DNA of 60,457 nucleotides, taken from IMG/VR virus record IMGVR_UViG_3300037119_004150, positions 1 to 60,457 of that record. One strand, 5' to 3'. Within the stretch, counting starts at the first letter, position 1, and the number at the start of each line of letters is the position of its first letter. Made by a program: the position numbers and the translations under genes. Shown one piece after another: positions 1 through 60,457 of this stretch. The notes beneath the pieces were generated by a model, which was not told where the DNA came from, made no database searches, and was given only the letters and a program-made list of their open reading frames with translations. This stretch comes from a virus.

Positions 1-270
1 AATAGAAATAAGGACCCTAATACTACCGAGAGCTTTGGTTGGGACTGGGGCTTTAAGCTCGGTGTCGGTCAATCTATCGTTAGTGCGATAGTTACTACTG
101 CCGAAGGTGCAGTTGTTGTAGAGGATTCGGAGGTTGTTGATGGTCGTTATGTTAATGCCTTGGTATCAGGTGGGTCTTTTGGGGTACGTAACAGTATACT
201 TTGTCATGTGACCCGATCTGATGCATTAACCTTCGAAGATACTATCGTTTTGAGGATCGTGAATAAGTAA
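1..270 (+). CDS. Small Ig-like virion protein, 5'-truncated copy
   Basis: The frame is open from base 1 and corresponds to the full gene at 58572-58850, lacking only its first four codons. The product resembles the small beta-sandwich proteins (GWDW near the start, VSGG in the middle) found among virion genes of many phages. Its TAA overlaps the ATG of the next gene (TAATG), so the two are translationally coupled. It is incomplete only because the window starts inside it. Confidence 0.75.
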   Translation, partial: NRNKDPNTTESFGWDWGFKLGVGQSIVSAIVTTAEGAVVVEDSEVVDGRYVNALVSGGSFGVRNSILCHVTRSDALTFEDTIVLRIVNK

Positions 271-440
271 TGCCTAGCTTACCCGATCTTCAAACCAAAA
301 TTCGTCTTGGCTATCCACTTAATCCGGAAGAGCAAGCCTTCCTTCTGAAAGCTGCCGATCAGTCTGGTGTGGAGAGTGAAAGGAAATGGCAAGGCTGGTC
401 AGAATCCCCTGACTCAGTAGTTGATCAAATTACGGAGTAG
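270..440 (+). CDS. 56-residue protein upstream of terminase
   Basis: ATG overlaps the previous stop. The product is short and soluble with a Pro/Asp/Glu-rich helical look, and ends in an acidic DQITE. It sits 3 bp before the large terminase start and is repeated at 58850-59020 with only two substitutions, which supports real coding. No family recognised; possibly a small packaging accessory. Confidence 0.7.
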   Translation: MPSLPDLQTKIRLGYPLNPEEQAFLLKAADQSGVESERKWQGWSESPDSVVDQITE

Positions 441-443
441 ATA

Positions 444-1829
444 GTGTTAATACCAGGGATGAAGGATGGGGTTCTGAGAAAGGACCTTTACTTCGAGAGT
501 ACCGGGTATCAACCACACCCAGGTCAAGTTAAGGTTCATTACGACGGTCATCGCCACCGAGCTATGTCTAATGGACGACGGTGGGGTAAGACTTTGGTTG
601 GTGGTAAGGAAATTGAGCCTTGTGCCTTTCTTAGGAATAGACTTGGTGATCCACAACGCGGTTGGATAGTAGGTCCTAACTACAGTGACTGTGAGAAAGA
701 ATTTCGCGTTGTCTATGATACCTTCAGAACTTTGGGAATCGACCAGGTTTCTACTAAGTTTTTGAAGAATACTGAGAATGGCAATATGGTTATTGCTACG
801 AACTGGGGGTTCGTTGTTGAGTGTCGATCTGCAGCGCATCCCGAGAGTCTTGTTGGTGAAGGTCTTGACTTCGCTGTTATGGTGGAAGCCGGTAGACTCC
901 ATAGGAAAACCTTCACAGAGTATGTACGGCCTGCTCTTTCGGACAAAAGAGGATGGTCATTAACCTCCGGAGTTCCGGAGATGGCTACTGAGACCTCTTT
1001 ACTCTACTGGGCTTATAAGAGGGGTCTTGAGTGGCAGACTAAGCCATGGCGCAGTTGGCGCATGCCTAGTTGGACAAATACAGTGGTTTTTCCCGGCGGT
1101 CGCAGAGACCCCGAGATTATTGAGGCTGAGGACGACTTAACAGAAGATGAATTCAAACGCCAGTATGGTGGAATGTTCGTTGACCGGGTTGGTCGTGTTA
1201 TGTCTGAATGGGATGATGAGATACATCTCAAGCGGATTAAATACAACCCTAACTGGCCCCTATATGCGGCAGTTGACTATGGGTACACCAACTTCTGGGT
1301 TTGGTTATGGATTCAGGTTGATGAGTTTGATAATGTCTACGTTTTGGGTGAGCACTACATCAAGCAAATGGATACTGAGAGGATTGCTAAGGAGATCTTA
1401 GCACCTCATCCATGGATTAAGAAGTGCGTTGCCTTCTACCCTGATCCCCATAACCCCGATGATACCAATATGCTTTCGAGGCATCTTAAGATCCCTGCTC
1501 GGTCGAATACGGGTGGGGAACTTAAGACTCGAATTGCTATGACAAGGACTAGGTTAAAGCCTAGACCTGAGGGGGCTCCCCTTTCAGAGCAACAAGCTCA
1601 AATCGTATTTGACCGGGATCGCTGTCCTCATCTCTCGTGGGAAATGAGAGAAGGCTATAGGTGGCCCGAGCATAAGAATGAGCTTAAGAATGAAGCTGAA
1701 ATTCCTATGGATAAGGATAACCATGGGCCAGAGGCTCTAGGTCGTTTTATCTATGGTTACTTTACCGCCGCCGGGGCTGTCGAGAGGTCAACCCGTCAAC
1801 GTAAGGCAAAGTTTAGGAGAGTTGCATGA
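444..1829 (+). CDS. terL: Terminase large subunit
   Basis: ATP-driven DNA-packaging motor with a C-terminal nuclease that cuts concatemers. The N-terminal ATPase shows a Walker A GRRWGKT at about residues 44-50. A Walker B-like strand (LDFAVMVEA, about 141-149) keeps Glu148, but the preceding residue is Val rather than the usual Asp. The RNase H-like nuclease follows, with acidic positions in AAVDYGYTN, DPHNPDD and the terminal DKDNHG. Start is GTG, with TTA as second codon. Its stop overlaps the portal ATG (ATGA). 461 residues is normal for the family. The same gene recurs at 59024-60409. Confidence 0.93.
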   Translation: MLIPGMKDGVLRKDLYFESTGYQPHPGQVKVHYDGHRHRAMSNGRRWGKTLVGGKEIEPCAFLRNRLGDPQRGWIVGPNYSDCEKEFRVVYDTFRTLGIDQVSTKFLKNTENGNMVIATNWGFVVECRSAAHPESLVGEGLDFAVMVEAGRLHRKTFTEYVRPALSDKRGWSLTSGVPEMATETSLLYWAYKRGLEWQTKPWRSWRMPSWTNTVVFPGGRRDPEIIEAEDDLTEDEFKRQYGGMFVDRVGRVMSEWDDEIHLKRIKYNPNWPLYAAVDYGYTNFWVWLWIQVDEFDNVYVLGEHYIKQMDTERIAKEILAPHPWIKKCVAFYPDPHNPDDTNMLSRHLKIPARSNTGGELKTRIAMTRTRLKPRPEGAPLSEQQAQIVFDRDRCPHLSWEMREGYRWPEHKNELKNEAEIPMDKDNHGPEALGRFIYGYFTAAGAVERSTRQRKAKFRRVA

Positions 1830-3385
1830 GAGACGCCGGGACGGTGACACCATGGAGCACTATCGTTCCGGTCACGATGGCCGACGAGCCGACTTACGTT
1901 CCTGAGGAGGATCGTGAGCGGATAGTTGCTTATCAGAAGTACAATAGTCTTTATTGGTCTGAGGACAGGGCAGTAGAGATTGTTAGAGACGCAGAAGATG
2001 GAACACCCCTTTATGTTCCTCGTCCTAAGATGATCGTGGATACTACTTCTCACTATCTTCTTAAAGGATTGACAATTGACCTGGAAGATCCAGAAAGCCA
2101 AAGCGAGTTAAATAGGTTTCTCCAAGCCTTCTTAGATAGAGAAGCTTTCTTAGCTAGATTCAATATCGCCAAGCTCAAGGGAGTGGCTCTTGGAGACTGG
2201 ATCTTCCATATTACAGCTGACCCCTTAGCTCCTCCTGAGCGACGAATCTCCCTAAACACAGTCGACCCTGCAGCTTACTTTCCCGAGTATCACCCAGATG
2301 ATCAAGAAACTCGAGTCGGAGTTCGCTTGATGGAGCCCTGGGTCGATCCTGCTGATACCAGTAAGACTTTGGTTAAGGTCCTTTACTATTTCTTCGACTG
2401 GCAAAACCCTGCTGATCGTCGCGTGTGGCGAGAAGAAGCTATTTGGGAGGTTGAGGATTGGTGGAATCAGGCCAAGGCAAAGAGGTATAAGAATCTTTTA
2501 ACCCTCGAACCTCTTGATGAGCGTATCACTGAGATTCCGGTTTATCACTTCAGAAATGCTGAATGGGATGGATTTCTCTTTGGTAACAGTGAATTAAAGG
2601 GTGTTGAGAAAATTTTCCGTGGTATTGACCAGGCTATTTCCGATGAGGAGATTGCTCTTGCCCTGGTTGGGCTTGGTGTCTATGCCACTGATGCTGGTCG
2701 ACCTACTGTTAATGGACGGGAGGTAGATTGGGTAGTTTCTCCAGGAACTGTTCTCGAAGTCCCGGGCGCCACTATGATCAAGCGCTTAGAGGGAATCACC
2801 TCAGTTACGCCTGTGCAAGACCACTTGCGATATCTAGACAGTGCTTTGAAAGAAGCTACTGGTACTTCAGATATTGCTTTGGGCGTGATTGACGCTCAGA
2901 CTGCTGAGTCTGGTATTGCCCTCGCCATTAAGTTTATTCCCACACTTGCCAAGATTGAATACAGGGATCAGTCTGGGTTGGCTAAGCTTACTCAGATGTG
3001 GTATGACCTTACTTCATGGTTCCGAGTATTTGAAAGTGTTGACTTCGGTGATACACTTATTCTTCCTCGGATTGGTGAGAAACTTCCAGTTAACCATGTT
3101 CAGGTCTTCAATGAGTTAAATAACCTCTTCGATCGTAAGATTATCAGCGCTCAGTTCTATAGGGATGAGTGCGAGCGAAGGTTGGGTTATAACTTCCCTG
3201 AAAACATTGCTAAGCAAATCTTGGATGAACAGATTGCCCAGCTTGAGATTATGCAACGTCAGATGCAGATTCAAGCTTCAGTTGCTCCCCCAGATAGCAA
3301 TGGCGATCAACCTAACCAATCAAATAACAAAAACAGAGTCAACGAGTCCAACGGAACAGAATCTGTTCCTGCTCAGGGCTCTTGA
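1826..3385 (+). CDS. Portal protein
   Basis: Dodecameric ring at the capsid vertex through which DNA is packaged. It is 519 residues, directly after the large terminase with an ATGA overlap, the standard order. The mix of alpha/beta wing segments and a helical C-terminus ending in a Gln/Asn-rich tail fits SPP1-gp6-like/HK97-type portals. There is no fused MuF domain. The first 52 bases recur at the right end of the window. Confidence 0.88.
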   Translation: MRDAGTVTPWSTIVPVTMADEPTYVPEEDRERIVAYQKYNSLYWSEDRAVEIVRDAEDGTPLYVPRPKMIVDTTSHYLLKGLTIDLEDPESQSELNRFLQAFLDREAFLARFNIAKLKGVALGDWIFHITADPLAPPERRISLNTVDPAAYFPEYHPDDQETRVGVRLMEPWVDPADTSKTLVKVLYYFFDWQNPADRRVWREEAIWEVEDWWNQAKAKRYKNLLTLEPLDERITEIPVYHFRNAEWDGFLFGNSELKGVEKIFRGIDQAISDEEIALALVGLGVYATDAGRPTVNGREVDWVVSPGTVLEVPGATMIKRLEGITSVTPVQDHLRYLDSALKEATGTSDIALGVIDAQTAESGIALAIKFIPTLAKIEYRDQSGLAKLTQMWYDLTSWFRVFESVDFGDTLILPRIGEKLPVNHVQVFNELNNLFDRKIISAQFYRDECERRLGYNFPENIAKQILDEQIAQLEIMQRQMQIQASVAPPDSNGDQPNQSNNKNRVNESNGTESVPAQGS

Positions 3386-3418
3386 GTGGGCGAGAGGCCC
3401 GGAAAGGTAAAACGCGAG

Positions 3419-4084
3419 ATGCGTCCCATTAAATTGCCCCCTGAACTCCTTCACCTTGGACTTATCATTGGATTCGATGAGGATCCGGATGATGACAAGG
3501 AAAAAGACGAATCCGAAGAGGAAGGGTCAGAAGAGGAGGATAAGGATGGGGGAAACATCGAAGGACTCAAGTCCGCTCTTCGTAAGGAACGAAGTGAGCG
3601 CCGACGCCTCTCAAAGGAGGTTAAGGATCTCGCCAAGTTCCGTCAGGAACGGGAGGATGCTGAGAAGGACGATGTCACCAAGGCCAAGGACCAAGCTACT
3701 TCAGCAGAAGCCAAGGCCCAGAAACTAGCTGCTAAGCTGCGTGATAGTGCACTGGACAATGCGATCATTCAGTTAGCTGGTGGTATGGGTTTTGCTGATG
3801 TGGATGACGCCCTGAGACTTATTGATCGTGCTACTGTTGATATTGACCAAGATGAGGATGATCCTACCGAGGTCAACATTGATAGGGATACGGTTAAGTC
3901 GGCTCTCGAGGCCTTGACTAAGGCTAAGCCTCATTTGCTTAAGAATGAGGAGAAGTCACCTCCCCAGCCAACCGGTTCTCGGTTTAACGGGGGCAATAAG
4001 AAAGTTAATGATAAGGACGCTCAAGACGCGGCACTTCGTGAGAAGTATCCGGCCCTCCGTCGAGGCTCCCCTGTGCAGTCATAG
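3419..4084 (+). CDS. Scaffolding protein (capsid assembly)
   Basis: Internal scaffold for prohead assembly, lost from the mature head. It has a highly acidic N-terminus (runs of D/E at about 20-45), a long Lys/Glu/Arg coiled coil, a middle helical segment and a basic C-terminus, as in gp20/DUF4355-type scaffolds. I start at ATG 3419 because a GGAAAGG box lies about 11 bases upstream. A GTG at 3386, immediately after the portal stop, is in frame but has no ribosome site. Position between portal and capsid supports the call. Confidence 0.82.
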   Translation: MRPIKLPPELLHLGLIIGFDEDPDDDKEKDESEEEGSEEEDKDGGNIEGLKSALRKERSERRRLSKEVKDLAKFRQEREDAEKDDVTKAKDQATSAEAKAQKLAAKLRDSALDNAIIQLAGGMGFADVDDALRLIDRATVDIDQDEDDPTEVNIDRDTVKSALEALTKAKPHLLKNEEKSPPQPTGSRFNGGNKKVNDKDAQDAALREKYPALRRGSPVQS

Positions 4085-4103
4085 ATAAGGAGGAATGGCC
4101 CGT

Positions 4104-4481
4104 ATGGCCAGGTTCGACAAGTATGATCCGGTATCCGGTGGATTCCGAGCGCCCCTCAACGCAGCCTATACTGGTGCTGCCGCTCCAATTGCGGTGGGCA
4201 TCAACTCAAGCGGTCGAGTGGTGGTCGGTGCCGGACAAACCGGCATTGTTGGTGTGGTTTGTTCTCCGCGTGATCACGCGGCTGCTGAACCCATTGACGT
4301 CATGACCAGTGGAGAATTAGTTGAATTCGGTGGTGCTGCTGGCACTGTCTATACAGCTAATACTACTACTGGGGTTATTAGCACTACGGCTAAGTCTGCA
4401 ACTCAACATGTTGTCGGCCACACCGTTGAGGCTGATCGACTTATTGTCCGCACGGCTGTTCTGCCGTGGGTTGGCACCTGA
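4104..4481 (+). CDS. Capsid decoration / head-stabilising protein
   Basis: About 125 residues of small Gly/Ala/Val/Thr beta-protein between scaffold and major capsid, the usual place of lambda gpD-like decoration proteins. The ribosome site AAGGAGG ends at 4093, only one base before the first ATG (4095). The second in-frame ATG, at 4104, has correct spacing and is the probable start. Function is inferred from size, composition and position. Confidence 0.7.
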   Translation: MARFDKYDPVSGGFRAPLNAAYTGAAAPIAVGINSSGRVVVGAGQTGIVGVVCSPRDHAAAEPIDVMTSGELVEFGGAAGTVYTANTTTGVISTTAKSATQHVVGHTVEADRLIVRTAVLPWVGT

Positions 4482-4496
4482 GAAAGGAGGATCACA

Positions 4497-5702
4497 ATGA
4501 TTACAAATGTGCGTGAGCGCCGTTTAAGCATCGCTGACCTTCTGGATCTTCGCCAGCTGAGCGGTGGTAACATCAACGAAGCCCGTCGACTTGAGACCAT
4601 GATTCGTGGTTTTGAAGAGGGCTATAACGAGGTTGAAGACCTCATTACGGAGACCGCTGATGGTTTCCCTCTTAACGGTATGTGGCAGGAGTTCCAGGCG
4701 ACTATTCGTCTTTGGAATGCTCAGCGAGATGCCCTCACTAACCTGCTGACGTTTAATGTTACCACACCCATCGAGGGTGTTCGGTATCCTATTGAGCAGG
4801 ATTTCCAAGAGGCTACGGAGTTTGGCGAGCCGATCGGTATTCGGCTGGGACCAGCCATTCGACACGGGTATCCGTTCAAGTGGTATGACCTCGCCATCCG
4901 TTATACTTGGCAGTTCCTGGCTGATGCCACGTCTGGGCAGCTTACTGCGCTGAACAACACTGCCCTCGAAGCGGATAACCGACTCATGTTCACCAAGATC
5001 ATGGCTCGACTGTTCAGCAATGTTACTGCTACTGCCGATATCGACGGTGATGCCCTCAATGTCTATGGCTTTTACAATGGTGACTCTCAGGTGCCGCCGA
5101 AGTGGAAGACTACGACTTTCTCGAGCGGTCACCAGCATTATCTTGCTAGTGGTGGTGCGACGGTTGTCTCGGGTGACCTTGATGATCTGATTGCCACGGT
5201 TACTGAGCATGGTTACAGTCAGCTCCGAGGTTATCAGTTAGTTCTGCTCGTTAACGCGCAAGAAGCTGATGTCATTCGTACCTTTACTACGGCAGGTGGG
5301 GCTAAGTATAGCTTCATCCCGTCGAACGTTGGTATGGGTGGTATTGTTCTGCCGGCTAACGGTGGTATCATCGGTGCCCCGAATATGACTCAGTTCCCGG
5401 GGCTGGTTACCATTGGTTCGTATGGTCAGGCTATCATCGTTCAGGAAGAGTATATTCCTGCTGGATGGATGGTTCTGATTGCGACTGGTGGTCCAGATAA
5501 CATCGGTAACCCGGTTGGCATCCGTCAGCATGAGACGGCTTCTTTGCAGGGTCTTAAGTTGGTTAAGGGTCGTACACCCGACTATCCGCTTATTGACTCC
5601 TTCTATGTTCATGGCTTTGGTTGCGGTGTTCGACATCGTGGTGCTGGGGCCGTCATGAAGATTACTGCCGGGGCTTATAGCATCCCGACGCAGTACGCTT
5701 AG
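4497..5702 (+). CDS. Major capsid protein
   Basis: Main head subunit, 401 residues, HK97-like fold expected. It has a strong ribosome site (GAAAGGAGG six bases before ATG) and the most regular codon use in the late region, as expected for the most expressed gene. The helical N-terminal segment (about 1-75) could be a scaffold-like delta region. A long hairpin follows the stop, which may set transcript level. Confidence 0.9.
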   Translation: MITNVRERRLSIADLLDLRQLSGGNINEARRLETMIRGFEEGYNEVEDLITETADGFPLNGMWQEFQATIRLWNAQRDALTNLLTFNVTTPIEGVRYPIEQDFQEATEFGEPIGIRLGPAIRHGYPFKWYDLAIRYTWQFLADATSGQLTALNNTALEADNRLMFTKIMARLFSNVTATADIDGDALNVYGFYNGDSQVPPKWKTTTFSSGHQHYLASGGATVVSGDLDDLIATVTEHGYSQLRGYQLVLLVNAQEADVIRTFTTAGGAKYSFIPSNVGMGGIVLPANGGIIGAPNMTQFPGLVTIGSYGQAIIVQEEYIPAGWMVLIATGGPDNIGNPVGIRQHETASLQGLKLVKGRTPDYPLIDSFYVHGFGCGVRHRGAGAVMKITAGAYSIPTQYA

Positions 5703-5708
5703 TTTGAC

Positions 5709-5750
5709 TTGACCGGGTAGACTTATAGCCATGTGGGTCTGCCCGGTCAA
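5709..5750 (+). terminator. 14-bp hairpin after the major capsid gene
   Basis: Arms 5709-5722 and 5737-5750 pair over 14 bp with one G-T wobble around a 14-base loop. No U-run follows, so it is a partial terminator or a 3' mRNA stabiliser rather than a classical intrinsic terminator. Late genes continue after it. Confidence 0.6.
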
Positions 5751-5776
5751 ATCACAATCCTAGAAAGGATAAACAG

Positions 5777-6130
5777 TTGGCACTTGATATTCCCCAAGAG
5801 CGAATTGACGCTGGTGACCTGTCTGAGTATGAGAAGGGCTATCTTCGTGACCGAGGCCGTTGGCCTGTTCAGTCCGATGAGCCTGGTGTTTCTCGAGTGA
5901 CTCCGCTCGAGGAGCAGTCTGTTCCTACTATTGAAGAGCCTGGCGGTGTTCAGGACTCTGAAGAGGGGGAAGAGGATTACGAAGAGGGTTGGAATAACGA
6001 TCAGCGCAGGGCTGAGCTGGCTCGACGGAAGCTTTCTGTCGATGGCACCAAGGCTAATCTCATTGATCGTCTTCGTCGGTCTGACACGGATCAGCTCGAA
6101 GATTCTGACTACTCTACTCTGGAGGACTGA
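5777..6130 (+). CDS. SAP-domain head protein
   Basis: Starts at TTG behind GAAAGGAT. The N-terminal half is acidic and probably disordered. The C-terminal 35 residues (RRAELARRKLS, then KANLIDRL) match the SAP helix-extended-helix, a short DNA-binding motif. Proteins of this kind follow the capsid gene in many actinobacteriophages. It could touch packaged DNA or the connector; exact role unknown. Confidence 0.72.
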   Translation: MALDIPQERIDAGDLSEYEKGYLRDRGRWPVQSDEPGVSRVTPLEEQSVPTIEEPGGVQDSEEGEEDYEEGWNNDQRRAELARRKLSVDGTKANLIDRLRRSDTDQLEDSDYSTLED

Positions 6131-6135
6131 TTACA

Positions 6136-6486
6136 GTGAACCGCTCGCCGCAGGATAGACTTCGTGGGCTGCTCGGGGAAGCTATCCCGGCGGGCGGTTC
6201 CGACACTGATAGTATATTTAGTGATGATGAGATTAATGATCTTCTCGAACAAGGTCGAGAGGTTAATGATGTCCATTATCTACAAGCTGCAGCTTATTAT
6301 GGTTGGCTTGAAAAGATGGCTAACTATGCAAACCTTGTGACGGTTAACGAAGGTAACGCTATGAGAGAGTTGACTGAGCTTCACCGAAATGCTCAGCGCA
6401 TGGTTGATCGTTACATTGGTTATGCTGAGACTCCCTCTCGAGGTCGAGCTCGTATTGGTCGTATCACGAGAGTTAATACTTACTGA
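6136..6486 (+). CDS. Head-tail connector (adaptor)
   Basis: 116 residues, GTG start, mostly helical, placed between capsid and tail genes like the gp6/gp15-type adaptors that seat under the portal. The stop overlaps the next ATG. Assignment rests on size, helical content and gene order. Confidence 0.65.
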   Translation: MNRSPQDRLRGLLGEAIPAGGSDTDSIFSDDEINDLLEQGREVNDVHYLQAAAYYGWLEKMANYANLVTVNEGNAMRELTELHRNAQRMVDRYIGYAETPSRGRARIGRITRVNTY

Positions 6487-6884
6487 TGGGGGCGTATAGT
6501 GAACAACAGGTTAGGGAGCGACTGTTAGGTTCTTTTGTTGATGAAGACCCAGTTGATATTGCTCTTATTCGTCCCGTATATGCGGCTACTGTTGCCGGAG
6601 GCGAAACTCAGGTGGGAACTGTCTTGTTACCCACACAACGATTCTACTTTTACCCATTTAAACGACGATTGACCAGGGAAATAAAGTTTAATCCCCAGTC
6701 GTATGGGGAGGAGAAAGTAGAATACGCAGATTATATTCTTATCTTTTTGCCTGGGGTGGATATCCAAGCAAAAGACTATTTTGACAATGTTGGCGGTAGG
6801 CTTGAGGATGGACGATATTCAGTAGAATTCGTTTCACCAAGACAGTGGGATAGACAGCAGGCGGGCATTCTTTACAGGGGTTGA
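6486..6884 (+). CDS. Head-tail connector (head closure)
   Basis: 132 residues, beta-rich, with a short helical N-terminus. It is the second of two connector-sized genes before an HK97 gp10-like gene, the position of head-closure (gp16-type) proteins. The ATG overlaps the upstream TGA. Confidence 0.62.
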   Translation: MGAYSEQQVRERLLGSFVDEDPVDIALIRPVYAATVAGGETQVGTVLLPTQRFYFYPFKRRLTREIKFNPQSYGEEKVEYADYILIFLPGVDIQAKDYFDNVGGRLEDGRYSVEFVSPRQWDRQQAGILYRG

Positions 6885-6885
6885 T

Positions 6886-7296
6886 ATGGTCCTTAGGAAT
6901 GCCAATGGTAGATTTCGTCGTCGGGGTAGTTTCAGTAATGACTTTTTTAGTGCAGAGAATACTTTATCGGAGGGAATTGCTAACTTCGAGGTAAAGATGT
7001 TTGATGCTTTGCGTGAAGAGGGCGATGAGTTTGCTGAAGAACTTAGAGAATATGCTCGAATGAATGCCCCTTGGGAAGATAGAACCGGGGAGGCTCGAGC
7101 TGGATTAGATACTTCTGTTGAACAAGAAGGCGATTCTTTAGCAGTTAACCTATTCCATACTGTAGACTATGGTATTTGGTTGGAGATTAGATGGGGTGGT
7201 AAATATGCTATCCTTATTCCCACCATTGAGAACATGGGCCCTAAGTTGTTGGAGAGACTAAGACAAAAGATGGATAGGATAACTTTCTATGAATAG
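6886..7296 (+). CDS. HK97 gp10-like head-tail protein
   Basis: 136 residues. A basic N-terminus is followed by a long helix, then the family signature region NAPWEDRTGEARAGL and HTVDYGIWLE, with a final helix. This is the pattern of the HK97-gp10 family, which links connector and tail. It overlaps the next gene by 8 bp. Confidence 0.8.
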   Translation: MVLRNANGRFRRRGSFSNDFFSAENTLSEGIANFEVKMFDALREEGDEFAEELREYARMNAPWEDRTGEARAGLDTSVEQEGDSLAVNLFHTVDYGIWLEIRWGGKYAILIPTIENMGPKLLERLRQKMDRITFYE

Positions 7297-7699
7297 AACT
7301 TGGTTCTACCAGAGAATGGTGAATGATCCTACTCTGAGTGCTTTATTGCCAGGGGGAGTTCATCAAACAACATCAATTGATAGGACTCCGACTCAAAAAC
7401 CTTTCATCATCTATCGTGTTATTGCTCACCGTCCTGATCACCGAGGTGATGACCAAGATATCCTGAGGTCAGAGAATTTTTTAGTCTTTGTTCATGATGT
7501 TCCTGGTGACTATCTTAAGATTGATAATATTCTTCGTCAACTAAAGTTACTCTATATTAATGCTAAAGATGTCAATGCTGGGGTTGGCTGCGTCTCTTGG
7601 CTCGAGGATAGTGAAGACTTTAGGGATGAGGATATGGGAACCATTATGAAGTATGGGCGGTATTCTATTCGATATATCCCTTCGGAGGTGGTATTGTGA
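7289..7699 (+). CDS. Tail terminator protein
   Basis: 136 residues of alpha/beta protein with IIYRVIAHRPDHRGDD, like lambda gpU / DUF3168 tail terminators that cap the tail tube and join it to the head. It is correctly placed after the gp10-like gene and before the tail tube. Confidence 0.72.
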   Translation: MNRTWFYQRMVNDPTLSALLPGGVHQTTSIDRTPTQKPFIIYRVIAHRPDHRGDDQDILRSENFLVFVHDVPGDYLKIDNILRQLKLLYINAKDVNAGVGCVSWLEDSEDFRDEDMGTIMKYGRYSIRYIPSEVVL

Positions 7700-8016
7700 A
7701 AAAGGTTCGTTGGGTGGCTCCTCAGCCTACTTATAGGCGGGAGTTATCCGTTGATGATCTAGTTAGTCTTGGTGCTAAGAGCGCCAAGGAAGACTTAGTC
7801 TTTTCCAGAGAGAATGGCTTCATTCTGGAATTGAATAACGAGGTTAGTGATAGCCTTGTTGACAAGCTTCCCGATGAGTTTGTCTTAGTTGATGATAAAG
7901 AGGCCGAAGCAATCGTGGAAGCTGTCGGATCAGTTGAACCACGTTTAACTCGACTTCAAGAAACAGGTGACGAATCAAGCGATGATGAGCCTGAGGATGA
8001 GTCCAGTAAATCCTAA
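7696..8016 (+). CDS. Hypothetical late protein with acidic tail
   Basis: GTG start with GGAGG seven bases upstream, overlapping the previous TGA. 106 residues: a basic aromatic N-terminus (KKVRWVAPQPTYRREL), an alpha/beta middle and a disordered Glu/Asp/Ser-rich end. No family recognised; conserved position before tail genes suggests a virion or assembly role. Confidence 0.6.
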   Translation: MKKVRWVAPQPTYRRELSVDDLVSLGAKSAKEDLVFSRENGFILELNNEVSDSLVDKLPDEFVLVDDKEAEAIVEAVGSVEPRLTRLQETGDESSDDEPEDESSKS

Positions 8017-8045
8017 ATCAACGAGATATTCTGACTCGATGAATT

Positions 8046-8079
8046 CTGCTTCAAGCAGAACTTGATTCGATAGGGAAGC
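8046..8079 (+). repeat. Intergenic element, copy A
   Basis: A 34-base element in the 71-bp gap before the small zinc gene. The palindrome TTCTGCTTcAAGCAGAA (8044-8060) is followed by ACTTGATT and AGGGA. A similar element lies at 20552-20584, with 27 matching positions. It may be a regulator site or an RNA hairpin shared by late-region gaps. Confidence 0.55.
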
Positions 8080-8087
8080 GTAGGGAC

Positions 8088-8297
8088 ATGAATCTTCATT
8101 GCGGCAACAAACTACATGGAGTGATTCTTGACAACGGTCTCGTCGAGGTCGCCTGTCAGTCTCGCATGTGTGGTAAGGAAGCTGGCAATGTAGTACTTCA
8201 TCGTTTCGACCCCATTACCGGGGAGCTGGTTGATACGAGACGTTTCAAAAAGCCCCCCACACATAAACTGGACAAGGAGGAAAAGAAGGTATGCTGA
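8088..8297 (+). CDS. Small zinc-ribbon-like protein
   Basis: 69 residues with Cys at the start (HCGNKLHG) and a CxxxxCG pair (CQSRMCG), plausibly one zinc site, followed by a basic helix. Such proteins occur before tail genes in several actinobacteriophages. Function unknown. Confidence 0.65.
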   Translation: MNLHCGNKLHGVILDNGLVEVACQSRMCGKEAGNVVLHRFDPITGELVDTRRFKKPPTHKLDKEEKKVC

Positions 8298-9124
8298 ATA
8301 GCCCAGCATTGCCCTATGGTCTCCGAGATGTCAAGCTGCGTCCTATGGATTCATCTGGCAACTTGGGTACCGCCGTTGACCTCCCCGTATCTCAGACTTT
8401 TAGCTTCAGTGAGGCTGAAGAATTTGAGACGCTGCGGGGCGACGACCGGGACGTGGCCATTCGGGGCCGAGGGCCAAAGGTAGAGTGGGAGCTGGAAGCA
8501 GGTGGTATCTCTCTCGAAGCGTGGGAGGTGCTTACCGGTGGAACTCTGACTAATACAGGTGTGACTCCTAATCAGACTAAGAAACTGCTTAAGAAGATCA
8601 CAGACGCTCGACCGTATTTCTTGGTTGAGGGACAATCCGTCAATGATAATGATGGGGACGTCCATGTTAAGTTGTTCAAGTGCAAGGTCACTGACTCCGT
8701 TGAGGGTGAGTGGGCTGATGGTACTTTCTTCGTTACTAGTTGCTCTGGTGAGGGCATTGGTGATGAGAACGACGACCTGTATGAGATTACTTGGAATGAG
8801 ACTGCTGCTAGCATGACGGGTGGAACTAACGAGATCCAAGCCGTTTATCACAATGCGACTGGTGGTACATTTACTCTCACCTACTCGGCTCAGACTACTA
8901 CGGCAATTGCTTATAACGCAACGGCCGGAGTGGTTCAGGCAGCCTTGGAAGCACTGTCTAACATTGCTCCAGGGGATGTCGAAGTCAACGGTTCTACCGG
9001 GGCTTGGACAGTGGAATTCAAGGGTACGCTTGCTGCTACTAACGTTACTGCTATGACTGTTACTGATACCTCCCTTACTGGTGGGTCTGCAACAGTTGTC
9101 GTGGTTCGTGAGGGCGCAGTTTAA
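8291..9124 (+). CDS. Major tail (tube) protein
   Basis: Forms the tail tube. 277 residues, ribosome site AAGGAGG upstream, ATG 7 bp inside the preceding gene. Residues 1-185 are the tube fold. The C-terminal ~90 residues (Thr/Ala/Val-rich, repeated TAxAYNAT/ALEALS) form an extra Ig-like surface domain, common on siphophage tubes. Confidence 0.86.
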   Translation: MLNSPALPYGLRDVKLRPMDSSGNLGTAVDLPVSQTFSFSEAEEFETLRGDDRDVAIRGRGPKVEWELEAGGISLEAWEVLTGGTLTNTGVTPNQTKKLLKKITDARPYFLVEGQSVNDNDGDVHVKLFKCKVTDSVEGEWADGTFFVTSCSGEGIGDENDDLYEITWNETAASMTGGTNEIQAVYHNATGGTFTLTYSAQTTTAIAYNATAGVVQAALEALSNIAPGDVEVNGSTGAWTVEFKGTLAATNVTAMTVTDTSLTGGSATVVVVREGAV

Positions 9125-9157
9125 TCAAAGTCTTCGGAACCCCAGGAGGTCAGTAAG

Positions 9158-9703
9158 ATGACTAATGTAACAAATGCTAATGCTTGGCGACAGGCCAATA
9201 ATCAGGGTACTGAGTTGAAGTTGCCGAGTGGCAATACTTGCTTAGTTCGTAAGGCTATGGGTCTCCAGGTTTTCCTCCGTGATGGGCAAATTCCCAATGC
9301 GTTGATGGAACTTGTAGAGAAGGCTACGAGCAAGGGAAAGCCTCCTTCCGGTCAGAAGACTGAGGAGTTGAGTGCCGAAGACTTGCTTAAGAACCCTAAG
9401 AATCTTCAATCTATTATTGAGCTTTGTGACAATGTGTGCGTTGAAGTATTGATGGAGCCTAAGGTTTTGCCCGTTCCTCGGGATGAGGAGGGGAAAGATC
9501 TTCCCATGCCCCACCGAGAGACGACTAATGATTTCCTTTGGGTAGACGAAGTCGACTTCGAGGATAAGATGTTTATCTTTAACTGGGCGGTTGGTGGTAC
9601 GTCTAATTGGGAGAAGTTTCGTGGGGAACTCTCTGAGCATGTGGGCGATGTATCAGGAGGCCAAGACCTGGTCATGCCGTCCTTCCCACCTCCTGGCAAT
9701 TGA
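9158..9703 (+). CDS. Tail assembly chaperone, short form
   Basis: Equivalent of lambda gpG: it binds the tape measure and recruits tube subunits. 181 residues, acidic, ending MPSFPPPGN. It lies between the tube and tape-measure genes, the invariant place. The adjoining frame continues to 9890, giving a longer frameshift product. Confidence 0.82.
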   Translation: MTNVTNANAWRQANNQGTELKLPSGNTCLVRKAMGLQVFLRDGQIPNALMELVEKATSKGKPPSGQKTEELSAEDLLKNPKNLQSIIELCDNVCVEVLMEPKVLPVPRDEEGKDLPMPHRETTNDFLWVDEVDFEDKMFIFNWAVGGTSNWEKFRGELSEHVGDVSGGQDLVMPSFPPPGN

Positions 9704-9890
9704 GGATGTTTATACAGCTTACTGTGTTGATCAAGCAGTAGCTACTTTTGGTTCTAGTATAACTGCCGAACTTGATAAGATTGATGACAAAGATCCTAAA
9801 AAGGTTGAACGGAAGCGAGAGGCACGGCTCTACCAACTTTTGGATATTCCGGTTCAACAAAGGTTTAAGTCTTTCAAACAAGGGAGGTGA
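9591..9890 (+). CDS. Tail assembly chaperone, frameshift extension (T part)
   Basis: This frame is open from 9567 to 9890 and encodes a helical stretch (AIEDVYTAYCVDQAV, then KVERKREAR) typical of the second chaperone part. It has no ribosome site of its own and is probably reached by ribosomes shifting +1 (or -2) from the upstream frame; a -1 shift would hit a stop near 9738. A candidate +1 site is CGT GGG G at 9620-9626, where tRNA-Gly can re-pair perfectly. Another is the pyrimidine run near 9680-9692. Confidence 0.7.
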   Translation: MVVRLIGRSFVGNSLSMWAMYQEAKTWSCRPSHLLAIEDVYTAYCVDQAVATFGSSITAELDKIDDKDPKKVERKREARLYQLLDIPVQQRFKSFKQGR

Positions 9891-9893
9891 GTT

Positions 9894-12701
9894 ATGCCTG
9901 ACTACAATCTGGGTACAGCTAGAGGTCGCGTCGATATTGATGGTTCCTCTATCCGAGAAACATCCCGTGAGTTAAAGAACGCGGATATTGTACTCAGACA
10001 AACTGGTCAGTCACTCATTAACTTTGGTACTCAAGCTTTACAAGCTTTCGGGTATGTTGTTAATATTGGTCGAGAGTTCGAACGAAACATGGATTTCGTT
10101 CAATCAGTGTCGGGTGCTACTGAGCAAGATATTGCTCGGTTGACCGATGTAGCTATTGAGTTGGGTAAGAACGGTCCGTTCGGTCCCATTGAGTTATCAG
10201 AATCCTTCATTGAGCTTGCTAAGGCTGGTGTGGGAGTAGATGATATCATCAACGGGATCGGACAGTCCGTTGTTAGCCTTGGTGCAGCTGCAGATATTAC
10301 TACTGAACAAGCTGGGGATATTGTTGTTCAGACTGCAGCGATTTTCGGATTAGCCGCAGAGGAAGTACCTCGAGCTACTGACTTGATCGCTGGTGCAGCT
10401 AACGCATCTATGATTGATGTTCAGGACTTTGCCACTACTCTTAAGTATGCTGGTCCTGTTGCAGCTGCTTTGGGTATTGACCTCGAAGACCTTGCAACTA
10501 CAATCTCCTTGCTTGGTCAGTCTGGTATTAAGGGTTCTCAGGCTGGTACTTCGCTGAGGCAGGTCATGTTGAACCTGTCGGGTGCCACACCTAAGGCCAT
10601 TGAGACCATGAAAGAGTTTGGCATTATTACTGAAGATGGAACTAACATCTTCTATGATGCCGAGGGTCAACTTAAATCTCTTGATCAGGTCTTTGGACTT
10701 CTTGGTGATCATCTTGCTGGCTTAACAGAGCGGCAAAAGAGTGATGCCCTCAGAGATATGTTCGGGGTTAGGCAGTTGCCCACACTTCTGTTCCTTATGG
10801 AGCAAGGTGTTGACGCCTTCCAAACTTTCAATGATGAGATTAATGAAACTACCGCAGCTGATGTTGCAGCCGATCGGTTAGATAACCTTGATGGTTCCAT
10901 CCGTCGATTTAAGTCAACTCTTGATGCGGTCCTTCTGGGCCCCTCTGGAGGATTCCAACTTTTCTTGAAGGATATTGTTGATAGAGGGCGAGACTTACTT
11001 CTTTGGTTTGATGGGTTATCGGATAATAGCAAAAAGTTTATTATTGCTTCTATCGGAATCATTGGTATACTCAGCTTAATGGCTGGGGCTTTCTTGTTGA
11101 CCATCGGTAATATGGTCAGGGCCTTCAGAGTTATTGCAGAACTAAGTCGAATCTTTATTGACCTTATTCCCATCATCGGTAGGGTCATTACTGCGGTTAG
11201 AGCTCTTAGTATTGCGATGTTAACTAACCCAGCAGTGTTGATTGTAGCTGCGATCATTGCCCTGATTGCCATTCTTGGTTATCTGATCTACAAGCTTTAT
11301 ACGACTAACGAAGAGTTCCGGGCCTTCGTTGATGGGCTTTGGCAAAGCATCCAACGAGTCTGGGATAGCATCTTAAACTTCCTTAAGGGTATTCCTAAGT
11401 GGTTCAAGGATACATGGAAGAAAGTCAAGGAATGGACTAATCAAACCTGGGATGACATCTATGAGAAGGTCTCTAATGTCATCGGTGGTATCATTGAGTG
11501 GTTCCAGTTACTGCCCCAGAGGGCAGCAGAACAATTTACAAAGCTCAAAGAAACTGTAGTTGCTAAGTTTAGTGAGATTACTACCGCAGTTTTAGCCTTT
11601 GTAACTGGGATTCTAGGACAAATTGGCGGTGTTTTTGCCACCATTGCTACCTCCATCATTGGATTCTTAACAAGTCTTCCCGGTACACTACTCGCTATTT
11701 TCCAGACTGTAGTTACTACTGTTCTAGCTTTCTTGGAAGAACTGCCTGGTAAAATTGGATTCATCATTGGATTCATCCTTGGTAGTTTTGTTAAGTTCGG
11801 GGTTCTCCTTGAGCAGTGGGCTTTTAATACTTTCATTAGCCTTGTCAATACGATTGTTAGTTTCTTAACTCAATTACCTGGCATTGCCTGGCGATTCTTC
11901 AATCAAGTCCTTAGTACTATCATCAATATTGGTAGTCAAATTGGGAGTGCAGCTTGGAGCATTGGTAATGAAGTCTTCAGTACTCTCTGGAATCTTCTCA
12001 GTGGAATTCCTGGGTTTGTTTTTGACTTCTTTAACTCGGCATTAAGCCACGTCATCAACTTTGTTCCTCAGTTTATTGAGGCAGTGTTCAGAATTGGTTG
12101 GGGCATTATCTCAACTTTGTTCAACTTCCTCTTAAAGTTGCCTGGTCTGATTGCTGATTGGTTTATGTCTGCTCTCAGAATGGCTGTCAGTTTTATCGGC
12201 AGTTTCCTCAGAGTAGCTTGGAGCATCGGTAAGGCAATCATTGATGGGTTGTTCTCAGTCTTAAGAAACTTGCCCTCCTTGGTGTGGAATGCATTGACTA
12301 GTGTTCTTAATGTTTTCAAGAGCATGGTGAGTAGGGCCTGGAATGCGGCTAAGGACTTTGCCGGTGGTCTATGGAATGGTTTTAAGAGTGGTCTTGGTAT
12401 TGGTTCTCCCTCTTACATTGAGTATGCAATGTTTGCGGTTGAGGATCAATTGAAGCATACTGCTGGTGTTTTGAGAAGGACTTTGAACAGTATGAATGCT
12501 CAAATGTCTACTCCATTGACTGGACCGAATATAGGTTTAACTCCGGCTGGTACAGTTGCTCATCAATCGAATGGGACTTTAGTTGTTCAAGGACCGCTGG
12601 TGGGTACAGCTTACATTCGTGAAGAGCAAGATATCTATCAGCTAACTAAGCAACTTAACAGGGAAGAGGATCGAAAGAGGAGGGGTCTTGGCCTTAACTA
12701 A
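9894..12701 (+). CDS. Tape measure protein
   Basis: Sets tail length and helps DNA pass the membrane. 935 residues; at the family rule of about 0.15 nm per residue it predicts a tail near 140 nm. The N-terminal third (about 75-330) matches the phage-tail TP901 core. Strong hydrophobic segments follow around 370-480, then a long amphipathic repeat-like region with Trp/Phe spaced about every 35-40 residues, and a basic C-terminus. GGGAGGT ribosome site. Confidence 0.92.
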   Translation: MPDYNLGTARGRVDIDGSSIRETSRELKNADIVLRQTGQSLINFGTQALQAFGYVVNIGREFERNMDFVQSVSGATEQDIARLTDVAIELGKNGPFGPIELSESFIELAKAGVGVDDIINGIGQSVVSLGAAADITTEQAGDIVVQTAAIFGLAAEEVPRATDLIAGAANASMIDVQDFATTLKYAGPVAAALGIDLEDLATTISLLGQSGIKGSQAGTSLRQVMLNLSGATPKAIETMKEFGIITEDGTNIFYDAEGQLKSLDQVFGLLGDHLAGLTERQKSDALRDMFGVRQLPTLLFLMEQGVDAFQTFNDEINETTAADVAADRLDNLDGSIRRFKSTLDAVLLGPSGGFQLFLKDIVDRGRDLLLWFDGLSDNSKKFIIASIGIIGILSLMAGAFLLTIGNMVRAFRVIAELSRIFIDLIPIIGRVITAVRALSIAMLTNPAVLIVAAIIALIAILGYLIYKLYTTNEEFRAFVDGLWQSIQRVWDSILNFLKGIPKWFKDTWKKVKEWTNQTWDDIYEKVSNVIGGIIEWFQLLPQRAAEQFTKLKETVVAKFSEITTAVLAFVTGILGQIGGVFATIATSIIGFLTSLPGTLLAIFQTVVTTVLAFLEELPGKIGFIIGFILGSFVKFGVLLEQWAFNTFISLVNTIVSFLTQLPGIAWRFFNQVLSTIINIGSQIGSAAWSIGNEVFSTLWNLLSGIPGFVFDFFNSALSHVINFVPQFIEAVFRIGWGIISTLFNFLLKLPGLIADWFMSALRMAVSFIGSFLRVAWSIGKAIIDGLFSVLRNLPSLVWNALTSVLNVFKSMVSRAWNAAKDFAGGLWNGFKSGLGIGSPSYIEYAMFAVEDQLKHTAGVLRRTLNSMNAQMSTPLTGPNIGLTPAGTVAHQSNGTLVVQGPLVGTAYIREEQDIYQLTKQLNREEDRKRRGLGLN

Positions 12702-13494
12702 GACAATTACTTGGAATGGTGCTCCCTCTACTAATGTTGAAGGTCTGGTTATTGGACAGGTAACTAGAGACTTGTTAGGAGTAGCTCGAGGAAGTTTTCT
12801 TTCCGTTGGTGGTAAAGAAGGTTTCTATCACTTTGAACAGGCTCGAGGTGCTAAGAAAATTGTTGCCTCGATGTTTATCGAAGTAGAAAGTTGGCCTACT
12901 GCTCGACGAGCTGCAGTTACTGATTTTGCCAACTGGCTAGATGTAACTGGTGAAGCTAAGTTGATCATCAGTGATGAGCCAGACATCTATTACCAAGCTG
13001 TCCTTACAGACATCCCTTCACCCTCAGAGTGGCGAGATTTCGTCGCTCCTTTCGAAGTGGGTTGGACTTGTCAACCTTATGCCTATGATTTGGATGTAGG
13101 ACAAGAAGCTTGGGTTGATGATATTAGCCATACTCACACTTGGACCCCGGCTTTACTGTTGCCAGTATATCCAGTTGTTGAGATTACTCCTTTGAATGGA
13201 ACCTTAACAGCTTTTAGTTTAACTACTAATGGTTCTTTGATGACCTACACAGGCTCAGTTAGTTCTGGTAATACTCTCTCCATCAACTCTATTGCCCCCA
13301 TTGTAGTTACAGGAAGTAGTACTGATCTAGAGTTAACAGGTGCATATAACCCTGTATTGAGGTCTATGGCTGGAGTTAACGGAGCCTTTCCCATTCTGAT
13401 CCCCGGCTCCAATTCTATGGTTTTTCTTAGAACGGGTGGTACGGCTACTGGGTTTAGTATCTCAGTTACTTATAGAAAGAAGTATAGAGCGTGA
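12688..13494 (+). CDS. Distal tail protein (Dit-like)
   Basis: 268 residues starting at TTG behind AAAGAGGAGG and overlapping the tape measure by 14 bp. The beta-rich N-terminal ring domain (WPTARRAAVTDF; EWRDFVAPFEVGWTC) is typical of siphophage tail-component (Dit) proteins; the C-terminal part is a galectin-like beta-sandwich. It forms the hub between tube and tip. Confidence 0.8.
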   Translation: MALTKTITWNGAPSTNVEGLVIGQVTRDLLGVARGSFLSVGGKEGFYHFEQARGAKKIVASMFIEVESWPTARRAAVTDFANWLDVTGEAKLIISDEPDIYYQAVLTDIPSPSEWRDFVAPFEVGWTCQPYAYDLDVGQEAWVDDISHTHTWTPALLLPVYPVVEITPLNGTLTAFSLTTNGSLMTYTGSVSSGNTLSINSIAPIVVTGSSTDLELTGAYNPVLRSMAGVNGAFPILIPGSNSMVFLRTGGTATGFSISVTYRKKYRA

Positions 13495-14084
13495 CGGGAT
13501 TCTCTCAACCAGTTAACACTGACTCGAATGCGGTTCAAACTTCAGCTGTCTATGGCGACCTTGGTGATGGAACTGATGGTTGGGCTCATAATACTTTAAC
13601 AGCTGACGGGGGTGATGTAACTGCTGGATCCACTACAGATGCAGCTGTTACTAACCCAGCTTCTAGTGCTACCATGATTGCTCTGCTTAAGGGCATCCTT
13701 ACCAACGTGGGAACTACCCCCATTTATCCCTCAGGTTCTACTGTAACTATTGCTGGTTCTGGTAACGTAGCAAATGCTAGTGCAGTAGCTGCTTTGGGAA
13801 CAGCCAGTGGTAAATTAACCTATCTTACTGGATTTACAGTTACTGGAGCTGGAGCTACTGCTGCTTCAGTGATTGCAGTGACTGTTGCTGGTTTATTGGG
13901 AGGTAGCAGAATCTACGATGTGGTGGTTCCTGCCGGAGTAACAACCACAATTCAACCTCTAAATGTTCAGTTTACTTATCCTCTTCCAGCCTCGGCAGTG
14001 AACACTGCTATTACTGTTACTGCAGCAGCCTTCGGGTCCGGAAATACTAATGCTGCCGCAGTGGCACAAGGATTCTACGTTTAG
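13491..14084 (+). CDS. Virion structural protein (fibre/baseplate)
   Basis: 197 residues, GTG overlapping the Dit stop. Rich in Ala/Thr/Gly/Val beta strands, without catalytic motifs; reminiscent of phage head-fibre and tail-tip beta proteins. Role inferred from its place among tail-tip genes. Confidence 0.6.
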   Translation: MTGFSQPVNTDSNAVQTSAVYGDLGDGTDGWAHNTLTADGGDVTAGSTTDAAVTNPASSATMIALLKGILTNVGTTPIYPSGSTVTIAGSGNVANASAVAALGTASGKLTYLTGFTVTGAGATAASVIAVTVAGLLGGSRIYDVVVPAGVTTTIQPLNVQFTYPLPASAVNTAITVTAAAFGSGNTNAAAVAQGFYV

Positions 14085-14092
14085 GAGTTGAG

Positions 14093-14461
14093 ATGAGTGG
14101 ACTTGCCACGTATGGAGCTAATGCCATCTTAAGTGGGACAGCCGTCCCTGCTACTTTATATGTAAAACTTCACACTGGTAATCCCGGGGCAGCTGGAACA
14201 TCCAATGCAGCAGCTCTGAATACTCGTAAGTCATTTACTCGTAGTTCTCCTACTGCCGGAGTCTGTAATAACTTAGCTGACATTGAGTGGCTAGGAGCCC
14301 CTAGTGACGAGAATATTACTCACTGTTCCATCTGGGATGCTGTTTCCGGAGGAAACTGTTGGTTTATTAGTGCGGCAAGTACCCCAGTAGATTTGGACCC
14401 AGGATTTAGTATGGTCATCTCTACAGGAGATCTTGTTTTAACCATGTTGATTTGGACTTAA
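14093..14461 (+). CDS. Tail fibre-like protein, paralogue 1
   Basis: 122 residues. The N-terminal LYVKLHTGNPGAAGTSNAA signature defines a widespread phage tail-fibre family. A paralogue with VYVKLHLGDPGAAGTSNAS is encoded at 53505-53897 in the same late unit. Probably a trimeric or capping fibre module. Confidence 0.75.
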   Translation: MSGLATYGANAILSGTAVPATLYVKLHTGNPGAAGTSNAAALNTRKSFTRSSPTAGVCNNLADIEWLGAPSDENITHCSIWDAVSGGNCWFISAASTPVDLDPGFSMVISTGDLVLTMLIWT

Positions 14462-14462
14462 T

Positions 14463-16013
14463 ATGGCTCAACTTCCCATTGCTCTCATTAGACCTGGAAC
14501 AGGCTTTGGAGCTACAGCATCTGGAGCCAGTTTTGGCTTGGGACCCTATGCTGAAGCTTTGACCGGGGGTTCTACTACTACTGCTCAGCGGGGAGATGTC
14601 TATGTCTCTGTGGCTTGGACTTCTTTGGGAAGTACTCAGGATTATACTGGAACTAGTGGCTGGACTCAAGGTTATAATCAAGTAGTGGGAACGGATAAGC
14701 GACTTGGCATTTTTGCCCATGGAGCTTATCGAAGTGGAGTTGATACCACACCAGGGACTTTAGCAGTAGTTAACGGTACTAATGGAAATGTCCAAGCTCG
14801 CTTTTTGATGGCGGGGGGAGACATGACCACGATGTTTACAGATGCTCCAACAATTTCTTCGGGAACGGGCACGACCCTAACTTCACCAAGTTTAACACTG
14901 ACTCTATATTCTCGTGTTGTAAGAATTTACTTCGTAGCCAATGATGAGGCCATTAGTTCTTTAACTCCCGGGGGAGCTTTTGAGTCAGGTGGTACAAGTG
15001 TTGCCGGAACTGACTGGGCCTGGCGTGTAGTGGATGAGGGCTTGTTCGATCCTGGCAGTGTTGTTCCCAGTAGGAATGCCACTATTACTAACTCAACAGA
15101 GTGGACAGCTATGACAATTGCTGTTCCAGTTAGATTAGACGGTAGACCCATCATCATGTATAGTGGGGGGCATGCTTGGTCTGGTACTGGAACTACAAGA
15201 ACTTTTACTACTGCGACAGTTACTAGTGGTTGGTCTACGGTCGGTCAAAGTCTTCAAGCCAATGATTTATGCCTCGCCATCTTGAGCGAAGGTAAAACCT
15301 CAGATCCTACCCCGAATAATGCCGAATGGTCTATTGTAGAATATGCAACCGGTAACGTTGGTGGTGGGGTAGCTGCAGCTCTTTATGATGGGGTCAACTC
15401 AGTAGATACTACTTTTGAGTTTGGATCGGGTGGTACTGGGCAATCTATATTTAGCATGGTAATTAGGAATGTTGAAGAAGGAACTCCTTACCATGCGGAT
15501 TCTACTGCTGCCACCAATAGTACAATGTCAGCTCCCGCCTTGTCGGCTATTAATACTGCAGATATTGCTTTAGTTAACTATTTTACTGCTAGTTCTTCTG
15601 GAGATACAACCCCCGGAGCTTTAAGTACAGGACTTACTATCCAGAATACTAATGGGAGCAGTGGTAGTTTTATTTGGCGGGCTGTCAGTGGGTATCAAGA
15701 GGCTTTAGGTGTAGGTAGTCATACTGCGGCAACATCTACCCAGACTACTAATAACCCTCAAAGATACGTGGGTATTCATGTCATACTTCATGCTGTTCCC
15801 CCAGTTAGATTTCTCGAGTCAACTGGTTCTATAGACAGTACAGTAGTTTTTGATGGAGTTGGGGCCCCTGGCCCAACAGTTCTAGTAACTAATGTAGAGG
15901 TAGATAGTAATAACTATTTCTCAGGTGTAGCTTATAGACCTCAGGTTGCTCCAGATCGCAGACTCATCTGGGTGTATAATTATGCCGGTCAAAAGGTAGG
16001 CGTCGTTGATTGA
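14463..16013 (+). CDS. Minor tail protein
   Basis: 516 residues, Gly/Ser/Thr-rich beta protein built of two similar halves. Two bases separate it from the paralogue above, so they are coupled. Its later half resembles the C-terminal half of the 54707-56035 protein in composition, and both look like surface-exposed lectin-type domains. Likely host-contact role. Confidence 0.66.
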   Translation: MAQLPIALIRPGTGFGATASGASFGLGPYAEALTGGSTTTAQRGDVYVSVAWTSLGSTQDYTGTSGWTQGYNQVVGTDKRLGIFAHGAYRSGVDTTPGTLAVVNGTNGNVQARFLMAGGDMTTMFTDAPTISSGTGTTLTSPSLTLTLYSRVVRIYFVANDEAISSLTPGGAFESGGTSVAGTDWAWRVVDEGLFDPGSVVPSRNATITNSTEWTAMTIAVPVRLDGRPIIMYSGGHAWSGTGTTRTFTTATVTSGWSTVGQSLQANDLCLAILSEGKTSDPTPNNAEWSIVEYATGNVGGGVAAALYDGVNSVDTTFEFGSGGTGQSIFSMVIRNVEEGTPYHADSTAATNSTMSAPALSAINTADIALVNYFTASSSGDTTPGALSTGLTIQNTNGSSGSFIWRAVSGYQEALGVGSHTAATSTQTTNNPQRYVGIHVILHAVPPVRFLESTGSIDSTVVFDGVGAPGPTVLVTNVEVDSNNYFSGVAYRPQVAPDRRLIWVYNYAGQKVGVVD

Positions 16014-18180
16014 TCTAAACTTTGAAGATCGTTTATTTGAATCTTATGTGATGAAGTTTGCTGTTCCACTTACCAGTCCTCAAGCTACTGAACTTAAAGA
16101 GGACTCTATGTTGGAATACAACGGAGAACAATTTTTCATTACTGATGTTTACAAATCTCGAAACGAAGATGGTCAACTTATCCTTAGAGTCGAGGCTGAA
16201 TCTAGTTGGATGAGGTTGACCGATAGAAAAAGACCCGGTACCTTCAGCTTAAGTGGTGTTAATGCCCGCGTAGGGCTTGAGAGAATTATTTCCGGCATGG
16301 GTTGGACCGTGGGAGAATGTACAACTTCTACCGCACCCTATGCGATGTCACTGACTGATGCGACTGTCTTACAGTTGATCTGGGAATGGGCTAAGATTAC
16401 TGGGAACGAAATTCGATTTGACCCTTCGGCGAAAACAGTCCAGATGATCCCTACGATCGGGGTTCAATTACCAGTCTCATTCCGTTATGAGAGTAATCTT
16501 CAGAGTATTGAACGACATGCTCAACCGCCCCAAGTGACTAAACTTTATCCGTATGGCAAGGATAACTTAAGTATCGCTTCCGCCAATAGTGGTGTTCCTT
16601 ATCTAGAAGATTTTACCTACTATACTCTTCAGGGTTTTACAGAAGCTCAAGCAAGAGCTTTGTATACTAAGGAAGATATCTACTATGATGAGGGCATCAC
16701 AGATGCCATTACATTGTATAATAGAGCCTCATTGTTAATGGATGCTCTTTCTGTTCCAAGTGTTGTTTATACTGCCAAGGTGGTAGATATCCCGGGTCTT
16801 TGGGATACCGACTTGGCTGATTATAAAGTGGGAGACACCGTTCATATCTATGACGAACTCATTGGTGTGGATGAGAGGGCAAGAATTAGTCGCTTAGTTC
16901 GTTGGCCAGATGACCCTGCTAACAATGAAATTGAACTCTCTTTCAATGCAGTAGTTCCTCCCGATACTACCTCTACTACTTCCCGAAGTGACCCTAATCA
17001 AAACTGGGAACTTTTTACCTCTCGGAATGATAATACTAATCGACAGATTAGACTAGGGGATACAGTACTTGCTCGGCTAAAGCTTAGTACTTCCGAGGGT
17101 GCAGAATGGATTGTTGGTTACAATCTTAAGGGAGTAGGAGTCGGTACTGGTACCATAACCATTGATGCTGTAGATGACGAAACTACTTTACCAATCTGGG
17201 ATAGCGAGACTTTCTCGGTTAGTAATGGAGTTCCTTTTCAGTATAGTTTCTCTTATGGTAAAAAGGAAATTCCCTCAGGAACCTATACATTAGTGGTGAG
17301 AGCTAATAGTAACTCCTCTACCACTGGCTTAGACATTGCCCCAGGGGACTCAAGTATGTGGGTTTTAGCTAGGTCCACTACAAAACTCACCATTTCCCTT
17401 GAAGAGTCCATCCGATTTGAGCCTATCAGTGGTGGGGCTTTTATTCAATACTTTACTGTTCCGGATGATATCTCACAGATTCAAATTGAAGCTGTAGGAG
17501 CGGGTGGGGGAGGCGGAGGCTTCCAGAGTTCTGGTGGTCGAGGCGGGCAAGTTTCTGCTAAGTTCCCCGTTATAGCCGGAACTACTTACTCAGTATGGGT
17601 CGGAACTGCAGGAAATGATAGTGAACCAGGGTGGCCTAACGGAGGCTTTGGAGAGAATAGTAGTAACCAGTCTCCAGGAGGTGGAGGAAGTTCTTCTGTT
17701 CAACCTTATGTTACTTATACTACTAACCCCAATGCTCAGCTAAACGCTTTTCTTGGTTCTCTATCTGGAGCCTTAATTGTGGCCGGGGGTGGAGGAGGAG
17801 GTGGAGATAACTTCTTTACCACACCTAATGGCGGTGGTGATGCTGGTTTCTATACCGGGGGTAAGAATGAAGATCTTCATGGTACAGTGGCGACTCAGTT
17901 TGTGGGTGGGTCACTTGTTGGTACAGCTCCGTTTGACGGTTCTTTTGGACTAGGCGGAACTGGTACAAATGTGGGGGCTGTCTTACGTGCTAGTTGTGGC
18001 GGAGGCGGTGGCGGTTGGTATGGTGGCTATGCCACAACTTCAACAGGTGCGGGTACTTATGAAGGCGAGGGAGGAGGTGGAGGATCTGGTTGGGTTCACC
18101 CTTCTGCATTTGACTTGGAATTTGACAATGGTCAAAACTCTGAGGATGGATACATTCTCATTTCATGGAAGTACGAGTAA
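16006..18180 (+). CDS. Tail-tip protein (Tal-like) with glycine-rich tip
   Basis: 724 residues, TTG start. The first ~320 residues match the prophage endopeptidase/tail hub type (ESSWMRLTDRKRPGTF, LQLIWEWAKITGNEIRFDP). A beta-sandwich follows, then a striking glycine-rich C-terminus (about 490-715) with several runs of 5-7 Gly. Such poly-Gly tips form polyglycine-II or glycine-rich adhesin modules in other phages. Probably the receptor-binding end of the tail. Confidence 0.75.
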   Translation: MIDLNFEDRLFESYVMKFAVPLTSPQATELKEDSMLEYNGEQFFITDVYKSRNEDGQLILRVEAESSWMRLTDRKRPGTFSLSGVNARVGLERIISGMGWTVGECTTSTAPYAMSLTDATVLQLIWEWAKITGNEIRFDPSAKTVQMIPTIGVQLPVSFRYESNLQSIERHAQPPQVTKLYPYGKDNLSIASANSGVPYLEDFTYYTLQGFTEAQARALYTKEDIYYDEGITDAITLYNRASLLMDALSVPSVVYTAKVVDIPGLWDTDLADYKVGDTVHIYDELIGVDERARISRLVRWPDDPANNEIELSFNAVVPPDTTSTTSRSDPNQNWELFTSRNDNTNRQIRLGDTVLARLKLSTSEGAEWIVGYNLKGVGVGTGTITIDAVDDETTLPIWDSETFSVSNGVPFQYSFSYGKKEIPSGTYTLVVRANSNSSTTGLDIAPGDSSMWVLARSTTKLTISLEESIRFEPISGGAFIQYFTVPDDISQIQIEAVGAGGGGGGFQSSGGRGGQVSAKFPVIAGTTYSVWVGTAGNDSEPGWPNGGFGENSSNQSPGGGGSSSVQPYVTYTTNPNAQLNAFLGSLSGALIVAGGGGGGGDNFFTTPNGGGDAGFYTGGKNEDLHGTVATQFVGGSLVGTAPFDGSFGLGGTGTNVGAVLRASCGGGGGGWYGGYATTSTGAGTYEGEGGGGGSGWVHPSAFDLEFDNGQNSEDGYILISWKYE

Positions 18181-18189
18181 GGAGGCTGG

Positions 18190-18633
18190 GTGATTTGGTT
18201 ACCCCTGTTAAACAATCTAGCCTCCGCTGATAGCGGAAATACGGCCCAGCCATTACTGACGACATTAGTTCTTCTCGTTATTGGCTCGGGAACCGGGGGA
18301 ATTATAGGTGCTATTGTCACGTGGAAAAGATTCAAGGTTGAGCAACAAACTAGTGTTGTTCAGAATAAGGTGGATCTTCAGTATGTTGACGTAGAACAAT
18401 TTAAGGCAATGTTCCCAGGTGGACTGGGAGATGCCGTTGAACACTGGCGGGACGAGGCTAAGGGCCTCTATATCGAAGTGGACGACTTAAGAGAACAACG
18501 TGTTAGTGACCATGATGAGATAAGATTGCTTAAACTGGAGTTAGCTAGTACTAAACGACAGCTTGATCATACTGTGGCTGCCCTAGCACGAGCTGAAAGT
18601 AGGATTAGAATCTTGGAAGGACCTGAAGGTTAA
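18190..18633 (+). CDS. Membrane-anchored coiled-coil protein
   Basis: 147 residues, GTG with GTAAGGAGG upstream. One transmembrane helix (about 22-44, GSGTGGIIGAIV) is followed by a heptad-rich helix (about 70-145). The first of three membrane genes before the endolysin; may act in lysis like a spanin-type or holin-accessory protein. Confidence 0.6.
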   Translation: MIWLPLLNNLASADSGNTAQPLLTTLVLLVIGSGTGGIIGAIVTWKRFKVEQQTSVVQNKVDLQYVDVEQFKAMFPGGLGDAVEHWRDEAKGLYIEVDDLREQRVSDHDEIRLLKLELASTKRQLDHTVAALARAESRIRILEGPEG

Positions 18634-19064
18634 TGGAAGAAAACGTTAGCAATGATCTGAAGGCCTTATCCGAGTTGGAGATTCCGCCTAAATCTGACCC
18701 TATTGGCAGAAACATTGTCAAGTGGACTGTACTATTAGTTTGTATTACTGTACTAGGTGCTTTGATCATTGTAACCTATGCCCTCCTTCAATCTTATGAT
18801 GAGAAGAAGGATATTAGAGAACAACTAAGTTGTGTTAGAAGCTCAACTGTGTTGGTGGATAAAACCTTTGCCAATGGTATGATTGTTCTCATTGACAATG
18901 ATAATACTATTCTTGCCGCTTTACAAGCGGTCAGTGTTAATGATCAAGCTCACTTGACCGAGCTTTTAGCCTCGTTTACCGATAGGGTGGCGGAAGGAGA
19001 AGCATCTAAAACCGACCTTATCCGTTCCATTGAAGTCCGTGAAGACGCACTTGATCGTTGTTAA
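18633..19064 (+). CDS. Single-pass membrane protein in lysis cassette
   Basis: 143 residues. One strong transmembrane helix (about 30-52, WTVLLVCITVLGALIIV) with a long soluble helical C-terminal domain containing two Cys. Overlaps the preceding stop by one base. Possible partner of the neighbouring membrane proteins. Confidence 0.58.
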   Translation: MEENVSNDLKALSELEIPPKSDPIGRNIVKWTVLLVCITVLGALIIVTYALLQSYDEKKDIREQLSCVRSSTVLVDKTFANGMIVLIDNDNTILAALQAVSVNDQAHLTELLASFTDRVAEGEASKTDLIRSIEVREDALDRC

Positions 19065-19075
19065 GGAGAAAATAA

Positions 19076-19474
19076 ATGACTAGTGTTGTTGTTACTCGGG
19101 AAGATTCCCCCTTACGTTATAATAAGCTTCTCGTTCAAGTCATCGCAGTGGTAGTGGCCTTTGTCACTTCTATCCAGATGCAGGGTGCTGAGTGGGGACT
19201 CCCCCTTGGCACGGCTATCTCGGGTGTAGCTGCCGCACTTGCTGTCTGGTGGACTGAGAATACAGTAGCTGTCCCCCTGGGTAAGTTTTATGCTGCCATT
19301 ACTACATCGTTCGGTGTGGCTTTGTCGGCCGTGATTGCTCAGTCAGAATGGCGAACGGCTCTGGCCACATTCATCGTCTCGGTCTTGGGCGCTTTCGCAG
19401 TGCTCATTACACCGAATGCTCAGCCCGCTACCCCACTTACAGTGGATCCAAAGGTTGTTGAGCCTCCTCGATAA
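19076..19474 (+). CDS. Holin-like membrane protein
   Basis: 132 residues with four predicted transmembrane stretches (about 19-36, 43-60, 72-88, 93-110) and a Pro-rich soluble tail. It is 14 bp before the lysin gene. Size, topology and neighbour fit a holin that lets the amidase reach the wall. Confidence 0.72.
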   Translation: MTSVVVTREDSPLRYNKLLVQVIAVVVAFVTSIQMQGAEWGLPLGTAISGVAAALAVWWTENTVAVPLGKFYAAITTSFGVALSAVIAQSEWRTALATFIVSVLGAFAVLITPNAQPATPLTVDPKVVEPPR

Positions 19475-19488
19475 AGGATATACCACAC

Positions 19489-20448
19489 ATGGCAATTACA
19501 GCTAAACCTCGGTCAGAAGTATTTGGAAACGCAATCCCTACCAATATGAATGGTACTGTTAGGGCTAAGCTTCTTCCGGATAGACCTTACTTAACCGCTC
19601 ACTATACCGGGGTTGATGTCAACTATGCGGACCCAAATGATACCCCCGGAGAAATGAAATCGGTTCAAGCTTGGGCTGCTTCCGCTGCTAAGGGAACACC
19701 TTGGGAATATAACTGGGTCCTCGATAGTCAGGGTTTTGTTTGGACCTATGCTGGAGAATATACTGCAGCTCATTCAGCTGGAGAAAACTCTCTTGCTCAC
19801 GGGGTCCTTTTGTTACTAGGTAACAAGGATGATCCTCCCCCGGTCATGATTGATGCGTTCCGCAAGCTTAGATATGAACTTCAACGAGACCACATGATTG
19901 CTCTTAACCATCAGGTTAGGCAGCATGGACAAATGCCTGGTGCTAATACGGGATGTCCCGGTGAACTCGTTAAGGCTAAGTGGAACTCGTTTCTTGTACC
20001 CTGGACAGAGGCCCCTCCACCCCCACCACCTCCAAGCCCCAATGACTACATCATCTCCTTAGATCCATTTGGTACCTTTGTTATTAGCGAACAGTATCGG
20101 TGGCCTTATGGTATGGCTAAGTACTTATATGGCAATGGAGACCTTTGGCCCTGGATTAGCAGGTTCAACGGGTTGAAGGATGACCTTAGTGACTGGCCCG
20201 CGTCAGGAACTAAGATTAAGATTCCTAGTTTAGGAGAACCCATTACTGGACGCAATGACACTGCCTATGCTGGAGTGACTCTTCGAGTTCCACCCGAAGC
20301 GGCTGCCGCAGCGATTATTGGTGTGGTATACCCTAACGAAAGTTTTGCTAAACGAAACAGTAGGGTTCCTCTTCAATTAGCTAGATGGAATGCTGGGCAA
20401 ACTGAGTTCAAGCCTGGTGAGATTGTTTTTGTTGAAGTAAAACCCTGA
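19489..20448 (+). CDS. Endolysin: PGRP-type amidase with LysM-like C-terminus
   Basis: Cuts the bond between muramic acid and L-Ala in peptidoglycan. The catalytic domain (about 30-170) shows the zinc-ligand pattern of PGRP/amidase_2: His in LTAHYTG, AHSAGEN and the late TGCPGE segment. A run of prolines (APPPPPPPSP, about 178-187) links to a ~130-residue wall-binding part that looks like LysM repeats (LYGNGDLWPWISRFNG). No signal peptide, so export depends on the holin. Confidence 0.85.
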   Translation: MAITAKPRSEVFGNAIPTNMNGTVRAKLLPDRPYLTAHYTGVDVNYADPNDTPGEMKSVQAWAASAAKGTPWEYNWVLDSQGFVWTYAGEYTAAHSAGENSLAHGVLLLLGNKDDPPPVMIDAFRKLRYELQRDHMIALNHQVRQHGQMPGANTGCPGELVKAKWNSFLVPWTEAPPPPPPPSPNDYIISLDPFGTFVISEQYRWPYGMAKYLYGNGDLWPWISRFNGLKDDLSDWPASGTKIKIPSLGEPITGRNDTAYAGVTLRVPPEAAAAAIIGVVYPNESFAKRNSRVPLQLARWNAGQTEFKPGEIVFVEVKP

Positions 20449-20457
20449 CAGGTAAGG

Positions 20458-20489
20458 CCCGTGCTGATTGAGCAATCAATTGGTGCGGG
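20458..20489 (+). terminator. Hairpin after the endolysin
   Basis: Arms 20458-20470 and 20477-20489 pair over 13 positions with four G-T wobbles around a 6-base loop. The tail is only moderately U-rich. It lies at the end of the late transcription unit. Confidence 0.55.
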
Positions 20490-20551
20490 TCTAACTTGTG
20501 TGTTTGCTAATTTGATCCCTACGATGAGAGAATGACTGAATCGCTTGATCA

Positions 20552-20584
20552 CTGCTTGAAGCATACTTGATTGATTAGGGACGC
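20552..20584 (+). repeat. Intergenic element, copy B
   Basis: Shares CTGCTT-AAGCA-ACTTGATT-AGGGA-GC with 8046-8079. Part of the 250-bp gap between the lysin and the leftward gene. The ten-base core AAGCATACTT also occurs at 33293-33302, in another gap. Confidence 0.5.
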
Positions 20585-20610
20585 TTAAGGATATTGACAC
20601 ACAAGGAAAA

Positions 20611-20631
20611 GGCCCCGGGATTGCCGGAGCC
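20611..20631. terminator. Terminator between converging genes
   Basis: GGCCCCGG (20611-20618) pairs with CCGGAGCC (20624-20631). Read leftward, it is followed by TTTTCC, a good intrinsic terminator for the leftward gene ending at 20700. Read rightward it backs up the late-operon hairpin. Confidence 0.65.
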
Positions 20632-20699
20632 CTTCCCTCTCGCTTAGCAGCAGATAGTGGAGTGCGATTCCCGCTCTCTGCCTTATTGGGGGTTAGCGA

Positions 20700-21200
20700 T
20701 CACTCGTCGTCGTCGACTTCCTCGAACTCTTCATCGTCATCGTCAGCAGGCGGGGCAGTCTTGGCGGCCTTCGTCCCCTTGGTCGGAGCCGGCGTCTTGG
20801 CAGCAGCCTTGGCGGCCTTGTCAGCCTTCAGCTTGTCAAGAGCGGCCTTCTTACCAGCCTCGATTTCTCCAGCACCAACGGCCTTGAGAACGGCCTTGAC
20901 CTCGGGGTCATTCGGACCGGACCAGGAATAGCGGCTCTTATTACCAGCCACGATTTCACGATTGATACGGGCGTTGTCCTCACGGGCCATCTTGCGAAGC
21001 AAGGTGCGAACCTCTCGAGGACTGTACTCCTTGTCAGTCTTCTCCTTGAGAAGGGCGATCAGCTGACGAACTCCCCAGACGTCATCCTCAACCTTCTTAC
21101 CCTTCTTGGGGGTCTCGTCCTCAACCTCGGCATCGAGCTCTTCGAGCTCAACCTCATCATCCTCGGTCTCTTCGACGACTGCGGCGGGCTTTCGTGCCAT
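20700..21200 (-). CDS. Leftward DNA-binding-like protein with acidic ends
   Basis: 166 residues. Acidic N-terminus (about 8-38), a basic helical centre (VWGVRQLIALL, REVRTLLRKMARED, KSRYSW) resembling the HTH family elsewhere in this genome, a Lys/Ala/Pro-rich linker and a terminal acidic run (DDDDEEFEEVDDDE). Lone leftward gene between late and early blocks, with its own promoter and GAGAGG ribosome site: the classical place of a regulator. The Ala/Lys tract recalls nucleoid proteins. Confidence 0.75.
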   Translation of the reverse strand: MARKPAAVVEETEDDEVELEELDAEVEDETPKKGKKVEDDVWGVRQLIALLKEKTDKEYSPREVRTLLRKMAREDNARINREIVAGNKSRYSWSGPNDPEVKAVLKAVGAGEIEAGKKAALDKLKADKAAKAAAKTPAPTKGTKAAKTAPPADDDDEEFEEVDDDE

Positions 21201-21264
21201 GTGCTTATGATTCCTCTCACTATCGGGGTGAAGAAAATGCCCTCACTCATTGCCGATGCGATCA

Positions 21265-21293
21265 ACTATAATCGACGCAAGCGCATTCGTCAA
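21265..21293 (-). promoter_or_regulatory. Promoter for the leftward gene
   Basis: On the minus strand TTGACG (21293-21288), 17-bp spacer and TATAGT (21270-21265). It gives a leader of roughly 58 bases before ATG 21200. It diverges from the rightward promoter 50 bp away. Confidence 0.72.
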
Positions 21294-21344
21294 GGCAAAC
21301 CTGATAACTTGTTCTAGCCATATTCTACAGCGAGAATGAGTGAT

Positions 21345-21374
21345 TTGACTACCTCGTCTCTAGTCATATATAAT
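21345..21374 (+). promoter_or_regulatory. First rightward early promoter
   Basis: TTGACT, 18-bp spacer, TATAAT. The ATG of the SLOG gene begins at 21381, where the +1 is expected, so the transcript should be leaderless. Confidence 0.8.
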
Positions 21375-21380
21375 TGATGC

Positions 21381-21833
21381 ATGACACAAGAAAAGGGGCG
21401 AATGCTCCTCACTACCGGCAGTCGAGAGTTTACTGACATTGGACTTATTAGGTCCGAGTTATCTCGACTTTCAGCTCCCCATTATGTAATGCATGGAGGT
21501 GCTAAGGGGGCCGATCGTCTGGTCTCTACAGTTATCCAAGGTGAATACGACCCGAATCGTAAGCCCCAGGCAAAGCCTAATGGGATCGATGGGTTGATCG
21601 AGATTAGGGTTCCTTACCTCTCTATGCAACTGCGACGTGGAGGACATAAGCGCAATGAGGCAATGCTTCAAATCTTATCTTCGTTTAGGGAGCTTGGCTG
21701 GGATTGTCATGCTATGGCTTTTCACTACGATATTCATAATCCTTCCCCTGGAACTAATGGTATGGTTGAGTTGCTTGATAAAGCCAAGTTCCAAGTTACC
21801 CATATCGATCAACAATCGGGGCAGGTCTTTTAG
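21381..21833 (+). CDS. SLOG-fold (DUF2493, YspA-like) protein
   Basis: 150 residues with the Rossmann-like SLOG signature: GSREF near residue 13, MHGGAKGADR at about 38-47, and KRNEAML after a loop. DUF2493 proteins are thought to bind nucleotide-derived ligands and are common in phages; no enzyme activity can be assigned. First gene of the early transcript. Confidence 0.78.
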   Translation: MTQEKGRMLLTTGSREFTDIGLIRSELSRLSAPHYVMHGGAKGADRLVSTVIQGEYDPNRKPQAKPNGIDGLIEIRVPYLSMQLRRGGHKRNEAMLQILSSFRELGWDCHAMAFHYDIHNPSPGTNGMVELLDKAKFQVTHIDQQSGQVF

Positions 21834-22189
21834 TGGGCAAAAGAACCGAGGTCTATCTTGAGGGTGTTTCTCCCTACCCCTCGAGCTGGGAACAAATTAA
21901 GAAACCTTGTGACTTTTGCGGTTTGGAAATCGTAGTCAATAACTTTCCTGACAAGCGACCTCGTACTCCTAAGTTATGGGGGATGGTTATCTGCGTTGAT
22001 TGTGACCCTCGACACATTGATGACCGTTGGAAGAAAAAGGGAGCCAGAGTCATTCATCCTCGACGATTGTTGAAGTGCCAGTCGGTGAGACTCACTAAGC
22101 TTCTTGCCAAGCGAGGCTGCGATCACGAAGAACATGACCCCAAATGCTTCGCCTGTGTGGCAAAAAAGGTAGTCCGTGGCAAAGTATAA
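21833..22189 (+). CDS. Zinc-binding early protein
   Basis: 118 residues, GTG overlapping the previous TAG. Contains CDFC, CVDC and a late CDHEEHDPKCFAC cluster: two probable zinc sites. Basic middle. Overlaps the helicase start by 14 bp, so it may be a partner of it. Function unknown. Confidence 0.65.
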   Translation: MGKRTEVYLEGVSPYPSSWEQIKKPCDFCGLEIVVNNFPDKRPRTPKLWGMVICVDCDPRHIDDRWKKKGARVIHPRRLLKCQSVRLTKLLAKRGCDHEEHDPKCFACVAKKVVRGKV

Positions 22190-23687
22190 GTTCAAGACCA
22201 AACCATATAAGCACCAGGTTGCTGCCCTTAAAAAGCTGATGGAGCTCGAGGGGGTGGGAGCTTTATTGATGGAGCCCCGAACCGGGAAAACTAAAGTTGC
22301 AATTGATTACGTTAGTATTGCTCACCAAGTCGGACAATGTAATCGTGTTTTAGTACTTTGTCCCTCAGCCGTTATCGATGTTTGGGTAGACGAAATTACC
22401 ACACATTGTCCTTGCCGGCATCGGATTACGGTGTGGGACAAGCGAGGCCGCAAGAAGGTTGATCTGCCTCGATTTGGTTCTTCAGTCCTTGACTTTGTAA
22501 TCATGAACTATGATGCCTTCTCTACCCCTGGGGCAATTACAGGTAAACGAGAAGATGGTAGTGTTAAACGCTCGAGGAAGAAAGGTGGTAGATATGACAT
22601 CAAACGAAAGATTAAAGAATGGATGCCTCAAGCCATCATCTGTGACGAGAGCCACCGAATCAAATCTACTACAGCAGTTAAGAGCAGGGTTCTTCACTCT
22701 ATTGGACCCATCGCTCCTATACGTTTGGTTCTTACAGGTACAGCAGTCACCAAGAAGAAGCGAGTCTTCGACCTCTATAGCCAATGGAAATTCCTCAACC
22801 CAGAATCACCCCTAATTAATAGGGGCGGCAATAGACTTACGTTGGGTGAGTTTAAAGGACGATTCGGGGTCTGGACAGATCGTAATGGTTACCCTCAATG
22901 GTTGAGGGAACGCAATACTAAGACCTTACATAAGTTAGTTCATGCTGAGTCTTTTGCAGTCTCAAGGGATGAATGTTTTGATTTGCCGGAGGCTTTCCCA
23001 GATCAAATTATCCATGTCCCTCTCGAAGAATCAGCCAAGGTATATGACCAGATGGCTGAAGAGATGGTTGCCATGATCAAGTCGGGGGAGATTACTGAGG
23101 CAAGCATTAAGTTGGTTCAAAACTTACGATTCTCTCAGATAACCTCAGGCTTGGCTAGAACTGCTCCTACTGCTGAGTACCCCGAGGGTCGTACTGTGAT
23201 TATTGGTTCCGAGAAACTCAGAGTTCTTGAGGATCTGTTGATCGACTGGTTCGACCAAGAGGAGAAACTTATAATTTGTGCTAGATTCAAGGCAGATATC
23301 CAGCGGATTGCTCAGCTTTGTCGAAAATTAAAGGTCGAACCTAACGTTCTCATTGGGGGACAGAAAAGGGAGGTAAGGACAGAACATATTCGTCGCTTCA
23401 GGGATAAGCCTGGTCCAGCCGCATTCATCATGAACCCCCAAGCAGGGTCGATGGGCATTGATCTACGTACCGCCTCGACGATGGTGTGGTATTCAATGAT
23501 CAACTCCTTCGTTGACTATAGTCAAAGTAGGGATCGTATTGCTTTGTCGGGTAAGGCCAACCGTTTCGTCTTCTTGCTTGCTGAGGGTACATATGATGAA
23601 CTACAGTATGAAACCTTGGGGGATGATGAAGCTCTAGTCAAGATGATGATGTCGTCGCCTGAGCGACTGTTGAGGGGGTTTAAGTGA
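22176..23687 (+). CDS. SNF2-type DNA helicase/translocase
   Basis: 503 residues with the two RecA-like lobes of superfamily 2: N-terminal Q-like KPYKHQ, Walker A MEPRTGKTK (about 33-41), DESH box in CDESHRIKS, motif III LTGTAV, and C-terminal motifs V/VI (MGIDLRTAST, QSRDRI). This is the compact phage SNF2 form without accessory domains. Likely remodels or unwinds DNA at replication forks or recombination intermediates. GTG start. Confidence 0.85.
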   Translation: MAKYKFKTKPYKHQVAALKKLMELEGVGALLMEPRTGKTKVAIDYVSIAHQVGQCNRVLVLCPSAVIDVWVDEITTHCPCRHRITVWDKRGRKKVDLPRFGSSVLDFVIMNYDAFSTPGAITGKREDGSVKRSRKKGGRYDIKRKIKEWMPQAIICDESHRIKSTTAVKSRVLHSIGPIAPIRLVLTGTAVTKKKRVFDLYSQWKFLNPESPLINRGGNRLTLGEFKGRFGVWTDRNGYPQWLRERNTKTLHKLVHAESFAVSRDECFDLPEAFPDQIIHVPLEESAKVYDQMAEEMVAMIKSGEITEASIKLVQNLRFSQITSGLARTAPTAEYPEGRTVIIGSEKLRVLEDLLIDWFDQEEKLIICARFKADIQRIAQLCRKLKVEPNVLIGGQKREVRTEHIRRFRDKPGPAAFIMNPQAGSMGIDLRTASTMVWYSMINSFVDYSQSRDRIALSGKANRFVFLLAEGTYDELQYETLGDDEALVKMMMSSPERLLRGFK

Positions 23688-23709
23688 CCCCAGTGCAAGA
23701 ACAGGGCAT

Positions 23710-23739
23710 TTGCCCTCGAGAACTTGGTTTTGATATGAT
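23710..23739 (+). promoter_or_regulatory. Promoter before the kinase gene
   Basis: TTGCCC, 18-bp spacer, TATGAT preceded by TTTGA as in the other promoters of this genome. A small hairpin AGGGCA/TGCCCT (23703-23716) overlaps the -35. Confidence 0.55.
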
Positions 23740-23763
23740 GCTAATGCGAAGAAAGGGGTCGAG

Positions 23764-24339
23764 TTGTTTATCGTAGAAGGGCCAGATGGAGCTGGCAAGA
23801 CCACATTAGTTGATAGGTTAGAAAAGGAGCTTGGCTTTCAACGCCAGGCTCGGGTAGTGTCAAGTGAGGCTGAAGCACAAGTACCACTTGGGCCTTGGAC
23901 TGAGGCTCAAATTAATGATGGCTTTGGGCCTAAGTTATATGATCGGTTTGCTCTCATCTCAGCTCCGATGTATATGTATCTTCCCAATCGTACTTTTACT
24001 GCCCAGTTTACCGATCGTATTTGGTTGACTGAGATGTGGCGAAAGTTTTGGATGGTTGACGCAGCCATTGTTATCTGTTTACCGCCCTTAGAGGATGTTC
24101 AAAAGAATGTAGACGGGGATGCAAGTAATCTTGTAGTTCATGACTACATTGACGAGATTTACTGGAGCTACCATAACTGGTATTGCCAGCAACGATCTCT
24201 GTATAATACGTCAGTTATTCTCTGGGACTATACTCAACCCAATGAGAAGCAACTTTGGGGAATCAGTCAATGGGCCAAGGCTAGAGTTGAAACACATGAA
24301 ACATGGAGGAGAAGGTCATGGAAGATCGCTTCGGCTTAA
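23764..24339 (+). CDS. Deoxynucleoside monophosphate kinase-like protein
   Basis: 191 residues. P-loop EGPDGAGKTTL at about 5-15, as in thymidylate kinases, and a DR in KLYDRFAL; the C-terminal half is helical. It sits with dUTPase-like, TS-like and deaminase genes, so a role in phosphorylating dTMP or a modified dNMP is likely; the substrate cannot be read from the sequence. TTG start behind GAAAGGGG. Confidence 0.72.
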   Translation: MFIVEGPDGAGKTTLVDRLEKELGFQRQARVVSSEAEAQVPLGPWTEAQINDGFGPKLYDRFALISAPMYMYLPNRTFTAQFTDRIWLTEMWRKFWMVDAAIVICLPPLEDVQKNVDGDASNLVVHDYIDEIYWSYHNWYCQQRSLYNTSVILWDYTQPNEKQLWGISQWAKARVETHETWRRRSWKIASA

Positions 24340-24764
24340 TGCTGAAGATGCAGTTGGAACTCCAACAGCAACACATGAAGGATGGTGATCCTCGATTCTT
24401 AGAGGGGGACCACATGGCTGAGTTCATGAGATGGAATGCTTGGGCTGTTGAAGATGAACTTCACGAAGCTATGGCTGAAGTAGGGTGGAAGCCCTGGGCA
24501 ACTTCTCGTCACATTAATCAAGAAGCTTTTATGAAGGAGATGGTAGATGCGTTTCACTTCTTCATGAACATGCTTCTTTGCGGTTGTCAAGGATGGTCTC
24601 CATCACAAATTGCTGATGAATTCACCAAGATGTATATTGTGAAGAATGCTATTAACGCTCAACGACAGGCAAAGGGATATAATGGAGTAACTGGAAAATG
24701 TCCAAAATGTCATAGAGAATTAGAAGTAGGTTGTGATTGCGAAGTAGAGGATGTTTATGCCTGA
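24318..24764 (+). CDS. All-alpha NTP pyrophosphatase (dUTPase/MazG-like) with zinc tail
   Basis: 148 residues. The helical motif AWAVEDELHEAMAEVGW...EMVDAFHFF carries the EExxE/ExxD metal residues of the dUTPase-2/MazG fold. The last 25 residues add a zinc knuckle (CPKCHRELEVGCDC) similar to CKQCGRLRKLGCNC near 36 kb. ATG 24318 is chosen over 24303 because GGAGG lies 8 bases before it. Probably keeps dUTP, or another dNTP, out of the pool. Confidence 0.75.
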   Translation: MEDRFGLMLKMQLELQQQHMKDGDPRFLEGDHMAEFMRWNAWAVEDELHEAMAEVGWKPWATSRHINQEAFMKEMVDAFHFFMNMLLCGCQGWSPSQIADEFTKMYIVKNAINAQRQAKGYNGVTGKCPKCHRELEVGCDCEVEDVYA

Positions 24765-25080
24765 CCGAATTGACCCAGTAGTTGAAGCTCATTTAGCCAA
24801 GCAACGAGCCAGGGGATATGGCATTGATGAGCCTACTATTGTAGTGCCTCCTCCCCTCACGGGCAAGGCAGGAGAGATCCTGACCCATCTTCACCCGGAT
24901 GAGCCAGTTTTTATTCTTCGAGCTCAAGATATTCTAGCAACTATGTCGGTGAAACATTATTTGACCTTGGTCGAAATGTATAGTCCTCATAGTATTCAAG
25001 CTGAACAAGTTACTGACATGGTAAACGACTTCATTGCTTGGCAACATGCCAATCCTAGTAAGGTGAAGTTACCCGACTGA
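24757..25080 (+). CDS. Hypothetical protein in nucleotide operon
   Basis: About 107 residues, alpha-helical C-terminal half. ATG 24757 has AGAGG at proper spacing; ATG 24751 is too close. Its TGA overlaps the next ATG. No family recognised. Confidence 0.6.
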   Translation: MPDRIDPVVEAHLAKQRARGYGIDEPTIVVPPPLTGKAGEILTHLHPDEPVFILRAQDILATMSVKHYLTLVEMYSPHSIQAEQVTDMVNDFIAWQHANPSKVKLPD

Positions 25081-26123
25081 TGAAAGCTTATAGAGCTGAT
25101 ACCTTAACCAACCTCCATGACAAACTCTGTAATCGTTTAGTACATGCGGGTCGAGAAGACTTGGATGTCATCTCTACCGTCGATGTCCAGATTCACAATG
25201 TGATTGCCGAGGCTGAGTCGATGGTGTGGGATTTTGACTTGAAGAATCTCTGGCTTACACCCCAACGATGGACTATGATGGTGAGGCAATATATCCCCCG
25301 CCAAGATTTCATCGATTGGCTGGAGAAGTGCACTAAGTATATTGGAACTAAAGGTCGAGGCATCGCCTTGCTTCGTACTAATGTCGTTAAACCTAGAGGA
25401 GGTGAACAATTTGGAAACAAGGAATCTCGCAGATGGGGCTCTTGTATGCTGGCAGTTAGTTACAAGGCCATCCCGAGGCCCCAGATTACCCTTTATTCCC
25501 GAACCTCATACCTTGGTTACTTATCCGGACTTGATATCTCGATTGCCTGGATGTGTGGTCATTATCTTGCAGCTGAACTAGGATGTTCGGTCGAAGACTT
25601 TAGCTTTGTTTGGATGAATGAAGCTGCTCAGTACCATAACTTCAAATCTATGGCTTATCTTCTTAACCACCCAAATTCAGAACAACGAAAGCAATATCGT
25701 CGTTGGATTCGGTTCAGTGAGAATAAGCTTAGAGAAACTGGCGACTGGAATTATGTGTCTGAGCGACCAGCTATTATGCTTAGTCGTTCTTGGATGCAGC
25801 GGCTCATCAAGCTTGACCAAGAGGGCAAAACTCTTGGAGATATGACTTACAATACGTACCGAAGAATTCGTCGACGATACCACACAGAGGTGTTGGGTTA
25901 CGAGCGAGCCCAGGAATTCGAGGGTTGGTCTTACTACAAGAATGGACCTAAGAAAGGGGAACAGAAGGAATTCTTCAAAGCCTATCAGCCACTTGCCTCA
26001 GTTAGCATTAAGGATCTTGACTTCAAAGGCATTCATTTGCCTTACAACCCGGGCGAATATGGAGCACCCCTATTAATCCAAGGGAATGGAGATGACTTTG
26101 ACCTCGATGATGACGACGACTGA
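25080..26123 (+). CDS. Thymidylate-synthase-fold protein 1 (divergent)
   Basis: 347 residues. The central region aligns by eye with thymidylate synthase: GSCML (candidate nucleophile Cys about 122), LYSRTSYLGYLSGLD (Arg about 141), then VWMNEAAQYHN for the DTHLYSNH segment. At the position of TS Asn177, which reads the uracil ring, it has Asp (about 152), as in dCMP hydroxymethylases. The C-terminus is a DDFDLDDDDD tail. Divergent, so activity may be altered or lost. Followed by a second TS-fold gene. Confidence 0.6.
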   Translation: MKAYRADTLTNLHDKLCNRLVHAGREDLDVISTVDVQIHNVIAEAESMVWDFDLKNLWLTPQRWTMMVRQYIPRQDFIDWLEKCTKYIGTKGRGIALLRTNVVKPRGGEQFGNKESRRWGSCMLAVSYKAIPRPQITLYSRTSYLGYLSGLDISIAWMCGHYLAAELGCSVEDFSFVWMNEAAQYHNFKSMAYLLNHPNSEQRKQYRRWIRFSENKLRETGDWNYVSERPAIMLSRSWMQRLIKLDQEGKTLGDMTYNTYRRIRRRYHTEVLGYERAQEFEGWSYYKNGPKKGEQKEFFKAYQPLASVSIKDLDFKGIHLPYNPGEYGAPLLIQGNGDDFDLDDDDD

Positions 26124-26922
26124 CTTCCAATCGTATTACAGGAATGTAATCCGAGAGATTATGGATTTTGGAGAGGAGGTTGAGGTTGGAGAGTGGCAAT
26201 CTCAGGACGTTAGAGATAGGCCTGAGATGATTAGTCGGGAGATTCGTCATTGTTCTTTTATTATGTCTGTTCCCGCCACCAAGACCTTTCTTCAGGAACT
26301 AGTTAGACCTAACCTCCCATGGGCTGAGGATCATTTTCAAGAACGAGTATCAGGTCAGCCCTTTAATCCCCCACCTAGTGAACTATGGTGGCCATTCAGA
26401 GTTAACAACAATGCTGCCTATAAGACTGCTGAACAGTTTAGTCATACTTATCCTGAGCGAATGTGGCCTAAGCGAGCAGGTACTCTGACTGACGGTGAAA
26501 TGAGTATGAGAGGGATTCGGTTTACTTATGGAGACTTAGATGATGTTGTTAGACAACTCAGAAAAAATCCACTGACTCGTCAGGCTTATCTTCCCATCTG
26601 GTTTCCTGAAGATACAGGAGCTGTTAGTGGTCAGCGGGTACCTTGTACTTTGGGGTATCATTTCTTAACTAGGAAAGGAAAGATGGACATTGTTTACTAT
26701 ATTCGTTCTTGCGATGTGCTGCGCCATTTTACGGATGATGTCTACATGGCTGCCCGGCTCCTTCAATGGGTGGTGGCTCAGGTAGCCAATGAAGATATTT
26801 ATCCTGGTAAGTTGGTTATGCACATTAGTTCTCTTCATCTATTTAGAGGAGACTACCCGATGGTAAATAAGATGCTAAGTGATTGGGACGAGGAGGCCGA
26901 AGATTATGGAGCGGCCATCTAG
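26107..26922 (+). CDS. Thymidylate synthase / dCMP-hydroxymethylase-like protein
   Basis: About 272 residues. Clear TS features: TRQAYLPIWFPED (Arg contact), QRVPC (nucleophile Cys about 180), YYIRSCD (phosphate-binding Arg about 200) and SSLHLF (His). The residue matching TS Asn177 is Asp (HFTDD, about 210-211). That change is known in T4 dCMP hydroxymethylase and in engineered TS to favour dCMP over dUMP. The starts at 26107/26110 overlap the acidic tail of the upstream gene; 26092 is possible too. Product could be dTMP or 5-hydroxymethyl-dCMP. Confidence 0.78.
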   Translation: MMTTTDFQSYYRNVIREIMDFGEEVEVGEWQSQDVRDRPEMISREIRHCSFIMSVPATKTFLQELVRPNLPWAEDHFQERVSGQPFNPPPSELWWPFRVNNNAAYKTAEQFSHTYPERMWPKRAGTLTDGEMSMRGIRFTYGDLDDVVRQLRKNPLTRQAYLPIWFPEDTGAVSGQRVPCTLGYHFLTRKGKMDIVYYIRSCDVLRHFTDDVYMAARLLQWVVAQVANEDIYPGKLVMHISSLHLFRGDYPMVNKMLSDWDEEAEDYGAAI

Positions 26923-27322
26923 AGACCAAATAGTTATGGAGGTAGCAAATGCTTACGCCCAACGAGGAACTTGTTTACGGGCTCGGGTTGGAGCCGCCAT
27001 CGCAAGGGACGGTAGAGTCTTGGTATCTGGGTATAATGGACCCGCAGCAGGTCTCGACCATTGCAGCCCTAGCTGCCTTGAGCAGAACGTCGGTGGTTGC
27101 CGTATTGCAGTACATGCTGAGGCTAACGCCATCGCTTATGCCGCTCGGCATGGAATTGCCACAGACGGCGCAACACTTTACACTACCCATCTCCCCTGTC
27201 TTGCCTGTTCCCAAATCATCGTTAATGCGGGCATTCAAACAGTGGTTTACCAAACGGACTACCGTGATCATTCTGGTCTTAATTTGCTCCGTGATGCTGG
27301 TGTTGATATAATGAAGCTGTGA
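26906..27322 (+). CDS. Deoxycytidylate deaminase
   Basis: Zinc enzyme converting dCMP to dUMP. 138 residues with the HAEANAI and PCLACS zinc/catalytic motifs and an N-terminal CxxC region (CSPSCLEQ) as in dCMP deaminases. ATG 26906 is preferred because GAGGAGG lies nine bases before it; GTG 26879 lacks one. Supplies dUMP to the TS-type enzymes next door. Confidence 0.86.
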   Translation: MERPSRDQIVMEVANAYAQRGTCLRARVGAAIARDGRVLVSGYNGPAAGLDHCSPSCLEQNVGGCRIAVHAEANAIAYAARHGIATDGATLYTTHLPCLACSQIIVNAGIQTVVYQTDYRDHSGLNLLRDAGVDIMKL

Positions 27323-29823
27323 TGATCGAGCGCAACCCTGAGTGCCGTAACTGTAGACTTTGGCAGGGCACACGAGAAGTATGTGAAATGGGCTTCGGGG
27401 CTATACCCGCCGATATCATGGTAGTATCTCGAATGCCCAACTCCGGTATTTACCAGGAGATGATCGAGAAAAGCTTGGTTGAGGTTGGAATTGACCTTAA
27501 GACAGTTTACTTTACTTCAGCGGTTAAGTGCCGAAACTTTGATTTCGACGTCCGTCGAGCTGAGTTGAAAGGGTGTAAGCCTTATCTCGAGGCCGAGATT
27601 GCCGAAGTTAAACCTAACTGGATTCTTGTCTTTGGGAATGAGCCCCTTCAGCAACTGACTGGGAACTCAGGAATCACCAAGTATCGAGGCCGCACTTACA
27701 ATCTTGGTGATTCGAAGTTGATTGCTACCGTATCTCCAGCCTCAGTGAGACGTAACCCAGGACAAATGGCTGGGTGGCAAGCTGACCTGATGTACTTTGT
27801 CAGCCAACGTAATGGTGTGGGGGATGCCATCAAGATTCCTCCTTTCCATGTAGCTAGAGACAAAGACAAACTTAGAAAACTGAAGAAAGCCCTTGAGACA
27901 GCTGACTTAGTTAGTTTCGATATTGAGACTACCGGGCTGGATGAGTGGGGTAAAGATAGTGCTATCGTTAGTTCGGCTTTTACATTACGACATGGTGATG
28001 ATGTCAGTATTTGGTTATTACCTCTGTACCATCCGGAGTCTCCGTTCAGAACTGGGTGGAAAAAGGTACTAAGTTATTTGGCTCCTGCCCTCGAGCAGGT
28101 TCCTAAGCGAGTAGCTCACAATGGAAAGTTTGATTCTAGGTGGCTTCGAGAGTTTGGAGTCAACATGGATATGACTTTCGATACTATCTATGCTGCTTCT
28201 GTTCTTGATGAGAATAGAACCAAGGGTCTGAAGCCACTATGTCGTATGCTTCTCGGAGTTCCTCCCTGGGATATATCTACTAAGGATTTGCTTAATGAAC
28301 CTCTCAACAAGGTTCTAAAATACAATGGTCTTGATACCTTCTACTGTTATCATCTTTATGAGATTCTTAAGACTGAGTTAATTGAACAACCTAGATCGTT
28401 GAGAATCTTTCAGAAGTTAATGATGCCAGCAGCCAATGAGTTGATCGAGATTGAACGTCGTGGGGTATGGTGTGACCCGATTAAGCTTGCTTCAGCAATC
28501 CAGATAGCCCATGAGATGAGGGATCACATCGACAAAGAGTTGATGGAGATGATACCCAATCCAGATGATGTGGATTGGCCAACAAACTCTAAGGGTAAGC
28601 CAGTTGATGTTAACTTTAATCCTAGTAACTTTGCTCGATGGTGGTTATTTACTCATCTTGGTTTGCCTATCATCTCGAGGGGTAAGGAAAAAGCTGACGG
28701 TAGTTTAGGTGACCCCTCCATGGCTGAGGATGTTATGATCGAACTTCGAAGTGTTGATCACCCAGTCATTCCTTTATTGATGGAACGATCAAAGTGGCAG
28801 AAGTATTGTTCAACTTATGTTAATCGTTACCAGGAGGTATCGGGTGAAGACAACCGAGTTCACACTACGTTCAAACTTCACGGCACTGTTACAGGTAGAC
28901 TCAGTAGTGGTAAAGAGGATGAAGAGAAAATTACTTCGAGACGAGATCGAGGTAGTGGCGTTAATATCCAACAAGTCCCTCGAGACCCTTTTATCAGAGG
29001 TTTGTTTGGAGCTCCACCAGGATATTCCTTCGTCGAAGCTGACTTCGGCCAAGTGGAATTTAGACTTGCAGCGTTTATCTCCCGGGACCGCACTGCAATT
29101 TCATTTCTACAGCGAAACATAGATGTTCACCGAGAGATGGCTGCTCGAATGACGAGCAAACCTAGTGGGCAAGTTTCAAAGGATGAACGAAAGGCTGCTA
29201 AGCCAGTTAACTTTGGTTTCCTATACGGGATGGGATGGCGAAAGTTTATCCACACCGCCAAAGTAAAGTATGGGATTGACTTCTCTGAGAATGAAGCGAA
29301 GGATGCTCGGAAAACATTCTTCGACATGTATCCTGGTTTCTTGAAGTGGCATGCTAGACAACGAAGATTAGTTCATCATTTTGGTCGAGTCGAGTCACCT
29401 TTGGGTCGCATTAGGCACCTCCCAGATATCTTTAGCGGTGATGAGAATGTCGTTGCTGAAGCTGAACGCCAGGCAATTAACTCACCAGTTCAGTCTATGG
29501 CTTCAGACATGAACCTGCTTGCTCTGATTATTCTAACTAAGAAATTTAAGGGGATGGGACTTAGAGCTTATGTCTTGGGGGCAATCCATGATGCCATCAA
29601 CTTCGAGATTCACAACGATGATCTGGCAGTAGCTCTACCGATAATCAAAACTACGATGGAAAACCTCCCGCTTCGTAGAATGTTCGGGGTAAACATCGAC
29701 GTACCTATCATCTCTGACTTGAAAGTAGGTTCTCACTGGGGTCATGCACATGAGTTGAGCGATAAGGATGTTTATAGTTTTGCCGATATACAAGAAAGGT
29801 TCTTGATCAGAGATGGGTCGTAG
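27322..29823 (+). CDS. UDG-like domain fused to family A DNA polymerase
   Basis: About 833 residues. N-terminal ~165 residues: family 4 uracil-DNA glycosylase fold with the Fe-S cysteines (CRNCRLW, C in TREVC, KCRN, GCKPYL), but the catalytic GEAPG-type motif reads SRMPN and the HPS/HPA motif reads SPAS, so it is probably not a glycosylase. Then a complete 3'-5' exonuclease (FDIETTG, HNGKFD, YNGLD) and PolA palm/fingers: motif A VEADFGQVE, motif B KPVNFGFLYG, motif C IHDAIN. Replicative polymerase of the phage. Start overlaps the deaminase stop. Confidence 0.88.
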   Translation: MIERNPECRNCRLWQGTREVCEMGFGAIPADIMVVSRMPNSGIYQEMIEKSLVEVGIDLKTVYFTSAVKCRNFDFDVRRAELKGCKPYLEAEIAEVKPNWILVFGNEPLQQLTGNSGITKYRGRTYNLGDSKLIATVSPASVRRNPGQMAGWQADLMYFVSQRNGVGDAIKIPPFHVARDKDKLRKLKKALETADLVSFDIETTGLDEWGKDSAIVSSAFTLRHGDDVSIWLLPLYHPESPFRTGWKKVLSYLAPALEQVPKRVAHNGKFDSRWLREFGVNMDMTFDTIYAASVLDENRTKGLKPLCRMLLGVPPWDISTKDLLNEPLNKVLKYNGLDTFYCYHLYEILKTELIEQPRSLRIFQKLMMPAANELIEIERRGVWCDPIKLASAIQIAHEMRDHIDKELMEMIPNPDDVDWPTNSKGKPVDVNFNPSNFARWWLFTHLGLPIISRGKEKADGSLGDPSMAEDVMIELRSVDHPVIPLLMERSKWQKYCSTYVNRYQEVSGEDNRVHTTFKLHGTVTGRLSSGKEDEEKITSRRDRGSGVNIQQVPRDPFIRGLFGAPPGYSFVEADFGQVEFRLAAFISRDRTAISFLQRNIDVHREMAARMTSKPSGQVSKDERKAAKPVNFGFLYGMGWRKFIHTAKVKYGIDFSENEAKDARKTFFDMYPGFLKWHARQRRLVHHFGRVESPLGRIRHLPDIFSGDENVVAEAERQAINSPVQSMASDMNLLALIILTKKFKGMGLRAYVLGAIHDAINFEIHNDDLAVALPIIKTTMENLPLRRMFGVNIDVPIISDLKVGSHWGHAHELSDKDVYSFADIQERFLIRDGS

Positions 29824-30124
29824 AGACAAGACAAAGCCATTAGTTTTTGATCTAGCTAGGATGAGGGCCGATGTTCATGTATATCGTATGAGACATAAGT
29901 TATCTTTCCAAGAATTTCTTGACCTTGCGGATATTCCCGTCTGTAGTCATGCTCGACAACAACTGATGTATGATATTCTCCCCTCGCTGGAGACTGTAGT
30001 CAAATGGGCTAAAGTATGTGACCTAAGTTTAGATAGTTATATCCTTCCCTTTGCTTATGAGTATCACTATAGCCCTAAGGCTGAAGAACAAGAAGAGGAC
30101 GAGGATGAAGAACGGGGTATTTGA
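29813..30124 (+). CDS. HTH DNA-binding protein (XRE-like) with acidic tail
   Basis: 103 residues. Residues 12-85 form a helical domain with the spacing of Cro/C1-type HTH (LSFQEFLDLADIP, LETVVKWAKVCDLSLDSYI). The end is EEQEEDEDEERGI. Overlaps the polymerase by 11 bp. Could regulate early genes; the -35 of the next promoter lies at its stop. Confidence 0.65.
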   Translation: MGRRDKTKPLVFDLARMRADVHVYRMRHKLSFQEFLDLADIPVCSHARQQLMYDILPSLETVVKWAKVCDLSLDSYILPFAYEYHYSPKAEEQEEDEDEERGI

Positions 30125-30149
30125 TCGGTGACCTCCCATGCGATATAAT
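30121..30149 (+). promoter_or_regulatory. Promoter for the recombination operon
   Basis: TTGATC, 17-bp spacer, TATAAT; the -35 overlaps the stop codon of the HTH gene. The leader of about 17 bases carries the GAAAGGGG ribosome site before TTG 30172. Confidence 0.65.
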
Positions 30150-30171
30150 GATGCTATAGAAAGGGGCGATT

Positions 30172-31245
30172 TTGGAAGTCGGTCTTCAATCTAATCTCTA
30201 TAGTCAGATCTATCATGATCCGGCAACGGGGCAACCAATTACTACCCACTCGATGCTGAAGACGATGAGGCACTGTCCTCGTCAAGCTTACTACAAATAC
30301 GTTCGTCGACTTAAGCCCCAGATTCTGGGGCGGCCATTGCGTTTCGGGACATGGATGCATCATCTTCTCGAGGCTCTTTACAAGAGCGAAGATTGGGAAG
30401 CTAAGCATGCCGAGTTAACTATCGAGTTTAGTAAGCTGTTCGATGAGGAGAAGGACCGCATCGGCGATCTTCCTCGAGATTGCAAACGGACAATGAAGGC
30501 ATATCTTTGGCACTACAAGGAAGATCCTTGGAAGGTCCATGATGTTGAGTTTGTTTTGGAAGTTACATTGCCTGATGGGGCTACCTACCGATGCAAACTT
30601 GACATGCTCGTTGAGAATCAGTATGGTCTCTGGATTGTCGATCACAAGAACCATAAAACCCTACCAAAGCTTGACTTCAGAATGCTCGATGCTCAATCCG
30701 CTCTCTATATCTGGGCAGCACTAAAGAATAAGATTCCTGTCCAAGGTCATATTTGGAATTATCTTCGATCGAAAGCCCCGGCGGTACCCCAGTTACTCAA
30801 GGATGGTAGTAGACTAAGTAAGACCGTAGTCGATACTGATTTTCTTACCTATGGTTCTGCAATTAAACGCTATGGTCTTGATCCCCGAGACTACATGGAA
30901 CGACTGCAGTATTATAAGCGACAACGATATACTCCCGGGGAGATGCAGACTTCTACCTTCTTTCGAAGAGACACTCTCGAGAAGTCTCCAGCAATGCTTA
31001 AGCGAGTGGCGACTGAGGCATATCAAACTCATCTTAGAATGCATAGTTATCACTGGGACCATGTCGATGCTATCGAACGTCATCCCAGCAATGCCTGTCT
31101 TTTTCAGTGCAGTTACTTAGACATTTGCACTGCAGATCTTTTCTCTGGTAACTCTGAGTTGCTTGTTCGCCAGCGATACAAGGTTGGTGATCCGATGGAT
31201 TACTACAATGACGAACGACCAGGTCAGGAGGAGAAGGGTGATTAA
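30172..31245 (+). CDS. RecB/Cas4-type PD-(D/E)XK nuclease with Fe-S cysteines
   Basis: 357 residues, TTG start. Motifs: an early Cys in RHCPRQAYY, FGTWMHHLLE (conserved His), LDMLVE and VDHKNHK (D-ExK core with Lys), and a C-terminal CLFQCSYLDIC cluster. One early plus three late Cys is the Fe-S arrangement of Cas4/AddB exonucleases. Followed by Sak4-like ATPase and SSB-like genes, so it probably resects DNA ends for annealing. Confidence 0.82.
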   Translation: MEVGLQSNLYSQIYHDPATGQPITTHSMLKTMRHCPRQAYYKYVRRLKPQILGRPLRFGTWMHHLLEALYKSEDWEAKHAELTIEFSKLFDEEKDRIGDLPRDCKRTMKAYLWHYKEDPWKVHDVEFVLEVTLPDGATYRCKLDMLVENQYGLWIVDHKNHKTLPKLDFRMLDAQSALYIWAALKNKIPVQGHIWNYLRSKAPAVPQLLKDGSRLSKTVVDTDFLTYGSAIKRYGLDPRDYMERLQYYKRQRYTPGEMQTSTFFRRDTLEKSPAMLKRVATEAYQTHLRMHSYHWDHVDAIERHPSNACLFQCSYLDICTADLFSGNSELLVRQRYKVGDPMDYYNDERPGQEEKGD

Positions 31246-31423
31246 GTGGCTTAGAAGACTTTGGAAAAAGGAAGAATTTCCTGAGTTACCAGACGAGTTC
31301 GAACTCATTATCAAGGAGAGAATGGATGAGGGGAAGCAAGGCCAAGTCTCTACGACGCGAGCGACCGGATCGACCCAATCCCGGGCGCAAGTTCGGAGGC
31401 AACCTAAAGGAACAGGTCGATAG
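31238..31423 (+). CDS. Small basic protein after the nuclease
   Basis: 61 residues, GTG start behind AGGAGGAG, overlapping the nuclease stop. Basic N-terminus (KWLRRLWKKE), acidic middle, Arg/Gln-rich end. Overlaps the next gene by 98 bp in another frame. Unknown function. Confidence 0.5.
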   Translation: MIKWLRRLWKKEEFPELPDEFELIIKERMDEGKQGQVSTTRATGSTQSRAQVRRQPKGTGR

Positions 31424-31484
31424 ACAGGCTGGATTGAAGAGTCGCATTCGCAAGGCTATCGAGAAGCAAAAGCAAGATGGCTGA
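31326..31484 (+). CDS. 52-residue Arg/Lys-rich protein
   Basis: ATG with AAGGAG seven bases upstream. The product is strongly basic (MRGSKAKSLRRERPDRPNPG...KSRIRKAIEKQ), suited to binding nucleic acid. It overlaps both neighbours and its last codons contain the ATG of the Sak4-like gene. Confidence 0.55.
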   Translation: MRGSKAKSLRRERPDRPNPGRKFGGNLKEQVDRQAGLKSRIRKAIEKQKQDG

Positions 31485-32292
31485 TAAGGATTACTTATCA
31501 ATTGCTAAGACCAGGGTTCATCGACCCTCTCAGTTGGATACTTATCGCTCAGTCTTTTGCTACGGTAGAAATAAGAAGGGAAAAACTTGGTTTGGTTTGA
31601 GCGCCGGTCGTGATAATACTATGGTATTAGACCCTGAGAATGGGACCGATGCCATGCGTCAAACTGACCCCTTCGTGTGGCCTATTACTAAGTGGGAGGA
31701 TTTACAGGAAGCCTATGGCGCACTTAGAACTGGAAAATTAACTCCTAACTTCTTTCAACAAGGTGAATCTTCCACCCCCTTTCCTTGGCTTTCCGTCGAT
31801 GGACTTACGCGCATGAACAATATGGCGCTGAAGTATGTGATGAAAGTTCAAGAAGAAAGAGATTTAGATCGCCAACCTGGATTCGTTCAACAACGAGACT
31901 ATGGTAAGTCGGGGGAGTTAATGAAGCAGATGCTTGCTAACTTCCACACCTTGAAGATGAATGTGGTCTACTCCGCCCAGGAGAGAATGAAGGCTAACAA
32001 GGCCTTCGGTGATAGTGAGGATGAAGATGAGACTGAGGTTGATTATCTCATGGTCCCTGATCTTCCTGACTCAGTTAGGTCAGCAGTAAACGCTATTGTG
32101 GAGGTGATTGGGAGAATCTATACCACTAGGGTCACACTCAAAGACGGAAGTGAGAAGCTTCAACGACGTCTTTGGATTGGAGTCCATGAACGATATGATA
32201 CTGGGTACCGCAGTGATTTCACACTGCCTGACATCATCAAGAATCCAACATTACCCAAGCTGGTACATGCCATGCTTGAAGGAGGACAATAA
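31477..32292 (+). CDS. Sak4-like RecA-fold ATPase
   Basis: 271 residues. Walker A GRNKKGKTW at about 30-38, Walker B WLSVDGLTRM, and a C-terminal RRLWIGVHERYDTGYRSD; matches phage AAA_24/Sak4 single-strand annealing ATPases. Directly followed, with a one-base overlap, by the SSB-like gene, the usual partner. Confidence 0.8.
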   Translation: MADKDYLSIAKTRVHRPSQLDTYRSVFCYGRNKKGKTWFGLSAGRDNTMVLDPENGTDAMRQTDPFVWPITKWEDLQEAYGALRTGKLTPNFFQQGESSTPFPWLSVDGLTRMNNMALKYVMKVQEERDLDRQPGFVQQRDYGKSGELMKQMLANFHTLKMNVVYSAQERMKANKAFGDSEDEDETEVDYLMVPDLPDSVRSAVNAIVEVIGRIYTTRVTLKDGSEKLQRRLWIGVHERYDTGYRSDFTLPDIIKNPTLPKLVHAMLEGGQ

Positions 32293-32903
32293 TGCCTAAG
32301 GAATTCACTTCCGCTTCTGCTTCCCCCATCGACTTCTCCAATGTCAGTGACAGTGGGGCTACTTTCAATACGAAGCGACAGCCCGCTGGTGACTACGAGG
32401 CGACAGTCATCAATGTTTATGATGCTCCCTCGAAGAAGGATGGGGAGCCCCAGTGGCTGTTCGTTATTCAAGTCGGTAGTGGTAGTTATCCCTACTACTG
32501 CAAGTTGGTGGAGAATCAGCTTTGGAAGCTGCGTAACTTGCTGATTGCCGGGGGGCTGAATGTCCCCAAGAAGCGGATCAAGGTTGATCCCACCAAGATG
32601 ATGGGGCGCAAGATTGCAGTTACTCTCGATGACGAGGAGTACGAGGGCAAGGATAAGTCGGTTGTTACCGCAACCTTCCCCTTGGCCGAACTCAACCCCG
32701 ATGCTAGTCGGGATACCGAAGATGAAGAGGATGAGGACGAAGAGGAAACTCCTGCCCCCGCCCCTCGGAAGAAGGCTGCTCCGGTTGTTGAGGACGAAGA
32801 GGATGAGGAAGAAGAGGAGGAGGCTCCTGCTCCGAAGAAGAAGGCTGCCGCAGTGGTCGCCGATGATGACGATGAGCTTGAGGAACTCGACATCGACATC
32901 TAA
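32292..32903 (+). CDS. Single-stranded DNA-binding-like protein (DUF669 type)
   Basis: 203 residues. The first ~125 form an OB-like domain of the DUF669 family (PAGDYEATVINVYDAPSKKDG, LRNLLIAGG). The tail is a long alternation of acidic blocks and PAPKKKAA linkers ending in DELEELDIDI, the arrangement SSB proteins use to recruit partners. Most acidic protein of the set. A terminator follows. Confidence 0.78.
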   Translation: MPKEFTSASASPIDFSNVSDSGATFNTKRQPAGDYEATVINVYDAPSKKDGEPQWLFVIQVGSGSYPYYCKLVENQLWKLRNLLIAGGLNVPKKRIKVDPTKMMGRKIAVTLDDEEYEGKDKSVVTATFPLAELNPDASRDTEDEEDEDEEETPAPAPRKKAAPVVEDEEDEEEEEEAPAPKKKAAAVVADDDDELEELDIDI

Positions 32904-32916
32904 CCCATGAATCTGA

Positions 32917-32972
32917 GGGCCTGGTCTAGGTATTGTTCGCCCCTTTCCCTGGACCAGGCCTTCCTTTATGTT
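32917..32972 (+). terminator. Intrinsic terminator after SSB-like gene
   Basis: GGCCTGGTC (32918-32926) pairs with GACCAGGCC (32952-32960), extendable by wobble pairs, followed by TTCCTTTATGTT. Ends the recombination operon or lowers flow into the nuclease gene. Confidence 0.7.
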
Positions 32973-32983
32973 AGGACCAGACG

Positions 32984-33277
32984 ATGACCGCTCAACGAGA
33001 ATCAAAACTAAGCCGCTTCATTCAAACTACCCTCAGAGCTAACGGCGCATTCTGTTTCAAGGTGTGGGGTAGTGAGCATATGATGGCTGGACTACCAGAT
33101 ATCATAGGATGTTACAAGGGTAAGTTCTTTGGTTTTGAAGTTAAATTGCCCGAGAAGCGAGAGCATGTTTCTATGAGACAGCTCTATGTTATGGAAAAGA
33201 TTAAGGAGGCCGGTGGAATTAGTGCAGTTATTTGTACCCCAGCTGAAGCCCTGGATCATTTGAAGTTGATTCAATGA
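32984..33277 (+). CDS. VRR-NUC nuclease (Holliday-junction-type)
   Basis: 97 residues. Compact PD-(D/E)XK core: GLPDIIGCYKGKFFGFEVK followed by MRQLYVMEKIKEAGG, the VRR-NUC layout. Such stand-alone domains act as structure-specific or Holliday-junction nucleases in phages. Fits the recombination neighbours. Confidence 0.82.
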   Translation: MTAQRESKLSRFIQTTLRANGAFCFKVWGSEHMMAGLPDIIGCYKGKFFGFEVKLPEKREHVSMRQLYVMEKIKEAGGISAVICTPAEALDHLKLIQ

Positions 33278-33366
33278 TGAATCACGCATCAAGCATACTT
33301 CTCGCATCTCTGGGATTATTTGGGAATACTCTCGATCGAACTCAAAGCAAATGAAAGGCGCATGAC

Positions 33367-33573
33367 ATGAATGGTTTTATCTACAAGGCTGATGATGGTT
33401 TCCGCTGGCGGCTCAAGGCACGAAATGGTAGACTTATGGCTGAGTCAGGAGAAGCTTATGCTAGCAAGGGAAATGCTGAGCGAGGTATTCTTAGATTACT
33501 AGAATTGCTTGGTGCTAAGTGGATTCCCATCTGGTACATGAAGAGGGGAAAATGGGTTCAACTGGGGCAGTAA
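33367..33573 (+). CDS. DUF1508 (YegP-like) domain protein
   Basis: 68 residues; the FRWRLKARNGRLMAESGEAYASKG stretch, seen in pieces along residues 12-35, is the DUF1508 signature. Function in phages unknown. GAAAGG site upstream. The gap before it (33278-33366) holds the AAGCATACTT core shared with 20561-20570. Confidence 0.68.
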   Translation: MNGFIYKADDGFRWRLKARNGRLMAESGEAYASKGNAERGILRLLELLGAKWIPIWYMKRGKWVQLGQ

Positions 33574-33592
33574 ACATAGAGTCTGCCGAGTA

Positions 33593-33622
33593 TTGACACA
33601 GCGTTCTCCCCTTTGATATAAT
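33593..33622 (+). promoter_or_regulatory. Early promoter with leader hairpin
   Basis: TTGACA, 18-bp spacer, TTTGATATAAT. The leader contains the hairpin GGGGG-caacta-CCCCC (33638-33653) directly before the GAAAGG ribosome site of the next gene. Confidence 0.82.
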
Positions 33623-33637
33623 TATACTAATGATTGA

Positions 33638-33653
33638 GGGGGCAACTACCCCC
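33638..33653 (+). promoter_or_regulatory. 5'-leader hairpin
   Basis: Five G-C pairs around a 6-base loop, starting about nine bases after the predicted transcript start. Probably protects the 5' end; compare 34792-34809 and the GGCGG/CCGCC pair after the 36061 promoter. Confidence 0.6.
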
Positions 33654-33666
33654 AGAAAGGAAAACC

Positions 33667-33945
33667 ATGGATGAGATTCTTACAGTTTCTCAGTTAATTG
33701 AGCAGTTACAACAGTTTCCTGGCGATGCTTTAGTGATGACAGTAGTTGTAAAATATCCCGGGGAATTTACATTGAAGCCTGATATGGATGGTAATATGCG
33801 TTGGGATTCAGGCTCTGATGTTGAGGTACAACCGCTCGAGGAAGAGCCTATCATGTATGATGGGCAAGTATGGATCGTTACTGAGCTTGATGAATATAAC
33901 CCTGAGCGAGCGATGTTGAATGGGGCTGGATCCCATCTCGAGTGA
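33667..33945 (+). CDS. Hypothetical acidic early protein
   Basis: 92 residues from ATG 33667, with GAAAGG upstream. Helical N-terminus (TVSQLIEQLQQFPGDALV), then beta-strands; resembles small phage proteins of the LIELLKQYPPDA type. Overlaps the next GTG. Function unknown. Confidence 0.68.
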   Translation: MDEILTVSQLIEQLQQFPGDALVMTVVVKYPGEFTLKPDMDGNMRWDSGSDVEVQPLEEEPIMYDGQVWIVTELDEYNPERAMLNGAGSHLE

Positions 33946-34409
33946 GTCGACAATTAACACTACTAGAAATCTTACGTGAGGATAAATACTATCGTCAATG
34001 GTTTCAAAAGCCCCCCGTTCTTAAGGTCTTTGGTACCACACTGCCCTGGCGGCTTTATGTACAGAAAGAAGAGGGGGGCAGGTGGGCCAGGGCTGACTAC
34101 GATAGCTTTCCTAAGGCTTATAGTGCGCTTAGGCTAAGGCTAACAGAATACCACGATGCTGCTATCCATAGTAAACGTCAGGCATTTGCTCCACCAGTAC
34201 TTAAGATATCTGGTAAGAGGTATAGAATGCCTATGCCGGATGGACACTTGTGGTGCTCTTATTGCCGCCGACCAACTCTGTTCAAGTATTTCTCAAAACA
34301 TCCCGCACTAAGTTATACAAATCCGGAGGAGTTAAGATGTCTGATATGCGGAGCCCGGGAGGCGGGGATGAAGCGGTATCGGAGCCCCCTAAACTGGCCG
34401 TTAAAGTAG
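33942..34409 (+). CDS. Zinc-ribbon protein
   Basis: 155 residues, GTG start. The C-terminal third carries CSYCRR and CLICG about 35 residues apart: one zinc ribbon. The basic aromatic N-terminal part is unfamiliar. May bind nucleic acid. Confidence 0.65.
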   Translation: MSRQLTLLEILREDKYYRQWFQKPPVLKVFGTTLPWRLYVQKEEGGRWARADYDSFPKAYSALRLRLTEYHDAAIHSKRQAFAPPVLKISGKRYRMPMPDGHLWCSYCRRPTLFKYFSKHPALSYTNPEELRCLICGAREAGMKRYRSPLNWPLK

Positions 34410-34552
34410 GTAGAATTTTTACAGTAGAAGAAAAGGATCTTGATCGTCTTCCTAACGGTAAGTACGATGTCGTGGGTCAAAGTACAATGTTTGTTGTAAC
34501 TGACGATGAGTTTGAGGTACTCAACGACTTACGTCTTCGACGAGTTGAGTGA
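34337..34552 (+). CDS. Hypothetical protein overlapping the zinc gene
   Basis: 71 residues from ATG 34337, with CCGGAGGAG at correct distance. It overlaps the previous gene by 73 bp in a different frame. Beta-rich (YDVVGQSTMFVVTDDEFEVL). Unknown. Confidence 0.55.
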   Translation: MSDMRSPGGGDEAVSEPPKLAVKVGRIFTVEEKDLDRLPNGKYDVVGQSTMFVVTDDEFEVLNDLRLRRVE

Positions 34553-34570
34553 GTCAAGTGGGATACGTAT

Positions 34571-34608
34571 GTATAGGTCTAAGGTGGACTTTTGCTTTCA
34601 ACCAGCCC
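34571..34608 (+). repeat. Dispersed repeat, TATAGGTCTAAGG type
   Basis: TATAGGTCTAAGGTGGACTT followed by a T/G-rich stretch and AACCAG. Related copies at 43083 (inside a gene) and 46797, with weaker relatives at 47884 and 49112. The rest of 34553-34746 shows no convincing gene. Confidence 0.5.
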
Positions 34609-34746
34609 GATACGCGGAGACGATCTGGCAGACCGACGGCGACTATCTAGTGGCTCAAGCGACGACAGCAACATTGGAGACCCGGGACCGGGGTACCTGT
34701 ATGGAACCGTGACAGGACTGGTTTGTTGAGGTTCTCACCAAAATTG

Positions 34747-34775
34747 TTGACAATGGATATAGGGTTTGATATGAT
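34747..34775 (+). promoter_or_regulatory. Early promoter
   Basis: CAAAATTG precedes TTGACA; 17-bp spacer; TTTGATATGAT. The leader holds the hairpin CCCCCT/AGGGGG at 34792-34809, then AAAGG and ATG 34826. Confidence 0.8.
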
Positions 34776-34791
34776 ACACTCAATGATATCG

Positions 34792-34809
34792 CCCCCTATG
34801 ATGAGGGGG
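34792..34809 (+). promoter_or_regulatory. 5'-leader hairpin
   Basis: CCCCCT-atgatg-AGGGGG, six pairs, ending one base before the AAAGG ribosome site. Same promoter-hairpin-ribosome-site plan as at 33593-33667. Confidence 0.6.
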
Positions 34810-34825
34810 GAAAGGAAAAACTATC

Positions 34826-35254
34826 ATGACTGATTGGCTGCAAATCTGCGACGACATCGACGACGGTGCGCATGACGAGGGATTAGATCAGATTGCTAAG
34901 GCAATCACTTCCCGTCGTGAGGTAGTTGCTCGACGAAACGGTCGACGACTTCAAAGGGAACTTAAGGTTGGCCATCGAGTTCTCCTTACCAACGGCATTC
35001 AGCCTCGCTTCCACGAGGGAATGATCGGAACTGTCAAGGGGATTCAGGACGGGGCCGCACGAGTCACACTCGATGATTTGCCCTCGGGCCGAGGTCGTCC
35101 GCCTGCTGAGGGTCGTTCCAAGCGACTGCTCGTACCCTTCATCCATCTTCAGCTTCTTGACGAGGATGACATTCGATTGACGAAGCAGCCCGCCCAGGAT
35201 CCTTCTGAGGTGGGTGACGACAGCGACTACGAAGAGCTCGATGACGACGACTGA
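34826..35254 (+). CDS. KOW/Tudor-like barrel protein with acidic tail
   Basis: 142 residues. After a helical N-terminus (about 1-45) comes a small-barrel-like stretch (LKVGHRVLLTNGIQPRFHEGMIGTVKGI in short strands), then an acidic end (DDSDYEELDDDD). Its last codons contain the ATG of the next gene. Possibly touches RNA polymerase or RNA; inferred only. Confidence 0.62.
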   Translation: MTDWLQICDDIDDGAHDEGLDQIAKAITSRREVVARRNGRRLQRELKVGHRVLLTNGIQPRFHEGMIGTVKGIQDGAARVTLDDLPSGRGRPPAEGRSKRLLVPFIHLQLLDEDDIRLTKQPAQDPSEVGDDSDYEELDDDD

Positions 35255-35702
35255 CCCTATCATCCAAACCTTTTGGGAAGATGTCGAGCCAGGTACTAAG
35301 GTCCGATGGTCGACTCCTAATGCCACACATTATGGTGTGGTAATCAGTCGAGATGATCAATCGTTGATCTTAGATCTTTGGGATCAGGATAAGCCAAAAG
35401 TATTGCCCGATGGGCTCTGGTATTTTGCCCAGGGAAAGATCAACCCAAACGCAGAAGAACATTTGGTAATCTTGTCTGAATTCCCGAAAAATTTTGGCCA
35501 AGAATCGGGAAAGTTGAAACCACGTCATGACGAGGCTGAATGGATCACTGTCCAAGATGCTATTGCAGTAATCCCGATGGATCCTAAGCAACTTCGACGA
35601 CATCTTCGTAATGGGGTGTTTCAAGCGAAACGTAAAGAAGATCGTTGGTTTATAGACCGAGAATCGTTCATGTCAGTGTGTGCTAAACGTGGCTGGCTAT
35701 AG
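35241..35702 (+). CDS. Barrel plus excisionase-like HTH protein
   Basis: 153 residues from ATG 35241. The N-terminal small barrel (EPGTKVRWSTPNATHYGVVIS) is joined to a C-terminal HTH (ITVQDAIAVIPMDPKQLRRHLRNG, RWFID) of the MerR/excisionase type that recurs at 36145, 47548 and 49553. Starts within the GATGACGACGACTGAC overlap also seen at the TS-like gene. Confidence 0.65.
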   Translation: MTTTDPIIQTFWEDVEPGTKVRWSTPNATHYGVVISRDDQSLILDLWDQDKPKVLPDGLWYFAQGKINPNAEEHLVILSEFPKNFGQESGKLKPRHDEAEWITVQDAIAVIPMDPKQLRRHLRNGVFQAKRKEDRWFIDRESFMSVCAKRGWL

Positions 35703-36471
35703 GATTCAAAAACAGAAAGAAGGAACTCATGTATCTTACTGGCCTGACCCTAGAGGCCCAGGGTATGGTAGCTGCGAGCGAGGAACGATCGTTTCTCATA
35801 TTGGAGATACTGTGTCCGTATCCTGGTATTCAGGACAAAATGAGGGATTGGTTGAACGCTGGTCAGCCCAGGATTTGCGATATCGGTTGGATCGGGGACA
35901 AATTATTCTTAAGTCTCCGCCACGAAAACGACGATTTAGAATCCCTAAAGACGAATTGGCTTGTAAACAATGTGGGCGCTTACGCAAACTTGGTTGCAAC
36001 TGTATTCGGGTGGGAGCCCCAAAACCAGAAGAATGGGGTCACAGAGTTATAACAAAAGAGTTGACATCGGTAAAAGGGTTTGATACTATTGACTTAATTG
36101 ATAGGGGGCGGCATGATGACCGCCAGAACAGGGAAGAGGAACACATGGCTACTGATATTGACACCGAAGAAGAGACAGAAGAGATGCTGTCCGCAAAGCA
36201 GGCAGCCACCAAGTTGGGAACTGATGCTCGAACCCTCAGAAAGTTTCTTCGCAAGAAGAATGGCCTCGTGGGGCAGGGTCAGCGCTGGGTGATTGATCCG
36301 GCTGACATCTCAAGCCTAAAGAAGGAATTCGAGGCTTGGAACAAGGGTACGGGTGAAAAGGCCCCAAAGCCGGCCCCCACGAGTGACGAAGTGCTCGAGG
36401 AGATTGCTGAGGCTGAAGAAGAGAATGACTTGCTCGAGGATCTTGATGACCTCGATGAGCTCGAGGACTGA
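35680..36471 (+). CDS. Long form: barrel, zinc knuckle and HTH in one frame
   Basis: 263 residues if read from GTG 35680 (GTG 35689 also possible). Segments: a Tudor/KOW-like part (ERGTIVSHIGDTVSVSWYSG), a zinc knuckle (CKQCGRLRKLGCNC), then, with no stop, the HTH-acidic protein that also has its own promoter (36061) and start (36145). Either a true fusion with two products or an old fusion of two genes. No clear ribosome site for the long form. Confidence 0.55.
   Translation: MLNVAGYRIQKQKEGTHVSYWPDPRGPGYGSCERGTIVSHIGDTVSVSWYSGQNEGLVERWSAQDLRYRLDRGQIILKSPPRKRRFRIPKDELACKQCGRLRKLGCNCIRVGAPKPEEWGHRVITKELTSVKGFDTIDLIDRGRHDDRQNREEEHMATDIDTEEETEEMLSAKQAATKLGTDARTLRKFLRKKNGLVGQGQRWVIDPADISSLKKEFEAWNKGTGEKAPKPAPTSDEVLEEIAEAEEENDLLEDLDDLDELED
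36061..36089 (+). promoter_or_regulatory. Internal promoter inside the long form
   Basis: AACAAAAGAG then TTGACA, 17-bp spacer, TACTAT after TTTGA. It lies in frame within the 35680-36471 reading frame. The leader has GGCGG-CCGCC at about 36108-36123, then GAAGAGGA before ATG 36145. Confidence 0.72.
36145..36471 (+). CDS. HTH DNA-binding protein with acidic tail (short form)
   Basis: 108 residues. Acidic N-terminus, HTH (LSAKQAATKLGTDARTLRKFLRKK, then GQRWVID) and a strongly acidic tail (LLEDLDDLDELED). Same build as the proteins at 47509-47844 and, less closely, 49553-49777 and the leftward 20700-21200. Lsr2-C-terminal or excisionase-like fold; probably regulates transcription or coats DNA. 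Confidence 0.74.
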   Translation: MATDIDTEEETEEMLSAKQAATKLGTDARTLRKFLRKKNGLVGQGQRWVIDPADISSLKKEFEAWNKGTGEKAPKPAPTSDEVLEEIAEAEEENDLLEDLDDLDELED

Positions 36472-36567
36472 CGGGGCTCATCATCGCCAGAATGGCTACA
36501 TAGTGCGATCGCATTAGGGTCCATCACCTTCCCTAGGTCTGGTCGCTGGGTATAGCAACCCCGTCAT

Positions 36568-36603
36568 AGAGGGGGTCAGGGGTACCATCCCCTGGCCCTC
36601 TCG
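36568..36603 (+). terminator. Intrinsic terminator
   Basis: GGGTCAGGGG (36573-36582) pairs with CCCCTGGCCC (36589-36598) over ten pairs with one wobble, extendable through AGAGGG/CCCTCT with a two-base bulge; TCTCGCTTTG follows. Separates the HTH gene from the next promoter. Confidence 0.72.
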
Positions 36604-36622
36604 CTTTGTAGTAACAAAAGAG

Positions 36623-36651
36623 TTGACATCGTATTAGAGGTTTGATATAAT
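36623..36651 (+). promoter_or_regulatory. Leaderless-type promoter
   Basis: TAACAAAAGAG, TTGACA, 17-bp spacer, TTTGATATAAT, six bases, ATG 36658. Confidence 0.85.
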
Positions 36652-36657
36652 CTAAGT

Positions 36658-36942
36658 ATGATGAATAAGTATTCTGATGAAGCTCGAAAACTCAACTACG
36701 ATTTGACTGAAGAACGACTTAAGTTAGAACTCCGTTCCATTGATATCGCCGGCGATGACACTCTTATCGAAGATTTGATGGAGTTGTTAACTCTATGGAA
36801 GGCCGATGAAAGACTCAGGGTTTTGGATTCAGCACTTGCCTTATTTGCACACATCATCGACGACTCCGCGTTCGAGGGACTCACCAGGCTCGACGTATGG
36901 GGAGCCTGCCTCGATACTGCTATGATCTGGGAAAGGGGTTAA
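36658..36942 (+). CDS. Hypothetical helical protein, leaderless
   Basis: 94 residues, all-alpha, acidic (EERLKLELRSIDIAGDDTLIEDLMELL). The ATG is at the expected +1 of the promoter and no ribosome site exists. Unknown function. Confidence 0.7.
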   Translation: MMNKYSDEARKLNYDLTEERLKLELRSIDIAGDDTLIEDLMELLTLWKADERLRVLDSALALFAHIIDDSAFEGLTRLDVWGACLDTAMIWERG

Positions 36943-36944
36943 CA

Positions 36945-37196
36945 ATGCCAGTTAAGGGAAAAGTTACTTTGCTCGAGGGAGAACGACGCTTTAAGCAGGT
37001 TGATTGGGGCTCTGCCGAACTTCCCCCTTGTCAGGCTCCAATGATGGGCCATGGAGTTCTTCAATGCAAGAAGCCAGGAGAGTTCGATACTCCCACTAAA
37101 GCTGGGCCTTGGGCTGACCTTTGCGAGGATCATGTAATTTCCTTGACATACGAACACATTATGATAGGATTTCACCGAATCCGTCATAAGCCATAA
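36945..37196 (+). CDS. Hypothetical Cys/His protein
   Basis: 83 residues, behind GAAAGGGG. Contains PPCQAPM, LQCKKPG and LCEDH: a likely zinc-bound C/H site like those of phage proteins reading CxxPxxxG...CxxH. Unknown. Confidence 0.65.
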   Translation: MPVKGKVTLLEGERRFKQVDWGSAELPPCQAPMMGHGVLQCKKPGEFDTPTKAGPWADLCEDHVISLTYEHIMIGFHRIRHKP

Positions 37197-37200
37197 CTCG

Positions 37201-37385
37201 ACTAGGCGAGGATAAATAGAAGTTAAGCCTAGTGCGGCCCCAATCGGGGCATCTTACCCACCGCAGTAAGCTGCTGCAACAAGACCTTAAGGATTCCTGG
37301 TTTTGGGCTTGAGGAATCTAGGTTAGGGTTAGCTCCCCTGAACTGCAGATAGGCTCTGAGAGGACGCTCTCAGGGCTTTTCTGTA
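37201..37385 (+). ncRNA. Probable structured non-coding RNA with terminator
   Basis: No reading frame fits. A chain of hairpins is visible: ACTAGGC/GCCTAGT (37201-37207 with 37227-37233), CCCC-GGGG inside GCGG/CCGC, GCAG/CTGC, GATTCCT/AGGAATC (37292-37298 with 37312-37318), and a perfect terminator at the end. No consensus promoter directly upstream, so it may be processed from the 36623 transcript. Confidence 0.5.
37353..37380 (+). terminator. Strong intrinsic terminator
   Basis: GCTCTGAGAG and CTCTCAGGGC form ten pairs around GACG, followed by TTTTCTG. Confidence 0.85.
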
Positions 37386-37414
37386 GTGTTGAGAAGAGGG
37401 ATCGAACAAAATTG

Positions 37415-37443
37415 TTGACATTGGCTAGAAGGTTTGATATAAT
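37415..37443 (+). promoter_or_regulatory. Leaderless-type promoter
   Basis: AACAAAATTG, TTGACA, 17-bp spacer, TTTGATATAAT, six bases, ATG 37450. Confidence 0.85.
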
Positions 37444-37449
37444 CTACGT

Positions 37450-37788
37450 ATGATGATCAAATATTCCGATTGCCACTGCGAGGATTACCCTTGTTGTGGC
37501 CACTACGACACCGTATATGGTGATGAGCAAGAACTTCGTGAATACGACGAGTTCGACCACGATAACTATGATCCGGATGAAGACGAAGACCTCGATGACG
37601 AAGATTACTGCGAAGGTCATGAGTCTCTCTCCGGCCCGATGGGGGTCACTCAGTACTGCGACGGCAGTTGCAAGCGACACAAAGTTAAGGTGAACGCCTT
37701 CGGACAACGACTTCGTCATGACGCACCCGAACTTCCCGGAGACCATTTCCTGGAGGATGCTCAGGAAGGATATTACGATGAGGATTGA
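37450..37788 (+). CDS. Acidic Cys-rich protein, leaderless
   Basis: 112 residues. N-terminal cysteines (SDCHCEDYPCCGH), a very acidic middle (DPDEDEDLDDEDYC) and a second CDGSC set; probably metal-binding. High negative charge suggests DNA mimicry or partner binding; inferred only. Confidence 0.66.
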   Translation: MMIKYSDCHCEDYPCCGHYDTVYGDEQELREYDEFDHDNYDPDEDEDLDDEDYCEGHESLSGPMGVTQYCDGSCKRHKVKVNAFGQRLRHDAPELPGDHFLEDAQEGYYDED

Positions 37789-38104
37789 GATGGTAGAACA
37801 GGCCCCGGCAGTTAAGGGACCTCTTGACTGGGTTATCATCAACCAATATATCCAGGATAACGGAGAAGTCCCTAATGTCGAGGGGCTTCACCGATTCACC
37901 GGTACTGTCCTCGCTTACCGCAAAGAAAGTAACTACCCTTACTGCACTTGGTCTCAGGTGTGGTATGACGAGGCCGACGGTCAATGGTGCTTTGGTAATG
38001 GATATTACTTCGAAGACCTCGACCTCGCTCGATTCCAGTTCGGTCTCAACATTGCTAACAATTGTTGGGGCGCCATTCACCGAGGGCTAAAGTCAACAAA
38101 ATGA
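37778..38104 (+). CDS. Hypothetical protein
   Basis: 108 residues from ATG 37778, with AGGAAGGA eight bases before. Trp/Tyr-rich beta pattern (YCTWSQVWYDEADGQWCFGNGYYF). Overlaps neighbours on both sides. No family recognised. Confidence 0.6.
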   Translation: MRIEMVEQAPAVKGPLDWVIINQYIQDNGEVPNVEGLHRFTGTVLAYRKESNYPYCTWSQVWYDEADGQWCFGNGYYFEDLDLARFQFGLNIANNCWGAIHRGLKSTK

Positions 38105-38310
38105 ACAAGGTCTCTCCCACTGCTCAAGAGATCAAGGATCTCGATACAGAGGTCCATAATTATCTTCTTAGTCTCGTAGAAGACTGTATGGCAGTTACCA
38201 CACAAGAGACTAAGCTGGACCTCATTGCCAAGATTCTAGCTGTTGGGCTTAGTGCAGTTCATGAGCGAATTGGGGATTATTGGATCTGGGATAAGGCGGC
38301 AATGTCATGA
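38101..38310 (+). CDS. Hypothetical helical protein
   Basis: 69 residues; ATGA overlap with the previous gene. Mostly helical (DTEVHNYLLSLVEDCMAV). Unknown. Confidence 0.6.
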   Translation: MNKVSPTAQEIKDLDTEVHNYLLSLVEDCMAVTTQETKLDLIAKILAVGLSAVHERIGDYWIWDKAAMS

Positions 38311-38492
38311 CCTATTGGGTAGTTTTTTACGAGGACTCATGGGAACACTTTATAACCTTGAAGTCTGTATGGCGTACAGAAGCTGAAGCTAAGATTGAAG
38401 TAGAGATTCTGTACCAAGAAGAAAAGGCGGGTCAACACCCTGACTATCGACCAGTACGCCATGACTATCAACCAGTAGAAAGCAAGCTTTAA
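38307..38492 (+). CDS. Hypothetical small protein
   Basis: 61 residues; ATGA overlap with the previous gene. YWVVFYEDSWEHF then a helix; ends just before the tRNA. Unknown. Confidence 0.6.
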   Translation: MTYWVVFYEDSWEHFITLKSVWRTEAEAKIEVEILYQEEKAGQHPDYRPVRHDYQPVESKL

Positions 38493-38497
38493 TTGTT

Positions 38498-38579
38498 GCC
38501 CGGGTGGCGGAATAGGCAGACGCGGGGGACTTAAAATCCTCTTCCATAAGGAGTACGGGTTCGATCCCCGTCCTGGGCA
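38498..38579 (+). tRNA. tRNA-Leu (anticodon UAA)
   Basis: Class II tRNA of 82 bases. Acceptor GCCCGGG/CCTGGGC, D arm GCG-CGC, anticodon stem GGGGA/TCCTC with loop CTTAAAA, long variable arm TTCC-ATAA-GGAG, T arm ACGGG-TTCGATC-CCCGT. No encoded CCA. It reads TTA codons, which are common in this phage (second codon of terL) and rare in high-GC actinobacteria. Confidence 0.95.
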
Positions 38580-38581
38580 CT

Positions 38582-38908
38582 ATGTACAAATATAAAATCC
38601 ATAAAGCTTTTGGGGACCCAATCAGAGGTCTACAACCTATTGTGTGTGGACCTCCCTATATGCCTAGTCGATCTAACCATACTCCGAACTGGGAAGATGT
38701 TACTTGTGAGTCTTGTCTCCGTCGTCGTAAGGCTATTGAAGGTCAAAGAGAACGTAGGTTGGCTAAGGTACGTATTAGAAAAAGCCAAAGTCAAAGAGCT
38801 AGGTATTTTGAGAAGGCTCAGATTTTAGCTGAGAAGAGGGAGATGGAGATTCTAGACCTTCAAAATGACTTCTACGACAATGTCGTTGACAATGGCAGTG
38901 AAGTTTGA
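38582..38908 (+). CDS. Zinc-type basic coiled protein after the tRNA
   Basis: 108 residues. CESC motif at about 41-44 with an earlier Cys, then a long basic helix (RKAIEGQRERRLAKVRIRKSQSQRAR). ATG is three bases after the mature tRNA 3' end, so tRNA processing would leave an almost leaderless mRNA. Unknown function; nucleic-acid binding likely. Confidence 0.65.
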   Translation: MYKYKIHKAFGDPIRGLQPIVCGPPYMPSRSNHTPNWEDVTCESCLRRRKAIEGQRERRLAKVRIRKSQSQRARYFEKAQILAEKREMEILDLQNDFYDNVVDNGSEV

Positions 38909-38914
38909 TATAAT
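38886..38914 (+). promoter_or_regulatory. Leaderless-type promoter
   Basis: TTGACA, 17-bp spacer, TTTGATATAAT, six bases, ATG 38921. The -35 lies inside the end of the previous gene. Confidence 0.85.
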
Positions 38915-38920
38915 CTAAGT

Positions 38921-39094
38921 ATGATGCGAATTAACGACCGGGAAGTTGAATTGAACGAGGTAGAGATTGAAGCCAGGGATGACTTCGATGATCTCCTCGA
39001 CCGGGGATTCTGCACTCCAGATGCAGTTTCTCATGTTCGATCCATCTACGGTGACCAGCTCACCGACGAGTTTTACAGGTATATTTCGGAATGA
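38921..39094 (+). CDS. 57-residue acidic protein, leaderless
   Basis: Reading frame MMRINDREVELNEVEIEA... ending in FYRYISE. Supported by the promoter and by coupling to the next gene (ATGA overlap). Unknown function. Confidence 0.65.
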   Translation: MMRINDREVELNEVEIEARDDFDDLLDRGFCTPDAVSHVRSIYGDQLTDEFYRYISE

Positions 39095-39180
39095 CTTCTG
39101 AAGCTCTTAATTTCTTTCTTGGGGTATTATTCGGAGCAGCTTGCTTAGCTGCTGGTCAATGGTTCGGAGGACGAAGATGA
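39091..39180 (+). CDS. 29-residue membrane microprotein
   Basis: MTSEALNFFLGVLFG then AACLAAGQWFGGRR: one transmembrane helix with a positive C-terminus. ATGA overlaps on both sides with convincing genes argue that it is real. Could act on the host membrane. Confidence 0.55.
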   Translation: MTSEALNFFLGVLFGAACLAAGQWFGGRR

Positions 39181-39416
39181 AGTTCAGAACTGAATCCGGA
39201 GCTCTCTACATTTTTGTTGATGGGCAGTTGACCCGCTTCGCCGAGCATCCCGTCATCGAGAGGGCTGATGGCTCAGACATCCCGGCTGATAAGACATGGG
39301 ACGTTCCTGCCACTCTTGTATATCCTGAGCTTTTTCGGGTTGGCTCGAGAGTTCTTTTCGATACAATCCATGGCCCGATTCGTACTACTCCGGTAAAGGA
39401 GATCCTCGATGCCTGA
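39177..39416 (+). CDS. Hypothetical beta-rich protein
   Basis: 79 residues from ATG 39177 with GGAGGACGAAG upstream. Strand-rich (LYIFVDGQLTRFAEHPVI, VGSRVLFDTIHGP). Unknown. Confidence 0.6.
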   Translation: MKFRTESGALYIFVDGQLTRFAEHPVIERADGSDIPADKTWDVPATLVYPELFRVGSRVLFDTIHGPIRTTPVKEILDA

Positions 39417-39855
39417 GGAAGAGCTGGTCAAAGAGCGATGGGTGTTCAAGTATCGCTACTACGATAAGAAGGACCATAAGATTCATGGTGTATGGAGAAA
39501 TCACCATGGTAATGAGGCCAGTTTCTCTATCGTACCCTCCCATGCCTCAGCTGGGTCAGTATGGTTAGTTGAGACCACACCCGATGGGACTAGGGCCGCT
39601 ATCAAGAATGTAAGATTCGTAGGAGCCGGCAGCGGAGAACTTGGAGGAGTAACAGCAGCAGAAAAAAGGGCATGGCATCTCACGGATAGAGCCGCAGTCA
39701 TCGAGCAGAGGAGGGTTAACGCAGCTAAGAAATTGGCCGCTCAGAGGGACTTGGGAAATTTGACTTTGTATGAAGTGGCTACAGAAATCCGAACAGCTAG
39801 ATCGGATATGAGAGTGGCCATGATAGCAGCCGTTATCAACTATTTAGGATGGTAA
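39409..39855 (+). CDS. Hypothetical protein
   Basis: 148 residues, AAAGGAGATC site. Beta-rich N-terminal half, Ala/Arg-rich helical C-terminal half. No family recognised. Confidence 0.62.
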   Translation: MPEEELVKERWVFKYRYYDKKDHKIHGVWRNHHGNEASFSIVPSHASAGSVWLVETTPDGTRAAIKNVRFVGAGSGELGGVTAAEKRAWHLTDRAAVIEQRRVNAAKKLAAQRDLGNLTLYEVATEIRTARSDMRVAMIAAVINYLGW

Positions 39856-40172
39856 AAGTGAAGAAGTTTATTGTTGCAGGAGTTCTTAGTCTCGGTCTTT
39901 TGGCTGGGGGGGCCGACCAAGCGGTCGAAGCGCATGGTAATTGTAGCTCAGACGTAGGCACACGTGCGGTGCAGTCCTATTGTACTGGAGTTGATCACCA
40001 CCTTGGCTTCCGAGTTGTGGGATATGCTCGTCGACCAGGAAGCTCTAATACGCTCCTTTTCTACGGGCCCTTTGTTACTAGTGGCCATACCTCAAGTGTT
40101 ACCATTCCCTCCTCCTATTGGAACTTGGGATATAAGTTTTATGGCTTGATGGTTGACTACTATCACGACTGA
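39849..40172 (+). CDS. Secreted early protein
   Basis: 107 residues (GTG 39858 is an alternative start). Clear signal peptide: KVKK, then IVAGVLSLGLLAGG, cleavage likely after AVEA/EAHG. The mature part is about 78 residues with two Cys (NCSSDVG, SYCTG) and many Ser/Tyr/Gly. A phage protein exported early may change the cell surface, for example to block superinfection; not proven. Confidence 0.68.
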   Translation: MVKVKKFIVAGVLSLGLLAGGADQAVEAHGNCSSDVGTRAVQSYCTGVDHHLGFRVVGYARRPGSSNTLLFYGPFVTSGHTSSVTIPSSYWNLGYKFYGLMVDYYHD

Positions 40173-40184
40173 GACCTCAATAGA

Positions 40185-40234
40185 ATAGTCAAGTTGACAA
40201 GTGACTAAACTATCAATTATGATGACTTGACTAT
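40185..40234 (+). promoter_or_regulatory. Primase promoter flanked by a 10-bp inverted repeat
   Basis: Promoter TTGACA (40194-40199), 18-bp spacer, TATGAT (40218-40223). ATAGTCAAGT (40185-40194) and ACTTGACTAT (40225-40234) are perfect inverted copies enclosing it: a likely operator for a dimeric regulator. AAAGGAGG follows at 40237. Confidence 0.65.
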
Positions 40235-40259
40235 CCAAAGGAGGACCGAGGTCGAGTGA

Positions 40260-42362
40260 ATGGAAACTGAGCAACAGTTAGCGATTATCACCAAGGCATG
40301 GGGTAAGCAACGAGGATTTTGTTTCTTTCCCTATATCCGAGGCAATGCCCGAGACAAGAAGGAGAGGATCCTCAGTTACAATGAGGGTCCTCCCTTCATG
40401 TGGCCTAAAGACAAAGTACAAATTATAGCCCACCTCAACCAGCATAAGGGGGATGATGTTTACTGGTGTCCATCTCTTTTTGAGGGGCCTAAGCGACGCC
40501 TTGAATTGGCTATGGATGAACACGCTCTTTGGGCAGACCTCGATGAGGTTGATCCCAGAGAAATCGAGGACTACCCTCCAACCATTAGCTGGGAAACTTC
40601 TCCTGGAAGATATCAAGCTTTGTGGCTTATCTCCGGTGGTGATATTCAGGGTGCTTCCTGGGCTGGCCGAGAAAACCAACGCCTCACTTATCATCTTAGA
40701 GCGGACCAGTCTGGATGGGACACGACGCAATTACTACGCATACCTGGATGGGCCAACCATAAGCCAGAGTATCGAGATGCAGAAAATAACCCAGCACAGG
40801 GAAGGTTGATCAATGGCAATGGAAGACGATACCTTGTTGATGAGTTTGATGAACTACCTGACGTCCCCAATGCGGCCGTGGTGGTTGACATTCTCGAAGA
40901 TGAAATCGACCGCGTCGATAGGCACGCCATCTGGGGTAACGTTCGACTCAAGGTATCTCATCGGGTCCGTGAGTTCATGGCGGCTAAGTCAGCATCGGGT
41001 GATCGTTCTGACACTCTCTGGGAGATTGAGCGAGAACTGGCTGATGCTGGATGTTCGGTTCCAGAAATCGTGGCCCTGGTTCGAACTACAGTCTGGAACA
41101 AGTACACCGGACGATCTGACGAGATCCGAAGACTCACGACCGAAGCGGCCAAGGCCGTGGCATTACGGAGCACTTCATCTAAGGATCCAAATACCCTCGA
41201 GTTTTTCCGAGATGCTGAAAGACCTACCCCGGTCAACCTCTTCCTCCTTGTCAAAGATTTACCCACACCTCAATGGCTGGTACGAGACGTACTTACGCAA
41301 GGCGCTGTCGGATTTATTGCTGGACAACCAAAGTCCTTCAAATCGTGGTGCGCCCTTGATCTTGCTCTTAGCGTCTCGTCGGGTCAGCCTTACCTAGGAC
41401 ATTTTCCCGTCGAGCTCCCCGGCCCAGTTCTCTATATTCAAGAAGAGGACTCAGGACCCATGGTCAAAAACCGCCTGAACAAAATTTGGCCGGGTAAGAT
41501 TGGAGATAAGCTCAAGGTTGATGAGGGAGAAGTACACTGGCTCCCCGGTGAAGATGTCCTCGAACTACCTCCCATCACCTCTACCATCGGGGCTACCTTC
41601 ATTATCTCTGACCCAGGCTGGCAGGTATGGCTTGACGAGATTCTGGAAAAGGGCTACCAATGCGCCGAAGACACAACTAACCCCAACATCGGTAACCCCT
41701 ACCGCCTCATTGTTCTAGACCCACTGATGATGATTGCCGGCGAAGTCGAAGAGACTCGTGCCCAGCAAATGACCGAGAAGATCTTCAAACCCCTAAAGAC
41801 CCTCGCCCGCAAACATCACCTTGCCGTCCAGATTGTACACCACATGAAGAAAACTGATCCTAGGGGGGCTCCACAACGAGGGGGTCAACTTCTCCTCGGC
41901 TCAGTCGCTAACCATGCCTGGGCAGAAGACTCACAATACTTCAAGTCTGGGCGGGGTGGAACTATAGTCTGTGAACAAGAAAGTAAGCAGGCCCCGGTCC
42001 CCGGCTTCACCATCTCTCACATCCGCAACCGTCGCTGGGAACCAGTCGTCACGGTCGATCCCTCAAATAACGGGGATGACGAATCACATGATCATGGGGG
42101 GCACCCTACCCAAAAATCCCAGGGAGCAATCAGAGAAGCCCCGAGGTCAAACGGGCACTCAAATCGCCGAATGGGCAAGACGGAGAAATTTCTCCTCGAA
42201 GCCACCGAACCCCAAACGGCTTCTCAAATCGCTAAGGCCACCGGTCTCTCAACCGCCGCAATCTACAAATGGGTCGGCCGAGCCACGGCACAAGAAACAG
42301 TCACAAGAACCTCAAAAGGTTACACCCTCACAAGAAAGGCCCGGGAATCACTTCATGGCTAA
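40260..42362 (+). CDS. Bifunctional primase-helicase
   Basis: 700 residues. N-terminal RepB-like primase of the archaeo-eukaryotic type: WADLDEV (metal DxD, about 90-96), TSPGRYQALW (motif II) and LRIPGWANHK (motif III). Middle AAA_25/RepA-like helicase: Walker A AGQPKSFKSW, Walker B LIVLDPLMM, VHHMKK. C-terminal winged HTH (TASQIAKATGLSTAAIYKWVG). Primes and unwinds at the origin. Confidence 0.86.
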   Translation: METEQQLAIITKAWGKQRGFCFFPYIRGNARDKKERILSYNEGPPFMWPKDKVQIIAHLNQHKGDDVYWCPSLFEGPKRRLELAMDEHALWADLDEVDPREIEDYPPTISWETSPGRYQALWLISGGDIQGASWAGRENQRLTYHLRADQSGWDTTQLLRIPGWANHKPEYRDAENNPAQGRLINGNGRRYLVDEFDELPDVPNAAVVVDILEDEIDRVDRHAIWGNVRLKVSHRVREFMAAKSASGDRSDTLWEIERELADAGCSVPEIVALVRTTVWNKYTGRSDEIRRLTTEAAKAVALRSTSSKDPNTLEFFRDAERPTPVNLFLLVKDLPTPQWLVRDVLTQGAVGFIAGQPKSFKSWCALDLALSVSSGQPYLGHFPVELPGPVLYIQEEDSGPMVKNRLNKIWPGKIGDKLKVDEGEVHWLPGEDVLELPPITSTIGATFIISDPGWQVWLDEILEKGYQCAEDTTNPNIGNPYRLIVLDPLMMIAGEVEETRAQQMTEKIFKPLKTLARKHHLAVQIVHHMKKTDPRGAPQRGGQLLLGSVANHAWAEDSQYFKSGRGGTIVCEQESKQAPVPGFTISHIRNRRWEPVVTVDPSNNGDDESHDHGGHPTQKSQGAIREAPRSNGHSNRRMGKTEKFLLEATEPQTASQIAKATGLSTAAIYKWVGRATAQETVTRTSKGYTLTRKARESLHG

Positions 42363-42419
42363 TATTATAGTCAACGAGGCTGCCAGACTATACATCCAAA
42401 AATATAGTGTAGTTTCGCC

Positions 42420-42517
42420 ATGAGTGCATATTCAAGTGAGCATTCGAGTTGTAGTTTATAGTATATGTACCGCTTGACGCGTACAATACTACTAAACTCG
42501 CTACTTGAATGACTCAT
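42420..42517. repeat. Large imperfect dyad, candidate replication origin
   Basis: In the 220-bp AT-rich gap after the primase-helicase. Mirrored segments: ATGAGT (42420)/ACTCAT (42512), ATTCAAGT (42430)/ACTTGAAT (42503), GAG...AGTTTA-like arms, TGTAC/GTACA around centre 42475. The rest of 42363-42582 is rich in ACTATA/TATAGT runs. No good promoter seen in it. Confidence 0.5.
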
Positions 42518-42582
42518 ACTCAACTCACTACAAAACAACGATTAAACTATACTATACACAAGATAAGGAGAATCTAGGCTAC

Positions 42583-43266
42583 ATGGCTGATAATGCCAAA
42601 TCAGATACCGGGGACAATCCTAACACTCCCAACACTCCTGGATCAACTAACACTCTTCCACTAACCCTCCGAAAGGCCATAGACAGTGAATACGCCGGAT
42701 CCGACCCATACCACAGAGGCCGACGAGACGCTATTCGAGAACTCTACGAATCCGGCGGGCTGCCTCAGTCTCAGCTCGGTCTTGAGATCCTGTTCCTTCT
42801 CCCGGATCCCTTTGTTAAATTCTATTCTTCTCTTTTCCACCAAGCGCTTACCGGGGGAGACAGCCGAGCAGTATCAGGAACGGGTGGAGGAATTGAGAAA
42901 AGTCGAGGAAAGCGTAATGGCATTGTACTCGGAAGCGAATCTGGGCTCCAAGCGCAAGGCACGGGAAAACGATACAAAAACCCAACCAATATGGTGGGCT
43001 CGCTCGCAGCTCTCAGAACTAAGGAAACGCTCGACAAAGAACTCGCCGAACTTGTCAGACTAGGAACAAATGCCCTACGTAGATATAGGTCTAAGGCGGA
43101 CTCTATGGGTCAACCATCAACAGAAGGTCATGGCGCCGCGGATTCTGTTAGGTGTCATGGAAAGTATCTCGGCCGCAACGGGCATATGCGGGGATGTGGC
43201 AGATTCGTCCGGCAAGGCTGGAACTTCTGCCCGACTTGCGGTACAAGAGTGGAACAGTCAGGGTAA
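42583..43266 (+). CDS. Zinc-ribbon protein with a suspicious middle frame
   Basis: 227 residues. The N-terminal half (LRKAIDSEYAGSDPYHRGRRD) and the C-terminal zinc ribbon (CHGKYLG, GCGRF, CPTCG) look natural. Between about 42840 and 43015 another frame gives a far more natural helical sequence (GETAEQYQERVEELRKVEES). Two compensating indels, real or from assembly, would explain it. AAGGAG 13 bases before ATG. Confidence 0.5.
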   Translation: MADNAKSDTGDNPNTPNTPGSTNTLPLTLRKAIDSEYAGSDPYHRGRRDAIRELYESGGLPQSQLGLEILFLLPDPFVKFYSSLFHQALTGGDSRAVSGTGGGIEKSRGKRNGIVLGSESGLQAQGTGKRYKNPTNMVGSLAALRTKETLDKELAELVRLGTNALRRYRSKADSMGQPSTEGHGAADSVRCHGKYLGRNGHMRGCGRFVRQGWNFCPTCGTRVEQSG

Positions 43267-43294
43267 CAAAGAAGACCAGGGGGCAACTCTACTG

Positions 43295-43323
43295 TTTACA
43301 ATGGCACGCAGGTATGATAGAAT
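43295..43323 (+). promoter_or_regulatory. Leaderless-type promoter
   Basis: TTTACA, 17-bp spacer, TAGAAT, five bases, ATG 43329. TAACAAAGAAGACCAGGG starts at 43264, overlapping the previous stop codon. Confidence 0.7.
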
Positions 43324-43328
43324 AAACT

Positions 43329-43520
43329 ATGATCAATATTGAACCTGATGACGAGGGCCTCGTTCAACGAGCGCTCCGCATCTACCATGGCCTGCTGGTC
43401 AATAACCATGAAATGCTGGAGCTCCAGCTGATGGTCCTAGGCGAGGATCCAGCTCAGATCGGACAAGATGTCGATCGGCTCGAAGAGCTCAACTACCGCT
43501 ACCCCTTCCTAGGAGACTGA
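43329..43520 (+). CDS. Hypothetical helical protein, leaderless
   Basis: 63 residues, acidic and helical (LVQRALRIYHGLLVNNHEMLEL). Unknown. Confidence 0.65.
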   Translation: MINIEPDDEGLVQRALRIYHGLLVNNHEMLELQLMVLGEDPAQIGQDVDRLEELNYRYPFLGD

Positions 43521-43525
43521 TTCTG

Positions 43526-43699
43526 ATGCCAAAGATTCTCCGCCCGCCCCCCAACGATGGGGCTGCCTGGCACTGCGGACTGGGAGTACCAAAGCCGAAG
43601 CCTGAATGGTTCGGTAACTGCGGCAAACCCGCCGTTTGCGTAGTAGTTGGGCAAGGCGCCCGCTGCGCTGAACATGACCCGGAGGCTAACAATGACTGA
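43526..43699 (+). CDS. 57-residue Cys-rich protein
   Basis: Reads MPKILRPPPNDGAAWHCGLG...NCGKPAVCVVVG...RCAEHDPEAND: a C...C...C...CxxH zinc-like pattern. Its end overlaps the next start by eight bases. Similar Cys patterns recur in neighbours. Confidence 0.6.
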   Translation: MPKILRPPPNDGAAWHCGLGVPKPKPEWFGNCGKPAVCVVVGQGARCAEHDPEANND

Positions 43700-44165
43700 C
43701 CATATCTCAGAAAGGCTTGAACGGGTCTTAGCTGATGCCAAACAGGCTACTGCCGCTCAGGAACGAATCAACCTCATCTTGGATCAGGATGTAGTCGGTG
43801 AAGATAAGGCCAATGCCGCCTCCTGGGCTATCCGATCTTTTCTTCTTGCTGACCTTGACGACGTGATTTCCCATACTGACTCTCCTGACTGGGTGAGAAA
43901 CGAAATTTGGGGCAAGCCCTGGGACGAATTCTCTTGCTTCGACCATGGTGAACGACAGGCCCTTGACGATGACGAACTGATGACCATTCTCAAGGGCCTC
44001 CATATCCTGTTCCATCACGAATACTCGAAGGATAACCTTTCCCAACTTGCCATGAGCTTCTCCCTCTGCCCGATGCACTTTGTTGACTGGGCCATTTGCT
44101 TTGACGATGAAAATCCGGAATGCGAACAAATCCGGACCATCTTTCCACACAGCCATGACACCTGA
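43692..44165 (+). CDS. Hypothetical acidic protein
   Basis: 157 residues from ATG 43692 with CCGGAGG upstream. Helical, acidic, Trp-containing. No family recognised. Confidence 0.65.
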   Translation: MTDHISERLERVLADAKQATAAQERINLILDQDVVGEDKANAASWAIRSFLLADLDDVISHTDSPDWVRNEIWGKPWDEFSCFDHGERQALDDDELMTILKGLHILFHHEYSKDNLSQLAMSFSLCPMHFVDWAICFDDENPECEQIRTIFPHSHDT

Positions 44166-44173
44166 GGATGACA

Positions 44174-44353
44174 ATGCCTGAGCCAACTGACCGGGAGTTG
44201 CTGGAACGAGCTAAGCGAAACCGGGCATACCATAAACGGTACAACCGAGTCCGGTGGCGGGCGATGGCTGCCCTCGCTAAACTGTATCCTGAGGACTTTG
44301 ATCGGCTCATCGGGGAAATGATGTTCCGAGAGGATAACGAGGAGGACTGGTGA
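44174..44353 (+). CDS. Small Arg-rich helical protein
   Basis: 59 residues; TGAGG six bases before ATG 44174. Basic helix RAKRNRAYHKRYNRVRWRAM followed by an acidic end. Probably binds nucleic acid; unknown. Confidence 0.6.
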   Translation: MPEPTDRELLERAKRNRAYHKRYNRVRWRAMAALAKLYPEDFDRLIGEMMFREDNEEDW

Positions 44354-44553
44354 TGGATACGTGGAAATACTCGGAAGACGAGCTCGAAGGCATGGTCAAA
44401 GGACTCCGGGAGGCGAAGCTCAAAAGTAAGGCTGGGGCTAGGTTGAAGGTAGAATTAATTTCTGCTCTGGAACGACGAACGGAATCACGGTCTAGAGAGG
44501 CTAGGGAAGCGTTGATGGAGTGGGTCAAGAATGGACGACGGGCTCCGAGGTAA
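44353..44553 (+). CDS. Small charged helical protein
   Basis: 66 residues; TGATG overlap with the previous gene. Helical, Lys/Glu/Arg-rich. Its TAA is the first part of the TAACAAAGAAGACC element. Confidence 0.6.
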   Translation: MDTWKYSEDELEGMVKGLREAKLKSKAGARLKVELISALERRTESRSREAREALMEWVKNGRRAPR

Positions 44554-44571
44554 CAAAGAAGACCGAGGCTG

Positions 44572-44600
44572 TTGACATTGGCTTATGAGTTTGATATAAT
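44572..44600 (+). promoter_or_regulatory. Leaderless-type promoter
   Basis: TTGACA, 17-bp spacer, TTTGATATAAT, six bases, ATG 44607. TAACAAAGAAGACCGAGG lies at 44551-44568. Confidence 0.85.
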
Positions 44601-44606
44601 CTTAGT

Positions 44607-44798
44607 ATGATGACGAATCAAACACAAAGCTCTCAGTACGACTTCCAACAGGAACTCGCTGATGCTCAGTACGCTCTCAATAGGGCTATGACTGCCGCTC
44701 AGGACCTCGGGCTTTACGGTTTCGCTCAACAACTCGTCCAGGCTAGGGACGAAATCTGGGCTCAGCGACAGGCCCTCGACCCCACACTGAAGGACTGA
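44607..44798 (+). CDS. Hypothetical helical protein, leaderless
   Basis: 63 residues, Gln/Ala-rich helices (DFQQELADAQYALNRAMTAAQ). Unknown. Confidence 0.65.
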   Translation: MMTNQTQSSQYDFQQELADAQYALNRAMTAAQDLGLYGFAQQLVQARDEIWAQRQALDPTLKD

Positions 44799-44817
44799 GA
44801 AGGGACAAGGTGACGAC

Positions 44818-45117
44818 ATGAGGATTCACGAGAACCGTGCACCGCATACGCTGACCTGCCGATGCGAGGACTGCACCGAGTGGGTTCACAGCCACCATGA
44901 GGCTGCTCCGGAGTATGGGACTGAGGCTTTCATCGACTGGAATTGCAGGCTCTGCATCCCGTTCCCGGGTGAAGCTGATGCCGAGGTTCACATTGACACA
45001 ACCGAATGCTGGGAATGCCATACTCGGCAAGAATTCACGGGACGGGAAAAGATCATCGAGGCGCATAGGGACCCGACTGCGGCCTATGAACTCGCCTGCG
45101 GGCACTGGGTCATCTGA
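44818..45117 (+). CDS. Zinc-binding protein
   Basis: 99 residues with CRCEDC, NCRLC, CWECH and a late CGH: probably two zinc sites. Unknown function. Confidence 0.68.
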   Translation: MRIHENRAPHTLTCRCEDCTEWVHSHHEAAPEYGTEAFIDWNCRLCIPFPGEADAEVHIDTTECWECHTRQEFTGREKIIEAHRDPTAAYELACGHWVI

Positions 45118-45317
45118 TGGAAAGGAAAGGTGATATGATGGAGGGTGATACGATGGAGGGTATGAAGGGTGTTGGAGGACAATGCGAGGCACGGAATGCC
45201 AACGCAGGTGGCCGATGCCAACGACAGGCTGAACGGGAAATCGACTGCCGCCGGGTCTGCGACCAACACACTAACTGGGCACAAGAACGAGGGATGAGGT
45301 TCAACCAAAATGACTAA
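45117..45317 (+). CDS. Small Cys-rich protein
   Basis: 66 residues from the TGATG overlap; ATG 45138 behind AAAGGAAAGG is also possible and would give 59. QCEARN...RCQRQ...DCRRVCDQH is the C...C...CxxxCxxH pattern of a small phage zinc family. Unknown. Confidence 0.6.
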   Translation: MERKGDMMEGDTMEGMKGVGGQCEARNANAGGRCQRQAEREIDCRRVCDQHTNWAQERGMRFNQND

Positions 45318-45762
45318 CAATAAGTCTCGTGGGGGACGGGTAGTGACCCTCTCTACCCCAATCTGGGGTGATACTGCGGGGGCTGATAAGGCTCGATCGG
45401 GAGGTAAGGCTCCGAGGATCACGGTGGTGAATGACGAAGCCTGCCCTCGGTGTGGGGCCTTTTGGGGGAATCCGAACCCGGAACTCGATTTCCCGAACCG
45501 ACCGAAGGTCGACAATGACTGGAAGTGCTACAATCCTAACTGCACTTGCGGGTACTATCGGAATGGTAGGGTCCTCGAGAATAAGCCTAGTCCGGAAAGG
45601 CTTGAGGAAATTAGGGCCGAAGCTCAGGCTAGAGTCGCTGAGATGATGAAGGGTAGGGTCTGGGCACAGGTTGAGGGGAATGCCTGGCAGTTGAAGCCCC
45701 CGGCTGAAGTTCGGGAAGATGGCCGATGGATCGGGTATGATGGTCCGGTAACGAAGGGATGA
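45310..45762 (+). CDS. Zinc-ribbon protein
   Basis: 150 residues. ACPRCGAFW and KCYNPNCTCGYY form a zinc ribbon at about 44-82; basic N-terminus, helical C-terminus. Overlaps the previous gene by eight bases. Unknown. Confidence 0.65.
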   Translation: MTNNKSRGGRVVTLSTPIWGDTAGADKARSGGKAPRITVVNDEACPRCGAFWGNPNPELDFPNRPKVDNDWKCYNPNCTCGYYRNGRVLENKPSPERLEEIRAEAQARVAEMMKGRVWAQVEGNAWQLKPPAEVREDGRWIGYDGPVTKG

Positions 45763-45765
45763 GTA

Positions 45766-45960
45766 ATGTTTCCACTTGAGGTTTGGACATGCGAGCAATG
45801 TGAGGGATGGATCTTCATTGCGGATATTGATGAGGCTGAGGGACAACCGATCTGGTCTCATTTCTCAGATGAAGAAAGGGAGGGAAGATGTGATGATCCG
45901 GTGCCTGTCGAGGGCACTAAGCAAGAAGTTACAGTAACCATAGACAGATGCGAGGACTGA
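45766..45960 (+). CDS. Small CxxC protein
   Basis: 64 residues; CEQC at about 9-12 and two later Cys. Acidic. Unknown. Confidence 0.6.
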   Translation: MFPLEVWTCEQCEGWIFIADIDEAEGQPIWSHFSDEEREGRCDDPVPVEGTKQEVTVTIDRCED

Positions 45961-45971
45961 GGAGGTTGGTG

Positions 45972-46106
45972 ATGGCTGATATTTTGTATTGGGTTTTGAC
46001 GGTATGTGTGGCATTTCTATTGTTAATCTTGGGTGTTTGTTGGATGGGGTCTAGGGAGGATGGTAGGCATAACCGGGATGACTATTGGGACGGTTGGAAT
46101 GAGTAG
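45972..46106 (+). CDS. 44-residue membrane protein
   Basis: ATG behind GGAGGTTGGTG. LYWVLTVCVAFLLLILGVC is one transmembrane helix; the tail is charged. Overlaps the next ATG. Confidence 0.6.
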   Translation: MADILYWVLTVCVAFLLLILGVCWMGSREDGRHNRDDYWDGWNE

Positions 46107-46275
46107 GGAGAAGATTAACTTAGGTGATTTAAGGTATAAGCTAGTTAAGGAGGAGTATTGGGTTGGGATTAGTGATTCTAGATTTAGTAGGGAGGAGTTG
46201 AAGGTACTTTTAGATTTAGTAGAGATGGCGGAAAAACTGCAGAATTTTTATGGCGGAAGAGGGATAGTAGAGTGA
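46099..46275 (+). CDS. Small helical protein
   Basis: 58 residues from ATG 46099. SREELKVLLDLVEMAEKL helix near the end. Unknown. Confidence 0.55.
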   Translation: MSREKINLGDLRYKLVKEEYWVGISDSRFSREELKVLLDLVEMAEKLQNFYGGRGIVE

Positions 46276-46394
46276 AGGGTGCGGTGATGGTATTTGAGAG
46301 TGGGGTATGGAGTGGGGGAAAGGCCAACACGGTTCTAATGCTCTTGCAATACGATTCGCTTGATGAATACCAGAAAATCCTGAGGAGTTTGTAG
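46272..46394 (+). CDS. 40-residue protein
   Basis: GTG overlaps the previous stop; ATG 46287 is an alternative. MVFESGVWSGGKANTVL then a helix. Weak support beyond tight packing. Confidence 0.42.
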   Translation: MKGAVMVFESGVWSGGKANTVLMLLQYDSLDEYQKILRSL

Positions 46395-46416
46395 GGAATT
46401 GGAGGGATTGAGCGAG

Positions 46417-46614
46417 ATGCTTGATGACATGATTACACCTAAAGGACTACTTGAGGGTCCTGAGGAAAATAGGGATATTGGGCCAGTAAGGGTTGAGAAG
46501 AAAGGATGGGGGTGGCATAGGTGTTTAGAATGTCGCTGCGTGTATTGGGGTGCGGGGAATTGTGAAGTTGATGGCTCGGAGTTGAGAGCTGAGAAGATGG
46601 ACCGGGATAGGTAA
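46417..46614 (+). CDS. Small Cys protein
   Basis: 65 residues; GGAGGG ten bases before ATG 46417. CLECRCVYWGAGNC is a compact Cys cluster. Last rightward gene before the leftward pair. Confidence 0.58.
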   Translation: MLDDMITPKGLLEGPEENRDIGPVRVEKKGWGWHRCLECRCVYWGAGNCEVDGSELRAEKMDRDR

Positions 46615-46796
46615 TAGGTTTCGGGGATAACACATGATAGTTCTTATCCACGGGCGAAGGTACAAGAACTGAGGCTTTGGTGTCTTGGGCTCTACGTAGT
46701 AGCCAAGGGGAAATGGTCTGGAACACTGGAGGTTGTATGGTGGCTTTTTCACGTCTCCAAGCTACGGTCGGAGGCCCGGAAACGGCCCTGTGAGAT

Positions 46797-46893
46797 CTAT
46801 ATAGGTCTAAGGCGGCTTTTTGGTTTTGGCCAGACCACAACTTTGTTGTATGGATGGTTATGGGCTGGAGCCAGAAGATCCCGTCTGGAACCG
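46797..46893. repeat. Intergenic composite repeat, copy 1
   Basis: TATAGGTCTAAGGCGG, then GGCCAGAC, and about 50 bases later GGCTGGAGCC and GTCTGGAACC, which can pair with it. No gene fits 46615-46940; this repeat and a terminator are all I see there. Confidence 0.55.
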
Positions 46894-46917
46894 CGAGGCT
46901 AGCCATGACGCCAGAAA

Positions 46918-46933
46918 GGCCCCCGTAGGGGCC
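46918..46933 (-). terminator. Terminator of the leftward pair
   Basis: GGCCCC-cgta-GGGGCC; read leftward, TTTC follows. Eight bases after the stop of the leftward gene. Confidence 0.6.
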
Positions 46934-46940
46934 AGACTGG

Positions 46941-47144
46941 TCAGTCGCGGTAGTTGAAAGGTGCCCAGCGGAGGCGGATTTCCTGGCCGGGGTGATAGTG
47001 AACCCGTTTGCGTTCCGGATGGGCCGCGTCGAGTTCGATGAGAGAAAGCGTCATGGAGAGGGTGTCGTTGCTGAGAACCTTCCAGGACTTGTCCCAGGCT
47101 CGGAAAATGGAGCGGGGGCGAACGGCGAATGCGTTTTGGATCAT
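46941..47144 (-). CDS. Leftward hypothetical protein
   Basis: 67 residues; ATG overlaps the stop of the upstream leftward gene (ATGA). Helical then beta, basic (HPERKRVHYHPGQEIRLRW). Unknown. Confidence 0.6.
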   Translation of the reverse strand: MIQNAFAVRPRSIFRAWDKSWKVLSNDTLSMTLSLIELDAAHPERKRVHYHPGQEIRLRWAPFNYRD

Positions 47145-47326
47145 CGGTAGACCTTCAGATAGCAGTTGTAACGGTCGGACCAGACGAAGGTGAAATCGTC
47201 GAGGTTGGACTGGGCGGTCATTGTGTGACAGTCGCAGTTCGGATCGGGGCACTCAGTCAGAGGGCCGGGATCGAAGAGTTCTGGGTGAATCCCAGAAACC
47301 CTTGATGGGGCGTCGGTGATCATCAT
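47141..47326 (-). CDS. Leftward Cys-containing protein, leaderless
   Basis: 61 residues. ECPDPNCDCHTM suggests a metal site; the end is aromatic (FTFVWSDRYNCYLKVYR). The ATG is six bases after the minus-strand -10, so leaderless like the rightward genes. Confidence 0.66.
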   Translation of the reverse strand: MMITDAPSRVSGIHPELFDPGPLTECPDPNCDCHTMTAQSNLDDFTFVWSDRYNCYLKVYR

Positions 47327-47332
47327 ACTTAG

Positions 47333-47361
47333 ATCATATCAAAACCTATTCACCCTGTCAA
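47333..47361 (-). promoter_or_regulatory. Leftward leaderless-type promoter
   Basis: On the minus strand TTGACA (47361-47356), 17-bp spacer, TTTTGATATGAT, six bases, ATG 47326. The same module as the rightward ones but inverted. Confidence 0.82.
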
Positions 47362-47391
47362 CACTTTTGTTTCGCGTGGGCCGGTAGAACC

Positions 47392-47436
47392 AGTCTGGAG
47401 CCAGCCAACGCCTCTCCAAGGCTGTACCAACGCTCC
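47392..47436 (+). repeat. Intergenic repeat AGTCTGGAGCC...ACCAACGCTCC, copy 1
   Basis: AGTCTGGAGCC (47392-47402), AAGGCT, then ACCAACGCTCC (47426-47436). The same three words recur in order at 48631-48678. Both lie just upstream of a leaderless-type promoter. Confidence 0.6.
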
Positions 47437-47473
47437 CGTAATACAGTTGGAATACATGGCGGACAGAAAACTG

Positions 47474-47502
47474 TTTACATAGGTCGGGCGGTTTGATACA
47501 AT
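47474..47502 (+). promoter_or_regulatory. Leaderless-type promoter
   Basis: TTTACA, 17-bp spacer, TTTGATACAAT, six bases, ATG 47509. Confidence 0.8.
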
Positions 47503-47508
47503 CTAAAT

Positions 47509-47844
47509 ATGATCAAAAACGATCATCCGACACAAAGGAGGGCCGACATGGCCGATGTGACTGACACCACCGAGGCCGAGGTCGACGAGACCGAGGCTCC
47601 GACCACCTTCGCTCCGAAGGACGTCGCCGAGAAGCTGGGCATCGACGCCAAGAGCTTCCGCCGCTGGCTGCGCCGCCAGACCGCTGATAGGGCTGGGAAG
47701 GGAGGCCGCTGGGTCTTCGACGCCGAGACGGTCGAGGCGCTGGTCGCCGCCTACAACAAGCCCGCCGATGACGAGGTCGAGGCTGACGAGGAGCCCGAGG
47801 ACGAGGAGCTCAACGACGAGCTCGACGAACTCGACGAGTCCTGA
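47509..47844 (+). CDS. HTH DNA-binding protein with acidic tail, dual start
   Basis: 111 residues from the leaderless ATG 47509, or 98 from ATG 47548, which has its own AAAGGAGGG. HTH: FAPKDVAEKLGIDAKSFRRWLRR then GRWVFDAE; acidic tail EDEELNDELDELDES. Close relative of the 36145 protein but encoded with much more G/C in third positions, a sign of different ancestry. Confidence 0.75.
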   Translation: MIKNDHPTQRRADMADVTDTTEAEVDETEAPTTFAPKDVAEKLGIDAKSFRRWLRRQTADRAGKGGRWVFDAETVEALVAAYNKPADDEVEADEEPEDEELNDELDELDES

Positions 47845-47883
47845 CCGACCGCTACTTGCCCCCTCTCCGGAGGGGGTACAGTA

Positions 47884-47998
47884 GTAACGTCTAAGCCAGA
47901 CTTTGGCCGTTAACCAGTTGAGGACCGCCGGGTCAGGGCTTTTGAGCCTGTAGAACCCGTCTGGAGCCAGGTGGAGCTACTTGTTCCCGTCTGGAGCC
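47884..47998. repeat. Intergenic composite repeat, copy 2
   Basis: GTAACGTCTAAGCCAGAC at 47884, then GTCTGGAGCC at 47959 and again at 47989. Shares GTAACGTCTAA and GCCAGAC-TTT-GCC with 49112-49155. Confidence 0.55.
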
Positions 47999-48046
47999 GT
48001 GCTCTGGCCGCCGCGTAACAAAATAGACCGCCTGGCGAGAAATGTG

Positions 48047-48075
48047 TTTACAGGGCGACTGGGATTTGATACAAT
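48047..48075 (+). promoter_or_regulatory. Leaderless-type promoter
   Basis: TTTACA, 17-bp spacer, TTTGATACAAT, six bases, ATG 48082. TAACAAAATAGACCG lies at 48016-48030. Confidence 0.8.
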
Positions 48076-48081
48076 TCTAGT

Positions 48082-48429
48082 ATGATTGATCACGACGCCG
48101 ACGGGGGGGCTGGGGAGGTGGTCCGCACTGACGGTCCACTTTCCGCAGCCGCTTACGCCGAATTTGCCGCTCAAGGTCCGATCCCTCCGGGTACTCCAGG
48201 CTGGTGGCAGGTATGGGGGGCTCAAGTTCGCCATATCCGCCCCGGGGACCTGGTAATCTCCAAGGCCGGGGATGAGGTCCTCGAAGCCTCATTCATCCAG
48301 GATACTTATCTTGCCAAGGCTTCACCCCTTCGCTGGGGGGTCCTGGTCGAAGACCGCCGCATGACCTTCGGAGCACTTACTGCAATTGTGCTCCTCCGCC
48401 GCGATACTCACAATCTTCTCGCTGACTAA
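48082..48429 (+). CDS. Hypothetical GC-rich cassette protein, leaderless
   Basis: 115 residues. Small beta-rich domain (WGAQVRHIRPGDLVISKAGDEV, GVLVEDRRMTFG). Unknown; GC-rich codons like its neighbours. Confidence 0.65.
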   Translation: MIDHDADGGAGEVVRTDGPLSAAAYAEFAAQGPIPPGTPGWWQVWGAQVRHIRPGDLVISKAGDEVLEASFIQDTYLAKASPLRWGVLVEDRRMTFGALTAIVLLRRDTHNLLAD

Positions 48430-48439
48430 GGAGAAACCG

Positions 48440-48559
48440 ATGGATGACTGCACCGAGCCCGACGGAAATGAAGAAACTGACTTCGGGTCCGCACACAACC
48501 TGATGCTCGACGAACAGGGCTACTGCCCTTGGTGCGGAGAGGAGGCTGAAGCAGACTGA
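48440..48559 (+). CDS. 39-residue CxxC protein
   Basis: ATG behind AAGGAG. Acidic; ends GYCPWCGEEAEAD. A strong terminator follows. Unknown. Confidence 0.58.
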   Translation: MDDCTEPDGNEETDFGSAHNLMLDEQGYCPWCGEEAEAD

Positions 48560-48572
48560 ACGGGTAACTTAG

Positions 48573-48605
48573 GTTAATGCCCCCCGACCCGCAGGGGGGC
48601 TTAAC
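48573..48605 (+). terminator. Intrinsic terminator
   Basis: GTTAA-t-GCCCCCC pairs with GGGGGGC-TTAAC around GACCCGCA, followed by TTTAGG. Confidence 0.75.
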
Positions 48606-48630
48606 TTTAGGCTATCCAGTCAGAAGCACC

Positions 48631-48678
48631 AGTCTGGAGCCGCACGATAACGCAAGGCTAACACAATACCAACGCTCC
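48631..48678 (+). repeat. Intergenic repeat AGTCTGGAGCC...ACCAACGCTCC, copy 2
   Basis: AGTCTGGAGCC (48631-48641), AAGGCT, ACCAACGCTCC (48668-48678). The neighbouring ATGCTCCGCCAACACTCC looks like a further degenerate unit. Confidence 0.6.
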
Positions 48679-48726
48679 ACTAATGCTCCGCCAACACTCC
48701 TCTAAAACCTACGGGAAACGTTAGTG

Positions 48727-48755
48727 TTGACAGGGCGCGATGGGTTTGATACAAT
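48727..48755 (+). promoter_or_regulatory. Leaderless-type promoter
   Basis: TTGACA, 17-bp spacer, GTTTGATACAAT, six bases, ATG 48762. Confidence 0.82.
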
Positions 48756-48761
48756 AATACT

Positions 48762-49025
48762 ATGATCATTGAAGCACTCGCCGCGGGGGTTATCGCTCTT
48801 GCGCCGGGATCAACCTCTACCAATACCGACCTTCGTCCTTGCCGGGACGGGGCCACCATCACTATGAACTACAACTCGCCTCCGCCCTGCGACCTTGACG
48901 GGGACAATCAACTGAACATCCGCTTGCCGAAGTGGTGGTCAAACCCGACGAAGAAGGCCTTCGCTGCTGATTCTGGCTGCCGCCTCCCGAAGCCATACCG
49001 CATCGCCGTCGACTGCGACTTCTAG
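48762..49025 (+). CDS. Hypothetical four-Cys protein, perhaps exported
   Basis: 87 residues. A short hydrophobic start (IIEALAAGVIALAPG) might be a weak signal peptide; Cys in RPCRD, PPCDL, SGCRL and DCDF could form two disulfides or a metal site. Unknown. Confidence 0.58.
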   Translation: MIIEALAAGVIALAPGSTSTNTDLRPCRDGATITMNYNSPPPCDLDGDNQLNIRLPKWWSNPTKKAFAADSGCRLPKPYRIAVDCDF

Positions 49026-49111
49026 CTCCGACCGCTCCGGCCTCACCGCTGGGGCGGACCGGTGTGTTACGACGTAGGCGCCGGAGCACGACCCGCCAGC
49101 CGGAAGCCAGA

Positions 49112-49182
49112 GTAACGTCTAACGTCTAACCTTAGAAAAGCCAGACCTTTGCCAGCCTGACCAGCAGCACCGGGCTGGAGCC
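49112..49182. repeat. Intergenic composite repeat, copy 3
   Basis: GTAACGTCTAACGTCTAACC, then GCCAGACCTTTGCC, ending GGCTGGAGCC (49173-49182). No gene fits 49026-49552. Confidence 0.55.
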
Positions 49183-49206
49183 GGAAGGGGCCCTTGACGG
49201 GCGGTG

Positions 49207-49264
49207 TTAGGGGCGGTTCTGGTTTCGGCTTAGGGGCGGTTAAGTGGGGGTGTTAGGGGTGGTT
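49207..49264 (+). repeat. Three direct repeats spaced exactly 23 bp
   Basis: TTAGGGGCGGTT at 49207 and 49230 and TTAGGGGTGGTT at 49253. They lead into a strongly AT-rich stretch (about 49275-49550). The arrangement resembles iterons beside an unwinding region, or a cooperative regulator site; with the next promoter 200 bp away, either is possible. Confidence 0.6.
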
Positions 49265-49469
49265 AACATGCGGCATTCGGCGCGCTTAATTAAATCAATT
49301 CATTATCATTAATCATTTCTGTTAGGCGCACCTAACTCGAATTGTTAATCCGGCCTAATGCCTGAGGTTAATCGCGCTTTATGGTACTTATTAATTGACC
49401 CTAATAAACATTACGGTATCATTACGGAGTTTCGTAATAGACTTGCAATGTAGATTTAATCATTATCTA

Positions 49470-49498
49470 TTGACTATTAATGTTCAATCTGCTAAGCT
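49470..49498 (+). promoter_or_regulatory. Promoter of the AT-rich cassette
   Basis: TTGACT, 17-bp spacer, TGcTAAGCT (extended -10). Leader about 48 bases. Confidence 0.45.
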
Positions 49499-49552
49499 AT
49501 CTTCGATAGATCAATTTATGGTGAATTGATCATTAAAGTAAAGGTGAATGAA

Positions 49553-49777
49553 ATGAATGGTACTACGCCTAAGGATCTCGCAGCAGAAATGAATATCAAT
49601 CCGAAGTCATTGCGTCGCTTTATTCGGGCGCATTTCGCTGATCGGGCGGGTAGTGGTAATCGCTACAATTTGACCGATGAGGCTTGCGATTACATTCGCA
49701 ATAATTATGGCAAGGTGGCGATCCGTAAGGTCGTTACACTTTCTGCGCCATTGACGGTTGTCGATTCCGACGATTGA
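49553..49777 (+). CDS. HTH DNA-binding protein (short member)
   Basis: 74 residues; AAAGG eight bases before ATG 49553. TPKDLAAEMNINPKSLRRFIRAHFADRAG and GNRYNLT match the HTH of the 47509 protein closely, but the tail is only DSDD. Codon use is AT-richer than the neighbouring cassettes. Confidence 0.72.
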   Translation: MNGTTPKDLAAEMNINPKSLRRFIRAHFADRAGSGNRYNLTDEACDYIRNNYGKVAIRKVVTLSAPLTVVDSDD

Positions 49778-49783
49778 TTTCGC

Positions 49784-49829
49784 AAATTAAAGGTCGGCTC
49801 GATTTAATTATCGGGTCGGCCTTTAATTT
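49784..49829 (+). terminator. 20-bp intrinsic terminator
   Basis: Arms 49784-49803 and 49810-49829 pair along 20 positions with three G-T wobbles around TTAATT; TAATTTAATTTCATTT follows. 49830-50046 holds no convincing gene. Confidence 0.88.
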
Positions 49830-50046
49830 TAATTTAATTTCATTTGCGATCGCAACGAAGTTGCCAACCCCCCGTGCCCCAAATTTCCGCCGCGCCCGTT
49901 TCGTGCCGTGGACCGTGTATCCCGAGAACTGCTGGCTCTCTCTAACAAAAGTCCAACCACGTATTATCTTTTGGGATCATTCACCCGGCCGAGAGATATC
50001 CCACGAGACCCCTCGTGAACCCCCCTAGACTCAAAGAAGAAGTACA

Positions 50047-50076
50047 TTGACAGTAGTTGCATCTCTCATATATAAT
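50047..50076 (+). promoter_or_regulatory. Early promoter
   Basis: TTGACA, 18-bp spacer, TATAAT; leader about 30 bases with GGGAGAAG before ATG 50112. Confidence 0.78.
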
Positions 50077-50111
50077 AACTATGTCGATCACTTCAGACGG
50101 GAGAAGAATAC

Positions 50112-50408
50112 ATGCCCAAATTCACTCTAAAGGATCTAACTAACGATCCGGAAGTAGAAATGAAGTTCTATTTCAACATCAAGCCGGCTAAGGGGGTTAA
50201 CGAACGTTTTACAAGAACATTCGTTGTCAAAGCTCTAGACTTCCCCTCTGCTTTAGATAAGGCAATCATGGAAGCTACCTACCTTTGGGGACTTAACGAT
50301 CCTTGGGTTATTGAAGGCGGAATCAAGCAACCCATCCCCATCACACCAACCGATTCTAACCTAACTATCGAAACAGGCCCCCTGAGTATCGAGGAAACAC
50401 AACGATGA
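50112..50408 (+). CDS. Hypothetical protein
   Basis: 98 residues, alpha/beta (FTRTFVVKALDFPSALDKAIMEA). Overlaps the next ATG. Unknown. Confidence 0.65.
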   Translation: MPKFTLKDLTNDPEVEMKFYFNIKPAKGVNERFTRTFVVKALDFPSALDKAIMEATYLWGLNDPWVIEGGIKQPIPITPTDSNLTIETGPLSIEETQR

Positions 50409-50734
50409 CTAGTCCCGCCAATTCCGGTTTTCCCCAGGAGTCCCCCATGGCTTGGATTCAAGCTTGGGAGACTGGAATGAGGGAATTAGGATACGAGAAA
50501 GCTCGGCTTGACATCATTACAAACTACCCAAATGTCATGCTTAGCTATACTTGGGTCTTTGATACGGACCTGTTCTATGAGGCTTGGCGAACCCAGGATA
50601 TCACCGTCTACAACAACCATACGGCATGGGATGATGCCCACCAGGTTTTTGCCTCAGTAGATCATCTGCGACCTAGAGGGGTGGAGGCCTCTCCTATGCT
50701 TCGCAGTATTATGGATACTATGGGCCGAAACTAA
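50405..50734 (+). CDS. Hypothetical protein
   Basis: 109 residues; ATG 50447 behind CAGGAG is an alternative start. Trp/Tyr-rich alpha/beta protein. Unknown. Confidence 0.62.
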   Translation: MTSPANSGFPQESPMAWIQAWETGMRELGYEKARLDIITNYPNVMLSYTWVFDTDLFYEAWRTQDITVYNNHTAWDDAHQVFASVDHLRPRGVEASPMLRSIMDTMGRN

Positions 50735-50759
50735 TCTACCCATGACACTGAACTAGCCC

Positions 50760-50957
50760 ATGCCACATCTAATTACTTGTGATCTTTGCGCTTTGGATAA
50801 GGGACTCCAGATCGAAGATACGATGGACCATGCTATGGAACATTGCTTGAAAGGAGAACATTGCACATCTACTACAGCTAGTTGTGCCGCAGAACAGGGT
50901 GGGGGAGATCACCCTAGTAAATGTTGCGTTTGCCAGGAGCCTACTCCCAGGAGCTAA
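50760..50957 (+). CDS. Zinc-binding small protein
   Basis: 65 residues: TCDLC, EHCLKGEHC, SKCCVCQE. Multiple CxxC/H pairs. Unknown. Confidence 0.6.
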   Translation: MPHLITCDLCALDKGLQIEDTMDHAMEHCLKGEHCTSTTASCAAEQGGGDHPSKCCVCQEPTPRS

Positions 50958-50960
50958 ATC

Positions 50961-51266
50961 ATGGCTATCCCAAACTTTAATTCCCCTCGACTCTATGACC
51001 ATTTCTTGCCCGGCTGCGTCGTCACCCACGAGGTGTATGGACGGGGTGTGGTAATTACCCGGCTAAGTCGACAGAGACAAAATCTCACCCGAGTCTATTT
51101 CTACCCTATTGATAGCAAGGCTCACACTCTCAGCGTCCTTACTTCTCACCTGCGACTCGTTCCAGAACTCGAGTTGAGTGATAGGGACCGTAAACATCGA
51201 GCTCATACTCGCCATCCGGCCTTTTTGCCACACCGAAGGAGCTTTCGTCGTGAAGAAAAAGCATAG
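50961..51266 (+). CDS. UvrD/PcrA C-terminal Tudor-like domain protein
   Basis: 101 residues. PGCVVTHEVYGRGVVITR and HLRLVPELE match the small barrel that ends PcrA/UvrD helicases (DUF3553), which docks RNA polymerase. The rest is basic and disordered. A free-standing phage copy could compete for that site; inferred. Confidence 0.6.
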   Translation: MAIPNFNSPRLYDHFLPGCVVTHEVYGRGVVITRLSRQRQNLTRVYFYPIDSKAHTLSVLTSHLRLVPELELSDRDRKHRAHTRHPAFLPHRRSFRREEKA

Positions 51267-51627
51267 GCTTCGCCATGCTAACCTACAAAGTCAAATCGTT
51301 TGGCTTCAGAAGTATTGTGATGAACTCAGCAAGAAAAACGTAAGTTTAACCTTAGACTTTAGAGAGGTTTTGAAACAAATTGCGGATTTACGCGAGCAAT
51401 TGGCTCAGCTGAGAAGTCAAACCTTTGTTAGCATCCTGAGTGATTCTTTACCCGCCTCTGTTGTGAATGAAACAAGCTTTACATTCCACACACAAGAAGA
51501 ACTTGTTGATGGGTTTGGAGATCATGTGGGCTTTATTGATACCACTCCCGTTGAGCCTCCTGACCCTCCTCCGCCTCACTCTGATATACCTACTAGCCAA
51601 AAATGGGGTGAAATATGGGGCCGCTAA
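51250..51627 (+). CDS. Coiled-coil protein
   Basis: 125 residues from GTG 51250 with GAAGGAG. Basic start, coiled coil (about 10-60, LREQLAQLRSQ), disordered Pro-rich end (EPPDPPPPHSD). Unknown. Confidence 0.6.
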   Translation: MKKKHRLRHANLQSQIVWLQKYCDELSKKNVSLTLDFREVLKQIADLREQLAQLRSQTFVSILSDSLPASVVNETSFTFHTQEELVDGFGDHVGFIDTTPVEPPDPPPPHSDIPTSQKWGEIWGR

Positions 51628-51806
51628 AGGAACCGCTGTTTGATTCCCCGGCGAAGCGCCGTGCCAGAATCAACCGTCGAGCGTGGCAACTCCACGCCGA
51701 GAACGGTCACCCGGATGGCTACGCCGGACCGTGTTGGGGACCGTTGCCCGCCGAACGCGAACAAGCGGAACGAGAGGAACGGACGGTGCAGCGAGGTGAA
51801 CCATGA
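51615..51806 (+). CDS. Small basic/acidic protein
   Basis: 63 residues; SPAKRRARINRRAWQLHAENGHPDGY. Overlaps both neighbours. Unknown. Confidence 0.6.
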   Translation: MGPLKEPLFDSPAKRRARINRRAWQLHAENGHPDGYAGPCWGPLPAEREQAEREERTVQRGEP

Positions 51807-51976
51807 GTGAAAGCACTGAACCGCTGTTCGACAGCGGCGACGAAGAAGCATCGCAGAGGATTATCGACTGTAATGCCCGACGACGGAATAAAACGGAGTC
51901 AGCCGATGAGTTTGGCAATGTATGGGACTGGTCGACTACGCCGCCTACATTTGTTCGCACTAGGGGACGGGATTAA
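51803..51976 (+). CDS. 57-residue protein
   Basis: ATGA overlap, GCGAGGT site. Starts STEPLFDSGDEE, like the EPLFDS of the preceding gene, so the two share a short N-terminal motif. Unknown. Confidence 0.58.
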   Translation: MSESTEPLFDSGDEEASQRIIDCNARRRNKTESADEFGNVWDWSTTPPTFVRTRGRD

Positions 51977-52003
51977 TTGAGTTAAAAACCCGGGCGTTGT
52001 TCC

Positions 52004-52032
52004 TTGACAATTAGCCCTATAGATGATAGACT
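52004..52032 (+). promoter_or_regulatory. Candidate late promoter
   Basis: TTGACA, 17-bp spacer, TGaTAGACT (extended -10). Predicted start near 52039, the first base of the leader stem. It heads the whole structural operon. Confidence 0.62.
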
Positions 52033-52038
52033 TGGTAT

Positions 52039-52150
52039 GATTCCCTGAGGAGTCAAATCGGGAATGGTGATGCTGGCCGCCGAACCCCCGCCCGATTACA
52101 TCGTTGCCGCGACCTCACTCGACCTCACAACGATGACTCCTCAGGGAATC
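52039..52150 (+). ncRNA. Three-way-junction leader RNA of the late operon
   Basis: P1: perfect 17-bp stem 52039-52055 with 52134-52150. P2: AATCGGG (52056-52062) with CCCGATT (52091-52097). P3: TCGTTG (52101-52106) with CAACGA (52128-52133); its loop has CGACCTCA twice. The helices join with only three unpaired bases. P1 hides the GAGGAG of a 33-codon frame starting at 52064. No U-run follows, so it is a cis-acting leader or a processed RNA. Confidence 0.6.
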
Positions 52151-52165
52151 GTCACTGTTCGTTAG
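52064..52165 (+). CDS. Possible 33-residue leader peptide
   Basis: MVMLAAEPPPDYIVAATSLD... stopping at TAG 52163. GAGGAG lies about 11 bases upstream, inside stem P1. GC-rich third positions look coding. It could be a regulatory leader peptide or a tiny virion gene. Confidence 0.4.
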   Translation: MVMLAAEPPPDYIVAATSLDLTTMTPQGIVTVR

Positions 52166-52185
52166 GAACCATGAAGGAGATCTCC

Positions 52186-52833
52186 ATGGATGAGATGACT
52201 ATGGTCCTGGACTTCACGAATGCAGATCTGAAGCCGAATGGGAAACCGGTCATTGATTCGCAGGGTCGACTTCCAGGACAACAGGGTGGGCGCCCTGTGA
52301 AATCGCAGAGTCCTAAACAAATTAGGGCTCGGGCAAGGCGGAAAAGGGCTATTGCTGATGAGGAGTTAGCAAGGTTATATAAGCCCTTAGATGAATGGGA
52401 TGCTGAGGAGTTAGCGAGAGGCCGTCCGAGGGCAAAGGATGGGTCTTTCAAGGGCAAGGCACCGGCATTTATCGATCGAGCACTACATGAGCAGATTGTG
52501 CGCCGTTTTGAAGAGGTCGTGCGGATCAAGATGAACGAGCACACTGTCGACGCACTTCGTTTTCTTAGCGATGTGCTGAATAACAATGAGGAGGACGATC
52601 GGGGGCGACCTATTGTCTCAGCTTCGACTAAGTTGGACGCAACTAAGTTTCTCATTGAGCATGTGATCGGCAAGCCAAGGCAGCGTATGGAGACGGATAT
52701 CTCTGTTAAGTTGCAAGGTGTTTTGGCTATGGCTATGGTCAATCCAAGTCAAACTCAGCAGGGTCAATTTGAGTTAGCTCAAGGTTATATTGATGCCGAA
52801 AGCTGGGAAGAAGAGGACGATGGGAACGGCTAG
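52186..52833 (+). CDS. Terminase small subunit-like protein
   Basis: 215 residues. ATG 52186 has GGAG six bases before; ATG 52171 would contain that site inside the gene. Basic N-terminus with RPVKSQSPKQIRARARRKR, then the actinophage-type core (ELARGRPRAKDGSFKG, TVDALRFLSDVL, LDATKFLIEHVIGKP). By position at the start of the late operon it should recognise phage DNA for packaging. Confidence 0.68.
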   Translation: MDEMTMVLDFTNADLKPNGKPVIDSQGRLPGQQGGRPVKSQSPKQIRARARRKRAIADEELARLYKPLDEWDAEELARGRPRAKDGSFKGKAPAFIDRALHEQIVRRFEEVVRIKMNEHTVDALRFLSDVLNNNEEDDRGRPIVSASTKLDATKFLIEHVIGKPRQRMETDISVKLQGVLAMAMVNPSQTQQGQFELAQGYIDAESWEEEDDGNG

Positions 52834-53137
52834 CGTCGAAGTCGACGTTGATGTTGAGGTTAAGATGTGCGATATCTGCGGTTTTCCGGAAGACCGTCAT
52901 AACTTCGTACATGCATTTAGCTTGAGAGGGGAAGGCCTGAGAGTGAAAAAGGATGATGATAGAGGTGATCAGGCCAATAAGGGTGATCCCGATTCCCAGG
53001 GATCAATTGGGGTTGCTCTGAGGGGCGACCCGGTACTTCGACTTGCTTTAATTAGGCGAGAGGTTATCACCGCTGATGACCTCAGTCAGATTGAGGCTGA
53101 GTTAAGAGCCTCAGGAATCGCAGGCAGTGGTCAGTAA
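52820..53137 (+). CDS. Hypothetical protein with C/H site
   Basis: 105 residues from ATG 52820. Val/Asp alternation at the start, then CDICGFPEDRHNFVH, a likely zinc site; helical end. Overlaps both neighbours. Unknown. Confidence 0.62.
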   Translation: MGTASVEVDVDVEVKMCDICGFPEDRHNFVHAFSLRGEGLRVKKDDDRGDQANKGDPDSQGSIGVALRGDPVLRLALIRREVITADDLSQIEAELRASGIAGSGQ

Positions 53138-53495
53138 ACCATGGTTTAGCCCTGAGGTCGTTGATCAAATTCTGGGTATTGGACTCGAGTGCGCTCCAGA
53201 AGAAGCATGTGGGGTAGTCTTACCCAACTTACGAGTCATTCAGTTGAGAAACTGTAGTGACTTGAATAGGGAGACATCTTACGAGGTCAATACCCAGGAT
53301 TTGATCGAAATAATTGCAGATTACATAGCTGAGTCTGGTATTGAAGCGGTTAATTTCACGAGGGCTCACTTTTTGATCTGGCATACCCATCCGAGCGGGA
53401 ACATCGGTCCCAGCCACGGCGATATGTGTAATAGGCTGGACAATTTTATGTATGGTGTGGTAGCACTGCCATCGGGACAGGCTACGTTGTTTTAA
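53127..53495 (+). CDS. MPN/JAB-type metalloprotease-like protein
   Basis: 122 residues, GTG start. Early Glu/Cys (APEEACGVVLP) and the zinc motif WHTHPSGNIGPSHGDM (HxH-x7-S-x2-D) are the JAMM signature, as in the N-terminal domain of lambda gpK. No NlpC part follows. Likely tail-tip processing or wall entry. Confidence 0.78.
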   Translation: MVSKPWFSPEVVDQILGIGLECAPEEACGVVLPNLRVIQLRNCSDLNRETSYEVNTQDLIEIIADYIAESGIEAVNFTRAHFLIWHTHPSGNIGPSHGDMCNRLDNFMYGVVALPSGQATLF

Positions 53496-53504
53496 GGAGA
53501 CAAA

Positions 53505-53897
53505 ATGGCCGTTGGCCCATCCACTGCTACTCTGAACAGTATCCTGAATGCCATTGGCAATGCCACCGCGTATTCCCTTACTAATGTTTATGTGAAGCTG
53601 CATCTTGGTGACCCAGGAGCTGCTGGTACTTCTAACGCAAGTACTATCACCACACGAATGATTGTTTCTTTTGCCACGGCCTCTGGTGCCTCGATGGCGA
53701 ATGATGCTGACATCGTTTGGACTAACGTTGATATTACTGGTGCCTCTGAGGATCAGACTCATATTAGTCTTTGGGATAACCTGACTGCTGGTAACTTTGT
53801 TTGGTCTCTGGTGCTTACTGCGAACCCGCTTGTTGATGGTGATACTCTTACTATTCCGGCTGGGTCGTTGATTCTTAATGGTACTCCGGCCTCGTGA
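53505..53897 (+). CDS. Tail fibre-like protein, paralogue 2
   Basis: 130 residues with VYVKLHLGDPGAAGTSNAS, the same family as 14093-14461, and the closing DGDTLTIPAGSL. Two paralogues in one late operon suggest two attachment points or an old duplication. Confidence 0.76.
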   Translation: MAVGPSTATLNSILNAIGNATAYSLTNVYVKLHLGDPGAAGTSNASTITTRMIVSFATASGASMANDADIVWTNVDITGASEDQTHISLWDNLTAGNFVWSLVLTANPLVDGDTLTIPAGSLILNGTPAS

Positions 53898-54703
53898 GCA
53901 TTAGATTATACGTCTTACCTCTAGAGCATAACTTTGCATTAAACTCTATCGGTCCAAAGTATTTACCCTGGAGTCGTGATCCTGATTCTAGTGATGTAGT
54001 TCCTGGTATTCCTGTTGATGGTCACGGGGGAGTTGGATATGGGCACAATTGGGGTATTTTTGCCGTTGAGGGTACGACTGCCGCTCATGCGGCCTTAGCT
54101 GCTAAAACTGATGTTCGACAAATCCCGGTTAATCTAGATAATAACGTGGGTTCAGCCAATTTAGCTACGGTTCGTACTTTCCTAGAAGATGCCGGCTTAC
54201 CGGGTAACTGGGTTGCCGCATCTACTACTTGGCGAGAGGTTATTCGTACGATTCTTGGTTTAGCTTCTTTTGCTGCTAGGTATGATGGTATTAGGGGAAC
54301 TCAGTGGGGGGCCGAGATGGCGCCTTGGGTTACTTGTCACAATGAATACTTAGTGAGGTTATCTACTTATCAGACAGATCATGATTGGTGGGTTGCTCAA
54401 GGCTCAGTGGGGCCCGAACCTCAGCCGCCCGTTGATGGTTGTGGATCACAACCTACTCCGCCCACACCCTTCCAGGGCCAAATCGTTGGAAAGTTGAATG
54501 TTCGTTGGGATAACATCCCTACTGATATTCAAGATGCGGTTTTAGCTACTGGAGCTGATCCTGAGTTTAACTATGATATGTCTTTTATTAGTGCCTCAAC
54601 GACTGTAAGAGCTATCTTGAAACAACTTGCTGACTTATGGGAAGATACTTCTATCCCTCTTGGACTTGAGCCATATAATGGTGGTCAGACTTTTAGGGTG
54701 TAA
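53894..54703 (+). CDS. Virion-associated protein
   Basis: 269 residues, GTG start. Residues 1-170 are alpha/beta with many Trp/His (VGYGHNWGIF); a Pro linker leads to a ~70-residue helical C-terminal part. No family recognised; structural by context. Confidence 0.6.
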   Translation: MSIRLYVLPLEHNFALNSIGPKYLPWSRDPDSSDVVPGIPVDGHGGVGYGHNWGIFAVEGTTAAHAALAAKTDVRQIPVNLDNNVGSANLATVRTFLEDAGLPGNWVAASTTWREVIRTILGLASFAARYDGIRGTQWGAEMAPWVTCHNEYLVRLSTYQTDHDWWVAQGSVGPEPQPPVDGCGSQPTPPTPFQGQIVGKLNVRWDNIPTDIQDAVLATGADPEFNYDMSFISASTTVRAILKQLADLWEDTSIPLGLEPYNGGQTFRV

Positions 54704-54706
54704 TTT

Positions 54707-56035
54707 ATGGCACTTCCCGCATCTGATACTTTTACAGGTACTGCCGGTGTTGATCTTCCTGTTTATTCTTCCAATTGGGTAGCCGGGTATTCTTCTGGTA
54801 CTGATGTTCTTGAGCTTGATGGTTCTGGTGCAGCTCGTACTGTCACAAGTAATGACTCGGCTTGTAAGTGGACTGCGGATACATTTGCTGCCGCTCAGTA
54901 TGCGGAAACTATTATAACTGCTGGCGCTCACAATAACACAAAGGTTGGGCCGGGGGTTAGATGGGGAACTGCTGGTAATGGGTATGGTATCCAGGCTAGT
55001 ACTTCAGACATTGAGCCTTTCAAGAGTGTTGCTGGTACTTGGTCCGGCATAGGGTCACTTATCACTATATCATGGTCTACTGGTACAAGTCACACACTTC
55101 GCCTTAGTGTTAGTGGCTCAACTCTGACAATTGACTATGATGCTTCTTCGACTACCAGATCAGACTCCTCACTCTCTAGCGGTAATGCCGGTATTGTTGG
55201 CTGGACTAATTCGGGCACAGGGTCTTCTGTTGCAACTGATTGGACTGCGGATAACCTCCCCCCAGTTCCCGTGTCTTTGGCTTCTATCGGTACTAAAAGT
55301 GCTGGTGTGACGGCTACTCCGGTATCTGTTCCTTATCCTACTGGGTTAGCTGCCAAAGATTTATTGCTTGAGTTTGTGAATGCCTATAATGATACGGCAA
55401 CAGTAACTACTCCTGGGGGGTGGACCCTAGGTGGAGATCAGACTGGTGGTACAGGTACTGCCGCAGATAGCCATACAGGTAGACTTCACTCTGACTACAA
55501 GGAAGCGACGGGATCAGAGTCTGGTAACCTCTCAGTCACTCTCGGTGGTACTATCTCTGGGGCCTTAGGGATTATGGCCGCCTATCGACTAGGTGATACT
55601 GCTCGCAACTGGGATGTTGCTACAGCTAAAGGTACGGATGATACTCATGCGGCAAACCGATCTATTACTGCAGGAACTTCATTAGATTTTCAGGTCGATG
55701 ATGTTGCAGTAATTGGGGTGGCAGTAGATACTGATACTTCTTTGACTGTTACTTCTCCTACTCTTACTGTTTCTGGAGTAACTTTCGGGACTGGTACGAG
55801 ATTGACTTCCGGAGCGGGTGTTACTTCCGGTAACGATGGCAACATTGATGTTTATGAGTTCCCGGTAACTGCTGGGTCAGGTACAGCGGCTCCAGTCTTT
55901 GCTTTCACGACTGCTACATCTCAGTGTGGTCCAGCAGTATTTTATCGTCTTAGATCAGTAACTGCAGCTGCTGCCGATGCCGCCCCAAGCCAGATTAAAA
56001 ACCGTAACCAGTATCAACAGCTGATCGCCAGTTAG
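54707..56035 (+). CDS. Minor tail protein with LamG-like domain
   Basis: 442 residues. Residues 1-190 form a concanavalin/LamG-like jelly roll (DTFTGTAGVDLP, GIVGWTNSGTG); 195-430 a second beta domain similar to parts of the 14463-16013 protein. Sugar-binding role likely. Confidence 0.66.
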   Translation: MALPASDTFTGTAGVDLPVYSSNWVAGYSSGTDVLELDGSGAARTVTSNDSACKWTADTFAAAQYAETIITAGAHNNTKVGPGVRWGTAGNGYGIQASTSDIEPFKSVAGTWSGIGSLITISWSTGTSHTLRLSVSGSTLTIDYDASSTTRSDSSLSSGNAGIVGWTNSGTGSSVATDWTADNLPPVPVSLASIGTKSAGVTATPVSVPYPTGLAAKDLLLEFVNAYNDTATVTTPGGWTLGGDQTGGTGTAADSHTGRLHSDYKEATGSESGNLSVTLGGTISGALGIMAAYRLGDTARNWDVATAKGTDDTHAANRSITAGTSLDFQVDDVAVIGVAVDTDTSLTVTSPTLTVSGVTFGTGTRLTSGAGVTSGNDGNIDVYEFPVTAGSGTAAPVFAFTTATSQCGPAVFYRLRSVTAAAADAAPSQIKNRNQYQQLIAS

Positions 56036-56044
56036 GAGAACTAG

Positions 56045-56497
56045 ATGGATATTCCGGCGACGGGGATTTATACAGTCAAGTTAGATGCTACTGTTGTTTC
56101 GACAGCTCGGTCTCTTATCCAGATTAATGCCCCCTCTACTCGTATTGTTGTTGTCTTGAGGGCTTGGGTTTCTCAGACACTTTCTGAGGCCTCTACCCAA
56201 GAAGAGATTGAATTGCTTAGAACTACTACGGCAGGTACTGGTACTTCAGCAACTCCTCGCCCCCATGCTTCATTTGCCGCTGCAGCTGGTACTGCAACAG
56301 TTAACCATACTGCGGAAGGTACAGCGGGAGATTCTATTCTTCGTGAAGGATTTAATATTTTGAATGGGTGGTTATACATTCCTACTCCTGCTGAGTGGGA
56401 AATTGTTCCGCCATCGGGCAGAATTGCTTTGAAATTTCCTGTTGCCCCCGGTTCAGCTACTTGGAGTGCTGGGATCACCTTCGCTGAGATTGGGTAA
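56045..56497 (+). CDS. Virion structural protein
   Basis: 150 residues, beta-rich (TRIVVVLRAWVSQTL, GWLYIPTPAEWEIVPPSG); resembles small phage baseplate/fibre-cap proteins. Function by context. Confidence 0.6.
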   Translation: MDIPATGIYTVKLDATVVSTARSLIQINAPSTRIVVVLRAWVSQTLSEASTQEEIELLRTTTAGTGTSATPRPHASFAAAAGTATVNHTAEGTAGDSILREGFNILNGWLYIPTPAEWEIVPPSGRIALKFPVAPGSATWSAGITFAEIG

Positions 56498-56502
56498 CCT
56501 TT

Positions 56503-58572
56503 ATGGCCATTTGGCGCAGTACTCCATGGCCAGTTCAACGACGTAAATCTGCAGCCGCGACCGAATATATAGTCAATATTGTAACAGGGTCGGCAACTGG
56601 GACCTTAGTCTTAGGGCAAAGTGCTACTGCTGTACGTAAAGTAGTTGCTAGTTCAACTAGTACTTTAGTTCTGAGCGGCTCTGTTTCTGCCATTAGAACA
56701 ATAGTTTCTTCAGCTACTGGAACTTTGGCTTTAAGTGGTACAGCTACTACCATTCGCAAGGTAACTGCAGCTTCTACAGGTACATTAGTTTTTGGTGGCT
56801 CGGCCACAGCAACTCGTAATACTTTTGCCTCGGCTACTGGCACATTAGTCTTAGATCAGTCTTCTTCGGCAATTCGTACAGTTATTGCTAGTGCTACTGG
56901 TACTATTACTTTAGCTGGATCGGCTAGCGGTACGGTCACGGCTGGTGGTACTAATGTTACGGGTAGTGCTACAGGAACGATTGTCTTAGCGGGTAGTGCT
57001 ACAGCTGTTCGTACGGTCCTTGGTACTTCGTCGACAGTTGCCGCTGTTACTGTTTTAGACGAGCCTTTCGATGGGGCTGATGGAACTCTTCTTACGGCAC
57101 TAACTCCAGCTTGGTTTGATGATGCCTGGAGCTCAGTATTAGAGCTTGATGGTAATGGAAATGCAGTTGGTGCATTTACTAGCACTTGGAACGGGGCTAT
57201 TTCTAGTCTGCCCTTGGCCAGTGATGCCTGGGTTGAGACAGTTATAACTTCACCAGCTCTGACTTCTGGTGAACGCTTTTTTCTACACCTTCGGCAACCT
57301 GATCCCATCTGGTTTCATGGCTATAACTTTGTCATAGATTATGGTTTTGTACAACTTTGGAGGGATGATGTTCCCCTCTCTTCAACCCAAAGAATGTATC
57401 AGTTTGAACCGAACGTAGATCATACAGTTCGATTTGAGGTTTTGGGAGGCTATCTTAGGGCCTCTATTGATGGTGAAGTTTTAATTAACTATATAGATAC
57501 CAGTCCAATGGCTGGTTCTTATACTGGCTTTGTTATTCAGACTAGCTCTGTCTCAGAAGCTTTTAAGGTTAAATCCTTTAAGAGTGGCAACTTTGAACAG
57601 GGTTCTTTGAACTTAACTGGGGCTGCTCTTAGTACCAGAACAGTTTTTGCCTCAGCAACTGGCCCTATTGCTTTGGGTGGTTCTGCCAGTGGTACTGTAG
57701 CTGGGGGTGGTGCGAACGTCACCGGGGCTGCGACTGGAACTATTGCTCTAAGTGGAAGTGCTACAGCTACTCGTAAGGTTCTCGGTAACGCAACCGGTAC
57801 ATTGGCTTTGGCTGGTACTGCCGTTGCCACCAGAAAAATTGTTGCGAGCGCAACAGGTTCACTGAACTTGAACCAGACTAGCTCTGGTAATAGAATCGTT
57901 ATTGCTAATGCTACCGGCACTTTGGTCTTGGCTGGTACAGCTACATCTATTCGCAAGACTTTTGCCAGTAGTACTGGTACGCTAACCTTGACCGGTACTG
58001 TAACTACTGTTCGCAAGGTATTTGCCAATGCGACAGGAACCTTGATTCTTACCGGGTCGGCCATTGGTAATATTCAAGGTAATGTTATTGGGGTTGCGAC
58101 AGGCAGTATTTCCCTTAGTGGTACAGCTTCGGCTCGTAGGACGACATTTGGTTCTGCCACAGGATCGCTGGTGCTCACAGGTACGGCGAATGGCGTTCGA
58201 ACCCATTATGTCTTTGGTTCAGCAACTGGTTCTATCACTTTAGGTGGTTCTGCCAGTGCAGTTCGCAAGATTATCGCTAGTAGTACTGGGTCGATTAGTC
58301 TAGCCGGCAATGCGACGGCCACTCGATCTAGAGTTGCTTCTGCGACAGGAACATTAGTTCTTGACGGAGTTGCTACTGCTATTCGCATTGTCATTGGTAA
58401 TGCCACAGGAACTATTGAGCTGGGTGGTTCTGCTCAGGCTGGTGATAGAGTTCCGGTTCCCTCTGGCGGTAATACTATCATTGTTCAGAGTGAATTTGAC
58501 TATGTCATTGTTCCTAGTGAGAATTATATCAGGGTCATCCCCGCTGATGACTATGTAGTGGTGGAGGCCTGA
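56503..58572 (+). CDS. Repeat-solenoid tail fibre
   Basis: 689 residues. About 21 tandem units of 20 residues (consensus K-V-xx-ATGTL-x-L-x-GSA-x-A-x-R) flank a LamG-like insertion (about 185-365). The 60-bp period is visible in the DNA. The regular TGTLxL strands and turns suggest a beta-solenoid or beta-helix shaft. The C-terminus (VIVPSENYIRVIP) may cap it. Long mirror frames on the other strand are a by-product of the repeat. Confidence 0.75.
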   Translation: MAIWRSTPWPVQRRKSAAATEYIVNIVTGSATGTLVLGQSATAVRKVVASSTSTLVLSGSVSAIRTIVSSATGTLALSGTATTIRKVTAASTGTLVFGGSATATRNTFASATGTLVLDQSSSAIRTVIASATGTITLAGSASGTVTAGGTNVTGSATGTIVLAGSATAVRTVLGTSSTVAAVTVLDEPFDGADGTLLTALTPAWFDDAWSSVLELDGNGNAVGAFTSTWNGAISSLPLASDAWVETVITSPALTSGERFFLHLRQPDPIWFHGYNFVIDYGFVQLWRDDVPLSSTQRMYQFEPNVDHTVRFEVLGGYLRASIDGEVLINYIDTSPMAGSYTGFVIQTSSVSEAFKVKSFKSGNFEQGSLNLTGAALSTRTVFASATGPIALGGSASGTVAGGGANVTGAATGTIALSGSATATRKVLGNATGTLALAGTAVATRKIVASATGSLNLNQTSSGNRIVIANATGTLVLAGTATSIRKTFASSTGTLTLTGTVTTVRKVFANATGTLILTGSAIGNIQGNVIGVATGSISLSGTASARRTTFGSATGSLVLTGTANGVRTHYVFGSATGSITLGGSASAVRKIIASSTGSISLAGNATATRSRVASATGTLVLDGVATAIRIVIGNATGTIELGGSAQAGDRVPVPSGGNTIIVQSEFDYVIVPSENYIRVIPADDYVVVEA

Positions 58573-58850
58573 TGCCGAACTATAGAAATAAGGACCCTAA
58601 TACTACCGAGAGCTTTGGTTGGGACTGGGGCTTTAAGCTCGGTGTCGGTCAATCTATCGTTAGTGCGATAGTTACTACTGCCGAAGGTGCAGTTGTTGTA
58701 GAGGATTCGGAGGTAGTTGATGGTCGTTATGTTAATGCCTTGGTATCAGGTGGGTCTTTTGGGGTCCGTAACAGTATTCTTTGTCATGTGACAAGGTCTG
58801 ATGCCTTAACCTTTGAAGATACCATCGTTTTGAGGATCGTGAATAAGTAA
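58572..58850 (+). CDS. Small Ig-like virion protein (complete copy)
   Basis: 92 residues, the full version of the truncated gene at base 1. ATG overlaps the fibre stop (TGATG). Beta-sandwich pattern with GWDW and VSGG. Confidence 0.76.
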   Translation: MPNYRNKDPNTTESFGWDWGFKLGVGQSIVSAIVTTAEGAVVVEDSEVVDGRYVNALVSGGSFGVRNSILCHVTRSDALTFEDTIVLRIVNK

Positions 58851-59020
58851 TGCCTAGCTTACTTGATCTTCAAACTAAAATTCGTCTTGGCTATCCACTT
58901 AATCCTGAGGAGCAAGCTTTCCTAATGAAAGCTGCTGATCAGTCTGGTGTGGAGAGTGAAAGGAAATGGCAAGGCTGGTCAGAATCCCCTGACTCAGTAG
59001 TTGATCAAATTACGGAGTAG
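58850..59020 (+). CDS. 56-residue protein upstream of terminase, second copy
   Basis: Same as 270-440 with two substitutions (PD to LD, LLK to LMK). Conserved coding despite silent changes in the DNA. Confidence 0.7.
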   Translation: MPSLLDLQTKIRLGYPLNPEEQAFLMKAADQSGVESERKWQGWSESPDSVVDQITE

Positions 59021-59023
59021 ATT

Positions 59024-60409
59024 GTGTTAATACCAGGGATGAAGGACGGGGTTCTGAGAAAGGACCTTTACTTCGAGAGTACCGGGTATCAACCACACCC
59101 AGGTCAAGTCAAGGTTCATTACGACGGCCATCGCCATCGAGCTATGTCTAATGGACGACGGTGGGGTAAAACTTTAGTTGGTGGCAAGGAAATTGAACCT
59201 TGTGCCTTTCTTAGAAATAGGCTTGGTGATCCTCAACGCGGTTGGATCGTAGGTCCTAACTATAGTGACTGCGAGAAGGAATTTCGCGTTGTCTATGATA
59301 CCTTCAGAACTTTGGGAATCGATCAGGTTTCTAATAAGTTTCTGAAGAATACTGAAAACGGTAATATGGTTATTGCGACGAACTGGGGGTTCGTTGTTGA
59401 ATGTCGATCTGCGGCGCATCCCGAGAGTCTTGTTGGTGAGGGTCTTGACTTCGCTGTTATGGTGGAAGCCGGTAGACTCCATCGGAAAACCTTCACAGAG
59501 TATGTACGACCTGCTCTTTCGGACAAAAGAGGATGGTCTTTAACTTCTGGAGTGCCAGAGATGGCTACAGAGACTTCTCTTCTTTACTGGGCTTATAAGA
59601 GGGGTCTTGAGTGGCAGACTAAGCCCTGGCGAAGCTGGCGCATGCCAAGCTGGACAAATACAGTGGTTTTTCCCGGTGGTCGCAGAGACCCCGAGATTAT
59701 TGAGGCCGAGGACGATTTAACAGAAGATGAATTCAAACGCCAGTACGGTGGAATGTTCGTTGACCGGGTTGGTCGTGTTATGTCTGAATGGGATGATGAG
59801 ATACATCTCAAGCGGATTAAATACAACCCTAACTGGCCCCTATATGCGGCAGTTGATTATGGGTACACCAACTTCTGGGTTTGGTTATGGATTCAGGTTG
59901 ATGAGTTTGATAATGTCTACGTTTTGGGTGAACACTACATCAAGCAAATGGATACTGAGAGGATTGCTAAGGAGATCTTAGCACCTCATCCATGGATTAA
60001 GAAGTGCGTCGCCTTCTACCCTGATCCCCATAACCCCGATGATACCAATATGCTTTCGAGGCATCTTAAGATCCCTGCTCGTTCAAATACGGGTGGGGAA
60101 CTTAAGACTCGAATTGCTATGACAAGGACTAGGTTGAAGCCTAGACCTGAGGGGGCTCCCCCTTCGGAGCAACAGGCTCAGATTGTTTTTGACCGGGATC
60201 GCTGTCCTCACCTTTCATGGGAAATGAGAGAAGGCTATAGGTGGCCCGAGCACAAGAATGAGCTTAAGAATGAAGCTGAGATTCCGATGGATAAAGATAA
60301 CCATGGGCCAGAGGCCCTAGGTCGTTTTATCTATGGTTACTTTACTGCCGCCGGGGCTGTCGAGAGGTCAACCCGTCAACGTAAGGCAAAGTTTAGGAGA
60401 GTTGCATGA
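59024..60409 (+). CDS. terL: Terminase large subunit, second (sibling-strain) copy
   Basis: 461 residues, same length and motifs as 444-1829; differs by Thr to Asn after DQVS and Leu to Pro in APLSEQ. Almost all DNA differences are silent, so both versions are under purifying selection. Confidence 0.93.
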   Translation: MLIPGMKDGVLRKDLYFESTGYQPHPGQVKVHYDGHRHRAMSNGRRWGKTLVGGKEIEPCAFLRNRLGDPQRGWIVGPNYSDCEKEFRVVYDTFRTLGIDQVSNKFLKNTENGNMVIATNWGFVVECRSAAHPESLVGEGLDFAVMVEAGRLHRKTFTEYVRPALSDKRGWSLTSGVPEMATETSLLYWAYKRGLEWQTKPWRSWRMPSWTNTVVFPGGRRDPEIIEAEDDLTEDEFKRQYGGMFVDRVGRVMSEWDDEIHLKRIKYNPNWPLYAAVDYGYTNFWVWLWIQVDEFDNVYVLGEHYIKQMDTERIAKEILAPHPWIKKCVAFYPDPHNPDDTNMLSRHLKIPARSNTGGELKTRIAMTRTRLKPRPEGAPPSEQQAQIVFDRDRCPHLSWEMREGYRWPEHKNELKNEAEIPMDKDNHGPEALGRFIYGYFTAAGAVERSTRQRKAKFRRVA

Positions 60410-60457
60410 GAGACGCCGGGACGGTGACACCATGGAGCACTATCGTTCCGGTGACCA
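60406..60457 (+). CDS. Portal protein, 3'-truncated second copy
   Basis: First 17 codons of the portal gene (MRDAGTVTPW...), cut by the window end. Confidence 0.8.
   Translation, partial: MRDAGTVTPWSTIVPVT

What the first reader, a model, noticed from the sequence alone, without database searches (positions are those of the whole stretch)
52004..52200. Perfect three-way-junction RNA heads the structural operon
A 17-bp perfect stem encloses two hairpins with only three unpaired junction bases, and the promoter's predicted start falls on the first base of the stem. The stem sequesters a GAGGAG site for a 33-codon frame inside the RNA. This looks like a switch or attenuator controlling entry into the late genes, and I know of no described equivalent.
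Basis: partly seen in the sequence, partly recalled or inferred. Interest (0 to 1): 0.8.

Follow-up and report, generated by a model that had tools for sequence, protein, structure and literature searches.

The report
Stem starting a phage late mRNA

Summary
A 17-bp perfect inverted repeat (52039-52055 / 52134-52150) starts at the predicted +1 of an extended -10 promoter, just before the terminase small-subunit gene (TerS, start 52186). It is not chance (z -4.7). But all the signal is in the outer stem P1: the interior that makes the three-way junction folds no better than shuffles (z -0.7). Eighty TerS relatives were searched. About 17 leaders (roughly eight unrelated stem sequences) have a 10-24 bp stem starting within about 6 nt of the predicted start and ending 23-57 nt before the next gene in most. 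In the eight most similar ones RNAalifold returns only P1, with 6 of 16 pairs changed on both sides. Own-arm pairing beats 20,000 permutations, and 14 of 16 leaders fold better on the transcribed strand. The three-way junction recurs only in one distant pair (L165/L166); the 33-codon frame and the GAGGAG sequestration are not conserved; Rfam has no match. Best reading: a 5'-terminal guard hairpin that protects or insulates the late mRNA, used where the same promoter type does not drive a leaderless gene. The closest known kind is the 5' stabilising stem-loop (ompA, papA, aprE). Function is inferred. A second, stronger hairpin (z -7.8) lies inside the JAB gene at 53161-53308.

The parts
52004..52032 (+). 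Late promoter: TTGACA (52004-52009), 17-nt spacer, extended -10 TGA-TAGACT (52027-52032)
   Evidence: near-identical promoter in L005, L015, Curtobacterium phage Shrew
52037..52042 (+). ATGATT over the predicted start (+1 = G52039, uncertain by about 2 nt); the ATGAT word recurs at this spacing in most relatives
52039..52055 (+). P1 5' arm GATTCCCTGAGGAGTCA, from predicted +1
52134..52150 (+). P1 3' arm TGACTCCTCAGGGAATC
52056..52097 (+). P2 hairpin AATCGGG/CCCGATT (no comparative support)
52099..52134 (+). P3 hairpin ATCGTTG/CAACGAT (no comparative support)
52064..52165 (+). 33-codon ATG frame with GAGGAG (52047-52052) upstream; not conserved
52174..52179 (+). AAGGAG ribosome site of TerS, downstream of P1
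52186..52833 (+). Terminase small subunit-like gene (likely start 52186; the ORF opens at 52171)
   Evidence: relatives; Huwbert homologue annotated terminase small subunit
59024..60409 (+). Terminase large subunit, downstream
   Evidence: (phrog_2, 8e-29)

Best explanation
The element is a 5'-terminal guard hairpin of the late (terminase/structural) mRNA. RNA polymerase starts at or within a few nt of the first base of P1, so as soon as the leader is made the 5' end is locked in a 13-24 bp stem. That stem leaves no single-stranded 5' end for pyrophosphohydrolase, 5'-sensing RNase E or RNase J, and keeps upstream RNA away from the first ribosome site, which lies 23-57 nt beyond the stem in most members. 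What sits inside the stem (a 4-nt loop up to about 97 nt, including the three-way junction here) is free to vary. In relatives where the same promoter type drives a leaderless gene, a ribosome on the AUG at +1 could do the same guarding. Shown computationally: promoter, stem, its anchoring at the predicted +1, covariation, strand preference. Inferred: transcription start, stability function, the ribosome equivalence.
For: Stem anchored at predicted +1: helix score rises sharply at -2 to +7 and is flat from -40 to -4. 13-24 bp stems starting at +1 to +4 in the leaders tabulated; 23-57 nt to TerS in most, 93-106 nt in L065/L069 with approximate ends. Own arms pair far better than swapped arms: summed -527 versus -338 +/- 20, 0 of 20,000 permutations. 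RNAalifold on a plain MAFFT alignment of 8 leaders returns only P1, 6 of 16 pairs with changes on both sides; slid controls fail. 14 of 16 leaders fold better on the transcribed strand. Loop length and content not conserved. Window promoters mostly start leaderless genes and have no stem at +1; the late promoter alone has one. Shrew, L137 and L035 have a leaderless ORF in its place and no stem. Review: RppH and RNase E need single-stranded 5' ends, which explains the stabilising effect of 5' structure, and a hairpin at or near the 5' end stabilises long downstream regions in Bacillus (PMC3997798).
Against: No transcript ends, half-lives or probing data exist. The closest relative by TerL/TerS, L005, keeps the promoter and ATGATCC but has only a weak broken stem (7+5 bp; z about -1). 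L020 has only a short local hairpin. Most TerS relatives have another gene directly upstream and no such leader. A covariance model of the eight-leader group does not recover the window or the other leaders, so across groups only the architecture is shared. Stems this long could also be RNase III substrates, which would remove the guard.
Confidence: 0.5

Rival explanations
1. Processing site: the long stem is cut by RNase III soon after synthesis and the product with a new 5' end is the working late mRNA.
For: Stems of 13-24 continuous pairs, up to 23 bp in L056 and L120, are of the size RNase III can cut; a second long stem lies further down the same operon.
Against: The stem is pinned to the transcript start rather than to a gene boundary; cutting would remove whatever is pinned. 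In L120 the 4-nt loop leaves one short duplex.
Confidence: 0.15
2. RNA antitermination element: the nascent stem binds RNA polymerase or a phage factor and makes it terminator-resistant across the long late operon, as HK022 put RNA does in its early operons.
For: Position at the very start of a long operon; conserved pairing on the transcribed strand.
Against: put-type RNAs need conserved sequence; here stem and loop sequences are unrelated between groups and only pairing is kept.
Confidence: 0.1
3. DNA-level site: the inverted repeat is a terminase (pac) site or an operator at +1 and about +100, not an RNA element.
For: It lies next to terS, where pac sites often lie; the 5' arm in the window is itself a partial palindrome TGAnTCCnnnnGGAnTCA.
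Against: Arm spacing varies from 4 to 97 nt, G-U pairs are kept on the transcribed strand, 14 of 16 leaders fold better on that strand, and the stem tracks the promoter even where another gene comes first (L015).
Confidence: 0.1
4. Regulated switch or attenuator that controls entry into late genes, with the 33-codon frame as sensor.
For: The GAGGAG site is in P1 and a frame lies inside.
Against: Frame not conserved; no terminator; no alternative fold seen; no Rfam match.
Confidence: 0.06
5. 5' leaderless AUG plus stem: the conserved ATGAT at the start is a leaderless start codon of a mini-ORF (3 to about 36 codons) and the stem stalls or resets the ribosome.
For: ATGAT kept at the same distance from the -10 in most leaders; leaderless genes are common in this phage.
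Against: ATG is 5 nt after the -10, against 7 nt at most of the phage's leaderless genes; frames vary in length and L024 has ACG.
Confidence: 0.09

Closest known systems
5'-terminal mRNA-stabilising stem-loops (E. coli ompA and papA, B. subtilis aprE; T7 gene 10 leader from my own knowledge)
   Same: Stem at or near the transcript 5' end, sequence not important, ribosome site free downstream, in front of highly expressed genes
   Different: Longer, perfectly paired stems; kept as an architecture across many phage lineages at one promoter; stabilising effect not tested here
HK022 put RNA
   Same: Structured RNA made early in a phage operon
   Different: put needs specific sequence and acts in early operons; here only pairing is conserved
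phi29 packaging RNA (pRNA)
   Same: A junction-bearing RNA near packaging genes
   Different: No Rfam match; the junction is not conserved; lies in an mRNA leader
Leaderless genes of actinobacteria and their phages
   Same: Same promoter type, 5' end possibly occupied from the start
   Different: A ribosome rather than a stem would hold the 5' end

Membership tests
5'-terminal stabilising stem-loop | Stem begins within a few nt of the transcript 5' end | tested here: met
   Predicted +1 only; anchoring profile, table; start not mapped
5'-terminal stabilising stem-loop | Pairing matters, sequence does not | tested here: met
5'-terminal stabilising stem-loop | First ribosome site outside the stem | tested here: met
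   First gene 23-57 nt downstream in most leaders; in the window the site is partly paired locally
5'-terminal stabilising stem-loop | Lengthens mRNA half-life | not testable with these tools
   needs half-life measurement
put antitermination RNA | Conserved sequence in stem-loops | tested here: not met
   unrelated stem and loop sequences between groups
Terminator attenuator / riboswitch | GC stem followed by U run, or match to a known riboswitch family | tested here: not met
   no terminator on this strand; no Rfam match
phi29 pRNA | Match to the pRNA family (Rfam) | tested here: not met
RNase III processing site | Cut ends within the stem in vivo | not testable with these tools
   no RNA data
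pac site | TerS binds the duplex DNA here | not testable with these tools
   indirect evidence against: variable spacing and strand preference

The most novel reading that the evidence does not exclude
These phages follow a general rule: a late transcript never begins with a bare 5' end. Either a leaderless start codon puts a ribosome on it at once or a sequence-free stem is built at +1, and the two interchange in evolution at the same promoter, working like a cap.
Probability: 0.25. Interest if true: 0.7.

Novelty: new variant of a known kind. Interest (0 to 1): 0.5.

Why it matters
If right, a group of phages that probably infect actinobacteria uses a sequence-independent 5' hairpin as a cap-like guard on its most important transcript, interchangeable with leaderless translation. 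That would be testable in cultured actinobacteria, where the 5'-end rules of mRNA decay are poorly known, and would give stable 5' leaders for expression tools.

Tried and rejected
DNA search of phage records with the leader: nothing. Stem pattern in viral contigs: one hit, L003, an AT-rich unrelated locus with a single arm, taken as chance. Pattern for the promoter plus TGAGGAG: only L005. Pattern CATGATCCCGCCGGAGC: same group members plus unrelated coding hits. Covariance model of the eight-leader group: finds its own members and weak coding or opposite-strand hits, not the window, so a sequence family spanning all leaders is rejected. Pattern search had a wrong spacer and says nothing. Genome contigs: two TerS relatives, L172 and L173; the stretch read upstream of each looks coding and shows no such leader. 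Cultured relatives Triscuit and Shrew have a gene overlapping TerS upstream and no leader; Wollypog's 111-nt gap shows no long stem by eye. Considered and dropped: intrinsic terminator, riboswitch, 33-codon peptide, pRNA. The permutation treats related leaders as independent, so the slid control and the spread over about eight unrelated stem sequences carry more weight. A6 was built from P1 arms with the loop replaced by GAAA and leaves out L031 and L091, which have bulges; one search is the unbiased version.

Full report
The window is a whole IMG/VR virus record of 60,457 bases. Its two ends carry 95%-identical copies of a 1.87-kb stretch with the large terminase gene, so it is probably one circular genome assembled past its start with strain variation. 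Annotated relatives of its terminase genes infect Microbacterium, Curtobacterium, Gordonia and Arthrobacter, with the best hits about 55-62% identical; an actinobacterial host is likely but not shown.

A perfect 17-bp inverted repeat lies at 52039-52055 and 52134-52150. An extended -10 promoter, TTGACA-17-TGATAGACT, lies just upstream, and a start 7 nt after the -10 falls on G52039. The leader folds at -60.9 kcal/mol, z -4.67. The interior alone, which forms the three-way junction, has z -0.71. What exceeds chance is the outer stem.

The gene behind it (52186-52833) is a small terminase subunit by its relatives. Three scans gave about 90 loci with this gene. Many have another gene directly upstream and no leader. 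The rest gave a clear pattern. In the window, L024, L031, L036, L048, L056, L058, L063, L091, L120, L065, L069, L071, L073, L089, L165 and, with a bulge, L015, a promoter is followed at once by a stem of 10-24 pairs. The first paired base is at +1 to +4 in nearly all, and the stem ends 23-57 nt before the first gene in most. A score for the best helix starting at each position is flat upstream, rises at -2 and peaks at +5 to +7. In the window itself most other strong promoters start leaderless genes and have no stem.

Pairing rather than sequence is kept. The 5' arm of each leader pairs with its own downstream region far better than with others': summed duplex energy -527 against -338 +/- 20, never reached in 20,000 permutations. 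For the eight most similar leaders a plain MAFFT alignment gives only P1 in RNAalifold, with 6 of 16 pairs changed on both sides. With the arms set in register, 96% of cells pair, against 31-58% when the arm is slid by 1-3 nt. Fourteen of sixteen leaders fold better as the transcribed strand than as its complement. Between groups the stems are unrelated in sequence, and a covariance model of the eight does not find the others. Common ancestry of all leaders is therefore not shown; the shared thing is the arrangement.

Details that do not survive: the junction (only L165/L166 have another multi-hairpin interior), the 33-codon frame, and sequestration of GAGGAG. The closest terminase relative, L005, keeps the promoter and ATGATCC but only a weak stem.

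Mechanism. The most likely role is to guard the 5' end of the late mRNA. A review states that RppH and RNase E need single-stranded 5' ends, which explains the stabilising effect of 5' structure, and that a hairpin at or near the 5' end stabilises long downstream regions in Bacillus (PMC3997798). Leaderless genes make up about 14% of mycobacterial genes (PMC7148126). In Shrew, L137 and L035 the same kind of promoter starts a leaderless gene in place of the stem, which suggests stem and ribosome are alternatives. This step is inference. RNase III processing, antitermination and a DNA site remain open, with lower weight.

Known equivalents: no Rfam family matches. Six full-text searches of the held open-access library found no description of such leaders in phages; many subscription papers are not held, so this is weak evidence of novelty. 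By working principle it belongs with 5' stabilising stem-loops; membership in function is untested.

Noticed in passing
window 53161-53308 (in ORF 53127-53495, Prok-JAB): A 22-bp stem inside a coding gene, z -7.75, the strongest window in a whole-genome scan. The same stem at the same codon (about 12, span 148-152) occurs in L005, L015/L016 and L141 with paired changes that also change amino acids. Other coding stems near here recur in L056/L091/L052 and in L072/L077/L080-L087. Function unknown; worth its own study.
   Followed up: partly
window 33593, 34747, 36623, 37415, 38886, 43295, 44572, 47474, 48047, 48727 (+) and 47361 (-): Near-identical TTGACA-17/18-TGATATAAT promoters with ATG about 7 nt after the -10: a set of leaderless early genes.
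   Followed up: partly
window 37196-37256: Pistol ribozyme (Rfam RF02679, 55.4 bits), downstream of a promoter-like site at 37143 and upstream of the leaderless promoter at 37415.
   Followed up: no
window 1-1875 and 58582-60455: 95%-identical ends: the contig is probably circular with strain variation across the join.
   Followed up: partly
window 7681-7840, 49681-49840, 20341-20500, 10141-10300: Other windows with folding z below -6.5; the genome as a whole is biased to structure (mean z -0.76).
   Followed up: no
L005 7579-7678: Possible H-type pseudoknot CAGCGA/TCGCTG with GGGTC/GACCC between promoter and TerS, in place of the long stem (seen by eye).
   Followed up: no
L065 2780-2940: Downstream of the guard stem a loop word AGCCCGTACCT can pair with AGGTgcACGGGCT, and a tRNA-like 3' half follows; Rfam finds no tRNA there.
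   Followed up: no
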